64,000 nt of DNA from Owenia fusiformis (lineage: Eukaryota > Annelida > Polychaeta > Sabellida > Oweniidae): NCBI GenBank assembly GCA_903813345.2, contig CAIIXF020000011.1, positions 6,102,571 to 6,166,570 of the forward strand, given 5' to 3'. The position numbers and the translations under genes were made by a program. The stretch's first letter is position 1; each line of letters begins with the position of its first letter. Shown piece after piece: positions 1 through 64,000 of this stretch. The notes below the pieces were generated by a model. That model did no database searches, had not been told where the DNA came from, and was given only the letters and a program-made list of their open reading frames with translations.

Positions 1-114
1 CTCCCTTTATCTAAATTAGCAGATGCACATGCTCTGATGGAAAGCAATAAAAACAATGGGAAAATAGTGATAGTTGTGCGAGATGATGAAAGTGACATTA
101 AAGCAGAATTATGA
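1..114 (+). CDS. C-terminal end of a quinone-oxidoreductase-like medium-chain dehydrogenase (partial)
   Basis: The first 38 codons of the window are open in frame 1 and stop at TGA (112-114). The peptide opens with LPLSKLADAHALMES, then NGKIVIVV and a short acidic tail. In zinc-independent quinone oxidoreductases and related medium-chain dehydrogenase/reductases, the last helix and strand have the pattern FPLSxxxxAHxxLExGxxxGKIVLxV, and the match is close across the whole stretch. This family reduces quinones or enones with NADPH in the cytosol or organelles. Only the final exon is in view, so substrate and exact subfamily (zeta-crystallin, VAT1-like, QOR-like) cannot be told. No splice acceptor is visible because the exon starts before the window. 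An AATAAA-like motif follows near 295-300. The next gene lies on the other strand. Confidence 0.72.
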   Translation, partial: LPLSKLADAHALMESNKNNGKIVIVVRDDESDIKAEL

Positions 115-2129
115 TGACTCTTATGCTATATTATTCGTAAAACTACTATCATGGGTGTGAAACATAGGCAAGGCAAATTTGTTTTTTATAATGTATGTAT
201 CAAATGATTCAAATGTGTGTTCCTGGCTAATAGTAATTCAACATACAAAGTTGGTTAATCACGGCCATAATTATATTACTGGAAAATTCAGGAAAATAAA
301 CTTCATGAAAATATGTACAATTATGTTTTATAAGATAGCATTTTGGAAATACAGGATGGAGTCTGATGCATCAAAATTCCAATAAACTTAACATTGTAAA
401 GAAGTGAACAAAAATACAAAAAGTAAAGACAAACCTACATGTGCACACATATGCATAATACCACCATGAAACAGCCTATTATCGCCCAAAGTTTTTTTTC
501 ACAAACCCCCTGGGATTTTATCATTTGAGACATCTTCAGGAGAATTTGATAAACGCACTGTGCATTTATTGGAGAGAATACGGTAGTAAACAATGTCCAA
601 CTGGTTGTATATAAGACAATCAAATCAAAGCATCTGAGTCAATAATTAATTGGCCATTGATCAAACAATCTTCCTTCCCCACCATTGCCCCCCCCCACCA
701 TTGGAGAAACACTATCACAATGCAAAAGCCATCTTCACCAATGCTATTCATCTGAGAAAAAATCTTTCTGTTATTCTTTGTTTGCGCTACCATTTTGCCA
801 TTCAGATAAATTTTGATGCATGAGATTAGTTTAATTTTTTGAACAAAGACAGAAAATAAAATGTACGATAAAGGCAAAGAAATTGGTGATGTGCGGTAAA
901 ATATTGTTTCTGATTACCTCGTATGTTAAAATGTGGTAGATCGAATCTTACAGTACTTTCAAAATCTTTGGTAATCAGTGTTAGAGTATACTTATTCAGT
1001 TATTGGGTATGGAGTACAGTAGTACACATCTCTTTAAGAAACTAGAGAAGGGATGGAGAGAGAGGATGTTGTAAGCTTAAACTGTTTTTTTCAAAAAAAG
1101 ATTACATTGTATCTCAACATTCAGAACTCAATCAATTAGGAATTTAGGAAAGATACCAGGCTTGGAACTGACAGTTAAATAAGATAGAAAAGACAAGTTG
1201 AGACTAAGTTTTAGAAAATGGATGGTCATAATTCTACATTGTTTTCTCTCGTCATGCCTCTTCTCTGTTATTCTTACTTTGTTTCAGGGTAATTCTTCAA
1301 TTTTTATGTGGCAATAGTTTTGATACGAAAAGGGAGCTAAGCCCTTTATGCATTTTACAAGTATAGGGTGACCCCAAAAATATAGTTTTGATATAAAAAG
1401 GGAGCTAACCCGTTTATGCATTTTACAAGTATAGGGTGACCCAAGAAATATCACCAACTAACTTTTGAATAACTTTCTCACTAAACACCCTGTATATCTG
1501 TTTTTTGTAGGACAAAATATGAGTTCATCTGTATATGAAACAAATTGTGTCCATGTTTCAAGACAGTGGTATATGACTGTGTATCATGAGCAAGTAATGT
1601 TGAATGTTCCAATTTTATTATAGTTTGATTATGTATAAATTTGGTAATCAGAAAGTGTATCATTTCCTTCACAAAATATATGAATAAAATCAAAAACGTC
1701 TTAAAATCTTGTACACAAGTACACTACCTGAAGAGCATCCAAATCGTTACGGTAACACTGTGTCCTCATAAAACATTAAGCCCCAGTGACTATATTGATA
1801 TGTATCCTCGTAGGTTTTGACCTACATTCATTCACAGTCTATACATGTATCTATGATGAAATACGAAACAAACTCATATTTTCGATTCAAAGAATTTATT
1901 TTTCAAAGAGTATGACAGAAAATACAGATGGAAAAATCAGTTTTTAAAGATATGTGATACTGTTCAATACAATCATTCAGTGGCATCTGCTTAGGATTCA
2001 CAGACATTCTTAATTTTTTGTAATTTTGTATGTTTATTTTTCATCCCATTTGCAGCTTTTCTTTTTGTCTGAAATAAGAATGTTATATTATATTTTGTAA
2101 TATTACATAATACTAATATTATATACATA
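115..2129. other. Gene-free spacer with a 68-bp duplication
   Basis: I see no exon on either strand. The stretch holds a C-run near 690, a two-copy 68-bp repeat (listed separately) and otherwise AT-rich unique-looking sequence. It separates the 3' end of the dehydrogenase gene (plus) from the vWA gene (minus), whose own 3' end may lie somewhere below 3545. Confidence 0.5.
1315..1450. repeat. 68-bp direct tandem duplication
   Basis: Two copies (1315-1382 and 1383-1450) share TAGTTTTGATA, an AAAAGGGAGCTAA block and then TTTATGCATTTTACAAGTAT followed by AGGGTGACCC. They differ at only a few positions, so the duplication is fairly young. No coding capacity. Confidence 0.85.
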
Positions 2130-2200
2130 GGGGTTATGCACTGGGAGGTTTTGGAAACAAGGAATATCCCGAGGATATATTCGATATCCAGGCAAATATA
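2130..2200 (+). repeat. Half copy of the GGTTTTGGATACAGGG hairpin family
   Basis: GGGGTTATGCACTGGGAGG then TTTTGGAAACAAGGAATATCCCGAGGATATA-type sequence matches the left arm of the complete hairpin at 60059-60201. The right arm is not recognisable here; the sequence drifts into unrelated bases after about 2200. It is a broken or single-arm copy of the same family. Confidence 0.7.
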
Positions 2201-2982
2201 TTTTGTCTGTCCCGCATATGGCGTTATCTGGGACGTACGATGGCGGGATGTATAGCCGAATAAATCCTCGGTTAATATGTCCCTGAGATCTCATCACATA
2301 TGGAATACATGTACATATACATGCATGTCGAAGAGAATTGTTACAAAACTGCAAAATAGACCCAAGAAATGAAGAGGGCAAGAACTAACAAGGAAAACAA
2401 ACCCAAAATATAAAATAGTATGATCTAAAGTGTAATAATCTCCCTACTTGGGAAAACCAAAGTTTCAAATAGAGAAGGATTGCATTTGAAATTTATTGAC
2501 CACTAACAAAGTTCATTTGAGATCAATTTCGAATTTTGATTTCTCACTTTAAAATTGGGAATGCCCAATATTCATGAATGTACTATCTAATCCGCCTTGT
2601 GACAGTCATAAACCATTCCGGTAATAGTTAGCCTATTATTCCAGAGACATTCATATTTCTAATTAACACAGTGGTGAATTGTTTCACACTATTACCCTGT
2701 TGCTCGGTAACTGCATCATTCATATACTTAACACATCCTCTTTTATGAAAAATTTAAGAAGGTGATACTGGTGTTGTCACATTTACATGTAAATGTTTAC
2801 TATTACATTTATAATCGTATTTTGAATAATCGCTATACATTGCCGTCATATTGTGCTAATGGGTGTGAATCGAGTATTCATTAAAATTCCCATTTTCGAC
2901 TTCCAAGGTGGTATAACAGTTTGAGGAACTGAGCAATTGAAACCAACTGAATCAAGATGTAAAATTCCAGGAAAACCATTAA

Positions 2983-3472
2983 AAGCCCACTTCGCATATT
3001 TTCAATGTTTTTTGGGCAAAATAAAGACTTTTATTTGAATTCTATAGAATGTCCAATGTATTGATAAGAACCATATCTTTCATTTGACACCAACAATAGC
3101 TCAAACGGACCACATCAAAGCTTACAATAAATAATCAAAAAATATTTTTGATCTGTCAAGCTTTATATATCAAGTTTTTATCAATATCAGTAAAAGATGG
3201 CGAAGTTGTTTGTATTACATGATACATTCATTTTTATAGAAGTGTCACCATCTTTTAAATCAAAAGTAATTAAAACATGCACTTTCTTTAGCATGTGCAT
3301 GCATGTCTGATGATCTCTGAACTTCAAATGCTTTTTTCTATGTGAGTTATTTTTTCTTGGTTCAATATTAAAGCAAATCAAACTTTGTTTCATATTTGAG
3401 CGAGTGTGTGAGTAATATGTTTCAATGATAGTTTTTCTCTTTTTTCTTATAAATTGAGTATAGTGGGCCTTT
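2983..3472 (-). mobile_element. TTAA-type MITE (piggyBac-like), copy 1
   Basis: About 490 bp, inverted relative to copy 2 at 23822-24298 and similar along its whole length. The ends carry AAGCCCACTT and AGTGGGCCTT. TTAA flanks the left side (2979-2982) and TTAT the right, a decayed TTAA. Shared internal blocks include GAAGTTCAGAGATCAT-type and AAGATGGCGAAGTTG-type segments. No transposase is encoded. TTAA target duplications with CCC-containing ends are the hallmark of piggyBac-type elements. It lies just beyond the last vWA exon I could define and may be part of that gene's last intron or 3' UTR. Confidence 0.72.
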
Positions 3473-3544
3473 TATTGTTCATCTTGAGCTTTCTACAGAT
3501 GCAAGGACACCATACTAGTGCCAATATCTGATTATTTAACTTAC

Positions 3545-3709
3545 TGTTGATGCAAATCTCCTCTGTCAGATGAATCCCGACCCATATAAGGTCTTTAAAC
3601 GATGCACCTGGTATTTGCATGTTCACAACTGTGCAGTTGATTGGTTCAGATCCAATTTTCTTCCATTCACGCTCGTACCCATCATTGTTTTCTTTATGAT
3701 TGGGAAGTC
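3545..3709 (-). CDS. vWA gene exon 6: C-terminal part of second vWA domain
   Basis: The acceptor CAAATAG|GA (phase 1) and donor AACA|GTAAGT (phase 1) bound 55 codons. GLPNHKENNDGYEREWKKIG then CTVVNMQIPGASF and VGIHLTEEIC match the helix-strand-helix that ends many invertebrate vWA domains. The reading continues into an unseen exon; a very short intron with a stop soon after is possible (see rejected items). Confidence 0.8.
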
Positions 3710-6700
3710 CTATTTGAGAAAGAGGATACAATATAATCAGAGATCATTCACATTTGCATAATATATATTATTTATGGTGTTGCTAACATGTTGGCTGTCA
3801 TTTGACGCATCCACTCGTATGCAAAAGTTGCCTGGCCAAACAATGATGGTCGACTGAGATGAAGGAATAGGTACATGTGGGAATCTTCAAAATGCCATTT
3901 GGTTTTGTCCAGTTTGTCCTTTGCTCTGTCATCTTGATCAATCAAGGTACAACTAAAGGAAGTAACACTGGACTAACACTATGTTGACATGCAGCCTTAT
4001 TTAGCATTCGCAAATTCAACTGATGTCTACTTTCTAATGGCCAACCGTGGGCTTTCAACTATCTAATTGAAAGCCCATGGGCCAACTAATTGTAATATCA
4101 ATGGTACAGTTGCAGGTACTATTTATACTTAAATGAGTAGCCACAGGTTAATCCATCAGCCGCTAGTTGTATTAAGGAATGCTACCTAAGAAACATCTCA
4201 GTAGATTCAGTAGAGGCATGCTGTGACACAAAATCACTCAAAAATGTTAATTAGAAAATCTGTCTTTCAAAAAATTTACCCAATACATGTAAGTGAGTGA
4301 CAAAATTATTTAGGAAAATGGGTAGATGTGACACATCATTGGTAATATATGTGAATGCTAGTGAAAGCAATCCAGAAAGATAAAAATCAAAGATTTCGGA
4401 AAATTACATTTTTGAACATTTTTGATGATTTCACCGAGAACATGCCTGGACGGAAATTATGATATCTCTAAATCTCAAAGTTGTTGATGCTATCCAAGAA
4501 CAACAATCTTTTCTCCATTGAACACTCTGTCTACACCTAAAATTCACACATGAAATTCCTTATTTATTGAGAAAGTTATTCCAAATTAAGTGGATGGCAA
4601 TTTTGTGTCACCCTGTATTTCAGTTACTCATATTTACCAGCTACATATATCTCTGCTCCAATATCCTTTAACTTCTGGGCGGCTTTGATGGTATCTGCTC
4701 CACTGTCTACGACTCTTCGATTAGCCTTCCAGGTTCTGCCATCAGTACAAATTACGACTATTTTCCTGACATTTGGTCTTGCCCTTGATGATTGTAATTC
4801 CTTCTGAGCTGCAGCTATAAACACACATAAATAGGATGGAATGCATGTTGTGAGTTTGAAAGAAGGACATGAATACGAATGTTCATATTTTTCCTTCAGC
4901 CATTTCTTCTTGCATTGTATGTTTTTGTGTTTATATCATCTTAAATATCTCTTTAGATAATCTAACATCAATCAGCTAAGAGCTTTAAAATCAAAAATAT
5001 AACTAGACATCAAAACTGCAAGCAATCATATACTTTTTTAAGGTCAATAAAAGGTCAGATTTAAAAAAGGATACACAAGAACTCATGAATTTAATAATCC
5101 AAAATTTGACCTTGAAAAAATGTTAAAATTTGACCTTTTTTCAATTGTTGTACTCAATATTTTCTAAATATATTATAAGTGCAAAATGTTTACAAATACA
5201 CTGTAGTCAATTGCTAATTGCTAATATTTAACTTTAACTCATTTTAAAATGTGGATATGTAGTTCCAAACTTTGAAAAACTTAGAAAGCAGATTTGTGAC
5301 TTACAGTAATTTGATGACATTTGACCTTCAAAGTTTCCCTTTTTCTAACCTCTTAATAATTTTATGAACGTTTACCAATACTGTATGTGACCTTTTGTCA
5401 TAGTTTTGCTACTTCATGTCAAGTTTACCCCAATTCTCTGTTCTGTTTGCCATTTCTGTTCGAAATGAACTTTTTCATACACCCCTCTTTCAAAAAATGC
5501 CCATGGGCCTATTTGAGAGTATGGGGCAGATTTTGGCAAATATGCTTAATTTCATTTTTTGTTTTGTACTGTTATCACTGTTCATGTACTACTTACCCAG
5601 TGCAATGTGTGTTTGTGTATATGTTGCTGTTTTTCTTGGAATTTTTCTTGCAGCTTTGATCAAGCCTTCCTTGCCATATTGTCCCAATTTTGCATGGGTG
5701 TATACTCTTCTATTGTAGCTCAAGATTGCAATCTAGAACCCATTCAGAATTAGAAAATAAAACATGCATGCAAAAGAATTGATCTCAAACTAAGCCACGG
5801 TGGTCTTTAATCACATTCTATAGATGATCCAGATACTCTAGTACCCCGATGATACAAACATGCATCTGAAAGACATATATTGCTTCTGTTTGATTTTATT
5901 ACATAAACATTACATGAGGAAATATATTTTTCTCCCATTCTCTTACTTCTTATGTATAATTCATTGTAACTCTCTTATATCATGTATTTAAGAGGTAACA
6001 TTTTGTATTTGAATGGATTAAAACTAGAATCAGTAGTATTTAGCTTGACAATTCTGCTCACGTGGTTTCTTTAATTAATACGATGTATAATTAACCATAG
6101 TATATGTAGAGAGGCTATCATTATATAATACCTGAAGGTAATTAATTCTGTCAACAGCGGTGGGGCTCAAAATCTTGCTTGCTTTAAGAAAATCATCCAA
6201 GAATTCCAATAAATCACTAAGATCTGGTTTGGTGATACTGTTGGATCTGTCCACGATAAACACCACATCAGCTGTACAACATGGTACTGGAATAGATTTC
6301 AAAATGTCCTAACAATTTAAGATGTTGTTCTACCTAACTCAATCAGCCGAGATTTTCAGACCGTGTATTACATTTTTAGTCCTACAGGATTTTATTTTGT
6401 TATTTTTATCATGTATGTTAATGCTATAATATCTGATCCAATAAAGCTCACAACTTAATAAAATGGCTTATTAGGGCCGCATAGTACATGTTATATGAAT
6501 ATATTTACTCACCTTGGTCTTCTAATGGTATACTTATTTCCCCAAGTACAAGTTCTACTGATTGGTCCTTCTGTACCCCAAGGTTTGGACAAACCACTGT
6601 GTTTGCAGGAAACGTGTCTGGTGTGTTAGTGTACGAGATAGGCTTCCATTCATCTACTCCAGTTCTCTCGACAGGACTTTCGGTCGGATGAATCCTGATC

Positions 6701-9003
6701 ACTTGAATGCTGCTTATCGGGTGCTGCTTTTGGTTTTTTATGTCAAATGCTTTGTCATTTGTTAATTTTCTTGAATTCTCCATGTTGTATTTATTATCAA
6801 TAGAAATACCATCCGTAAAAATAATAATATTATCAGGGGCTTCATCTTTTTCTTTCTGTTTAAAAAGATTATTGCATGCATCTAGAGCTTTGTGGGTTTC
6901 AGCTTTGCAATCATCGCAGGTTCCTTCTTGTCTGTTGTCTAATATATTCCCTATCTGCCCAACATCAGAAGACCATGATAATTCCACTTTTGCATCTTTA
7001 CTGTATGTCACCAATGAAAATGTTGATATATCAGCTTTCTTAATGATTTCAAGGATGTCGTTTTTTGCACTTTTCAAAACTTCGGCCCTTCGCGCTTCAC
7101 TCTCTCGACAAGAAGTTTGAACAATGAAGCAGTAGTCTCCATATGTTTCTAAACCTATAAAGATAGATAATTTCAGTATATAATTATGTGTGACAGGACA
7201 AAAGATGTATCGTTTGCTCAGAAGGAGGAAAAGTTTTGTGCACTTTCTACCCCCCCCCCCCCCCCCCCATAGCTCTGATTCTGCCATTATGACGCTGTAG
7301 TCTTTGTCTTTAATCAAGATTCAAGATTTTATTATGTTTCCTCACAAGAAAATTACATTATATAATTATACAGTTATAATGTAAAATGCATTGAATTTAA
7401 CAAGTATTCAAATAATAATAGTTCTATATAAGTTCACCCCTCTTACATGTATTACAAACTCATTACAAACTTACATGTATATACTAAAACAACTTTATTC
7501 ATTTCTTCAGAGAATTTTCTTTATTAGATCAAGTCTTTATACTAGTATCCTCAAGACTTTTTCAAAATTAAAAAAATATGTATCATAGCAAGTCAAAAGC
7601 ATTGATGTAATAAAAAAATTATCTGGAGTTGTTTTAGTATACAATTAATAATAATTTAATCATCTCCTTTCAAAAGTAAACTTTAGTCAGAATAACAGAT
7701 GCACCAGTTTTAAAACTCATAAATGACTGGAATCACCCTAGCCTTATAGTAAATCGAATACCAACCATCTCTTGGTTCAAAAGTGCAATTAAACAATTCA
7801 TTCATGTATCAAACTTCATACCAACGTCAAAACTAAACACATTTAAGACCGCACCTTGAATTAAGGAACAATTGAGATTCAAAGAAAGGATAGGTATGGA
7901 TATGGAGAACTGAATTCAACAATGTTTTTCTCTTAAACCAATCATTGAAAACATTCTGTAAAAAAACATGGTATTTTATGTAATGTTGACTGATTGACAA
8001 CAATTTAATGCGAAAATTATTTAGAAATATTTTATATAACTGTTTTTGTTGTTTTTTTGTTTTATTAGTGCAATTGTTTTTGCTCCTTTCTACCAATTTT
8101 TGAGAATAAAATAAAATGTCTTTCCGAACCTTGTTGGAACAAAATAGCATATACAACATGTTTTTAAACCTCTCAATATTAAAGTTATACAAAGGAATTT
8201 CTGGTTGATTTTTAAAAAGTATTCAAAAAATTAAAACAAAATCCCTCCAAAATAGATAAGAATCAAGAAAAAACTTTTATTTCATTAACAAGATACTTTT
8301 TTAAAATCAACCAAAATTTCCTTTGTACAATTACAATACTGAGAGACCTAAACATGTTTATATCGTTTTGTTCCAATGAGGTTCGGAAAGATGTTTCATT
8401 TCTCACTCTGGAAACATGATACCAAGAACAAAACTAGTGTTTGATGTGTTTTTTAAAACAATATAGATGAAAGTATGTATATCTATTTCAAATTATATTG
8501 TTACCATTCAAAAGATGGCCATTAAATTGACAATTTGTAAGATTTTCAGAAATTTTTGATGACTGGTTTAAGAGAAACGTGTGTTAAAAAAGTTCGCCAT
8601 ATCGATACCCATTCTTTGATTGAAATAGTGATGCATTTGTTCAGATCCATCTCATTTGTAAAACTCTTGAAACCAAGATACATATTTATAAAAATAAAAA
8701 AGCAAGTCTAAAAGGTTTTCCCTGCATTTTTGATATTCTAAATATAGTATTAAATTGTAATTAAAATAACATACGTGATTTTGGGACACATTTGTCTGCC
8801 CAGAATGCATCAGTCAAGTTGAATTCAAAGCCAGCTCTTGCTTGCATTTCGCCTTCCCCCAGCTTAACTTCACCTCTCTGAAGCTTATACCACAACGCAG
8901 GGTCAAGAACATCATAGACAGCTTTCAGTGAATTTATACCCACTGCTTCGCTTGTGTGCAAGCTGCACAGTAGCAGTGATGTCGCAAGTAGTATCAACTT
9001 CAT
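3545..9003 (-). CDS. Secreted two-domain vWA protein, six exons assembled, 3' end not found
   Basis: Exons in transcript order are 9003-8775, 7154-6513, 6286-6132, 5732-5597, 4814-4638 and 3709-3545. All introns are GT..AG and every junction keeps frame, giving 501 residues so far. The N-terminus (MKLILLATSLLLCSLHTS) is a clear signal peptide, so the product is secreted. Residues about 82-240 form a degenerate vWA-like domain: it keeps a TDG strand but has QTSCR where the metal-binding DxSxS should be. Residues about 297-490 form a canonical vWA domain with D303-R-S-N-S307, a TATYTQT segment near 377-383 and CTDG at 410-413, a full MIDAS set. vWA domains bind protein ligands or matrix, and similar paired-vWA secreted proteins are common in marine invertebrates. 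After residue 501 the phase-1 donor at 3544 shows at least one more exon, which I could not place. Intron 1 carries a long palindrome, and the 5' flank is duplicated several times. Confidence 0.82.
4038..4083. repeat. Short hairpin in intron 5 (GGGCTTTCAA family)
   Basis: ATGGCCAACCGTGGGCTTTC is followed after an 8-base spacer by the complementary TTGAAAGCCCATGGGCC. A related hairpin occurs at 31391-31428, and a single arm (CCATGGGCTTTCTAATTG) at 15738. It appears to be a small dispersed fold-back family. Confidence 0.72.
4638..4814 (-). CDS. vWA gene exon 5: TDG strand of second vWA domain
   Basis: The acceptor TTATAG|CT (phase 1) and donor GCTG|GTAAAT (phase 1) frame RKIVVICTDGRTW and DIGAEIYVAG. 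These are the fourth strand with the TDG metal ligand and the following strand of the Rossmann-like vWA fold. Confidence 0.85.
5597..5732 (-). CDS. vWA gene exon 4: cryptic middle exon of second vWA domain
   Basis: This exon is short (136 bases) with no Met and is easy to miss. Acceptor TTCTAG|ATT (phase 0) and donor CTGG|GTAAGT (phase 1) fit exons 3 and 5 exactly. It encodes IAILSYNRRVYTHAKLG, a basic helix and TATYTQTHIAL, which are the second strand and third MIDAS loop expected at this point in a vWA domain. The opposite strand has a longer open frame that is a shadow. Confidence 0.85.
6132..6286 (-). CDS. vWA gene exon 3: start of second vWA domain (MIDAS loop)
   Basis: The acceptor TTCCAG|TA is phase 1 and the donor CTTCAG|GTATTA is phase 0. 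It encodes CCTADVVFIVDRSNSI, the first strand and MIDAS loop of a canonical vWA domain, then a helix. Confidence 0.83.
6513..7154 (-). CDS. vWA gene exon 2: degenerate first vWA-like domain
   Basis: The acceptor CTTTATAG|GT is at 7155 and the donor CAAG|GTGAGT at 6512; both are phase 1. The 642 bases encode a whole domain: the strand YCFIVQTS, FSLVTYSKDAKVELSW, a CDDC pair, then DNIIIFTDGIS. The order matches a vWA fold, but the DxSxS loop has lost its Asp, so metal binding is doubtful. A linker of about 60 residues rich in Pro and Thr follows. Confidence 0.82.
7872..8630. repeat. Long palindrome in intron 1 of the vWA gene (arms about 350 bp)
   Basis: The left arm (about 7872-8222) and right arm (about 8285-8630) are reverse complements with moderate divergence and a spacer of about 60 bases. 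Matching blocks include CTCTTAAACCAATCAT with CTCTTAAACCAGTCAT, TCTTTCCGAACCTTG with TCTTTCCGAACCTCA, and ACAAAGGAATTTCTGGTTGA with ACAAAGGAAATTTTGGTTGA. No terminal target duplication was identified. It could be a fold-back transposon or an inverted duplication. Transcribed, it would give a long hairpin RNA. Confidence 0.78.
8775..9003 (-). CDS. vWA gene exon 1: signal peptide and N-terminal segment
   Basis: The ATG at 9003-9001 opens a strong signal peptide, followed by about 55 residues with an acidic, amphipathic character and CVPKS at the end. The donor is C|GTATGT at 8775/8774, phase 1. This start is chosen because the hydrophobic stretch follows at once. Just upstream lies a partial second copy of the start codon region (MKLIFIAT, 9147-9124) that loses the signal peptide after about eight residues. 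Confidence 0.82.
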
Positions 9004-9268
9004 CTTGATAAACAGCTGAAAATGAAAGCAAGGACGCGATCAGACTTAGAATGGTTCAAATGCTGTATGACTGTTGCTTTTCCTGTATGTGCACGCCGCA
9101 CAGCATCTGTGTTTGTTGCAATAAAGATCAACTTCATCTTGATAAACAGCTGAAATGAAACCAGAGATGAGATTGCTGTATGTCTAGTGATGTCCTCCTT
9201 GTGACACACAGCGTCATTGTTGTAGGATTGAATACATTGTGCTAAACAACTTAAAATTAAAACTAGGG
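9004..9268. repeat. Duplicated 5' flank of the vWA gene (copies nearest exon 1)
   Basis: Copies start at about 9020 (AATGAAAGCAAGGACGCGAT) and about 9152 (AATGAAACCAGAGATGAGAT). Each follows a TGATAAACAGCTGAAA block that in the first case directly abuts the start codon. Further copies begin at about 9610 and 12690. The second copy includes a broken duplicate of the exon 1 start. These are repeated copies of probable promoter or 5' UTR sequence. Confidence 0.7.
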
Positions 9269-9272
9269 TCTA

Positions 9273-9602
9273 CACTGGCGGATTAGGGGGGGGGGGGGGG
9301 GCGGGCCCTCCCCCCCTTGGGTGGGCCCAGAAGAAAAAAAATTGGGCCCAAAAAATTTTTTGGGCCAAACAAGGCCTTCAGGCCCCAAAAAGTGGGCCTT
9401 TTTGGTCATTACTGGGCCTTTTAAGGCCTTATTTTTTAATTTCAGGCCAAATTTTGAAGAAAATGGGCCTCAAAATTTCAAAATTTGGGCCCACTTTTGG
9501 ATTTTAGGGGCCCAAAATTTTTTTTCGCGCAAGCGCAGACGTTTTTTTCTTTGACCTGAATTTTGGCCCCCCCCCCCTTGTTGGTTCCTGGATCCGCCTC
9601 TG
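9273..9602. mobile_element. hAT-like MITE with GGGCC-rich core, 5-bp TSD GTCTA
   Basis: The ends are CACTGGCGGAT and ATCCGCCTCTG. GTCTA is repeated exactly on both sides (9268-9272 and 9603-9607). The interior is almost wholly made of GGGCC/GGCCC blocks with poly-G and poly-C runs and has no gene. It sits between two tandem copies of the vWA gene's 5' flank. Confidence 0.8.
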
Positions 9603-9745
9603 GTCTAATAATGAAAGCAGATATACGATGAGACTCAAAATGGTTCAAATGCTGTGTATCTGGTGCCCTCCTTTTGGCACGCAGAGTCAATGTTGCAGGC
9701 CTGACTGTATTTTGCTAAACAACTATAAACTAAATATGACGTGCA

Positions 9746-12661
9746 CGGACCTGGGGACAATTCGGAAAATACGGGCTAATCTCAGCTTTAAGCGTTATTA
9801 TCTGCCTTATTTAAAAAGCTAACTATGTGCATTATATATACAGTTTGTTTGCATAGTTGTTTATTTGTCAATTAAATCGATTTTAAATGTACAGGCAACT
9901 GACACCCATACGGGTGTATATAGTTACATATGATTATATTACATAATTGTATTAATCAAGATGACAAGATATAAAACTGTTTTTTTAAGATAGAAAGTTA
10001 GAAGAAAAGTGATAGAAGAGAAAGAAATATACATATATAAAAGCACATATAGCTAAATGTTATACAGATTAATTTAATACTTGTCCAGATAATACTTTTT
10101 CAAATCTGACTTAAATTTATTTCTAGAATTCAGATGTTTAAAAGTTTCAGGTAATTCATTCCATGTTATTTGTCCTATGTATTTAATGCTACTTTGTCCA
10201 AATGTAGATTTAAATTGATTAGCTCTAAGATTGAATCTATAACGTGTCTCTTGACCATGAGTTTGAGCATTTGATTTGAAGTAGTCGAGAATAAAGTTTG
10301 AGGAAATTCTTTAGGTCGTTTGAGACAATTATATACAAAAATACCGACATTTAGCTTATGAATATCTTCTAATTTAAGTATTTTTATTTTCTTAAATTGT
10401 GGAGAGGAATCGTCTGTTCTAGCACTGTTTGTAATTAGTCTTAAGAATCTTTTTTGTACTTTCAAAATTTGAAACAATAGAGCTTTAGTTGCTGTTCCCC
10501 AGATAAGAATACAATAATTTATATGGCTATATATAAGAGAGTAATAGATAGACATCATTGCAGTGTGATTTATCTTATTTTTGACCTTGAAAAGAATTCC
10601 TACTACTTGTGAAATTTTGGTAGATACATGAGCAATATGCTCATTCCATTTAAGTTTATCATCGATAATAACTCCAAGGAAAGTGGTCTTTGAAATTCTT
10701 TCAATAGGTTTATTTCTAATTTTAATATTTAGCATTTTTATTTCAGATTCTTTTAATTTGTGTGGATGAAAGATCATGAATTTTGATTTTTCTATATTAA
10801 GCGATAGTTTATTTGCACATAGCCATTCGTCAAGATTTTCTAATTCAGAGTTAACATGATTAATGAGAGTACTTAGGTTTTTATGTGAGCAGAGAAGGTT
10901 TGTATCATCAGCAAAGATAACAAATTTAAATATAGAAGATGTCGTAACAATGTCATTGATGTAAATAAGAAACAGAATAGGTCCAAGGATCGAGCCCTGT
11001 GGAACCCCGCAGGTGACTGTGTTGGTTTTGGAAGTCTTGTCATTATATTCTGTTTCCTGAGTTCGGTTTGAAAGATAGCTAATGAACCACTTATGTGCAT
11101 TTCCCCTGATTCCATAATAGTATAATTTTTGAAGAAGTATTTCATGATTAACCGTATCAAATGCTTTAGACAAGTCGATGAAAATAGCAATATTAAGATC
11201 TTTCTTTTCAATTGACTGGATTAATGTTTCTAAGAAGCTGGTAATAGCCATATATGTAGATCTGTTTTTTCTAAAGCCAAATTGCTGTTCACAGAAGATA
11301 TTATATTTCTCTAGAAAACCTACAAGTCGATTTGCCATTACTCGCTCCAATACTTTAGAGAATACTGATAATAGGGAAATTGGTCTGTAGTTATTGAATT
11401 TAGTTTCATCCTCCTTTTTAAATATAGGCTTGACCTTTGCTTTTTTTTAGTAAGTCTGGAAATGTTGCTGTTGAAAGGGAGAGGTTACATATATATGTCA
11501 GAGGTATAATTAAATTATCCTTGACTGTTTTTATTGCAATTGGTTTGATTTGATCTTGACCAGGGCTTTTGTCTTCAAGTTCTTTTAAGATTTTGCTCAT
11601 TTCATCATTTGAGACATTTGATAAAAATATTGACCTATTGAAATTTTTTTCAATTTTTTCTAAATAATACCTGGGCTGTTTTTGAGAGATTGGAATTTTT
11701 CTAGCAAGGTTGTTTCCAATATTAGAGAAAAAATTGTTGAAGTTGTTTGCAATTTCTTGTGGTTCCTTAAAGTGCTTATCTCCTGATCTAAATGTAGTAG
11801 AAATTTTTTTTGGGGAGATTTTTCGCTTAAGGATGCCATTTATTAATGACCATGTGTCCTTCATGCTTAAAATATCATTTTGAAGTATTTTTTATTCGCA
11901 TTTCACTGAAATTATTTTTCCATGAAAAGTGTGATGGGATCTACCATAATTTTGAAGTTAAATGTACTCCGACATCGTCAAATACGCTGTAAGGCGTAAC
12001 ATTTCATGCTTACACGGTTCGTTGAAATCGGGATAACTTTTGAAATACTGATCAGAATTTTACTAAAATTTCACATTTTATTCATTCAAACATGTGCTTT
12101 CATGACGTCACAATTGCCTAGCGGCTACAGTTCAAATCGTCTTATATGAACGCTTTTAAGATTTTCAAAATTGTGTAAGGTTTTGAAGGCGAAGGAGACA
12201 AGCAATAAGTTTACCTTTATTTAACCTTCTAATTTAGGTCTGATTTCAAAAAAATTTTAACTGCACAATATTGTCATGGCGAAATTTACAAAACAATAAC
12301 CAATTTCTTTATTTTTCAAATAATAAGAGAATAAGAGTTGCTTTTAGAGAGTTGAAAAATGTAACGCATCGCTTTTTTACCACAAATCCTATACATATCA
12401 ATTTTTACTAATGCCCCGAGTGGATTTCCTGACCGTTTTTCAAAAATCAAAAATATTTTAGAAATATTTTCCTCGAGATCTTGTTGCTCTGTGAATTTTA
12501 CCAGGATTGAATAAGAATAAAGCATCTTATTTTTAGGTTGACTAAACTTGACAAAATGTAACGCTTGTCGTTTTTGACGTTATAATGCTGATTGCGCCCT
12601 ATACTGCCCATTGTATTGTTTTGGTATTTTGACGCCATAATGTTACGCTAATTGTCCCCAG
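9746..12661. mobile_element. TIR element (CTGGGGACAATT ends) split by a LINE insertion
   Basis: CTGGGGACAATT at about 9750 is matched by AATTGTCCCCAG at about 12650. The right part (11885-12660) carries repeated GTAACGC/GCGTTAC motifs and no intact gene. A LINE fills most of the interior. The tandem 5'-flank repeat stops at one edge and resumes at the other (ATGAAAGCAGATATACGATG at about 9610 and 12690), which supports insertion into that array. The transposon superfamily is unknown and no clear target duplication was found. Confidence 0.6.
10070..11885 (-). mobile_element. 5'-truncated Jockey/CR1-type LINE, broken reverse transcriptase
   Basis: The minus strand encodes a non-LTR reverse transcriptase without its endonuclease. 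In order: a preceding helical region (11864-11450), the LSKAFDTVNHEILLQKL block, the GVPQGSILGPILFLIYINDI block, the catalytic FADDTNLL box, and the thumb (TFLGVIIDDKLKW). The reading is broken twice: once in a run of eight A near 11445 and once near 10290, after which the C-terminal WNELPETFKHLNSRNKFKSD-type end is found in another frame and stops near 10077. The 3' tail probably runs to about 9885. It is dead and 5'-truncated, as is usual for LINE copies. Clade assignment is by motif style only. Confidence 0.88.
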
Positions 12662-12980
12662 TTTCGTGCGACGTGTTAAAACTAAAAAATGAAAGCAGAT
12701 ATACGATGAGACTCAAAATGGTTCAAAAAAGCTGTCTGGTATCTTCTTGTGTATCATATCAAAGTTTGCACGATATATTGGCGTAATTTTTGACTGAAAT
12801 CGGAAAGACGTTTTGATACAAATGTTTTGGAATTAGTTTGATACGATTTGATCGTTGATATAAAGTAAATGTAGATTAAAAACTTCAGTTAAGTAATATC
12901 ATTTAAAATTAATTCCTTAATTTCATGTAAGATTATAAATTCCTTTAAAAGTGACAAATTGATTAATTAGATGGACTCAC

Positions 12981-13265
12981 CTTTTGTTCAGCGTTGAAAA
13001 GACAACCAATCTCCAGATGAGCAGCCAGTTTTATACTCGAAGAACAATAAAATAAATTATTTTTATTACTGCGGATTAAATTCAAAATTGCAGCAACGCC
13101 TTTGTAATGAACTCCCACCGACACTTTATGACCCATGTACCAGCATGTCCTTCTGTCTGTCGATTCTAAGTTTGTCTCCTCATCAACGAATACGTCATGC
13201 ATTTCGAATACGATTTTAGTTGTATCTAAAGTGTTTAAGCCATGTTGAATATGGGAATCCAAAGA
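12981..13265 (-). CDS. Candidate internal exon of an unrecognised gene
   Basis: The 95 codons are open between acceptor GTCTATAG|TCT and donor CAAAAG|GTGAGT, both phase 0, with an in-frame stop just before the acceptor. The product (HGLNTLDTTKIVFEMHDVFV, then ETNLESTDRRTCWYMG) has a balanced composition, four cysteines and alternating strands like a folded extracellular domain. I do not recognise the family. It could belong with the exon at 16495-16368, but their phases (1 then 0) need a missing exon between. The next downstream exon was not found; the vWA gene at 9003 has its own signal peptide, so it is probably separate. Confidence 0.5.
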
Positions 13266-13394
13266 CTATAGACGCACCCAGCGAGAACTCAACTGATATA
13301 AATAGTGCAGATTCTTAATAAAGTATCAAAAAACGATTAAACAAGAATATTGAATATTTAAACGTTTAATAGTTAACAAAATCGTTCAGAAGAG

Positions 13395-13487
13395 AGGACA
13401 AAATCCATGAATTTATAGAAAAGATTACATTATTAGTTTTTTGCTTAAGAGTCGTTTTCTATAAATTCATTGATTCTGTTCTCCAGA
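13395..13487. repeat. Hairpin with about 30-bp arms
   Basis: The ATGAATTTATAGAAAA arm near 13410 pairs with TTTTCTATAAATTCATTGAT near 13458 around a 30-base loop. The arms extend outward to AGGACAAAAT and its near-complement ATTCTGTTCT. No gene. Confidence 0.68.
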
Positions 13488-13767
13488 TAGATGGCTGCAA
13501 CACTTAGTGAATATCAAAATTTCGATATAAACCATACCTCTATTAAACAGTTGAATTTGAGACTTCGACTGTATATACTAGAAATTGCAATATATAGCGA
13601 AAATGGCGTATGATCTCACTTGTCTAAATTAAAAATTCGGGCCAGGGATGTTGAGTTTAAGCTAAACATTGATCGCTTATAGTTTGTAAGTAAAATGGGT
13701 ACCCCGAGAAGGAGCCTTTAATACTTTTAGCATACACAATCCTTTAATGGGATTCCTGCCTCCGCAT

Positions 13768-13890
13768 TTATGACTTTATATTTCGTGATACCGCAATCCA
13801 AAACCATAACAATAAAACAACAAACTTGAATAATTTTTTGATTTTATATTTCTTGATACCACAACAATCCAAAACCATAACAATAAAACG
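13768..13890. repeat. Two-copy direct repeat, about 73-bp period
   Basis: TTTATATTTCGTGATACCGC with CAATCCAAAACCATAACAAT recurs as TTTATATTTCTTGATACCAC plus the same downstream block. No coding capacity. Confidence 0.7.
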
Positions 13891-14425
13891 GACCCCAACA
13901 ATTATTATTTAAAATATGGATGAATATATAATTTGTGGTGACTGCTCGTGGGATGATATTGTGACTGAAAATTGCGGTATTGATATTAGATTGTCTGATG
14001 ATGAAAATGAACAAAATGATCTGTGAAAGATGGAGCGCTCGTCAAGCTTCAAAGAAATAATTATTTGTAGACCCAGAACCTTAAAATGTTTAGTATTATC
14101 AGTGTTAGGAATGAAATGTACTATTTGAAGTCCATGGTGTGATGTAGGTTTTAAAAAGTAATCTTGGGAATACTTGAAAGATATCATGTTTAATTTCGTG
14201 TGTATTCGTTTAGGAAGACATTTATCTTTCTAATAACGTTAAACGATTTTCCAACAGTTCTCGATTTTTTTTCTACCCACGAAAATTGATCAGTTGGAAA
14301 ATGTTGGGTTTTTCACATTTCCTTTGATCATTTTTTCCCCTGTTGCCTAAGAGTGTCGATTATTTTTTATGAGAATATGTTTCTCTATACTACACAATTT
14401 AGGACGGGTGGAGATTAATAAATAT

Positions 14426-14764
14426 TCAAGTATTTATTGTAATTTTAAAAAAATCAGATATGTGTTTTGTCAACTCGAATGTACGTTGTCCCTGTGCACG
14501 AAATGCACGAGATATACGTAATATTAAACAATGTAATGATTTCATTTCAAAATTCATTAAGGTTTTTATGAGTAACAAGTCATCTTTAACGAACATGTTC
14601 AAGTATCCTTTTTGCTTTTTCATTTTATGAAAGTATTGTTGTGGTGGTTGTGCCCATTTGGTTTTAGCTTCCAGCCCAAACTCCCATCCAGTGTATCGGA
14701 ATATAATATGTTGAAGACTAGCACTGCCGCGGAGTGTGCTTCCAGCCTTTTTGAATATTTGCAT
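14426..14764 (-). CDS. Unrecognised open frame inside the inverted-repeat element
   Basis: An open frame of 112 codons starts at ATG (14764) with MQIFKKAGSTLRGSASLQHI and ends in a Lys/Arg-rich helical stretch. Its 3' half overlaps the left inverted arm. It has no recognisable motif, no visible splice sites and no neighbour to link to. It may be a remnant of a transposon gene or chance. Confidence 0.22.
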   Translation of the reverse strand: MQIFKKAGSTLRGSASLQHIIFRYTGWEFGLEAKTKWAQPPQQYFHKMKKQKGYLNMFVKDDLLLIKTLMNFEMKSLHCLILRISRAFRAQGQRTFELTKHISDFFKITINT

Positions 14765-15048
14765 GGCGTCTGTACATTACGTTTTGTTAGTTAAATTGAT
14801 AGATAGTTCTAGTGATCGATACTAGCTTATTGAATATGACTTTTTAAAATCCCGTTTATGATATATCTTGAAAGTTTCAATAGTTCAATCAATTTGAAGT
14901 AATTCTGTAATTGTTCTGTTTCAATTTTAAATGCATCTGACCCCCCTGTCTGTTAATGTTATGAAAAATACGTTGTCTGCATTAGGGTTAACTGTGAATT
15001 GAGTAAGTTCAATGGGAAAACGTACATTCGAGATGACAACATACACTT

Positions 15049-15962
15049 CAGGGGCGGATCCAGGATTTCAGGTTAGGGGGTGCGCCTTGATTTTTGAATT
15101 CGAAGTCGATGGATGAACAAAGGAGGCTGGAGACCGACAAACACGAGGTCCCCGGGAATTTCGAGAATTTGAATGCCATTTACTGCGATCTGATCATTTT
15201 TTAATATTTTTAAATCATTGTACCGAACCAAAAAAGTGCGGATAATAATCTTACATAACTGGTGGTACATGCACTATCTAGACAAGTCGGAGGAACGTGT
15301 ACGCAGAATGCGTATTGATCAAGATAAGTTCTTGAAACGTTTATTGCAAATGGACTGAAAAACTGGATCTGCAATGAATTAAAAGTTTTATTTTTCTTAG
15401 ATAACGCCAACATTCTATTCTATTATTGTTTTTGGTAAAATTATTTTCATCAACCTTCGGTTGAAATCGTTTTAACTGAAATCTTAATTAAATTGAGCAT
15501 CCCAAACATACAAATGATAACGTGTGACATATCAGACGATGTTACATGTGTCCATTTTCATGATTCAAAAAGACGTAACACAATTTAATCATGACACCAA
15601 TTTTGATTAAAAAGCTATTGAAATGTGAATTAAATTGTTTTACCAAAGTGAAATTGGTCATCTATAGCGTCCGAGAAATAAAACAATTATATTTCATCAG
15701 AAAATTAGACTGTGCGATTTCAAAGATCAACGTTTCCATGGGCTTTCTAATTGAAAACCATTTAAAGCATTTTAATATTGAAGCAGTTTTTGAATTTACA
15801 CCTTCAAAGTTCCAACGCTCTATTGTCGACATGTTATCAGTTTTTTCATTTTCAAATGTCTCTTCTTGAATACATTTTTCTTTGATATTAGTCTATCTAA
15901 TATCTATGCCGGATTTTAAGGGGAGCGCGCGTCCCGCGCGCACCCCCCTGTATCCGCCACTG
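15049..15962. mobile_element. hAT-like nonautonomous element, 5-bp TSD CACTT
   Basis: The ends are CAGGGGCGGATCCAGG and CCTGTATCCGCCACTG, with CACTT repeated exactly at 15044-15048 and 15963-15967. It lies within the right arm of the larger inverted-repeat element, and the other arm shows what the uninterrupted sequence looked like, so insertion is directly supported. The 914 bp have no transposase. The ends resemble hAT elements, and 5-bp duplications are reported for a hAT subgroup. Confidence 0.85.
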
Positions 15963-16367
15963 CACTTATAATTTTTTAAATTATAGCCAAAATGTTAATA
16001 CTTATTAAATCTTCAACAGACCTAAATGTGCTGTTTAAAGAAACATATTCTCATAAAAATCTTAGACAACAGGGGAGGAAATGATCAAAGAAAATGTGTA
16101 AAAACACAACATTTTTCAGCCGACCAATTATATGGGTAGATTGACTACGAAAAAATCTAGCACTGTTCGAAAAGATTTTAACGTTATTAGAAAGTTAAAT
16201 GTCTTCCTGAACGAATACACAAAAAATCAAACATGAAATCCTTAATGCATTTCTCAGATTATTTTTTTAAAACCTACATCAGACCTACATCATTGTCTTT
16301 GCTTCAAATCGGTTAAATAGTGACATCGTACATCAAAAGTGTACTACGGTATATTTTGTCACTGTAC

Positions 16368-16495
16368 CTTGTCGATGGTTAGGCGTGATTGCGTGATAAA
16401 TAAGAACTCCATGCAACATTTCGTTACGTGCAGCTGCTCTCTCACAAGATTTTCCATCTATTGAATATGTATGAACAAGTACCAGAGGTAAAAGA
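16368..16495 (-). CDS. Candidate short internal exon of an unrecognised gene
   Basis: Acceptor TTTTAG|T (phase 2) and donor CAAG|GTACAG (phase 1) bound 42 codons, including SIDGKSCERAAARNEMLHGV. The reading is open upstream of the acceptor, through a hydrophobic stretch, but has no ATG there. Composition is protein-like but too short to place. It may form one gene with the exon at 13265-12981, the inverted-repeat element lying between them. Confidence 0.35.
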
Positions 16496-16539
16496 CTAAA
16501 ACTTGTTGCAGAACATAGCAAGGAAAAGAAAAAAACTAA

Positions 16540-17941
16540 GGTAAACAAACCCCAACTATCCCAAATTATGACCTAACGTGAAAACAAACAATGTCGAATA
16601 CCCCCTCCCACACACTTCAAGTACCATCATCTCAATCCAGGATTGAGCTGCCTAAGGCATACGACCCTGGATATCATTTTACATGTGTGCATGTACACAG
16701 TGTGCACATCTGTTTGAACCTCAAACCAAACTAAACGTGACTACTGTAGTTTTATTGCAAAAAGTATACATGATCAAAAGCAAGTAAAGCATTTTCAAAT
16801 TCAATTAGATCTCAATGTGTTCAAATTTTCAAAATGTGAAATAAAGTAAAATAGGAATAAAATGGAATAAAAGTGGAAAAGATAATAAAAATTATATAAC
16901 ATGTATATTTCGAACACCTTGAATATTTTTGATGTTGAGCAACAGCTTGTTTGTAATGGGCATTTGTTTGAATTGTTGTTTGCAAGTCTAATTATACACT
17001 ATTTGTTTGTTTTGTTTAATATATTGCTTATTATACTGTTGTATGCACTTTGTACATGCTTCCGTTTAACATGGTTGTTGCCAACCACAGAATGGGTCAT
17101 TATCAACGATGGAATGGGCCACTATCGAGAATGATCAGTATCGATATTGTCTTAAGAATAGTTCAACTTAAATATGAACCATATAAACTGTACAATGGGT
17201 CAGTGTAGAATATTGTCAAACACCAAAATGGGTTAGTTTAGAATATGGTCATTAATCACTATAGAACGGAACCGTATAAAACATGGTCATTATTATCCAT
17301 ATAATGGGTCAGTTTAGAATGAAAATTGTAACATTTAAATAAGTCCTGAAAAATGTTTGTACTACATTTAACAATTGTTGTTCTTCTCTGTTATTGTTCA
17401 TAAAGTTTAGTTGTATCTATGTTATTCAAATTTTGCTTTTTGTGACATTTGTTTATTACATTTGCATGAAAATACAACAATCGCTATTCCTTGGTAGTAT
17501 TTGAATACCAAATGTATTTTATATTCAAATAAAGAATATCATCTCTTAGACGCATCCTATTTGGTGGTATCAACATTTTATGTACTGAATAAATATGGCA
17601 ACTGGTAAAAACCACATCATGATTTAAAATTAAAAATTCATAGATTCTTTTTTATTGTCAATATATGTGGTTGTTATTCGAAAATGAAAAAAAAATTATT
17701 CTCTTACCAACTCCTGTATAAAAAACTATAAGCCGTGGGCTTTGCAACACGTTGGCTTTGTGGGTTGCTGTATGAAGTAATTTAGTAACTGAGTAAATAT
17801 AGTAACTGAGACTCAGTGAATTGAAAATGATGCATAAACAAAAGGGGAACCTTTCGTTCAAACTAAATAGTTGTTGGTGGGGGAGGGGAGTATTATACAT
17901 CATGTTGGATTATGTTTGGGATAGTTGGGGTTTGTTTTCCT
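16540..17941. mobile_element. Possible TIR element with about 75-bp arms (AACAAACCCCAACTATCCCA)
   Basis: The sequence AACAAACCCCAACTATCCCA at about 16542 recurs inverted at about 17915, and the similarity continues into a CCCCTCCC-type block on both sides (16540-16612 and 17878-17941). The 1.4 kb interior has no gene. It contains a decayed tandem array of about five units with AATGGGTCAGTTTAGAATAT between 17090 and 17320. Confidence 0.5.
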
Positions 17942-17990
17942 TATGACTGGGTACTCTTGAATTTTTTAGTTTTCTTTTCTTCTTGCAGGT

Positions 17991-18245
17991 TGCCAAACTT
18001 ATGGAGGGGGTGTATCAGGACCTTTTAAAATTGTCAATTTCATTGTCAAGGATTTCGATTTCAGTATTTAGTTTATCTCGCTTCATTTGGTTAGCAACAT
18101 GTTGCCATTATTGCCAAACTTATGGAGGGGGTGTATCAGGACCTTTTAAAATTGTCAATTTCATTGTCAAGGATTTCGATTTCAGTATTTAGTTTATCTC
18201 GCTTCATTTGGTTAGCAACATGTTACCATTATTGCCACACTTATC
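17991..18245. repeat. 121-bp tandem duplication, plus a partial third unit
   Basis: TGCCAAACTTATGGAGGGGG starts at 17991 and again at 18112. The two units are almost identical over 121 bp, and a truncated third starts at about 18232 (GCCACACTTATCTAGGGG). The near-identity indicates a recent duplication. It has open frames only because of the repeat and no sign of a gene. Confidence 0.88.
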
Positions 18246-18749
18246 TAGGGGAGTGTATTTTCAATACTAACATTATTTTTTGATTGTAGTATACAAAAAT
18301 TAAAGCTTTGAGATTTTTTAAACATGCTTCACAGTTTCGTGTTTTAATTGTTTACACAAATTCCATTTTTAGGTATTTATCAGTCTATTATATAAATTCT
18401 TGGTTTACAAAGTATTTGAACAGTTTGTAACATAAAATATACAGTGTAGGTCACCTATTAGTTTTTAAATTAGATTTTATCATGAACTCATGTACATCAA
18501 AATGATAAGGGAACAATACCATATGTTACAGCACATGTGATAGATGTATAGGTCATAACACATGTTTATTTTTTAAAGTTCAGAGACTTCATAATATTGG
18601 CTTAATAATCTAAAATAGTTTAAAGGTTTTCCTTGCAAATGTTTTACTGAAATCTGTTTTTTCTATAAATACTATGTATGATTTTAAATAATGTTTCTTT
18701 CTGTGTCTTCACGATTCTTCGACATCATACGTGTCCTCAAAGATGTGTG

Positions 18750-19453
18750 GCCAGGTAATATGCATTTTCTCTTTTCATCACTACATAACCAAACTGACCA
18801 GCTAAAATACATTTTCTCTTTTCAATATTACTCAACCAAATTGACCAGCTAAGATGCATTTTCTCTTTTCAATATTACTCAACCAAACTGACCAGCTAAA
18901 ATACATTTTCTCTTTTCAATATTACTCAACCAAATTGACCAGCTAAGATGCATTTTCTCTTTTCAATGTTACTCAACATAATTGACCAGCTGAAATTCAT
19001 TTTCTCTTTTCAATGTTACTCAACCAAATTGACCAGCTGAAATTCATTTTCTCTTCAATATTACACAACCAAACTGCCCAGCTGAAATTCATTTTCTCTT
19101 CAATATTACACAACCAAACTGGCCAGCTAGAATTCATTTTCTCTTTTCAATATTACTCAACCAAATTGACCAGCTAAGATGCATTTTCTCTTTTCAATAT
19201 TACTAAACCAAACTGACCAGCTAAAATTTATTTTCTCTTCAATATAACTCAACCAAACTGGCCAGCTAAAATTCATTTTCTCTTTTCAATATTACTCAAC
19301 CAAATTGACCAGCTAAGATGCATTTTCTCTTTTCAATATTACTAAACCAAACTGACCAGCTAAAATTTATTTTCTCTTAATATAACTCAACCAAACGGAC
19401 CAGCTTAAATTCACTTTCTCTTCAATATAACTCAACCAACCTGGCCAGCTAAA
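18750..19453. repeat. 47-bp minisatellite, about 15-16 units
   Basis: The unit reads ATTTTCTCTTTTCAATATTA, then CTCAACCAAACTGACCAGCT and seven variable bases. The spacer after CAGCT alternates between AAAATAC and AAGATGC in the first four units, then GAAATTC, and the AAGATGC/AAAATTT pair returns twice near 19168-19216 and 19307-19355. That gives a higher-order pattern of unit pairs. Later units have 2-4 base deletions in the T-run. Confidence 0.9.
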
Positions 19454-19786
19454 TGTTCACATTATTTTACATCATTGTTAAAATTCAAATCCTATGTATG
19501 ATCAGATATTCAATACTAGTATGTGAAATAAAATATATTCGCATTGTGCACTGGCAATTTTCAAACAGAAATAATCACAGGGTCTGTACCAAATTTAGAG
19601 TGACAGTTGACGCGCGGGGTAAGGTTCAACACGAGAGTGGTGAAATTTTAGCAAACTGATGTTTTCATCGTTTCAGACAGATCTGCTCTTGAAAACACGT
19701 TGCATGCACAATTTAATATATTCAACTTCCAAAACAGCATAGAATCTGAAATACCACTACCATTCGAAATTGGTGCTATCACTATG

Positions 19787-20623
19787 CAGGGGCGTAGGAA
19801 GGTGTAAATTCAACACTACGCCAAAAATATGAAACCATTCTGTCAAAACTTCAATATCAAAACGCCTATTTTATGCTCGTAAAACGTTTTTGACATTTTT
19901 TGACCATTTTGACCTTAATAAGGTCAATGAAGGTCAAATCTCAAATCTAAAGTTAGATTTGAACTTATGATATCTTGTAGATGATTTTGAAAAAATGGTC
20001 AATTTGAAGCAAGTTGAAATAATACCTTTTTGACCGTGAAAATCTTTAATGAAAAGTCAAATTTGAACTTCTCAAAACTTCAGTCCAAACAGTATTTGTT
20101 AAGTTATTGGAATGTTTAAGAATGTGTTACAGACGCCAACCGCCGACCGCCAACCGCCACCCGCCGATCACCAACCGCCGTCAAAAAACGGAGACCACCC
20201 CAATATGTCACCACTTTCTGGTGGTGACATAATTAGAAACAGGGTAACTTTCCATTCTGATACACATCGCATCTAAAAACCTGTCTGTGCAAGAAGAGAT
20301 GGCCATGGTGTTCCATAATGGTAAGTTTCAATAATTTACGAATTAAATTTTTCAAAAAGTGTTATTTATCTGTGGCTCAACTTAGAAATATAACAGAGGC
20401 ACAAAAACCCTGCAAAAGAGTACTGTTGAAAAAATCGAGTATATTACTCAGTATATGGTATGATCTTTAGCCTAGTTATTAGTTAAGTGTGCTCGAGATT
20501 ACTTTCACAATTTATGAATGAGAAAATATGACTAAAGAACATGGGAAATTTAATAAGCCTTCTTTTTCTCACTTTTCAACACTACGCACTGGCGTTTTGG
20601 CGTACATTGTTCCTACGCCACTG
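19787..20623. mobile_element. hAT-like nonautonomous element, 5-bp TSD CTATG
   Basis: The ends CAGGGGCGTAGGAA and TTCCTACGCCACTG are flanked by exact CTATG copies (19782-19786 and 20624-20628). The 837 bp interior has no transposase. It contains a CCGCC-rich block of short repeats (20130-20175, AACCGCCGACCGCC) and a palindrome TGTCACCAC..GTGGTGACA at 20206-20231. Confidence 0.85.
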
Positions 20624-20906
20624 CTATGTATAGGGTGATAAATGCACGGGTACAGTACATGCAGTAACATTTAAACCACATCAGGCTTGACAGGAAAATC
20701 TATAAATAAGTAGGTAAGGATTGACGGTATATAACATTTAAAAATAAAAAAGCGAAGAACGTGCTTAGTATTCTTGTAATACTGCATTTAGACTGAATGA
20801 TTAACTCTGGAAATCAGTGAAAAGCACAAGATCGACTTTCGATATCCACTAGTTTATACCTCCCGGGACCCGGATGCATATATTTCGTCACGCACCGAAA
20901 GTCAAC

Positions 20907-21725
20907 ACTGTACTTCTACTTAATTTGGCGCTATTCATTTTGGCGGATGTGCTGTTTCGAATTTGGCGGCAACTTAATTTGGCGGACTTGGTATATTACC
21001 ATTACCCCCATGAATTTGGGGATGTTTTGCCTTTTTCTTAGTTTTGACATTTCGTGATAGCAAAACTCCCTCACAAATGTTAGCTTTTCGAAATCTTGTA
21101 GTTGGACAAAATGATGGACAATTTCAAGACCTAGATATAAATGCTGAATAATTGCCGATATGAAACTTGTTTCAAGTAATCAATCACTCTATTACATTGG
21201 GAAAAGTGTTTTGTAAGAGAAAACAAGAGAATTGGTAAGGAACATGCTGATGTAAGACCTGGTTTTCATCTTCAATTCATCAAAGAATCCAACTAAAAGA
21301 AAATGGTGGACAAAATTTCAAGAGCCAGATATAAATGCAGAAAAGGGGCACATAGAAGCATTGTTTCCAGTAATCAACCTCTTATTACATTGGTAAAAGT
21401 GTTTTGTCAAAGAAAACAAGAGAATAGGTAAGGAAACTGCTGACATAGTCCTGATTTTTACCTTCATCAAGGTATCCAACTACACAATTTGGAATATGGG
21501 CTCAGCTGTGGGTAAGGTTTGCCTTATCAAAAATTCAAAAAAGTCAAAAATTTAAAACAAGCAAACCGAACCCATATTTATGGGGGTAATTACCAAGTAC
21601 TTGTGGTTCTCATTTACATAGTGCTTTTTACTGGGGAATTTGGCGGCTACTTAATTTTGGCTGACTTTAATAATTTAGCGGGTCCGCCAAATCAAAACGG
21701 TCGCCAAATTAAGTAGAAGTACAGT
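20907..21725. mobile_element. Nonautonomous element with 24-bp TIR and AATTTGGCGG subterminal repeats
   Basis: The terminal inverted repeat begins ACTGTACTTCTACTTAATTT and continues GGCG on both ends. Several AATTTGGCGG or TTTGGCGG motifs cluster inside each end like transposase-binding subterminal repeats. The flanks AAGTCAAC and AAGTGAAT match at 6 of 8 positions, a possible decayed 8-bp duplication. The core holds two copies of an about 190-bp direct repeat (21110-21300 and 21301-21485). No transposase. Confidence 0.78.
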
Positions 21726-22050
21726 AAGTGAATCCTAGCGATGAATCCTTCCTCACCATGAAGACTTTTTAAGCCTAGGCCTTTATGGAATTTTTAATTT
21801 GATGAACCTGCTTAACTACGAATAGTACTAGACTTGCGTCAAACCCCTGGAATATCTACTTGTCTCACAAGGGGTTGTAGCTAGACTAAACTACGAAATA
21901 AGGCACATCGACTTTTGAAACAGAATTATTGCTACCGTCTGGTACTGTGAGGGTACTTGTGAGGCTAGTACACAAGTAGTTGAAGGTCCCTTTTAAAAAA
22001 AAACAAGCGTTAGTAAGAGGTAAGAGTCTAGCAGCACCCAGTTGAGGAAA

Positions 22051-23784
22051 ATGCGTGTAGGAAAGAGTGAGTATACGTACAATGAGTTTTTCTTTTTTAA
22101 TTTAAAATAGATTAGTAAAACAGCATCACAAATGATTTGATTCTGGAGTTCACATGAACTTGATTTTTTAGTGACACCCCATCAAGGTATATGAATTTTA
22201 GGACAACTTTTTAGGACATTTTTATAACGTTTTGATCAATGAACAATTACTAGGATCTAATATTTTTTAATATATGAAGCAATAAATGTATATAATATGA
22301 AGCACGGTAACTTACAAATGGACTTCAAAAACTCAACTATCAAACACAAATAATTAAAGATACAGTGGAAAAAGTCAAAAGGTTGGACAGAAATGGCAAT
22401 GCTACGTACTGAGTTGGGGTACATGGGCGACAAATGAAAGACGAAACGACAACTGTCAAGAATCATAATATCATAATCACAATATATTTAACACCTGGAT
22501 TTTCAATACTGAAAATATATATAGATGACCCTGAAGGAATGTCATTGTCTAATTTGGTCAACGTCTAGGAGCAGGTCATCTTTACAATTTTCAAGATTTT
22601 TTCACAGACAAACACTGTTTATTCGCAGACTCGTCTCTATTCCCTCTATCAGTAGCTTTATCAAGAAAAATATTATATAAAGATATGTATTTTCAGATGG
22701 GAGCAATGCGTTTTTTGCTGCGACTATCATAGTAATTTTGATAGGGGTGAGATTCTGGATAAACATAAATGATGGAGGCTTAAAAAGTCAACATGGAGAT
22801 GAGATACAGAAAATTACGAACGAACATGCAATTGAGATCCAAAAGATAACAAACCACCATACAGAGGAGATCCAGAAGATGAAGAAGATGTTAGAAAAAA
22901 TTGTTGATGAAAAAAATATTGATGAGCCAAAGAACAAGAGTTTAGCAATATACCATAAAGAGAAGCACGAACTTCATTTGGAAAATCCTGGTACAAAGGT
23001 CAATACAAGAATAGCATTTCCAGGAATATATAGTATTGATTGCATAGATGTGAATGAGTTTGATTTATTTCTCAAACCACCTTTTCCAGTTTGTTTGCAT
23101 CCCGTTGAAGATGACAAGTTTATATCAGGTTCCATCAAGAATCGTGTCTATCACGAGATACAATCGGTAACAAATGTTCTTCGATTTCTTAAAGACAATC
23201 CAAAGTGGAACTTTATTGATATTGGGTGTAACATCGGTGCCTTTTCTATACCTGTTTTGAAAATGGGTCGTAAGGTTGTTGCCGTCGAGGCTTTGCAGAA
23301 GAACATAATGGTTTTCAAAAAGAGTATACAACTAGGCAACTGGCATGATAACGTTACACTAATTCATAATGCCGTATATGACAAACGAACGACTGTTACA
23401 TTCAAGTTTAAAAAGGAGAATATAGCAGGAACACATATTGTGGAGAACGCTACTGCTAAAAACAGAGTGACTGATGAACTCGTTGAATCAATAATTATTG
23501 ACGACCTTTTACATTATGTTAACTTCAAAGATGCGGTAATGAAAATGGACATTGAAGGTTCTGAACTTTATTCTCTGAAACGATCAAAACAATTCTTTGA
23601 GCAGTTGAATATACATTGTTTATTTATTGAGTTGCAGCAGCAGTGGTACACAAGTGCCATGATTAAGGAGTCACATGCATATCTAGGTAGTATGGGTTAC
23701 AAACCCTATGATCATAAACTTAACTTATTACCACCCGAGTTTAATAATTGGCCAAGAGATATTATTTGGAAACTGCAAGGTTGA
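22051..23784 (+). CDS. FkbM-family methyltransferase, type II membrane protein
   Basis: I predict two exons: 22051-22066 (ATGCGTGTAGGAAAGA|GTGAGT) and 22697-23784 (acceptor TTTTCAG|AT), joined in phase 1 to give 367 residues. The first exon is inferred from its start codon, donor and matching phase. The large exon has no ATG ahead of the membrane segment. Residues about 10-26 (AFFAATIIVILIGVRFW) are a single membrane anchor after a short basic cytoplasmic tail, so the catalytic part faces the Golgi/ER lumen or outside. Three EIQK heptad-like repeats form a short coiled-coil stem. The SAM-binding core starts with FIDIGCNIGAF (motif I at 180-186), then VVAVEAL and MDIEGSE, as in FkbM methyltransferases, which methylate sugars or other small acceptors. 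The acceptor here is unknown. The gene ends 33 bp before a TTAA-flanked MITE, so its 3' UTR is short or runs into it. Confidence 0.88.
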
Positions 23785-23821
23785 TGAAATCATTAGGGTA
23801 AAAAAACAAATATACGCTTAA

Positions 23822-24298
23822 AGGCCCACTATACTTAATTCAGAAGAATAAAAGAATCATTGAAACATGTTACTCACACACTCACTCAAATATGACACAA
23901 AGTTTTATTTGCTTTAATATTTAACAAGAAAAAAATAACTCACATAGAAAAAAGCATTTGAAGTTCAGAGATCATTAGAAGTGCCATGCACATGTTAAAT
24001 AAAGTGCATGTTTTAAATTGCTCTTGGTTTAGAAGATGGCGACACTTCTATAAAAATGAATGTATCATGTAATACAAACAACTTCGCCATCTTTCAATGA
24101 CATTGATATAAACTTGATATATGAAAATTGACAGAACGAAATTATTGTAAGCGTTGTTGTGGTCCGTTTGAACTGTTGATGGTGTCAACTGAAAGATGAA
24201 TTTCTTACAAATAAGTATAAATACATTGGACATACTATGAAATCCAAATGTAAGTCTTTATTTTCCTAAAAAACGTTCAAAATACGCAAAGTGGGCCT
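23822..24298 (+). mobile_element. TTAA-type MITE (piggyBac-like), copy 2
   Basis: The 477 bp have ends AGGCCCACT and AGTGGGCCT, flanked by exact TTAA on both sides (23818-23821 and 24299-24302). It is the reverse-oriented relative of copy 1 at 2983-3472. No coding capacity. It lies immediately 3' of the methyltransferase stop codon and may supply its 3' end. Confidence 0.85.
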
Positions 24299-24344
24299 TT
24301 AAAGAATATAACCAAGAGGGACCAGGTTTTTTCAAAGGCCGACG

Positions 24345-25165
24345 CATTCAAGAAAATATACGATTAATTATTGACAGTATGGAACACTTGGAAATACATA
24401 ACACTTGGGAAAAAATCACACTCATTGACGTTGAAAAATCGTTTGATGCCATCGCATGGGACTTCATACAAAAAACTCTCGGGTGTTTCTACTTCGGGGC
24501 AGATATACGATGTAAGTGGGTCCATGCATTCTTCAAAAATGCAGTCAGCACATTGATAAATAATGGTCACACATGCGAATACGTCCAAGTTTCAAGAGGA
24601 GTATGTCAAGTAGGCCCACTGAGCCCTTACCTATTCATACTATGCGCCGACGAAACATAAGCAGAGGCAGTACGACAAGACGTCCAAATACAAGGTATCA
24701 AAGCGGATGACACAGGAATAAAATATCACAATACGCTGATGACACTTCACTGTTACTTAGGTCAACAGAATCAGTGGAAACTCAATAAATTGATTCCAAA
24801 AATGTGGAGGCATTTCAGGTTTAAAAACAAATAACTACAACAAGCAGAACAAACATGTAGAGAGTTGAATACTTTTACAACAGTTAGTTAATTGGAATCA
24901 CTATACTTTTATCAAATAGACAACTCATTGCAGACCTCAATTATCCAAAAACTAAAAGAGAAATAAAGACAAACCGTGAAACTAATGAACTGCTATGGAG
25001 CCACAAAAACGTGTTCACTTTATGTATGTGTTCATTACAGAGAGGAGATTTTATACACGAGTCAATGAAAATGTGATCCATCTCAAATCGTACAAAGAAA
25101 ACTTAAACATCAAATGGATCGCAAAATATAAACGGAAGCTGATAATAAATTGGCTGAAGTAAGTT
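24345..25165 (+). pseudogene. Decayed LINE reverse-transcriptase fragment
   Basis: An open stretch (24379-24660) encodes ITLIDVEKSFDAIAWDFIQK, then YVQVSRGVCQVGPLSPYLFI. These are the A and B blocks of a non-LTR reverse transcriptase, with a Gly-Asp replaced by Val-Gly next to the LSPYLF block. After the stop at 24658, shorter matches continue in shifting frames to about 25165 (YADD-like and IKWIAKYK-type segments). It differs from the LINE at 10-12 kb (SRGVxQ.xPLSPYLF rather than GVPQGSILGP), so it comes from another clade. Confidence 0.75.
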
Positions 25166-25174
25166 ATAGAATAT

Positions 25175-25469
25175 TAGTGGCGTAGCGTCATATACGCATA
25201 AAACGCCATAGCGTACTCTCAAAATTTAGAGATAAGTGGATTTTTAATATTGAAATGACCCACGTTTGATATCCTAAAGTTATGGCCTAACATTTTATTA
25301 ATCCATTTTTTTCGGAGTCGAAATTTCGTATTTTAAAACGCCCCAGAACGCTTCACATGCAATTTATTTTCAAATTTTCTTGGGGGAAAGAACCCCCCCT
25401 CAAAGCTCGTTCGCTTCGCTCACTCGTGGCGTACACTCATAAAATAAAAATACCCACGCTACGCCACTG
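25175..25469. mobile_element. hAT-like MITE, 5-bp TSD AATAT
   Basis: The ends are TAGTGGCGTAGCGT and ACGCTACGCCACTG, flanked by exact AATAT copies (25170-25174 and 25470-25474). The 295 bp have no gene. A CTCGTTCGCTTCGCTCACTC motif near the right end resembles the loop of the hairpin at 59320-59454. Confidence 0.83.
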
Positions 25470-25474
25470 AATAT

Positions 25475-26213
25475 ATACCAGAAAAGTACATTATTATGAT
25501 TGAACAGTTAGACCCCGCGGGGTCATGCAAAGATTTGGAAATAACATCTTTGTGGGATGGTTCAGCACACAGTGCACCGAGTCCAATGCTTAAATCATTA
25601 AACTAAATGGTGAGAATTTGTGCAAACAAAGATGGTACGCAATATGTCTGTCATCGCTAAAGCTCTACAGGGTTTCCCTCCTCTTAAATTGAATAGAGCA
25701 ATCGAGATAATATGGAACAACTAACAAATCAAGATTAACTGGAAACCAATATTCCCTATACTTACATGGTGTAATAGTCACCGGTCTTCACCTAGTTACA
25801 CTGACGATACGTCAAACCTATACACAGGTTTTACTGTATTCATGAATCTACATCCGAAGAGAAATTCAGTACATTCCACCTGAAACATGTGATGTGATTG
25901 TTGCAGTAAGTATGTGGCTGTCATTAGTTGAAGGAGGTTTCGAGGAGGTTACATTGATCTTGTGGTATAAAAAGTGGTCAACAAAGCATCAAAAATACAA
26001 AATTGAACTAAAACCAGTGTATATTAGGGAAAAAACTCACATATGGTTTGGCTACATGACCATGCAAAAATGTCTGAAAATATTGACTGGTTTATTTGTA
26101 CAGTTGATATACTTTTGGGTTTATTTTTGAGACACCTTGTACAGGGCGTATCAAAAAAACGCAACAAGTAGTTATCTCGTAAAATCACAAAACTAGTGAT
26201 GACTACATCAATT
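25475..26213. other. Spacer, no gene seen
   Basis: A short plus-strand frame at 25894-26130 has no recognisable motif. Low-level similarity to the preceding LINE fragment is possible up to about 25860. Otherwise there is nothing to support. Confidence 0.4.
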
Positions 26214-27022
26214 TCATTCAATGTACCATAAAGCCATGTCTCCCCTCTTTGTAATGATATGTCATTTGCTCACATGTGGTAATGGTTGGGTGAGAATGTG
26301 GGTCAAAATCGGCTTTGGGCCAAGTTTTAGATACTAAAAAAATCAGTGCAAGAGCTAAGTGCCAATGGAAGTTCCCTTGACTTGAATTGTTGCGACTTTT
26401 TCTTTTGGAACTATCTCAGGAGCATCTGTGCTCACAATTCCTCCACCAGATATTGCAAAACCTCGAGAAAGAACTGCCCATGGGCTACTTTTCTCTGCTT
26501 TAACCCTCAGACTCGGGGCTGAACCATACATGACGTGGACAGATGAGCGCATCTTTATGTGCAAGGGAGTGGTGGCAATTTGGAGGGGTATAGGATGTAT
26601 TCTTGCAAAAGTATGAGTATGAACACTTTACTGTCTATGTCACACCTGTCACTCATTCTTCCAATAGCCCCTCTGCCCATTGTGCTGACTTTTGCAATGT
26701 TTAAAACTTGGATCCGAGCTGAATTATGAATGATTATTCGGCCAGAGATGACTCCCTGTGAATGAATGATATTCCATTGCAAAGAGGAGTAATTTGGCTT
26801 TTTGGTACATTGAATGGAGAGGATGCAGTCAGCATTGGTTTTATGGTTTTTTTTCAATATTGCATCGGGCTCCATACACTGACTTTTGCGATGTCTATAA
26901 CTTGGTCCCAAGCTAATTTTGGCCCACTTTGCAAATGGAATGATAGCACGCCCAACCATGACCAAATATCAATGAATGATATATCATTGTAAAGAGGAGA
27001 CACATAGCTTTGTTTGGTACGC
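26214..27022. repeat. Modular repeat: one inverted and two direct copies of a 130-140-bp module
   Basis: One module holds AATGAATGATAT, CATTG, AAAGAGGAG, then TTTGGTAC. It occurs in minus orientation relative to the first copy: copy at 26214-26340 (GTACCATAAAGCC ... CTTTGGGCCAAGTTTTAGAT) and reversed copies at 26690-26815 and 26880-27022 (GACTTTTGCGATG ... TTGTTTGGTAC). A GGGCGTATCAAAAAAACGC block lies just left. Several overlapping frames exist, one being 26564-26355 on the minus strand (SSPWAVLSRGFAISGGGIVS), which may be a fragment of a captured gene. Confidence 0.65.
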
Positions 27023-27208
27023 ACGGTATATGTCACAATTTATTTACCATCTACCCTTCCCTTGATTCGTAAATAGACAAAAGACAATCATTGGAGATGT
27101 ATCAGAATTTACGCCAATTTAAGCATCTGTTGATCTGGGTGACCATTCAAGAGTATCAAAGGCAAAAATCATAAAGACAATATTTATGATCTAATGTAGT
27201 ACACTCTT

Positions 27209-27298
27209 GTATTCCATACCTACTAAGGTTCTAGATAAATAAAGAGCGAGATATTGATATATAAGAATACACCTAGAACCTTACTAGGTATGGAATAC
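27209..27298. repeat. Hairpin with 26-bp arms
   Basis: GTATTCCATACCTACTAAGG plus TTCTAG (27209-27234) pairs with 27273-27298 with one mismatch around a 38-base loop. It lies ten bases from a longer hairpin element at 27308-27445. Confidence 0.85.
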
Positions 27299-27307
27299 AT
27301 TACACCT

Positions 27308-27445
27308 GTTATGTACAGTCGGTTTTGGATACAGGGTTTATCCCAAAGGAAATATGTGTATATCTCGAGGGACCGCAGGGACCGAGGGATATACACATAT
27401 TTCCCTTGGGATAAACCCTGTATCCAAAACCTCCCAGTACATAAC
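27308..27445. repeat. GGTTTTGGATACAGGG hairpin element, copy B
   Basis: Arms of about 45 bp run from GGTTTTGGATACAGGGTTTA inward to TATGTGTATATC and are complementary with one or two bulges. The apex is GAGGGACCGCAGGGACCGAG. The flanks GTTATGTAC and GTACATAAC are themselves inverted. It shares outer arm and apex with copies at 58738-58876 and 60059-60201 but has its own inner stem. Confidence 0.85.
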
Positions 27446-28149
27446 CCTTATTTATACAGTGTATATACTATGCCCCGGATACAGTCTCGTTTCGTTCGGT
27501 GCATATTGTAATCATGAGACCTTATAGGGGTATTGAAAGTACTGAAAATATAGCTGAGCAAAAAGAACAAATGACAGAGGGTATTTACAAGGATAACAAT
27601 CGGATAAAATCAACACGGTTTACAAAATCAAATATTTATTTACAACATGTAAAAATACATGCCTAAGGTAAGCCACAAACAATAAGAGATTGGAAATGCT
27701 AATAACGAGATCCAACCCCGGAGCGCCAGAGGGCCATGCCACGCTCTAACTTCCGTTATCGTAATACATCTAACATCGAGTATTTGATCCCAAACTACTA
27801 CTATAGTGATAAAGACAAAGGCGTACCTCGTTGTTCTATACCTAATATACTTCCGTATATCAAACCTAGTACCAATATCCAATACTCAACAAAGCATGGT
27901 CCAAAATCCAAACATCAAACAAGAAGCCACAATCACACAGTCTTCATCGTATCCTGCCCTCTAGTCAACTGACTCAGCCTTGTACAACTCACACTTAAAA
28001 GTCAACTATACCAAAACCAGATTAACCAATAAGAACTCTCTATTTCAAATATTGTCATACGACAGACTAAAGTGTACTGTATGTATGTATATATTTATTG
28101 CCCTTTATATAAAGGAGATACATGTATACAAATTATGTAAATGTTAAAT

Positions 28150-28400
28150 TGAAAATAATCACTATTTACAAACAAACAATATTGCTGTTGTTTTGACTGA
28201 CGACGACGCCTAGCTACCGCGTAGACGCACGCCGCCGACCAAGATTGGCCTAGCACCTAATTGTAACGCAATTATAAAAAATGACTATATTTTACAAACA
28301 TTCATTGTTTTGTTGTTGTTTTTTGTACTGACGACGACGCCTAGCTACCGCGTAGACGCACGCCGTAGGCCTAGATAGACCTGTTACCTAACACTCTTGA
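28150..28400. repeat. GC-rich duplicated block, about 133-bp period
   Basis: ACTGACGACGACGCCTAGCT and then ACCGCGTAGACGCACGCCG occurs at about 28196 and again at about 28329 with AT-rich sequence between. It stands out by CpG content from the surrounding AT-rich DNA. No gene. Confidence 0.75.
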
Positions 28401-28546
28401 GATTAATAAAAATGACATTATGGATCTGCGTTTTCTATAAAAATTAAAAGGAGGACATAGCGTATCATCGTACCTTCCCCAAGGTCGGTACTGCAGTACT
28501 GTATGAAAGTATGAGATGCTTTCAATATCTTGTAAGATATTATATC

Positions 28547-28762
28547 CACTCTACTATACCTTGCATTTGGTGTTCATGAGCAACCCATTTGGCTTATTAG
28601 TAATGATTATGTATTTGTTTTATTTGCCTGTTCCTTATTAATGGTTTATCAGTTGAATGTTAGAAGTTACAAAGGCACTTTCAAAAATATACTAAACAAT
28701 ACGTGTGCAATTAGACAAACAAAGTATCTTATGCATTTCTAGGTGTTAGGTATAGTAGAGTG
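28547..28762. repeat. 216-bp segment bounded by inverted CACTCTACTATACC
   Basis: The 14-bp perfect inverted ends at 28547-28560 and 28749-28762 bracket AT-rich noncoding DNA. TATC flanks both sides. This is possibly a small MITE, with weak support. Confidence 0.45.
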
Positions 28763-28935
28763 TATCTAGTTTTCAGCGACAGATATCAATCTAAATTCTA
28801 TACCTTGTTCCAATAACAGGTCTCTATAATGCTGTTCTACATGTATTTACACGCCATTAGCATTGTTTGGAAGTTAAAAACATGAAAAGCCTTATCAAGC
28901 AACCGTTACAATATACATGTACTACGTCCCGGGCA

Positions 28936-30111
28936 TTAAATAAACTCTTTCTCAACGAGAAAAACGCTACCACTAGCTGATAATGCCCCTCTCTTATAGT
29001 TCCCATGGCAATTAGCACATGATAGGGTATTGATAACATTTGCTCGATTATACAAAACAACAACGGTGAGAAGAGAAAGCAGAACAAGTACAACACCGAC
29101 CGGGACAACAACTAACTCATTCGAGGGCGTCATTTCAGGTCTACACTGAAGCTGGTCCAAAGTGAGGCTCAATATTGTTTTGTTAATGTTTGACGTCGGA
29201 TAGCCATGCACACATTTCAGCTTATTCTTTTCCAAAACAATGTCGGTCAACTGTAGCCATTTGTGGAATTCCTTCATCTTACAGTCACAGTTAAATGGAT
29301 TGTATTCCATACCAACATGTAGGCTCTTACCTAATGTAACTTGACTCGAGTGAACAGTATCCAGCATTTCTCTCAGTTCTTTGTGTATGGAGGCAAACTG
29401 ATTGTTTTCAATATGGAGGAACTCAAGTGACTGAAAACAGCGCACTTTAAAATCAGCCAGTTTGTTATTCTTAAGATGGAGGAGGTTTAAAGAACGCAAG
29501 GTGCAGAGGCTCTGCATGAATTCATCATCCAGTTCATAGAGTTCGTTATTATCCAAGTCAAGCTCCTGCAATTCTGATAAGTCACTGTTGTAGAATATAT
29601 CCATTAACTTCATAAGGTGATATTTCGAATCAACCAAATCCATGAAGGCGTCACTGAGGTCTAAGCGCTCCAGAAGGTTCAAATTTGAGAAAACACGGAC
29701 ATGATTCTCATTACGCCAGTCATTTTTCTCGAGGATGAGCACCTTCAAATTGGGCATACAATGAAATGCCTGGTCAGAAATTGTTTTAATATGGTTCTGA
29801 GATAAATCCAGGACACTTAAGTGTTTCAGTTGTCGATTCCCACTTCCCGTACATTCACCAACAATGTTATCGGGGAGATGGGAGATATTGTTCCCAGTGA
29901 AGATAACATCTGTGGTGGTAAGGGGAATATACTGCAGCGGAAATGTGTTCGTATAACCAGTGTCAATGCAATGTGTAACAAGATTATCACACTGCTGGCA
30001 TTTCCGAAGATTTCCAAGACATTTTAGACCATTGGTTTTATGCATCAATGTTAGTAGTAACATGCTGAACATGCAGACATACATGATGCTGTGGCAGTAC
30101 ATTTCCATCAT
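28936..30111 (-). CDS. LRR type I membrane protein (single exon)
   Basis: The ATG at 30111 opens 391 residues in one uninterrupted exon; one or two nearby Met codons could also serve. Residues about 1-29 are a signal peptide (MFSMLLLTLMHK core), followed by a Cys-rich N-cap with CLGNLRKCQQC. LRR segments have the typical LxxLxLxxNxI pattern (HLSVLDLSQNHIKTIS, LQELDLDNNELYEL, LNLLHLKNNKL). Residues about 271-323 are an LRR C-terminal cap (NPFNCDC ... KCVHG ... LQC). A membrane segment lies at about 333-354 (VVVPVGVVLVLLSLLTVVV), and then a tail of about 37 residues with CANCHGNYKRG. There is no TIR domain, so it is not a Toll receptor. It is probably a cell-surface adhesion or recognition protein, ligand unknown. 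It lies head-to-head with the WAVE-homology gene, 2.4 kb apart. Confidence 0.9.
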   Translation of the reverse strand: MMEMYCHSIMYVCMFSMLLLTLMHKTNGLKCLGNLRKCQQCDNLVTHCIDTGYTNTFPLQYIPLTTTDVIFTGNNISHLPDNIVGECTGSGNRQLKHLSVLDLSQNHIKTISDQAFHCMPNLKVLILEKNDWRNENHVRVFSNLNLLERLDLSDAFMDLVDSKYHLMKLMDIFYNSDLSELQELDLDNNELYELDDEFMQSLCTLRSLNLLHLKNNKLADFKVRCFQSLEFLHIENNQFASIHKELREMLDTVHSSQVTLGKSLHVGMEYNPFNCDCKMKEFHKWLQLTDIVLEKNKLKCVHGYPTSNINKTILSLTLDQLQCRPEMTPSNELVVVPVGVVLVLLSLLTVVVLYNRANVINTLSCANCHGNYKRGALSASGSVFLVEKEFI

Positions 30112-31294
30112 GTTATACAATCTTAGATTCTTGTTTCGATCCGGTTTTCAGAGCTGCACAAAGTGGAATGTGGCGTACATCTACACTAGTATGTATTTCT
30201 CTCGATATGCTATCAGAGTTACAGAGGTAAAGGATGCGCAACTAACGGATGAAAGCTTCTCCCATCCAATATAATCCTTTTAATTTTAGTTTTGAGCCTT
30301 TTCAGTGTGGGCCTCCTTCTTATTTGATTTTGAACTTTTCTGCGGAGTCCAACATTAAACACAACATTCATATCACGTTATGTGTAAACAATGCAATGAA
30401 AAGAACCTCAAAACAAACTCCTTGTATCAAGCATTCAATAATGACCAGAGGACATGACGACCTGTTTAGTGAAATCATATTGGAATAGAGAAGTTAACAG
30501 ATGCATACCTTCTCAGTCAACAGACTTTACTTATCCTTTCACAAAGTTTTATACACAAGTATGTATGTTGTATTGAACCTCGAACATACCAACCATGCAA
30601 CAGTACTACAAAATACAATATTATAATCGTGAAATGAAGATAATCCATTTTTTCGAAAATCGTTTGTGCCTCCGAGAACTGCATGTTATCATTTTGTATT
30701 TACGTAAGGCAGCAGACATCTTAAAACCAAAAACATGTGACAAACATTGATCCAAAATATTGAATTCATTAGGGAAAGTATTTCGAACACTTCAAGAATC
30801 TACACGAACTTCATTAGTCTCAAATATGTCGCGTTGTGGTGACTACAATGACACAATAATGAATTAAAAATCTGATCTCCGACTGAAATAAAACCGAATG
30901 TTTATAGACAACGAAAATTTATAGATTCAAAGGTAAAATGTTACCTATTTAAGAAATATGAACCGAACAGCAGGGGTAATATTGTCGAATACACCCCGCA
31001 AGGCTGGGCACAAACGTTTTCTGTATTAATTAGGACTCTATCTATCTGGAAATCCAGTGGTGTTGAGTAATTAAACCAAATCAACTTCATCTATACATTT
31101 CTCACTTTTTAGACATATCAAGATGATCCCTTTAGCTTGTCAAACTTTTCGCAGTAGAATTTGCTGTATGAAGAATAAATATATGAAAAAATCATGAAAT
31201 TAATGCCGGTCATTGCTGCCTTAGTTTAAATAAGTTGCAATACGTAATTTAAAAAAAGTAATCGAAAATAATTAAAATTTGATCGGAGAGAGGA

Positions 31295-31335
31295 TGTCTC
31301 TTTTAAGAAGCGAAGTCGAACGAATGTAAAGAGTA
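31295..31335 (-). repeat. Solitary left end of the TACCCT MITE family
   Basis: Reverse strand TACTCTTTACATTCGTTCGA then CTTCGCTTCTTAAAAGAGA matches the left end of the copies at 44455 and 54959. The rest of the element is absent. Further short matches to the TTCTTAAAAGAGAGCTT core occur near 36793 and 56700. Confidence 0.6.
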
Positions 31336-31390
31336 ACTCGTAATACATTTTGGGAGGCGATCCAAATGAAATTAATTGCATTGATATAAT

Positions 31391-31428
31391 CATGGGCTTT
31401 CAATTAGAGTTGAAAGTTGAAAGCCCAT
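31391..31428. repeat. Short hairpin (GGGCTTTCAA family), second copy
   Basis: ATGGGCTTTCAA and TTGAAAGCCCAT enclose TTAGAGTTGAAAG. It is the same family as the intron hairpin at 4038-4083. Confidence 0.72.
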
Positions 31429-32503
31429 CCCCTAACTTAAAGTAAAACATGTATTTATCTACAATACTAGCTAACATTATGGTTAGAAGATGATGCAAAT
31501 GACACTATTTATTTACAATATGGCCTTGATGATTTCTTTGTCATTTGTGACCTTTAACTTATACATCGTCCACATTCAAATCATTTTTCCTTACTTTAGG
31601 AACAAGAATTTCTGTCATTTTTTATTCAGTAATCTTATCCCCCTCATTTTGTCCGATGCATGGCCGTCTTCCTCTAGCTTCTAGTCTAATCTAGAATTGT
31701 AGATGAGAGGTATGCCGAGCACCAAACACCTTTTGCGAAATGTAATATTAATTTCAAATTACATTTAAAGATGGCAGCCTCTAAAACCCTTGAGAGGAGG
31801 TTTGGTAAACCAGAAGGTGTCGAGGGATCATCAAATCCTAGCCTAATTCTATAGGCCCGGATGCATAACGTGTCAGCACCCTAATGGGAGGAGGGTTTCA
31901 AAAATGCATACAAAAAATACCCGACCAATCATTATTCATAAGGGATAATCCACTTAGGTAGATAATCCACACAGGTGATTTGTTTGCAAATCAAATTCAT
32001 AAGAATCCTACAAAACCAGTAATTTTAACAAAACATTTTCCCATCGATTAGATACATTATAGTTAACATTACAGATATTTGTATTTGGGCATGATCTCTT
32101 ATTAAAATATTCAGAAAGCCAGTATTGAAAGGGTTAAAACTAATGTCAACAGACCAATACACCTCATATAGGTGTTACAACTATTGATTGTACTCCCTAT
32201 TAGGTTATGTTAGGGTGTTGCTTAGAATATATTTTTGACTGATGGCATAACCTTCGTCTCCTATACTTCAATAAAATTAAAGCACAAAAATAAAAATGTT
32301 TTGCTAAAAAGTACTTTTCGAATATTTAGAAAGATTATAAAAATTTGTTATGATTACACATGTGGGAGTATGTACAAGTACTGGAATATCCTCTACCTGA
32401 TAGATGGAGTAAAATGGCGACCAATTCAAAACACGAAGTATTGTGTATGTCCTGGATTTTACGAAATTTACACTCGAAAACGATTTAGGATTACAATTAC
32501 ACC

Positions 32504-32774
32504 ATGCCTATCGTTCTAAGAAGTATCGAACCCGTCTATCTTAGTAAGGCACCTCTCAATAGCTCTGTGAGCTTCGATTTGGGAGCGGTAACAAATAATA
32601 CACTTTCGGGAACGATTCTGCAGCTTTCATCTTTGCTTGACCAGGCCGATGGTTTGTTCTCTGAGCTTGGTAAAGAATGCAGACAAGTGTACGACAGAGC
32701 CGAAAATCTAAAGACAAGAATACACGATGTTGGACAGAAGGTTTCAGCACTGGACTTTCGCACAGTCAAAATCC
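32504..32774 (+). CDS. First coding exon of a WAVE-homology-domain protein (NHS/WASF superfamily)
   Basis: The ATG at 32504 is in good context (ACCATG) and opens 90 codons to a donor ATCC|GTAAGT (phase 1). The N-terminus MPIVLRSIEPVYLSKAPLN resembles the conserved MPxxKRxIxPxxL start of WASF and NHS proteins. VTNNTLSGTILQLSSLLDQA then a long helix (FSELGKECRQVYDRAENLKT) and KVSALD match the WAVE homology domain, which in WASF binds Abi/HSPC300 in the actin-regulating WAVE complex. The whole domain sits in one exon ending just after the helix, as in NHS (Nance-Horan) family genes, whose first intron is also very long. That, and lack of the LQD..MRKAF segment, favours NHS-like over WASF. The next exon is not recognised in the remaining 31 kb. 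Confidence 0.72.
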
Positions 32775-35700
32775 GTAAGTTGATTTTAAATTTTTTTGGG
32801 GACTGATCATTCTCAAATCAAGAGAAATTAACATTGAGAAATGAATGACACCTTATTATTGTATTAACATGCAACTACAGTGTAATGTCAAAAGAGACAA
32901 AAGCGTGATAAAGCTACTTTCCTGCTTTAGTATTTTCAAGAAGATATACATTAAGCAGGAGAAATAACTAGAAACGATAGAATACACATCGCAACTCAGA
33001 ATTCCATTTATAGAAACATTTGGCGAATTTAGTGAGACTGTCTGTTTATGCAAAACTGCACTGATGGATATCTGTGTCAACGATAAGCCAATTTAAAGTT
33101 ATTCCCTAAATTATCTCCTTTTGTATCAGAACCGAGGCATTCTGGGATATATGTCACCTCTTTTGTATATGATAACCCGAAGCAATGCAATACAGAGCGA
33201 TTGACAATGGAAAATATATGACAGTGGAGAGGGTGTCTGTCTCATTGCAAATGAAATCATAGATACAATTGAACTATTGAAAAACATTTGTGGTATCAGC
33301 TCCAAGTTTTTATGTCACCACCAGAAAGCGGTGACATTGTCATTCAGTATTACAGTCTCCAACTTTTTTGTGAATGGTGATTGATGTTCAGTATCTGTAA
33401 CAAATGGCGGGTTGTGACATTATACATGTTTATGTCTTGGATATTTTTATTATTTGTTCACTGCCATTTATTGAAGGAGTCCTGGTATTGTCTTGTTAAA
33501 TCTTTTCGCAAGTATTGTTGAAAGTCATCATAGATTTCCTTGATAACTTATATGAGTCTAACAGAGTTAAAAATAAACCTCACTTGATAAAACAAATCAA
33601 ATTCAATTTCCTAGATCATAAGTCAAGGTACTTGCCAATTTAGAAAATTACATACATATTGATCATATCTTGAAGTATCACAATGTAGGAAAGACAAGAA
33701 ATCGAACAGAATATAAACACGATATTAGTTTTTTACATTTTAATATTAAGTAAAAATTAACAAATTCATTTGTACTTAAAGAGAATAATAAAGAATGAGG
33801 GTGATCGCAATTTTTTACCTGAGAGAGATTAACTTAGATTACAAGCAGTCTTGGTGTTAATGTCACAACCGAGGCCCTAAGGCTAATGAACATTGGCCTT
33901 AACAGTGAATCTCACTGCAAATCTTAATTAATGTCAGTTTGTCTAAAAAAATACAACTTGTCAATATTAAAGTTGAACTTTTAGCCACAGGGCCTCTGGG
34001 CAGTTGGCTACAAGATATGATCACATAAATCAGTTTAGTTCTGCTCGAGACATTGGTTCTCTCAATCAATATTTCATCAATTTTTAATTTCCGGATCCTT
34101 ACTGCTTATTCGTAGATGGATACTGGTTACGGCCAGTCTATTACTTTAATCTTATATTCTTTGTAATTTCCAAGGATAATCAGTTAGCTCAATTTCTCTA
34201 TCACTTTGAAAAAGTTCTTTCAGTAATTTTGGTACAATCATGTACTATTCATTGCTTAAATATAAGAAATGGCTTATCACTCTATCTTTCTTAAAATATA
34301 ATCTGGCAAAGGAACTTGCCACAACTTGATATCAGGAAGTTCATCTCTGCCTTCCTTAATGTTTAACCTTATATGGTAGTGGATTAACCCCAAATTATCC
34401 TTCATTGTTCATATCAAAAATTAAATTGATTGAAATAAATATTGTCAACTAAAACACTATATTATACTATACTACACTACACTTGGTGTTGGATGGGTAG
34501 AGAGGTACATTGAACCTCTTTTAACATTCCAGATTCCAATTTTTTCTACCACTGCCTACCTTAAGGATAAGCAGGAAGGGGCCATATTCCATGTTGTCTC
34601 AGAGCACATTGACTTATTAGTTGTAACATGTAACTTGACCATTTGCAGACTTGTAACTGCTGTTTATTTATGGGGATTTCCTGAAACCTAACTTGTTACA
34701 GCAACACTTGAGACCAGAATAATTTGTTTATATTTGGTCCTAGCCTAATATCAATAACAGAATGTTGTATGCATTTAAACCAAATTTTGTACTTATTGAC
34801 CAAATTTTAAGATTCTTGCTGGGTCTTTGGTGACATTTGCCCTGTTTTGTCTCCTGAATCTTATCTTATGTCTTTGTTTAATAAGTGTCAAAGATATTGA
34901 TCCCAGACCCCATGGTCTTGATGGTTCAGATTTTCTCTGTTTTTTCAAAGAGTTAATTTCTTGTGTTTAACCACAGGGCAGGTTATTTCAAGCATTCTTC
35001 AACTCAATGTTGAAATCTGTATATGAAATGAAACAGTGGCATATAGGGAATGGAATTTATAAATAAGTGTGACCTTTAATGATTTTCTCCAAGCTAGGAT
35101 TTGCCTCTTGAGTTTGTACCAATTTCGAAGAACGTTTAGAAGGGTTTGTCAAAAGTCTTGTATCAATTCTCTGGATCCCCAGCACTTCCTAAACCTTGTA
35201 TTAATATTAGGTAATTTTTGAGAGAGATATGTAGCATTATACAAGGGGTTGGTGTAACTTTAAGGAAGCGTGTTATTGTAGACAATTTCAGGAATTCTGG
35301 TTCAGAATTATATTTACACCTGTCCCATGGCAAAATACCTGGTATATAGTAACAGTGCCTAATAAGCCAGATTTCTGCTGTTGGCAGAATTTGAACAAGA
35401 CATATCCCTAAAATAGAAACAACAGACTTGTTTGGATTCACTTCTATTTTTTAATACACTCGGTCACCATATTTAGGGAAGTATTGCTAGGATTTTCAAA
35501 AATAATTTTTTTAAATTTGATCATAGGTCCTCAGCCCCTTTCTACTTTCTGTTCACCCCATCTGTAGTTTTCATGAGCACTTACTATAATTCAGGGTTGT
35601 TTTGTTAGAAAACTTTTCAATTTAGCAAGATCTTCATCGTTTTTCCGAAATAATTTTGTGATACCTGATAACTGTTCCCTCACCTCTTTCTCTACTTTGA

Positions 35701-36446
35701 ATTCACCCCATGGTTTTTCCACCACAACACCACCAGATATTTTGATTTGGTGAAGCTTTTTTGTTTTTTTGACAGCTATTAATCTTATATGATGTGTAAA
35801 TGGCTACCACCTATGAAGAAGTTGCTACTAAACATGATGAATTTCACACTGAGGAACATATTAAGATAAAGAAGGTGTGCAAAAGCCCATTTATGAAGAC
35901 AATATGGGTTCTGTGGAAGATTCAAATTCCTTCATGTAATTTATGTCCATTTGGCTGTTTGTACTTACTTCTGGCCCGTTGGCATTTATTTTCTTTTTTT
36001 TCAAAATCAATTCAATACTTGACATATTAAATGTTATTTTTTCTTTGATACCCACTTATTAGATCATGGTCTTATATGAGGAGTTAACAGGTTATTATGT
36101 AATCAGTTGCACCAAGTATTTGTCCCTTGTTCCAGCTATTGAGAATGGGAGAGGTGCAACAGATATATTCGCTGCAAGATAAGTACCATCAATGGCCCTT
36201 TGTTTTACCAGGTGGAAAGCCACATAGTTAACTGCACATTTGTCTTCTGGGCATGTGTAGTGTTCTAGAGTCCAGACAGGTATATGGGATATGGTTAGGT
36301 TCAGAGGAAGGCCATGTAATCTCTCTGTGGAGATATATTTTATTTTACAAATTGCCAGTCTGACAGTCTGCAGTGTTTCATCTGTCTTTTAGAATTGATA
36401 ACCAGAATGTTTGAATAACAGACTCTGATGGTGTTCTACTCATTGC
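32775..36446. other. Probable intron 1 of the WAVE-homology gene, first part
   Basis: AT-rich sequence without supported exons. It contains a TGTCACCACC..GGTGACA palindrome at about 33313, also seen inside the element at 19787, and a short TATACTATACTACAC microsatellite near 34465. Confidence 0.45.
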
Positions 36447-36690
36447 AGATTTTCTTTCAATGTAGTCTGAGTGTACTCATTTCAGATTTCCTTTCAATGT
36501 AGTCTGAGTGTACTCATTTCAGATTTCCTTTCAATGTAGTCCGAGTGTACTCATTTCAGATTTCCTTTCAATGTAGTCTGAGTGTACTCATTTCAGATTT
36601 CCTTTCAATATAGTCCGAGTGTACTCATTGCAGATTTCCTTTCAATGTATTCCGAGTCTACTCATTTCAGATTTCCTTTCAATGTAGTTG
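36447..36690. repeat. 37-bp minisatellite, about 6.5 units
   Basis: Unit AGATTTCCTTTCAATGTAGT then CTGAGTGTACTCATTTC, repeated with few changes (CTGAG or CCGAG). No coding capacity. Confidence 0.9.
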
Positions 36691-36922
36691 AGTCATACAC
36701 AGTTTTCAGTCTGAAATAATTTTGGTCTTCATAGTCAGATATATTTTTTGTTTTCTTTAACAGTTGGATTTGTTATCCTTTCCAGCAGTATGATTTCGCT
36801 TCTTAAAAGAGAGCTTTATCAGCATATTGGCAAGGCTTTCTTTCTTCGGGTTTGTATTGTTTCTAACACATCCAAAATTACATTGGGCAAAGTGTTCTCG
36901 AGGAAGCTTTTTAAAGAGGTAC

Positions 36923-37062
36923 AAAATTCTAGTTTTCACAACCCTGACTAAAGTTAGTCAATTTTTCATTACTTCTCATTGGAAATTGGTTTTCAGATTG
37001 CAAGCCTATTTCAGGATCACAGGTAGGTGCAATGGCTACTCACTTTAATGCTGGAAAGATCA
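36923..37062. repeat. Diverged relative of the GATCTCCCCAG MITE
   Basis: The AGTTAGTCAATTTTTCATTA and ACTTTAATGCTGGAAAGATCA blocks match the inner and right part of the element at 38559-38764. The right end is decayed (GGAAAGATCATATG) and the left end is not found. Confidence 0.6.
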
Positions 37063-37399
37063 TATGAACTTAAATTCAATTGATCCCCTGTAGTTGTAAA
37101 TGTAATTTCAGAATAACATTTCAAAATCCATCTTGTAAAGCAGACAATATCACATTTCAACATACAGTACTGAGTTAAGTTTACCTGGCTGAAATACACG
37201 TATGCTCATGTGAATTCAATTTGTTCATTTGTACCACCTGTAAAAGCTTGTTGATGAAATCAATCACCAGATAGATTATCACACCAGGTAGTCTGTTAAA
37301 CTCTACCTGGAAAATATCCTTGGCAAAAGCTTGACTTTTGTCTGCACTCTTACTTTGAATTGTAGATTTGAGGTTAAAAGGTGCTGCAGTAGTTCACAG

Positions 37400-38260
37400 T
37401 TACAGTCGAAATGTTGAGACATGCGCAGACCTCTATTTAGTGATATTTTCATTTCAAATATGGCGGCCAATCCGATGTCTGACGGCCCTTACAAAGAATC
37501 TAGGCAGTTTGCATTTTTACCTCCTGTGAAATAACAAGTGGAATTTAGTAGTTGTTTTGTGTTTTATTATCATTCTGCATCATAATCCTATGTGATGTGG
37601 TGTCGAAATGTCAGCAGAAATACATATCCATACGATAATCGAGTGAATCAGATAACAGATTTTTCGAAAACCCGTCTCGTGCTAAGAGTGTAAAAACTTG
37701 TATTAACATGCTCAAAAGTGCCAATGTGCACATCAATGTCAAGCTAAATCAATGTTGTGTCTAAAACAGGTACCTGATCTACTCAAAACAGCTTGTCATT
37801 CACGTATACACGCTTAGCAAACACGGCGAAATGACCTGAATCTTGGAATTTCGTTCGAGAGCTAGTAATGTTTGCTCCGATCTTCGTCATAAGTGTTCAT
37901 CAGACTTCACGCATGCGCAGGAGAAAAACCATCAACCAATAACGTTTATAAATCAATTTTGCGCATGCGCCTTACAACGGTAAAGAAATTCGTATTTATA
38001 AACGAACCAGTTTGAGATAACCCGATATCAGTCGGAGAAATCTGACGATCTACGAAACTCACTTCAAAAAATCAAATGCGGACTGACGGCGTATTCTACT
38101 ATGTTTGGATCTAAGATTTTCAGTATAGATAGAGTCTTTTATGATCTTTCGAATGAGGTAAGTCTCTAGTTCGAAATACAATCGTATCAACTTGAACAAA
38201 AGTTGAGTTTTGACGAAAAATTTTAACATGCGCAGAAGTCCCATTTTTGTTGTACCATAT
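37400..38260. promoter_or_regulatory. Cluster of promoter-like motifs inside the long intron
   Basis: The region has motifs rare elsewhere in the window: ATGCGCAG near 37420 and 38230, CGCATGCGCAG near 37911, GCGCATGCGCC (NRF-1-like palindrome) near 37965, AAATATGGCGGCCAATCC (YY1-like plus CCAAT) near 37456, and ACCAATAACG near 37936. No open reading frame with a good start follows. It could be an alternative promoter or enhancer, or the remains of a repeat. Motif matching by eye only. Confidence 0.35.
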
Positions 38261-38558
38261 TGACTGGTTAGGTTTATTTCAAGAGGTATGTACTACTGTA
38301 CTTGGTGGTAAATATATTCAATGAAGTGAAGAAATGATTTTACTGTGACTGCCTTGGAGCTTAACACCTTAATGAATCCACTGAACCATAGCGCCATTCT
38401 TTGATGTAGCCTGTGTCATTGTTTAATGTTTAACTTAAAAAATCATGATATTACATTTTCTGACTATAAGTAGCTAACAATTCATTTTGTCTTGAAACTC
38501 TTATATTATGCCATGAAAGCTACATCTACAGTTGCATCTCTTGTTTTTGCTTACTATA

Positions 38559-38764
38559 CAGTGATCTCCCCAGGATTTTTTCTCAGGTGGGTGCAAAATT
38601 CTCATTTTCACGATTCAGATCAAAATTAGTCAAAATATGCCAATTTCTCATGATTTTTCTCATTTTCAAGTGGATGCAAATGGATTTTCAGGTGGGTGCA
38701 AGCCTATATTCAAAATCTCAGGTGGGTGCTATGCCCACTTGCTTTAATGCTGGGGAGATCATTG
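38559..38764. mobile_element. hAT-like MITE, 5-bp TSD CTATA
   Basis: The ends CAGTGATCTCCCCAG and CTGGGGAGATCATTG are flanked by exact CTATA copies (38554-38558 and 38765-38769). The 206 bp contain repeated TCAGGTGGGTGCAA blocks. Related pieces occur near 36923-37062, 40185 and 49965-50020 (reverse strand CACCCACTTG). Confidence 0.85.
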
Positions 38765-38769
38765 CTATA

Positions 38770-41700
38770 TGAGCATTGCTCTTAGTCAGAGGAGAGTGGG
38801 GTGTATGGATTCAGGGTAGTTGATTATCTCTATGTTTTCAAGTATGTGATTGGCTGCATTGAGCGCTTCCTGTTGATTGGAATCTGTTCTTGTCTATGTG
38901 ATTATATGATGAGAGCAGCTTCATCAATATCTTGTTCCTCAGCATCACATTCCTTGTTAATATCTTCGGAATGTTTACCCTGAGCACAGTCGCAAAAGCA
39001 GGAGATAGCTCTATATTTAAAAGAGAAAGTCAAAAGGATGCACATTTTACAGAATTTTGTTGATTGATCTGGAAATTCTTGATGAAGTTTCTCTTAATGA
39101 CTTAAGAATATTCATAAAACATTTGTATATGCAGTTTTTGTCATGGTTTTTTGTACACATTTTTTCCGATGAGTACTACATTATCCTATCTGTACTAATT
39201 TCTCAGAAATCTTTATCAGAGAAATGGGTTATCAATCAGACTATAAAATTGATGTTCTTTCGTTTTAGTTATCTTAGGTTCAGCTCACCTCACCTGAGAT
39301 TTATCAAAGCCACTATTCATACCACAACCCCTCGTAGAAAATTGATATACTTTCACTGGTTCAAAGGCTAAATGAATATCTTTTAAGGTGGATTTTCATG
39401 TTGTGTATATTTACTTTACCACATTTATCTATTTTTTATACTTTTCGTTTTTGTAGCCTCAAGGTTTTAAAAAACATGTTCTAAGATAATTTTCTTTTTG
39501 TTAATCGGTCATCTAAAACATTTTAATGCGCTGTTCCATTTCAGCGTTTATTTTACTATACAGGTTCTTTTATAGTTTCGTGATTTTACTGTGTGAAAAT
39601 TGCATTTCTACATCTGAATTTGACATTTATTTTATGAATGGGTCATTCTTCAGAATTCTTTTCAGTATAGAGATGTCAGGATGCTGACGAATTCAGATCA
39701 AATGTTCATGACAGTTCAACCTATATAAAATCAGATATGAACATGGAAATTCTGAAATGTGAACATAAAGATTCTGAAATATGAACACTTTTGGCTTGTT
39801 TAACAATGTCTATTTAAAAGAGTTGCTAAAATATAGATTTGTTTTCAGTATAAGAAATATTTCTGACTTATTGATTGACCTTTTGACAACTGCATACCAT
39901 GAATATCTCTTTTAATGACACAAATTGAAAAACCTGAAAAGGGTAATATGTGACATCCCTCTTTGGTAATTTATGAAGTTCCTGTTATTCAATAAAGTAC
40001 ACATATTTCATGATTTAGTAATGAGTTAATAACATAATTCATTGATTATCAGATAATACTTTTTGTTAAGTACAACATGACGAGATTAATGTTTAACTAA
40101 TCAAATTATTTCATTGTTGGGATGCAAAATATGTTTACTCTTTCCTTGTCAGAATATCATAATTCAGTTTATGACTTTTTCTCAAGTGGGTGCAAATGGA
40201 TTCTCAGTTGGGTGAAAGATGATTTTCAAATAAGGGTGAAATGGAAGGATGGGTGAATGGTGGGGGTGTCATGCTATGGTGTCATGTCATTAAAATCAGA
40301 TTAATCAAATGATCCAGCAATTGTGGATTATGATGTCATTATACAGCTGAATGTAACATTACTGGCACTAAATGTCAGGGTGATGCTTTTAATGAAGAGG
40401 GACCATTTCAAATATAAGAATACTGAGTTTATGTGTATGTACGAGTGGATCTGTCTGCAAATGTCATAACATGTCAAAAATGTGACAGACAAGGTAGATT
40501 CAAGAAGATAAGATATTTTATGAATTGATATTCATGATGAAACTCCCCAAATGTAGCTTATATATCTTTTTTCTATCGAATTCGTAACAGTGGAACATAG
40601 TCCCTCCCTCCCATAGTCCCTGAGATAGTCCCTTGGTAGTGAACAAATCATTAACATCCTTTTCTGTCATAAATTTGAAAATGTCTTTTTCTCTTTGTAA
40701 TAAATCAATTATTCTTGCTTGTTGGTAAGTTATAAGTTTATTTATAATAGCTCATATCAGGTAGCTTGGTTTAAATGGATCTGGGGACTTGAAACATGTA
40801 CTTATATGTGCCCTTTTTGCTGTCTATTCACCCCCTCTTATGTATCTACCTACACAAGTAGGTCACAAAATATAAAAGGGCAAGAGAGACCATAAAGCCC
40901 CATGTACACCTTATATAATTTGAAAGGGGGGACACCATATGGCAAGCATGAACCTGAAGGTCCCATAGAATCAATTTGAGATCTTGCGAAGAATCTTATA
41001 TTAATGCTACTTGGCCTACCTCCAAGGGTTTCTGTTTTAAATCACATAGGTCATTGGACCCTTACTGTTCATTTGCATTAGCAAAATGTTATTCTAAATG
41101 ACAGAACTTTATCATATATTATGTGTCAAAGTCTCATTGAATTCTCCTAATGTTATGAATCTAGGCATTTTAAATGCCATTCAGATTTACTTACACTGTT
41201 TCGTGTTTATTTATCTTTTATGAAAATAGTTCACCTCGTTTCAAACGGCTTATCAATAATTTTTTCATTGCCAAATTTATTCTTTACAGAAGAAATTGAA
41301 AGCCATTGGTTTTAATGTAAATAGAACATTGAAACCGAAGAAGCCAAGTATGTGTTGGTTAAATTTCAATTTTAGTCGAGTTCAAAGAAATAGTCTCAAA
41401 GAAGTTTAAAAATGTATACCCTATGAATTTTATTTTGTTTTCATATGTCTTTTGGCAAGGAATTCACAATCTGCAATTTTGTATACAATGATCCTTTATT
41501 CAAGGTTCTAAAAACTGAATTCGTATTTTTGTAAATCAATTTTTTTATATTGTGTATGTATGTATTACTTCGTGTTAACATTTTCTACGAATCCAGTATG
41601 ATATTGTAAAAGAAACCGCAAGATTTGACTTGATTTATATTCAATCTGTTTCTATTGTGAGGCCTTCCAATACACAAAGGTGTTGAATATACCATGTTAA

Positions 41701-44445
41701 CTGTCATTTAAATGGCTTCAGAGCAAATTACATCTTAACAACTTGCAGCATCTTCGTTCACTCAGCTCCCATCCCTCTCAACCCAATGACCTAGCAGAGC
41801 AAATGGGTAATTGTCATTGGTTTCCTGCTTATGAATTTCATGCTCTTCCATTAGATCTGCTTCATTTGGGATATAGCTAGGGGATGGGGGGGGGGGTAGG
41901 TGTGTTATATAGGGACTTGATGAAATGTTAAGGAAGCTGGAAAGAACAATTTCATCATTTAGATCTTATGTTCTTGAAGAATCTAATATTTTGGAATTAA
42001 TTTAAGTTCTAGTAATTTTGGAATGTTCATCAAATTACAAAGACTTACAAGAAGAAGACAATGCTCGTTTATACATCAGATTTCATTTTTGCATTCTAGT
42101 TGACATGAATATAGATGTACATTTAAAGGGGAAAACTGGGTATAAAAAGGAAGATGGAAAGGGAGATGTTACAATACTTGGGGTGCAGCTGGCTCAGATG
42201 ATACCATTCTAAGTAGAAAGTGTTATATCCCCAGGGAAAGGGACCTAGACCCATACATCAACATATATACCCCATTTGAAAATATCCGTCTGCTCATGCT
42301 TATTTCACTAATTTTCTCTCCAAAATTTGAATGAAGTACCAGAATTTTTTGCATTTCTATATAATTAAGGGTGTTAACTACATGTCCGTTTATTTTATTT
42401 TCGAAAAATATCTCTATTCCTAAACAATTTTGAATTTAAAACACGACCACTCCGATAATTTCATCGAGCGACTCTTCAACAAGTCTGAATTGATTAGAAT
42501 ACAAAAGCCTCTCTTAGGCAACATAGAACCATATAATTGGGTCACGTGGAATCGCTGCAAATAATAGGTTATCACTTTTGATTGAGCTCACTGTCTATGG
42601 CATATCGTTCTGCGAGTGCAGTTCCTTTCAGGCTTATTGAAAAACATGTTGTTTGATCGCTCTAGATCTTCATGTGGTTCCAACTCTTTTAGACTATTGA
42701 CACAGTGTGATATAGCATGAATTTTGAGTAAATCGGTTAAGACTCGGAAGTTTGAATTTTATGCAGGAGACTGTGAGAAACTGAAATATTTTTTCAATTA
42801 TTTCTTGTATTTTATTTTTGTTTGTTTGTGTAGGTGGTCTATGAGAAGTTGTTTCAGGAATCATAATGTTTTTCTCTCAATTGGAGTGCAAGTAATAATT
42901 TAACTAATTTAATTAAAACAGTATGGATTTGAACTGCATGATCCACTTGCACCAATGCATTCTGAGAAGGTTACGATTCACTTCGTAAATAAAGATGTGT
43001 GGGCATTCTGAGTCTCTTAGAATGCTTGTGCATGGGTGTTAAAACACGAATATACCATGAGCACATGCTTTGAGGATCCGCGTTGTTTGACCCTACCGCC
43101 GAGCACAATTATGCATTAAGACCCGTTACACAGTCATGATACCGCCGAGCAAGCTCATTGCATCATCGGGTCTGCTTTACCCCCGTGTTGTGTATTTCAA
43201 GGGATAGACTAAATATCCCACAATGGTATGTGGGTAGTAAAAGACAAACAGGGTGTTTCAATGGTAAACATTGAATTATTCTACATGTTAATTTTTATAT
43301 ATATAAATTTACTGAAATTATCACTACTCCACGTAAAATTCACACCAATGATTCTTGTTGTTTAATACGATTGTCAATGGCATTCTGAGTTACCATAGTA
43401 ATAGTAAAGACTATGGAGACAACAATGATCAAATGGGTTTCAGTATAATACAAGGCTTACTATTGTTCATAAAGGGGTGTACCCAAGTTTGCATTCAGTG
43501 CCCATTAAACGGTTGCCACCTGTGTAATAGAGAATCAGAGAACTGTATCACTATGGAAATCCTGCAATATGAATAGAGAGTGAAATTCACAGTTTGAGAT
43601 TTAACCCTTTATAGCCTAAAATACGGTGCCGAGACACGGACTAATAGTTGATGACCAATTTTTTCTCATTCATGTTATAAATCATATTTCAAGTACAAAA
43701 TGTGAATGTTTTTTTCCCTGTTGTATTCTTCTGTGTTAACTCTGAATATGAACACTTGAAAACTAGAAAACTTTAAAATATTAATACTTTTAATCTGTCT
43801 CGATATATTCAGGTTTAAGGTTCTGCATTACAGTTCTTTTACTTGGAATTTGCTCATATACCAATATAAAATATAGTAGCCTGCGTGTATAATGAACTCA
43901 TATAAATGGACGTAGGTAAGGTTGAATAAAAACATATTGATTTCATATGTAGACTATTTGTATTGAAAAATTAAAAATCAATTGGGCATTAAACATAAAT
44001 ATGGGATCAACCTCCTAATAGGATCATGGAGTTAAGGCAGTTTAGGTTTACATATGTAAAACTATGAGTCAATATTGAGCAAGGACTTTTTGATAAGAAA
44101 TTGATAGTCAAATATAATGATGAGATTTAAAATGGATTTGGCAACAGAAGAGTTAATCTTCTTATATATGTATTATAATTCTGACAGAAAATGTCATGGT
44201 GACCCTGTTTTGAAATGGGAAATTAAGTGAAAACGATTGGAATTTGCAAGAAATAAAGGAAAGAGATAAGCAGTCGGTTGTCTAAATTGTATAGAAATGC
44301 TCAGAAATGACATAGTTTATTCAAAATTAACAGAGAAAATCAAATATACATGACCACTTTAACTTTTTTCATGGGTTTCTTTTTGTATTTTCAAACAGCT
44401 TTAGAGAAATTATTAGGGTGTCAAAGACCACTCGCTGTGAATCAG
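38770..44445. other. Intron-like AT-rich stretch, no gene seen
   Basis: No exon or RNA gene could be supported. It has a G-run near 41888, a second GTGGGTGCAAATGG fragment near 40190 and a GC-richer patch at 43060-43200 with two ACCGCCGAGCA blocks (43098 and 43141). Confidence 0.45.
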
Positions 44446-44454
44446 GAAATTCGA

Positions 44455-44825
44455 TACCCTTTGCATTCGTTTGACTTCACTTCTTAAAAGAGAGCTTCGT
44501 CTTCACTCTTTCAAACTAAAATAAACCTGTGAACTCACCGCGCCAATCAGTGTTCGTCGGCCAAATTTGACCGACGTTCTTTATATGGTCATTCCTTCTG
44601 ACGTCATCGTTGAGCCCAGAATTGACCAATGACAAGCGCATATTTAATTAGAACGCATTTGGCGTATGTTTCTTCAAGCTCGCCGATTGGTGGAAGGTCA
44701 GCGCGTTGGTCAAAAGTGCTTTACCCAAACTGTCACCGGTACTCGTCGTGGGGGCGGGGCTACTAAACTGTAATATGGTCTCTACTAGGCAGAGTGTAGT
44801 TCAACTAGACTCTGCACGCAGGGTA
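44455..44825 (+). mobile_element. TACCCT MITE, long form, copy 1 (9-bp TSD GAAATTCGA)
   Basis: The ends TACCCTTTGCATTCGTTTGA and ACTCTGCACGCAGGGTA are flanked by perfect GAAATTCGA copies (44446-44454 and 44826-44834). The 371 bp are nearly identical to 54959-55336. The interior holds CGCCAATCAG, CTGACGTCATC, GACCAATGAC, CGATTGGTGG and GGGGGCGGGGC, a CCAAT/CRE/GC-box set. No protein is encoded. A 9-bp duplication fits Mutator-like or Merlin-like transposition; the terminal repeats are short. Confidence 0.9.
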
Positions 44826-45642
44826 GAAATTCGATCAATTTAGTGAGAATTTCTCTTGTTTTTCTTTAAAAAGAGGGGGAGGTAATTCTCCCTGATCTCA
44901 GATCGAAAGGATTTGTCTTATATCAAATCCACATCTTGTTCCACCAAAATTGAGGCAATACACTAACTGTTGTTGCACCCCGTGTTGGTTCCATTCTCTC
45001 CAAAACAGATTTAAAATAGATGGGGTGAACACATCATGATAAACCATGACATCTCATTTCTTCTCAGCCTTAAGATGTTTCAGGTGAAACAGAAAGATGC
45101 TATGAGTATCAGAATGGGGTGAACAGAGACCTTATGTAAGGTAAAGAGAATGTTTCCAGGAGAGAAGACTGGGAGAACAAGGGTAGAGGAGCTCTCCTTC
45201 AGATCCCATACCATGCTGTTGCTTTACATATACCTTTTTAAGAGTTTGATTCCGCATCTTTGGATAGAGAACTTCATCCTCTTAGAGGATCAGAATTATT
45301 TCTATCCTCTGCACCACAGGGTAGGCCTAACAAATAATGAATAAACCAAACCAACAAACAAACAAAGCAAGAATGTCCATTCTTCTGGTTGAGAGCGCAA
45401 TCTTACCTCATACCTACTAATTCTGAGCTCTTGTTACAAGACTGAGAATATAATTGTGTGTGGCCTAAAAATTGGTTACAGACTTGTGTTTATATCTCAA
45501 TCAAGTGAACCACAAATGTAACAACTTGCAGATAAGGAGGTTTACTATTAATGATTCAAATGTTCTTACAAACTTTTTGTTAAGATAGGAGTGGGGAGAG
45601 GGGGAGGCTGTGGCTGAAGTTGTGACCATGACAACTGAGCTC

Positions 45643-45719
45643 TACCTTTTGCATTCGTTCAACTTCACTTCTTAAAAGAGAGCATCGTCGTAGTTTAACT
45701 AGACTCTGCACGCAGGGTA
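45643..45719 (+). mobile_element. TACCCT MITE, 77-bp short form (9-bp TSD ACTGAGCTC)
   Basis: Both ends of the family are fused through a short middle (TTCTTAAAAGAGAGCATCGT), without the motif-rich core. Perfect ACTGAGCTC copies flank it (45634-45642 and 45720-45728), so the short form itself moved rather than being a later deletion. Confidence 0.88.
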
Positions 45720-46811
45720 ACTGAGCTCTAGCCTCTGAGTATATCCAGGTTTACCCTCCTTAGAGCCCCCTCCTTCTCTCTAAAACTTTAATCTTTTCTT
45801 CAAAGGTGTGATACTCTTAGCAGTTGTCATAGACAAGCTAAGGTTTGAGCCCTATGACCCATCCTCATCCTTTGTTGGGCTGTTTAAGATATAAGAGAAT
45901 CAATTGCATCAGTTGAGTTACAATAGCATGCCACACCTCGACACAGGATATGAACATGCAATTTCAAGTAATGTGTATATAACCTGAATGTCTCAACTTA
46001 GACAAATTATAGTGTATTATCTCTCGTTATTATAGTAGATGATTACTACATATTAAAACCCCTTACCAAATCTTAAAACATGTGAGCTAATTAGTTATCA
46101 TGTGTTACAGTTAGAGATACCTAGAATCAGGTATGTAAGATAAAATTGCATGCCATTCTAAAAATACAACACAAAAATATGTCCTGTCACTAGTATTGAT
46201 TATCCTTGAGAATAATCTATTTTTATCATTCATTTAACATATGTTTTCTAGATGACGGTTTCTACTTGTACTTTGATGTAAACCATTTTTTCACCCTTCT
46301 CAAGAGCTGGATTGTGTGAGCCAATCAGAGTTTGTCATTTCTCTCTTATAGCAGTTTCTGTATATGTCTAAAAGGTATATGTTAAGGTGATTAGGCAATT
46401 GTTCCGTGATTGGTTGGATGTCAAATTGTTAAACGACGACTCCTTGTCAGAGGGAAGAAGCACAGCTGTAATAACCAATAAGCTCAGGGTAGTGTTGCTG
46501 GTTTTGATTGTGATTATAACAGTTTATTTCTTCTAACTGACAAAATGGCATGCCCAACATGTTCAAAATCAGCTCTAATGTTTTTTTATGTGTTTAATCT
46601 CATCACATCAACCTCTTTATGGCTGACAGGTGGATATTGTTTATGTTGGATTTAATTTAGGTTTATTTTATGTACCTACCCTTTGTAGATGCAATTAACC
46701 CCACCATTGTCAAATAGTCATGCTTCCCCCCTCCTTATAAAAGGCTTATAGTAGGAGGGGGGGGGGGCATGGGGGGGTGGTAGATAAATTCAGTAACAGA
46801 GCCTAGTGTGT

Positions 46812-47221
46812 TAAGTTGAAGAATCAAAACTAAAAATGTAGAAGAACGCATATGTACAAAATGTTCAGATAATTGTGTTGAAGATGAGCTGCACTTTGTT
46901 ATGAGATGCAAAATCTACGAAAGTGAGCGCACTATATTATTAGATAAAATTCAAACGTCAAATAAGGACTTTTCTAACATGACTAAGGAAAACAAGTTCC
47001 TATACATTATGTCATACAAATCAAATATGGAGGAAGTCCTGCATTTCATTGACATGTGCTTTAAGAAAAGAAACCTATAACATCGCAACCATTACAACAC
47101 AATATCTTTGTAGATTGATGACTGTATAAATGTAACTGTGTAAATGTAGTTTGTATAATTGTAGTCTGGCCATGCCCTGATAACACAGTGGCCGTGCCTT
47201 AATAAATTCTAAATTCTATAA
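46812..47221 (+). pseudogene. 3' end of a LINE (C-terminal zinc-knuckle-like part and tail)
   Basis: An open frame to TAA at about 47080 encodes RICTKCSDNCVEDELHFVMR and C..Y.SER, the CxxC...EDExHFxxxC motif found at the end of many LINE reverse transcriptase proteins. It is followed by a short 3' UTR ending in a repeated TAAATTCTAAATTCTATA-type tail. The 5' part is missing. It is a 5'-truncated insertion in the same orientation as the WAVE-homology gene. Confidence 0.75.
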
Positions 47222-47872
47222 GAAAGGGTAGGGGCAGAGGAAGTCTTATTTTATTATCTCAGGTGGTATCACATCTAAATTGAACAGATCTTGTTTTGAA
47301 TTTTAACAGTCCATGGGCAGACTAAACTGAGTCTTTCATTTCTGGTTCTATTTCCAAACATTGTATCACATACCCAATATATATTACCAGGGTCTATTGT
47401 ATTTGTCATGATTTCCTTACGTTCATGCCAATAAGAAACCTGAACTGTCATTCGTAATTTCTTTTAAGAAACATGAAGAGAAGGAGGTTTTTTCTCCCAT
47501 ATTGCATTGTTATAAGTACTTAGATGTCCAGTATGGCTTATGATATCATTAATTGGTCTGAATTTTTAATCAGGATATCCAGTATTGAAGGAAGAATTTC
47601 TTGTATCTGGAACATCATCAAAATATATCATAGAGTCTTATGGGAAATACCAGTAGTATCTTAAGCATTATGGGAAATGTACTTCACATCTTGGGCATCA
47701 TGGGAAGTCATCATCACTATCAAGGGCTTTATGAGAAGTAGTATCTTTACAGTCAACAAAGTCTTGTTTTGCCTCCTCTGTTCTCACTCATGAGGTCTTG
47801 CCTAAAAAAAAAAGATTTAAATGCGATGATAAAGGTACCAGTTTTAAATTGCTTATCACGAAGCATTTTGAC

Positions 47873-47950
47873 TGCCCTGCGCACAGAGTCTAGTTATCAA
47901 CTAGAAGACAAAGCTCTCTTTTAAGAAGTGAATACGATCGAATGCATTTA
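47873..47950 (-). mobile_element. TACCCT MITE, 78-bp short form, reverse (8-bp TSD ATTTTGAC)
   Basis: The reverse strand starts near TAAATGCATTCGATCGTATT and ends ACTCTGTGCGCAGGGCA, with the TTCTTAAAAGAGAGCTTTGT core. ATTTTGAC is repeated exactly at 47865-47872 and 47951-47958, with a ninth base mismatched. It is more diverged than the other copies and so older. Confidence 0.8.
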
Positions 47951-50900
47951 ATTTTGACCAAAAACTTTGAAAAATTGATTTTATGCAATGAAGCTTTTTT
48001 ATCTCAATGCTTCAATAATGAAGCAATTAAACCTGCTGTGTAACTTTAACCATTGATTTAAAGTATACAGTTTTTTACTCTTAGTATTGTATCATTACAT
48101 GGAAATTACATTATGATTATGTCATCTCTACTTATTATCCATAGACTGGCTTCTCTGTCACGTCTTCATAATAACTTGTTATTGTAGAATTGATTGTCTG
48201 TAGAATTGACGTCTATTGTATATGCACTTCCTTATTCTGTATGCGGGCTCAATTTCCCATTGATTACTTGTGTTCATTAATCAAGGTATTTCATATAACG
48301 GAAAGGAGTTACTGCGCTAGACAATATGATTGTTACTTGGGATGAGGGCATTCACCTTTCCTTCAAACAATAGCTCTTCATGGTTATCTCTTGCAGAATA
48401 AAAGAAAATGACATCTGCTCACCTTCATCATCAGAAAGGATTGGCAAGATGATGATGATCTAGGTTGTATTGTTCCAAGCCACCCTGACCCTGTGTCCAT
48501 TTTCAGACATCCCCATGTCATGAAAGAAGTAGATTGGGGGGGGGGGCAGGGGTTTGATGCAAGACAAAGATTAAGAGTAAAGAAGTGATATAAATGGTCT
48601 TCCAATATGTTTCCCGGTTGTACATCAGATAAAACTGAAAATGACAGTTTTGCAACTGCTTGAGAATTTTTCGTTCCTTTCCTTTTTGTTTGTCTCTCTC
48701 TCTTCCCCTTTATGGAGAAAGGGAAGAATAGAATCTCATGTTTGTTGCCTAGCAAGCCCATTCTCTAGTTTGTAAAATATGTCCATATTCCACAACAGGG
48801 ATTAGGGTGGAGAGATTTGGAACTACCCATAATAAGTCCCCCACTGGTCTAATTTAGATTAGAGAACATTTCTGGTAAAGTATTTGTTGATATTCTGTAT
48901 GGTGGTTGCAACAATCTGGGCATTTATAACATTGGTATCCATATCTGCTAGTTTGTTTATATGACTGGTAGGTACAAGTTATATGTACCCTAGTCAAGAT
49001 AAGTCAGTAAGATTAGTGGTGAGGATTACTATAAGTGTAACCCACAAAGTAGAAAGGATTATCTTCAGTTTGATTACCCTTTTCAAACTTGATTTTTCAT
49101 CTTATTTAATTATCTTTATATGTACCCTAAACAAAATAGGTCAGTACGATTAGTTGTAAGGATTTAGTATAACACACAAAGTCTAGGATTATCTTCAGTT
49201 TGATTAGGCTTACATTTACCCTTTTTAAGAATTTGGTAGAGCCTTTACTCCTAGCCTCTGGGCTTTGTGATATCTGGCGGTGCATTTTAAGTGACTTTCT
49301 CTATTGACTGGGTAGACTTTTCTCTCTTTGCTATCTCTTTTAAGAAAGAAATGTTGAAGACTGATCAAAATATATTTTTTCACCTTCTAACTTCTCTAAT
49401 GAAAATTCTTTCAATTTAATGCTAGATAGTTTGGACTGGGAGGAGGGGTTATGCCAGGGGTTTATTCAAAACTATGTTCAAGGTGATTTTGATAAGAGTT
49501 GGACTACTGATTTAATTTGATGGTCTGACTAATGGGAATTGTAGATAATCTTTGATGTTCTTCTGATTGAGATTAGGGATAAGCTTTGATGTTCAATGCA
49601 TTGATACATAAGAGCAATTGATTGGGAAATTGTTTGAGATTGTAGCCTAGGATTGATTCTATGGGAAAAACACACATAGAATTTGGTTTCGTTGATATAC
49701 CCAGAGTTTGACTTAATCTTTTGGGTTTGTTACGTAACTGTTAGTGCTTGTAAGAAACAGTGTGTGAATGCCTTTTGCTATATTGATGAAGTCGAAGATG
49801 GCCTTTTGCAAGATATTGGAGTGGTATTTGTAAAAGAGGACTTCGGCTCTTTTGCCCCAGCTTTCTCTTTCTCGTGTTTTTAGAGAAAATAGGTGAGAGG
49901 AGGCTAGACATGAGCTTGATGATAGATTAGCTGGTTAGGAAATAATAGTGAGATGGCTCTTACACCCACTTCTCATTGTAAAAAACAGGCTTGCACCCAC
50001 TTGAAAATGAGACTAGAGCAATAGGAGGTGGATTGATTGTATTTTTTTGCATTATGTGCATTTACCAAATGTGAAGTAAAACTGCAACATGTGAACTACA
50101 TGTAATCTATATAAGGACTGTGTTCATATGTAAACATCTTAATATCCAATATGTTCAGCTGAATTCATATATTGAACCAAATTCCTTAATCCATCTGCAG
50201 ATTAAATGGTCGGAGATTGATCAGTTTTATCCATATTATGAGACTATTTAGAAACATTAACCATTACCTTTATTCTTTTACAAAAATCAATTCTTCTTTT
50301 ATAAATACAAAGGCGATGTTTTGAAGGAAATGCAAGATGCCGTATGTTTTAACGGATATTAGCCTTTTGTTTTTATCAGTAGAGGTAAAAATGAATCAAT
50401 AGTATGTGTCGTGAGTGGCTAACGATTGTGGTTCACCCTAAGCCATCGTTCAAAACTGTAGGGTTTGAATTATTTTTGTCATTTTCAACAGTTATACTGT
50501 GATCAATCACACCGGGAAAATATTGAGTAGATTAAAGGCGATTATAGGTGTCTATATAATGATGGGGTTTTCATGTAAAAATGTTGTATGTTTTCCAAAT
50601 GGTTGACTTATCACTGTGTGGTCACTGTGTTAAGTTGATCATGCAGAGGGCCACTTAATTATCAGTAGACGAGGGGGGGGGTTGGGGTTATCTCATCAGT
50701 TTTTATTAACCATTTAGACTCCATGCTATAGTTGTAAACTGGATAATTGAACATTTGACCAAATGAACAATATTAATTTTTTTGGTCAATTTCTTGAACT
50801 GTTATGTACATATGTAATTCGGTTTTAAGTGTTTTGTATAAAATCAAATTACTTGGTACCCTTTATCAATAGTTTGACTTACACCTCTAACAGAGAGCTT

Positions 50901-51036
50901 CATTTTTACTCAGGACAGAATTTTATGACTAGCCTTTTACCCTTTTCAAGAGTTTAATTCTGCATCTCTACATAAGAGAGCTTCAACTGTAGCTTTGAGT
51001 TTCAGGGCAATAATCTGGGATATATAGCATCTTGAC
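47951..51036. other. Intron-like stretch, no gene seen
   Basis: The short frames here (for example 48761-48384 minus and 49683-49883 plus) have no recognisable domains or matching splice sites. There are scattered GAGAGCTTC fragments of the TACCCT family near 50885 and 50970 and several G-runs. Confidence 0.45.
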
Positions 51037-51242
51037 CAGGCCCGTAGCCAGATTTTTTCAAGGGGGGGGGTTCTCTTTTCAAAAATTCTAGGGGGTTCAC
51101 TTTGGCATATTTGGCCAAAAATCACACAAAAAATGTTCAGAATGGTGAAAAACCGCATGACTTTGAAAGAAATTTTTGCCAGAGGGGTGAGGGGTTCGCC
51201 TGACCCCCCGAACCCCCCCCCCCCCTCCTGGCTACGGGCCTG
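51037..51242. mobile_element. MITE with CAGGCCCGTAGCCAG ends, 7-bp TSD TCTTGAC
   Basis: The ends CAGGCCCGTAGCCAG and CTGGCTACGGGCCTG are perfect 15-bp inverted repeats, flanked by exact TCTTGAC (51030-51036 and 51243-51249). The 206 bp interior has G and C runs next to the ends and no gene. The end style is hAT-like, but the duplication is 7 bp rather than 5 or 8. Confidence 0.85.
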
Positions 51243-51672
51243 TCTTGACTAACAAGGTTCCAGTTGCTCCAACTTCAACTATTATAACCACCTTGAAGTA
51301 AAAGATGATATCCCATCTCAATGAATGAAAATAATTACCTTATTTATATCCAGGTGTTATTTACATTATATTACTTATCAACACCTTACCTTTAACAAGC
51401 TATATAATTTATACAACATATTTACATTCTGGAGATAGTAATGAAATATGTATTTGTTATGTAAAGAAAAACATCTCATCATACCTTGTTCATTATTAGC
51501 TAGATAAACATATATGTCTGTTTGATATAGACTGTGACCAATGTAAAGATGCTAATTATGATTAATGTCATAAGGTGTCATAACAGAAAAGAGCAATTTA
51601 GTTATGAAAATATACATAATACACATGTTTTTCTACCCTGTGTTCTGAGATTGTTTTTTTCAATTTGTTCTA

Positions 51673-51798
51673 GTCACATTTGCTCCGATTTTCACTATGG
51701 CGCCCGGCCGATTGAAAATTATGTTCAAAATTGAATACGATATTGAACAAAACACTCAATCAGACGGGCGCCAGCTGATCGATCGGAGCAAATGTGAC
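51673..51798. repeat. Palindromic element with GTCACATTTGCTCCGAT ends
   Basis: GTCACATTTGCTCCGAT and ATCGGAGCAAATGTGAC are perfect inverted ends. Pairing continues imperfectly through GGCGCCCGGCCGATTGA with TCAATCAGACGGGCGCC to a loop containing ATTGAATACGATATTGAA. It is a 126-bp fold-back element without an evident target duplication. Confidence 0.8.
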
Positions 51799-54700
51799 CA
51801 ATGCATTACAGAGAATATATTTGTTATTTGTTGAGATTTTAGATTTGTTGATTGTGATAGGTTACCATACCTTGATGTTACATACATAAATGTAATATGT
51901 TGATGAAACTGTCTGCATGGTCAATTAGCATGATTAAATATATTGATGCAATGTAAATACATAGAATTGCAATAGACAGATGCAACATAATAGACTGCTT
52001 AGATGATAGCTGGAAATGAAATGATGTCACACGATGCTTATACAACTAACCATCTTAATGCCCATATTATAATATACCTACCTTTATATACTTCATACTT
52101 TTATATACTTGTCCATGATGCTCTTTTAAACAAGCAAAATTAAAATATGAAAATGACTCTGTAATAATTTCTGATTGATTGAATGCCAAAATATAAATGA
52201 TTGAACTTATTTAGAGGTTAGTGCTCTAGAGTATAAGCTCAGGGTATAAAAGAGGAGGAAGGGGCACATGCTGGAGGGTATATTCTATACAATAGGGGGG
52301 AGGGTAAAGAGGCCAGGGTGTGGTATGCATATATCATCAACTCCAAACTTGCCTAACATTATTAAGTAAAAATCTAGGGTGAGACAGATATCAAATAATA
52401 AAAAAATGAATCCACATTTTTGCATTCATTTTCTTTTGAGCCTGAGTTGCTACCATTCTGCCTAATCAATTTTTAACTTGACAATTTTCAACACATCTGC
52501 AGAAATTGAATAACACAAAAATTCAAAATGATGATGGGCATTTGTTATTGCTCCCATGTGTGTTCAGCTCTACAACATCTGGTCCCCGGTGACAAGTGTT
52601 TGACATATTGTTTTGACCTTAATATACAGCTTGACATTTCAATGATAACTGTGTTTTTAAAAGGTATGGTGACCTTGTTTTAACAGCATCTGAATCAATA
52701 GATTTTTTGTATTAATTGTATGTTTGGTTTTCATGATAAAGTGGAAAATGCTATGGTAACATTTGGGAGACAAAAGAACAACAACACAATATGTGATATT
52801 AATTCATGAGCATTTGCATTTATAAAACAGAGTGATTATTTGATACTGTTAGCTGGTACATTATAGACTAGTTTCCAGGGTAACCTATGAACAATCTTTT
52901 GTGTCATTCAGAATTTTACAAAAAATATGTAAAAATTCAAGGGTAGATTTTTATTTCATATTTTGAGTGGTTCAGAGCACCATCATGATTGATTGATGTA
53001 AAACTTAACATTTTGGTGGTTAACCATTTTTATTTATTGTCTTCATCTTCATGAACATTTCAACCACACAGGAGGACAATAACTCCCAGAGTACCCTCAG
53101 TAATTGCAATAACTTGAGTGAATTAGAATGTTAGGTTATTTGGGTAAAGTGTCAGAATTCAAAAACTCAGAGCCTAGTGTCAAATTAAGAATTGGGTTTC
53201 CCTAGAATTTCCCACAACATTAAATGAAAACAACAGGCAAAATTAATGGAAATCATAAATTTAACATGGAAAAGTTGGAAAATCCCTAAAAAACAAAAGG
53301 CGATTTTGTGAAAACAACCGGTGAAAATTGCCTGTTGCCTGCTGCTAATGAAACCCCTGAAAAACCAGGGGTATAGCAAAAGAACAATACTATGTCAAAC
53401 TGCCATTTGGTGCATTGTTTTGATACCAGATTTTTCTTGGATTTAAATTGTCATTAATCATAATATACAATTCCACCAGTACTTGTTGAGTTCTGCGAAC
53501 ATGTTAGCAAAGTGCTTGAATATTGGCACCTGTTCTGTATCTACAATATGAGAAAGGTCTGAAGTTTCTGTTCTATATTAGCTGCATATTCATCATACTT
53601 ATGGAGTTATGATGAAAATGTGGTTTGTAGACATGCCATACATTTTACCTGATGGGTTTCTTAACTTAGATATATCAAGGAGTTTGCTAACTAAAACTGA
53701 ATGGTATTATACTATGATAGTAGAGTATGAATTTAGATAGGTATGGCACCTTTCATCTTGGATTTACTTTATTTGCAATTTATGAGTTGAATTTATGAGT
53801 CATTTGTGTACCAAGTGATTTTAGTTGTTGCTTATCGTGCATTTTAAGTATAGACTAAGGCTAATGCATATAAGCATATATTCATTTCTAGTCAAAAATA
53901 CGAAAAAGTCATATGGATCAAGATCTCACTCACCTACCAGTTTGAACTTTTCAGTTGTGAAAATGTTAGACCTTGGAAATCAAAGATCGAATCTAGATGG
54001 GGATTGGCATTCTTGATTACCAGTTTGGTTTCCGAAAGCTTCATACCTTGGTTAATCAAGTTGGGGGATTGCTCGGGATTGTGCTTTTATGTTTGTGGTC
54101 AGAAAATCCTTTATTCAGAGAAAGTACTAACTTCATGGTTCAGTGACCTTAATTATGATATTCTCTTTTGTATTCTCAAAGGGGAAGGAAGTCTATTTTC
54201 AATGTCCGTCTGCAGCTCATCCTTGTTTTTCATAATTCTCTTTAAATTTTGAATGAACTTCATGATTTTTTGGCATTACTATACGATTTAGAGTGTCTAC
54301 TTCATCCCTATTTATTCTTTTCCTTGCTAATATCACTCTAATCTTCTCTATTTCATGTTTTAAAAGATGACCATTGTGGTGTTTTACGAGGGTTTCACTA
54401 AAATGATCTCATAAACCTTTGTAATAGATGTCCAAAATGCATTACTGTTTTACCCTGTATCTCCAAGGAGTCATAACGTTACCCTCTGATAACAATGCAT
54501 AATTTAAAATTATTTACAGATCTCATTGCTCTCAATTGAGGCTTTCTTGATTTTTCATAGGGGTAGAAGTTTGAATTGAATGTTTTTTCAACAAATTCTG
54601 ATTAGATTTAGGTAGAATCAAAGAATCATTTCTCATTTAAAGAGTTAAGAAAGTCAGGTTCTTTTGAAGGGTTATGTGATATTGATTCAGGAAATGGAAA

Positions 54701-54949
54701 TGGTTGTAAATATGACATCTCCCAAAATAAATTTTATTGAAAATATCCAAAACCTTATGCTTTTGAATCTTAAAATATGTTTGTTAGTAATAATGAAGAA
54801 AAATATTATATTTATTTGATATATGTAGTGAATTTGAAATTTTAAAACAGCAATATTTACACATAAACCAATGGGCCAGCTGTGAAGAACAACCTAGTAG
54901 TTAACTGCCATCTATACGAGTCCTGGCTCCCATTAAGGTACATGATCAT
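51799..54949. other. Intron-like AT-rich stretch, no gene seen
   Basis: No exon, RNA gene or clear repeat was identified beyond low-complexity tracts. Confidence 0.4.
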
Positions 54950-54958
54950 ATTGACCAG

Positions 54959-55336
54959 TACCCTTTGCATTCGTTTGACTTCACTTCTTAAAAGAGAGCT
55001 TCGTCTTCACTCTTTCAAACTAAAATAAACCTGTGAACTCACCGCGCCAATCAGTGTTCGTCGGCCAAATTTGACCGACGTTCTTTATATGGTCATTCCT
55101 TCTGACGTCATCGTTGAGCCCGGAATTGACCAATGACAAGCGCATATTTAATTAGAACGCATTTGGCGTATGTTTCTTCAAGCTCGCTGACTGGTGGAAG
55201 AAAGGTCAGCGCGTATGTCAGAAGTGATTTATTACCCAAACTGTCACCGGTACTCGTCGTGGGGGCGGGGCTACTAAACTGTAATATGGTCTCTACTAGG
55301 CAGAGTGTAGTTTAACTAGACTCTGCACGCAGGGTA
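54959..55336 (+). mobile_element. TACCCT MITE, long form, copy 2 (9-bp TSD ATTGACCAG)
   Basis: The 378 bp are nearly identical to the copy at 44455-44825, differing by a few substitutions and small insertions (for example AAAGG near 55200). Perfect ATTGACCAG copies flank it (54950-54958 and 55337-55345). The same CCAAT, TGACGTCATC and GGGGCGGGGC motifs are kept. Confidence 0.92.
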
Positions 55337-55667
55337 ATTGACCAGGTTTGATCTGATCTAAGAGATCTGAATCCCCTGTGATCTGTAATCCCATCTGCTC
55401 CCTGTCATTGCTTTGGATACTTCTCAGGCAAAGAATGTCTGTCCCATCATTCATTTTCCCAGCTCATTTGCTTAAACTCCCTTGATCTTCATAGTTACTA
55501 TGTTAGGGAATTCTTCAAGGGAATTATGGGGTGATATAACCTCTTGTCTATTTCTCTGGGAGACTGATCTTCTAGACAGCCACGTAGGAGTTAAAACATT
55601 TGTCTAACAATAGCAATTACATCATCAATATATTATGCTTATTAACACCTGATGTTATTGCGTGTTT

Positions 55668-55933
55668 AAATGTTAAAGGATCTTGGTTGTAAAATTGTTA
55701 AAGGTCCTTGTGTGTTGTTATGTTAAAGGCTCTTGGTTGTTGAATTGTTAAAGGGTTCTTGTGTGTTGTGATGTTAAAGGATCTTGGTTGTTGTTAAATT
55801 GTTAAAGGTCCTTGTGTGTTGTAGTTAAAGGCTCTTGGTTGTTAAATTGTTAAAGGTCCTTGTGTGTTGTAATGTTAAAGGCTATTGGTTGTTATAATGT
55901 TGAATGTTAATGTTAAATTGTTTGATGTTAAAG
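55668..55933. repeat. About 50-bp minisatellite built from two TTAAAGG half-units
   Basis: Alternating half-units GTTAAAGGCTCTTGGTTGTT and ATTGTTAAAGGTCCTTGTGT repeat about five times with drift and small indels. Confidence 0.88.
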
Positions 55934-57660
55934 ACTATTGGGTAGAATAACTTTAAGTTGCTCTATAGTCATGGCAAAAATAAAAAATAAGGACAGCCAT
56001 TATTTCCTTCTATGCAGTCAAGAGCTAGAATTCATACATGTCAGTGAGAGTTTGGTGCTGCTTGAGTCTCAGTTTCAAGTTGGTTTCTTTCTATTCTCTG
56101 ATGAAAGGGTCATGACCACTAAATTATTTATCTTAAGCTCCTGTTCTTGAATAACCTTGATGAATGCAATGTCAGTGTTAAGTAATTAATCTAACTAAGA
56201 ATTGGATTAATGGATTAGCCTTACATAGTATGATACACCGTGATAAGGTCGCAATATGAATAATTCAGTATTGTTACATGGCAGTGAAATAATGTATTGT
56301 TGTAGCCTCATTCATCAAATATGAAAAGGAAGATGAATGAATGGATGAGTTCTATTCTTTTGTATAATATTGACTCAGGTTACTGCTGTTATCCTGAGGC
56401 CAGAAGCTAGTAGATGAAGCGCTCTTTTAATGAAGCAAATCCAAGCTCTAGAAAGAATGTTTGGTTTGCACATGAAACCCTTGATGGGGGGGGGGGCTTT
56501 AATTTTAAAAGGAAATATATTAACTAAGTATTATGGCAAAACAATTGTGTATTGTATTGATATTGTACCAGTCGATCAAATATACAAAAGAATTATTTGT
56601 ATTCTCTCTTAATTTTTTGATGCAGATTTGAGTTGTAGTGGCAAACAGAATTAAGAATTAATTAATCTCTGTCTAAGATACATGATTTAAACGGATGAAG
56701 CTCTCTTTTAGAGGTGAAATCAAGCTATTGAAAGGCCTTTAAAGTGGGTAGTACTTTATGCAACGATGGGAAAATGGTACATTTGGCATTTGCTAGGATT
56801 TCATCATAATGTCTGATAACTTGCTTTAAACAAATAAAGCAATAGACAAAATAATTTGAAATATTATTATGAACACTGAAAGAGTTGACGTATATTTCAA
56901 AACAACAGGCATTGCTGGTAAAAACAACAACCAGAGAAATCTACTATTGCCTTCTTATTCTGCTAGCTTAAAGATATCCCTAATTTAGGAGCTCTATATT
57001 CGAAAAGGAAAGTTTATATTCTGAGATATGGCAATACAGTAAAACCTGTTTAAGTGAAACACCTTTGGTACCTCTAGAAAGTGTTCCGCATGGGAGGTGT
57101 TCTACTCTCAGAGGTTCATTTAACAATAAGTTAATAGGCTGCAGGACTTTGAAAAGTGTTCCACTTTGGAGGTGTTCCAAATATAGAGGTGTTTCACTTT
57201 TCAGGTTTTACTGTATAATGATATATCGCTTGCTCATAGCTAGAGGGGAGTGTTGGTTGGTTGATTTCAGGGTACAGTTTGATTAAATTAATCTCACTTG
57301 TCAGAATAAATTGTTAACAAAAATAAATAGGCTTGAAATAACTCTTCCATGGCTAGATGACACTTGACAAGGTGACGATTTGTGTATGAAGTTTGTTGTT
57401 TTTTCCTGAGTTGTATATGATTGGGATCAAGAAAAGTTTATTTGATTGTGAATAATATTTTAACCCTTTAATTACTGTATATTTGTCGACCAGTGTTAAT
57501 TTTGCAGAGCTGTCAAGTGTCAGACATACCTTGGTTGATGTATAAATGGATAAATTATATTTTAGTTTCCTGAAATCAGGATATGATAATCAGTTATAGT
57601 AGAGAGACAGACACCAAGGGGTTAATCATCCATACTCTATACTACTGTAATGAATCCAGC
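55934..57660. other. Intron-like stretch with a divergent tandem-like block
   Basis: Near 57050-57205, GTGTTCCGCATGGGAGGTGT and GTGTTCCACTTTGGAGGTGT recur at about 110 bp, next to a TTTCACTTTTCAGGTTTTAC motif that is inverted (GTAAAACCTGTTTAAGTGAA) at 57039. This gives a repeat with inverted ends (about 57038-57212). Nothing else is supported. Confidence 0.45.
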
Positions 57661-57684
57661 AATTGTTAAATGTTGATCCCAGGC

Positions 57685-57903
57685 TCATGGCTTGTGTTTA
57701 TATTGCATGAGAATTTTATATGTTCAAGCTATGATAAATCACTGGCATGTAGCGGCCCTGATATCGATAAATTCTACACGCAATATAACCCGATTTTAGA
57801 TGCTTGGTTAAAACTTTACACGAAAAAGCCTCGATATCCGGGCATTTACTCTTACACTGAACTGAAAATAGCATCGTCTAAACGTGTATGTCTTGGCTTC
57901 CGG
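57685..57903 (+). CDS. Candidate exon of an unrecognised protein
   Basis: From an acceptor-like GATCCCAG|GC to a strong donor CCGG|GTAAGT the frame is open for 73 codons. The second half (GPDIDKFYTQYNPILDAWLK, then KKPRYPGIYSYTELKIASSK) looks like a real folded protein: mixed aromatic and charged residues, no low complexity. The entry phase would fit the phase-1 donor of the WAVE-homology exon at 32774, but the residues do not resemble NHS or WASF, and the acceptor has a weak pyrimidine tract. A start at ATG 57670 is also possible, making it a 5' exon. Function unknown. Confidence 0.42.
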
Positions 57904-58133
57904 GTAAGTTTATCAACATTTATACTCAATTGAAAGAGCAGTCGTGCTTATATCGTGTACCAGTTTGATTGTTTTATATGTGTGTGTATTTATAATATGA
58001 TAGCCTAGTAATACCGTGTCGTTGGAACAAGTGCTAGATATCGAACTGATGACCTGAAATTAGATTATTGGACTGATCGCGCATCTGATATTAGATGATT
58101 AATTTGCATTGAATCTGATATTAACTTGCAACC

Positions 58134-58239
58134 TAGCCTTGCCCAAGTCGGTATTTTTTACTTATCTGATCTTGAATTATTACCGGCGGTCATAATAGAA
58201 ATCAAGATAAGTAAAAGAGACCGACTTGGGGCAAGGCTA
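58134..58239. mobile_element. Hairpin MITE with 9-bp TSD CTTGCAACC
   Basis: TAGCCTTGCCCAAGTCGGT and ACCGACTTGGGGCAAGGCTA begin arms of about 40 bp that continue through TTTTACTTATCTGATCTTGA-type sequence. CTTGCAACC is repeated exactly on both sides (58125-58133 and 58240-58248), proving insertion as a hairpin unit. Confidence 0.88.
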
Positions 58240-58544
58240 CTTGCAACCCAATACCACAGTAAATACCATGACTTTACATTAGAATGATAACACGGCCAAA
58301 TATTCTAATTCATTATATGTCCATTGCAGGCCAAAAATGTTTCAATGTGGATATTGTAATGCACACGAGAATACATTCGATTCGTATATATTGATCATAC
58401 ATCAATTGAACATGGAGATTTTCCTGTACACTTTTCCCAAACATGTGGAATAGACTAGATGCGAATAGAAATTTTCTTGATTTATCCTATGCCAAGTAGG
58501 GTTTTAGGGAGATAAGTTGGTAAGATATATCCCGTATCCTGATT

Positions 58545-58640
58545 TTGAGGTTTCCATATCAAGAACCTCCATATCTCCCGTCATATCTCCCCCTTCGGTG
58601 CATATCTTCCCGCTTCGGGGCGTATCGCCCCGCTTCCAAA
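58545..58640. repeat. Short degenerate tandem block with CATATCTCCC/CGCTTC units
   Basis: About four units alternate CATATCTCCC-type and CTTCGGGG-type segments (CATATCTTCCCGCTTCGGGG, then CGTATCGCCCCGCTTCC). The words resemble pieces of the neighbouring hairpins. Confidence 0.5.
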
Positions 58641-58737
58641 AAAGTGGAAATGCAATAAAATGACTTTGCATATGAATGATTTGTTTATTTTTTACACCTT
58701 GTACTACTGAAAACTCTACTTGGTATAGGATAAAGCA

Positions 58738-58876
58738 GTTATGTACGGTCGGTTTGGATATTGGATTCATCCCTCGTGAGATATGCACATCTACTTTCTG
58801 TCCCTACGGTCCCTCAGGTAGATATGCATATCTCCCTCTGGAAAAACCCCATATCCAAAACCCCCCAGTACATAAC
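58738..58876. repeat. GGTTTTGGATACAGGG hairpin element, copy C
   Basis: The outer ends GTTATGTAC and GTACATAAC are perfect. Arms (GGTTTGGATATTGGATTCAT inward to GCACATCTAC) pair imperfectly with GTAGATATGCATATCTCCCT outward. The apex TGTCCCTACGGTCCCTCAG is the reverse complement of the apex in copies B and D. It is the most diverged full copy. Confidence 0.78.
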
Positions 58877-58980
58877 CCTTATTTATCCCATGGTTACAAG
58901 GATATAGATCGAATATCACGTGAAGATATAATTGATACGTGGATGAAGATCATATTTTAGCAAACAATTCCCAAATCATA

Positions 58981-59080
58981 TCACTTTTGAAACCATCGAA
59001 TATCACTTTTTGAAAGGTGATATTCGATGGTTTCAAAAGTGATATTCGATGGTTTCAAAAGTGATATTCGATGGTTTTGA
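58981..59080. repeat. Three 22-bp direct repeats plus an inverted copy
   Basis: GTGATATTCGATGGTTTCAA (22-bp period) occurs three times (59016-59080), preceded by the inverted TTGAAACCATCGAATATCAC (58986-59007). The block can form a slipped hairpin. Confidence 0.88.
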
Positions 59081-59319
59081 TTTTTTCAATTTTTTTTATT
59101 AATTCAGCAAAACGATTGTTTATATATTTATTATATATTTTTATTTTTTGGGATCTTGTTTTTACGGCGTTCGCATTAAATACAAACCACTCTGTTACGT
59201 CACGTATATGACGTTCGTTGAATTATCGCAATCAAAATATCAGACGAAATGGAATTTCCATTGCAATTTATCTGACTATTCAATGTTCGCTGGATAATAA
59301 TTCCCAATGGGATAAAGAT

Positions 59320-59454
59320 AATCCTATGGTTTTTCAAAAATATCACTTATATCCACTCATGGATATCAGTATCTTCACTCATTCGCTGCGCTCACTGGCG
59401 AAGATATCAATATCCACTCATGGATATAAGTGATATTTTTTCAGAGCCATAGGA
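59320..59454. repeat. Fold-back element with 56-bp arms
   Basis: ATCCTATGG..AAAAATATCACTTATATCC and its inverse end at 59454 pair over 56 bp with about six mismatches. Each arm also contains a smaller palindrome (ATATCCACTCATGGATAT). The loop (59376-59398) is ACTCATTCGCTGCGCTCACT plus GGC. Confidence 0.88.
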
Positions 59455-60058
59455 TATTCCTATATTATTCCATAGTTAGCATGATATCCATAGGATAACA
59501 TGTCAAAATAAAAACGGTATTTTTGAAATCACTGGTAAAATATGATATTTTTGGCAAATTTTCACTTAACCATACATAGCATACGGTGTTTTAGGCCCCT
59601 TTTTAGCCATGACATACGGCGCCGTATGCCATGGTTTATGGATTTTTGCTACTTCAGACTCAAAACGAGGCTAAGTGTCAATATCGCCGTAGATATAGTA
59701 TATCTGCCCGCTACGTCATAATCGCCGCTTGCATATTTGTTCATAATTTGTAACGTTCGCGGAATGACTGTAAACGGCAATGGAGAAAACACAGACAATC
59801 AGGGTCTGTTTGATACTTAAAAAAAGGGAAAGAGCATCCACTTAATCAATAAAAAATTCGAGAAAATAAATATGGGAATATTTGAGAGAACATGAAAATC
59901 CGCCCACGGCCAAGAAAACAAAACTGGACATGAATATTCTAAAATGTTTTCACGATTTAACAATGTGAACCAGATGACCAAGATTGGTATGGGATAAACA
60001 TATTATCCTATAGTCGCGGTTCAGGATATTGGGATTATCCCTTGGCCAATATATAGGG

Positions 60059-60201
60059 GTTATGCAATTGGAGGTTTTGGATACAGGGAATATCCCGAGG
60101 GATATACAATATATCTTCCCGAGGGACCGAAGGGACCAAGGGAAGATATATTATATATCCCTCGGGATATTCCCTGTATCCAAAACCTCCAAGTGCATAA
60201 C
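60059..60201. repeat. GGTTTTGGATACAGGG hairpin element, copy D (51-bp arms, one mismatch)
   Basis: From GGAGGTTTTGGATACAGGGA inward through ATATCCCGAGGGATATA and ATATATCTTCCC the arms match with one mismatch in 51 bp. The apex is GAGGGACCGAAGGGACCAA. The outer GTTATGCA and TGCATAAC are inverted too. It is the best preserved copy. Confidence 0.9.
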
Positions 60202-62210
60202 TGTTTTATATAGTTTAGCTTGATATGTACTTCTTTCTGTAACTGGAATACGATTCTAATATACAAGCAGCACATACGTATTCCCGGGGAACCATAAATA
60301 TTTTGTGTAGGGTGTGGACATTTTTCTTTTCATTTCTCTAAAATCAGATTATTCTCATGAAATTCATACAAAGTTGGGCCTAAGCCTCTATTTTCGTATT
60401 CTGCATGTTAAGATATTTATGATGTAAAACCTAAGAGATAAATTCAATGTCTTCAGTTGAGAATAAGTATAAGGTAAATGTGTGAATTCTGCTTGTTGTT
60501 GCACTATTTTTATAATAAACAAGGTTCGATACGCAACACTGAATAGACTGCAGTCATAGCTTAGTTGTAAAGAAAACAAAAGAAGTTGGGACGTGGTCAT
60601 GCTTGAATACGATTTTAAATATATCGCCCTTTACATTTGTTGAAATCGGCCTGTATTAATTTCAACAGGTGATCGGTGTACAAGGGCATATATTTGAGTT
60701 ATTGGTTTAACGATAAGTATGACCTATGAGTGGGTAATGTTTTACAAATGCATGAAACAAATACTCCAATGGCCTAATCTCAATTTTCCTGCATAAACTA
60801 TTACATTGAAATGATGGTCATTTGCTCTCTAACTTCCGCACCGCATACGTAACTTCGTAACAATTCAATAAGCCAAGACAGGACCGTTATAATCGCTACA
60901 TGCCAGTGATAAATACCTGCTAGTTGATCTACACAGATCAAGCAGCCTGTCTAGTCATGTGTATGATACCCTGAGATTATAATTTAGGACACTCCACTCT
61001 GATTATGACAATTCAATTGTACATTGGTGTGTAAACATATTCAGTGATGAAGCTGAAAATTAACAAGTGAAAGGGTAGAAAATCCGAGGCCGCATTTGTG
61101 AAGGAAGAATTTTGGGGCCCTTTTAAAAAGTAGGTTTATCGGTTTATTGGTAATATTGAGCGAGATGGTTGTAATAATGCAAAAATCATTCAGTTAATAA
61201 ACACTAGTTCTAGTATATGGAATATAGAGTTACATAATCAACATAATTATTTTAAATTCAATATAGATGGAAATGTGGTGGAATTGCATTAACATTATTA
61301 AAGTGTGGGGATCAAAATAAGAAATAATGTTGTGTACTGAGTTTATTTAAATTTAATAAGGAAATGTCATTTAAAATACTTGACAAGGGTAAATTTTATG
61401 CCAGGGTGGTAATTAATGGATGTACACTATATTTTCATGTCTGTAGTATTTAGAAATAACATGCAATGCACTTCTACATTGACTAACCCATTCATCCCTA
61501 ACATCATGGAATGCAGCTTTGCAGGGAAACTTCACATATTAACTTCCCTCCTTTAACAAACTTATATATTGTTACCCTTGTTCAGAAACCCAAGCCCTCT
61601 AACTTATGTTTAAGACTGGTACTCCATTCTCTATTCAGAAGGTAGTAACAACTATCCTCTATGGTACTGGGTATTTATAATGTGTGATGAGTGATAGGGG
61701 TGGGGGTGGTACACAAGGGTTCGATACGAGTCTATCACCCTTTTCAAAAATGAAATTTGACTACTCAATATTTAATAAAAATGAAACATTGTTTCAAAGC
61801 CTTTGTTCTCAGGGTGGGGTCTGTTCTTAAACTTTGACCTTGGTCGATATCACTTTCTTATCTGCATTTTTAGAAATATAAGAATAAACCTTAATTTGTA
61901 ATCAATAATTTATAATACTGCCAGAGCCAGGATGTAACACCCGCTTGAGGCGAAATGCGATACGTCAGCAGTTCTAAATGCTTTTCAACTACTAGTATAT
62001 TGATTATGTCTTTAAATTATTGCATTTCAGCTCTGAATAAATATTCGTTATCTGAACATATTTACCTAATGACAAAGTGAAAGTAAAAATAGTCTATGTT
62101 CAGCAAACGGCAGCTGGCGGTGGTATGCAAACGGGAAATTGCCTCTTCAGAAAATTGAGTGTTATTTATAATCCTTTTAATTGTTAATATCAAGGGTTTA
62201 AGGATAGTTT
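60202..62210. other. Spacer, no gene seen
   Basis: AT-rich sequence with no supported exon, RNA gene or distinct repeat. Confidence 0.4.
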
Positions 62211-62219
62211 AATTATGTT

Positions 62220-62331
62220 ACAGTTTAGAACACCTTCTATTTACAGAACACCTTCCTATTACAGAACACCTTCCTATTACAGAACACCTTCTCTTTACAG
62301 AACACTTTCCATTTACAGAATGCTTTCTATT
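62220..62331. repeat. 18-19-bp tandem repeat, about six units
   Basis: Units of TTACAGAACACCTTCCTA type, drifting to ACAGAATGCTTTCTATT at the right end. Confidence 0.9.
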
Positions 62332-63730
62332 AAAGAGAGGTTTTATTGATAGAGCTCGATATTTTCTTTGATAGAAACTTGAGAAAAATATCACCTAATT
62401 ATGAGGGTTGATTCAAAAGTACAAACAGATTTTCAATGAGGTCCTTGTAGATTTCCAAATTTTCAACTTGGTGATATACCATATTCCCTCAATACTATAA
62501 GGGAATGGATTAAAAATATGCTAAGATTCTGACTGAAGACAAGTCATCAAATCAATGGCTTGTGTTTTTTTTAGACCTCTGGATAAACAACCACCTTAAC
62601 AAAATCTTAGCTTGTAGATTTGTACAAGGATGTGAATGGGAGCTAAACTGGTCTCAATTTCATGGAATATTTGTGTTTAATGTTTGTATTTATATTCATA
62701 CACAATATAAAACACCAAAAGTTGAAACTTGAGCGAAATGCCTTAGAATCAAGTGTCTGAAATCTCCCCAAATCTGTCACTTAATCCAAATATTCCATAA
62801 AACAGAATTCCGGGTTGAAGTTTGGGTTTTATAACAATCGTTCAGATTCTTTTATGTTTCTTAAAGATAAGAATCTTTAAATTGGAGTTAGGCGGAATTC
62901 TGTCAAAATATACAAAACAACTTTATCCGATTATCTTTAATCTTATAATGGCTGTATGTGTGTTCTTTTGTGGTTTAGTCTGAAATTCAGATCTTTAATA
63001 TTTATCATAAATTGTATACAGAATTAGTTGGAATGTTTATTATAAAGATCATGTGGTTTTTGGTAAAGTTAAGTCAATCTAACTGTAATTTTTTCAATAA
63101 ATCTTAATGTGATAAATGAATCAGAAAAATTATTTAAATGTTTAGATCTGAGATTTAAGAATTATTCATACCATGATGGATTAGATAATTAGAAAATAAA
63201 GGCACTGAAAACTTATTAGATTTCAGTTTAGTATGGTATATATGCTATGGCATCTAGCATGGCTGACACCACATCCATTTACCTATCATTAGTAACATAA
63301 CCATTTTCCCATCTTTAGAGACATTCCCATTTGTGATTTAAGTTTAATTTCCTCTTTAGAATCATCTTGATCCACAAAGTTTCTGTTGTTCCTGTTCTAG
63401 ACTCGGTGGAAAGTGACGATGTTTAGAAGCCAATGCTTAGTGACATACTCATTCAAGCACATGTAGAATATAGTAGACCATGTAACAGTTAATTTGCTAG
63501 AGTGGTATGTTTCAATTGACACGTCAAGCAATAGTCCTATTCGCGTTAGGAAATTACTGGTCATTAACATAAATATTTCCCGCAATGCAACACGATAAAA
63601 TGGACAATTTTCTATTGGTCCGCAAAACACAACGTCATAGGCATTATCCCGAACCAACATTAGTACATTTGTATAATAATATTCTATAATCCAGACAATA
63701 ATTAGAAAAGAAGATGGAAATTCAATTTGC
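62332..63730. other. Spacer, no gene seen
   Basis: A minus-strand open frame of 112 codons (63735-63397) has no motif or splice context and is not claimed. Confidence 0.4.
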
Positions 63731-63735
63731 TTCAA

Positions 63736-63815
63736 TTATTTTTTCTATGGTGTCGGAGCAAGTTCCGGGAACTGAGCAACTTCCGGGAAATCTGTGACGT
63801 CACTTGAATTTTAAA
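63736..63815. promoter_or_regulatory. Possible promoter: ETS-like and CRE motifs
   Basis: AGTTCCGGGAAC and ACTTCCGGGAAA (ETS-like CTTCCGG cores), then TGTGACGTCACTTG (a full CRE palindrome TGACGTCA) lie within 60 bases near the end of the window. Such a set is typical of a TATA-less housekeeping promoter; the gene would start beyond or near the right edge. By-eye motif match only. Confidence 0.35.
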
Positions 63816-64000
63816 CTTAGGATTTTGACGATTCTGGTGAATATATTTTTAAAAAACTTGTCAAATGTCTTTATAATGAACATATCTACCGTATGTGCAA
63901 ATATAATTCATGATAAACCTCTAATAAAGTCACAATGCGTCATTGAAAAACACAGCCAATGTTATTCCAATGGGGAAGTGCCCGGATGTTGAGAAAGTTG

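Follow-up and report, generated by a model that had tools for sequence, protein, structure and literature searches.

Paired stem changes and an inverted apex in a dispersed family of short palindromes, probably reflecting copying of one arm onto the other

Template switching between the arms of an inverted repeat is reported to yield both homogenisation of the arms and inversion of the spacer (PMC8604942). In the comparison with simulations given in PMC8794818, multiple compensatory changes are enriched, as is loop inversion alone, while loop inversions accompanied by a compensatory change (6 cases) are not; loop inversion is also reported there for MIR633, and the authors regard their evidence that short RNA stems are maintained as circumstantial. 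Among foldback transposons, Table 2 of the Galileo paper, the subject of which is inversions resulting from recombination between copies, lists a low divergence between the terminal repeats of the same copy in two cases (0.0018 for 1L/1R and 0.0071 for 2L/2R), the other two copies being unmatched within the copy (0.0628 for 4L/4R and 0.0570 for 5L/5R) (PMC2775673). The Tetris study describes repeats that group by copy in two of three complete copies, and homogenisation is suggested (PMC4079207).

Within the 64 kb stretch of DNA analysed here (the window; 34% G+C), we find one dispersed repeat family, comprising three near-palindromes of about 140 bp (copies B, C and D) and two half copies (A and E). 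Copy B (27308..27445, + strand) is a near-perfect hairpin, copy C (58738..58876, + strand) has a decayed stem, and copy D is again a near-perfect hairpin (60059..60201), placed on the - strand from about 8 flank bases per side. Half copy A (2123..2188, - strand) is a single right-type arm with a D-type inner stem, broken within the stem. The initial annotation had located B, C, D and this half copy (start near 2123-2131) correctly; its list lacked half copy E (~59984..60042, + strand), a left-type arm remnant with the signature AGTCGCGG that adjoins D. In alignments of E to the left part of C, none of 2000 shuffles scored as high, and the same held for B (0/2000). No second arm scoring above shuffles was found for A in 2200-8200, or for E in 60223-64000, and the breakage of both half copies within the stem fits what is expected for deletion at unstable palindromes. 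The window content is eukaryote-like: the six proteins scanned comprise two reverse transcriptase fragments, an FkbM methyltransferase domain, leucine-rich repeats, a von Willebrand A domain and one protein without a match.

The three hairpins are not products of chance. When the window was scanned for hairpins without gaps, 7 were returned (B, C, D and 4 others), whereas three sequences simulated with a first-order Markov model gave 1, 0 and 0. RNA folding of both strands of B, C and D gives z-scores between -7.9 and -19.2, and in none of the six folds did any of the 200 shuffles fold as well.

Full copies start with GTTATG and end with its complement. Proceeding inward, a signature of 6-7 bases is followed by a core, which reads TTTTGGATACAGGG in B and D; the inner stem then covers about 28 columns, and the apex resembles GAGGGACCGNAGGGACC. 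The signatures are side-specific in B (AGTCGG left, TGGGAGG right) and in C (GGTCGG left, TGGGGGG right), and the half copies follow the same division, with a left type in E and a right type in A. In D the signature is homogenised, with TTGGAGG on both arms, while side-specific bases are retained just outside GTTATG (ATAAAACA and ATATAGGG, with the counterparts ATAAAGCA and AAATAAGG in C). D also carries an extra paired TTCCC/GGGAA adjoining the apex. Homology among the copies runs some bases past GTTATG, and B, C and E are alike further to the left.

The feature that drew attention to this family was an inner stem said to differ between copies while remaining paired within each copy. As far as pairing is concerned this holds, with 27/28 columns matching in B and 26/27 in D; the stems are not unrelated, as B and D are homologous and agree in 20/28 columns on either side (BL-DL and BR-DR). 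The weaker pairing ascribed to C is likewise real (inner stem 21/28, core 11/14). Thus the stem near the apex is near-identical within B and within D, yet different between B and D.

Co-variation was analysed on a hand-made alignment of the three full copies (six arms), with about 58 alignable columns per arm. Over core and inner stem, identity to the own partner arm is 0.98 in B, 0.76 in C and 0.98 in D, as compared to 0.60-0.83 between copies; the right arm of C is equally near to the right arm of B (0.76) and to its own left arm (0.76). Among the 15 possible pairings of the six arms, the own-partner pairing takes rank 1, which is the smallest value attainable with six arms. Of 41 stem columns, 7 distinguish the left arms of B and D and 7 their right arms; 6 of these coincide, and all 6 show the identical change on both arms. 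The probability of such an overlap by chance over core and inner stem is 1.1e-5 for B-D, 0.00099 for B-C and 0.0037 for C-D. Restricted to the inner stem, the values become 1.6e-4, 0.022 and 0.064, and with the first 20 inner-stem columns 0.0022, 0.34 and 0.25, respectively. Because of this behaviour, the co-variation between B and D is robust and the comparisons involving C are not. Mismatches within the stem number 1/42 core and inner columns in B and 1/41 in D, and a binomial test on within-copy mismatches, entered as 2/81 against 14/82, gives 4e-5. Arm homogenisation is accordingly clear for B and D, and weak for C. Three of the six paired changes between B and D are T/A swaps, which lack a wobble intermediate and so cannot pass through G-U pairs. 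A strand-specific wobble signal was considered as well and discarded, as the arms show only 1, 3 and 1 transition mismatches in B, C and D, too few and inconsistent in strand.

Outside the stem the pattern is different. The own-partner pairing falls to rank 10/15 in the outer region and to rank 12/15 in flank and signature, and the best pairing there joins BL with CL, BR with CR, and the two D arms with each other. Identity in the outer region is 0.79 for BL-CL and 0.96 for BR-CR, while own partners reach 0.58 (B) and 0.62 (C). When columns are compared between B and C, flank and signature contain 4 side-specific and 0 copy-specific columns, and core and inner stem 0 and 6; for this split a Fisher test gives 1/210 when worked out by hand, and the values computed with 3 or 2 side-specific columns are 0.012 and 0.036. 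In the signature of D, the comparison with B and that with C each yield one copy-specific column and no side-specific one. Grouping of left arms with left arms, which the initial annotation had regarded as the mark of an artefact, is thus absent in the stem and present in the outer ends of B and C, and this is the division that local copying near the apex predicts.

The apex had been described as shared by B and D. On the + strand this is correct: that of B (27367..27383, GAGGGACCGCAGGGACC) and that of D (60121..60137) align with a score of 30 forward and 6 as reverse complement. The apex of C (58799..58815, - orientation) lies opposite to both: against B it scores 8 forward and 28 as reverse complement, with the outer ends of the two copies co-oriented. 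The outer flanks of D suggest the - strand for this copy, in which case its apex would agree with that of C, the orientation of D resting on about 8 bases beside GTTATG, as its longer flanks compared to C were equalled by 1844/2000 shuffles on one side and by 22/2000 on the other. With so few bases orienting D, we restrict the claim to one loop inversion, that of B versus C, which can be stated with confidence.

In copy C, core and inner stem contain 9 mismatched columns (6 transversions and 3 transitions) and a gap. Judged against B and D, the derived base is on the left arm in 6/9 mismatches and on the right arm in 2, the remaining one being unclear. Along the inner stem they amount to 1/14 near the apex and 6/14 in the outer half, a trend seen in one copy. 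C looks like a once-matched stem that is decaying freely, and since its mismatches are mostly private to one arm, they argue against present selection for pairing in this copy.

We consider it probable that B, C and D belong to a dispersed, non-coding, foldback- or MITE-like repeat of about 140-bp palindromes in which one arm has been copied onto the other. A difference between left and right arms predates the separation of B and C, because the left and right end types are common to both copies. Without exchange, the divergence between the arms of one copy should be at least as large as that between copies; the one mismatch each in the stems of B and D therefore points to exchange in the stem after the split. 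The copying step itself is deduced by comparing sequences, and its most likely route would be a switch of template by the DNA polymerase within the folded hairpin (quasi-palindrome correction), with gene conversion within the palindrome as an equivalent route. Copying would be strongest near the apex, so leaving the side identity of the outermost bases intact. The copied tract would span nearly the whole arm in D, and copying may have ceased in C, where mutations of single arms could then have built up. Switching from strand to strand would also flip the loop, and deletion at the unstable palindrome may have produced the stem-broken half copies A and E. The process seems to be a known type of replication error, here in a previously undescribed repeat.

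The initial annotation had left copying and selection side by side. Under selection, compensatory mutation would preserve the RNA (or DNA) fold of a transcribed hairpin, for instance that of a small-RNA precursor. The stable folds on both strands would suit such a role, and among 36 sub-threshold Rfam matches in 58400-60400 (E up to 1) there are three to microRNA models on D and one on C, nearly all other microRNA-model matches in this interval falling on an unrelated hairpin (58978-59067). All 36 remain below the gathering score, which no Rfam family reaches in the window, so that the hairpins do not qualify as microRNA precursors by this measure. Further points against selection are the paired T/A swaps with no wobble path, the outer signatures of B and C, which are not maintained as paired, and the stem of C, where 8/9 mismatched columns, beside the gap, are assignable to one arm. 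We therefore regard selection for pairing as unlikely; in these three copies the T/A swaps, the inverted apex and the arm-private decay of C favour copying as the better fit. Somewhat less probable is a reading in which the paired changes have a single origin in a few source elements, so that the copies merely display membership of ordinary subfamilies. The D-type inner stem is indeed not unique to D, and its presence in A implies that at least part of the changes are at the level of subfamilies. This reading shifts arm copying into the source elements, where the paired changes still need a mechanism.

It is also conceivable that each hairpin was born anew by inverted duplication of one arm, the identity of the arms then reflecting recent origin. 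The existence of the single-arm copies A and E would allow this, and the near-perfect match of D along its whole arm suits it. B and C, in sharing distinct left and right ends, go back to a single palindrome whose two arms already differed, and for these two copies independent birth is disfavoured; for the family as a whole we find it improbable. Most improbable of all, in our view, is multiplication via a self-priming, snap-back hairpin DNA intermediate, in which each round of transposition would rewrite one arm and flip the apex. The terminal hairpins of parvoviruses show such flip and flop forms. Were this route to apply, arm identity and apex flip would be by-products of the copying of the element and not errors of chromosomal replication. 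Compared to these alternatives, copying of one arm onto the other within the folded palindrome is the reading that we favour.

As to the class of element, two traits of MITE and foldback elements are present. The inverted repeats make up nearly the whole of a short, non-coding element (no open reading frame of at least 110 aa overlaps B, C or D), and the copies are dispersed with unrelated flanks, as blastn with the regions surrounding A, B, C and D detects no long stretch of flank in common. No transposase is found among the six window proteins scanned. By eye the flanks are TA-rich, and no target-site duplication is clear in all copies, the ends of the element being uncertain. B and C each have a second, diverged inverted repeat on their left, so that the element proper may be composite and of larger size: beside B it occupies 27208..27299 (+ strand; arms of 27 nt with 38 nt between), ending 8 bases left of the copy, and beside C it occupies 58478..58737 (+ strand; arms of 28 nt with 204 nt between), ending at the left edge of the copy. 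The arms of the two repeats resemble each other, with 1/2000 shuffles as high for the left and 8/2000 for the right. The possibility that C and D, about 1.2 kb apart and in opposite orientation as assigned, are the terminal hairpins of a single element was rejected, as B stands alone and the interval between them has no second copy (blastn of 57900-60700 against the window, E 0.05, low-complexity filter).

Other palindromic sequences occur in the window. The region 58.1-60.2 kb forms a palindrome cluster, in which C, D and E are accompanied by two long imperfect hairpins at 58108-58264 and 59321-59455 (self-match 78% and 75%). The hairpin at 58978-59067 has perfectly complementary 33-nt arms of the repeated unit GTGATATTCGATGGTTTCAAAA and shows no match to the family by blastn, and a short near-perfect palindrome of 28 nt (93% self-match) surrounds CATACGGCGCCGTATG at 59607-59634. 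Elsewhere, a long inverted repeat (14149-14399 / 16024-16271), about 1.9 kb apart, has 122-nt arms at 83% and further matching pieces, and possibly represents the ends of another element.

Searches for copies elsewhere covered viral, prokaryotic, phage and plasmid DNA, so that their negative outcome says little about an animal-like repeat. In exact-pattern scans of viral_contigs, neither the three arm patterns nor the 16-mer GGTTTTGGATACAGGG gave any locus; the apex pattern returned 33 loci, with a best flank pairing of 20/30 positions after trials of offsets and none with the family stem in the printed flanks, and many of them read like collagen-type Gly-Pro repeats. Two patterns gave 0 matches in genome_contigs, and distant blastn found no match for D against plasmids or for B against phages. 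The 16-mer has 0 occurrences in the literature searched, and the family was not recognised, by title or start of abstract, among the matches listed for foldback and MITE palindromes (molluscs, bivalves), arm conversion and flip/flop. We thus found no earlier report of this hairpin family, either by the 16-mer or among the matches listed on related repeats and mechanisms.

If the pattern holds genome-wide, the family would offer many replicates of one palindrome, in which rate, tract length and direction of arm copying, together with loop inversion, become measurable. It would also illustrate that selection is not needed for paired stem changes, which are usually taken to prove that an RNA fold is functional.

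In its elements the process is the same as template-switch mutation at inverted repeats, for which multi-base paired stem changes, arm homogenisation and inversion of the loop or spacer are described (PMC8794818, PMC8604942). These studies map events on gene trees, either for rRNA and microRNA genes or for yeast coding genes with short inverted repeats, where the spacer inversions are substitutions of 2-5 bp (PMC8794818, PMC8604942); the present family differs in having arms of about 58 alignable columns in a dispersed repeat, compared copy with copy. It resembles the foldback transposons Galileo and Tetris in being dispersed and dominated by inverted repeats, and both are described as larger elements (PMC2775673, PMC4079207); target-site duplications of 8-10 bp are given for Tetris (PMC4079207), whereas none is established here. 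Like the MITE-derived microRNA hairpins, for example hsa-mir-548/Made1 as described in PMC1784062, its copies are short, palindromic and transposon-like, and their RNA would form hairpins; unlike hsa-mir-548/Made1 (PMC1784062), the present family is known from DNA alone and has no Rfam match at the gathering score. Each part of the pattern is already known from one or other of these systems, and the present family unites arm homogenisation and loop inversion in one short dispersed hairpin.
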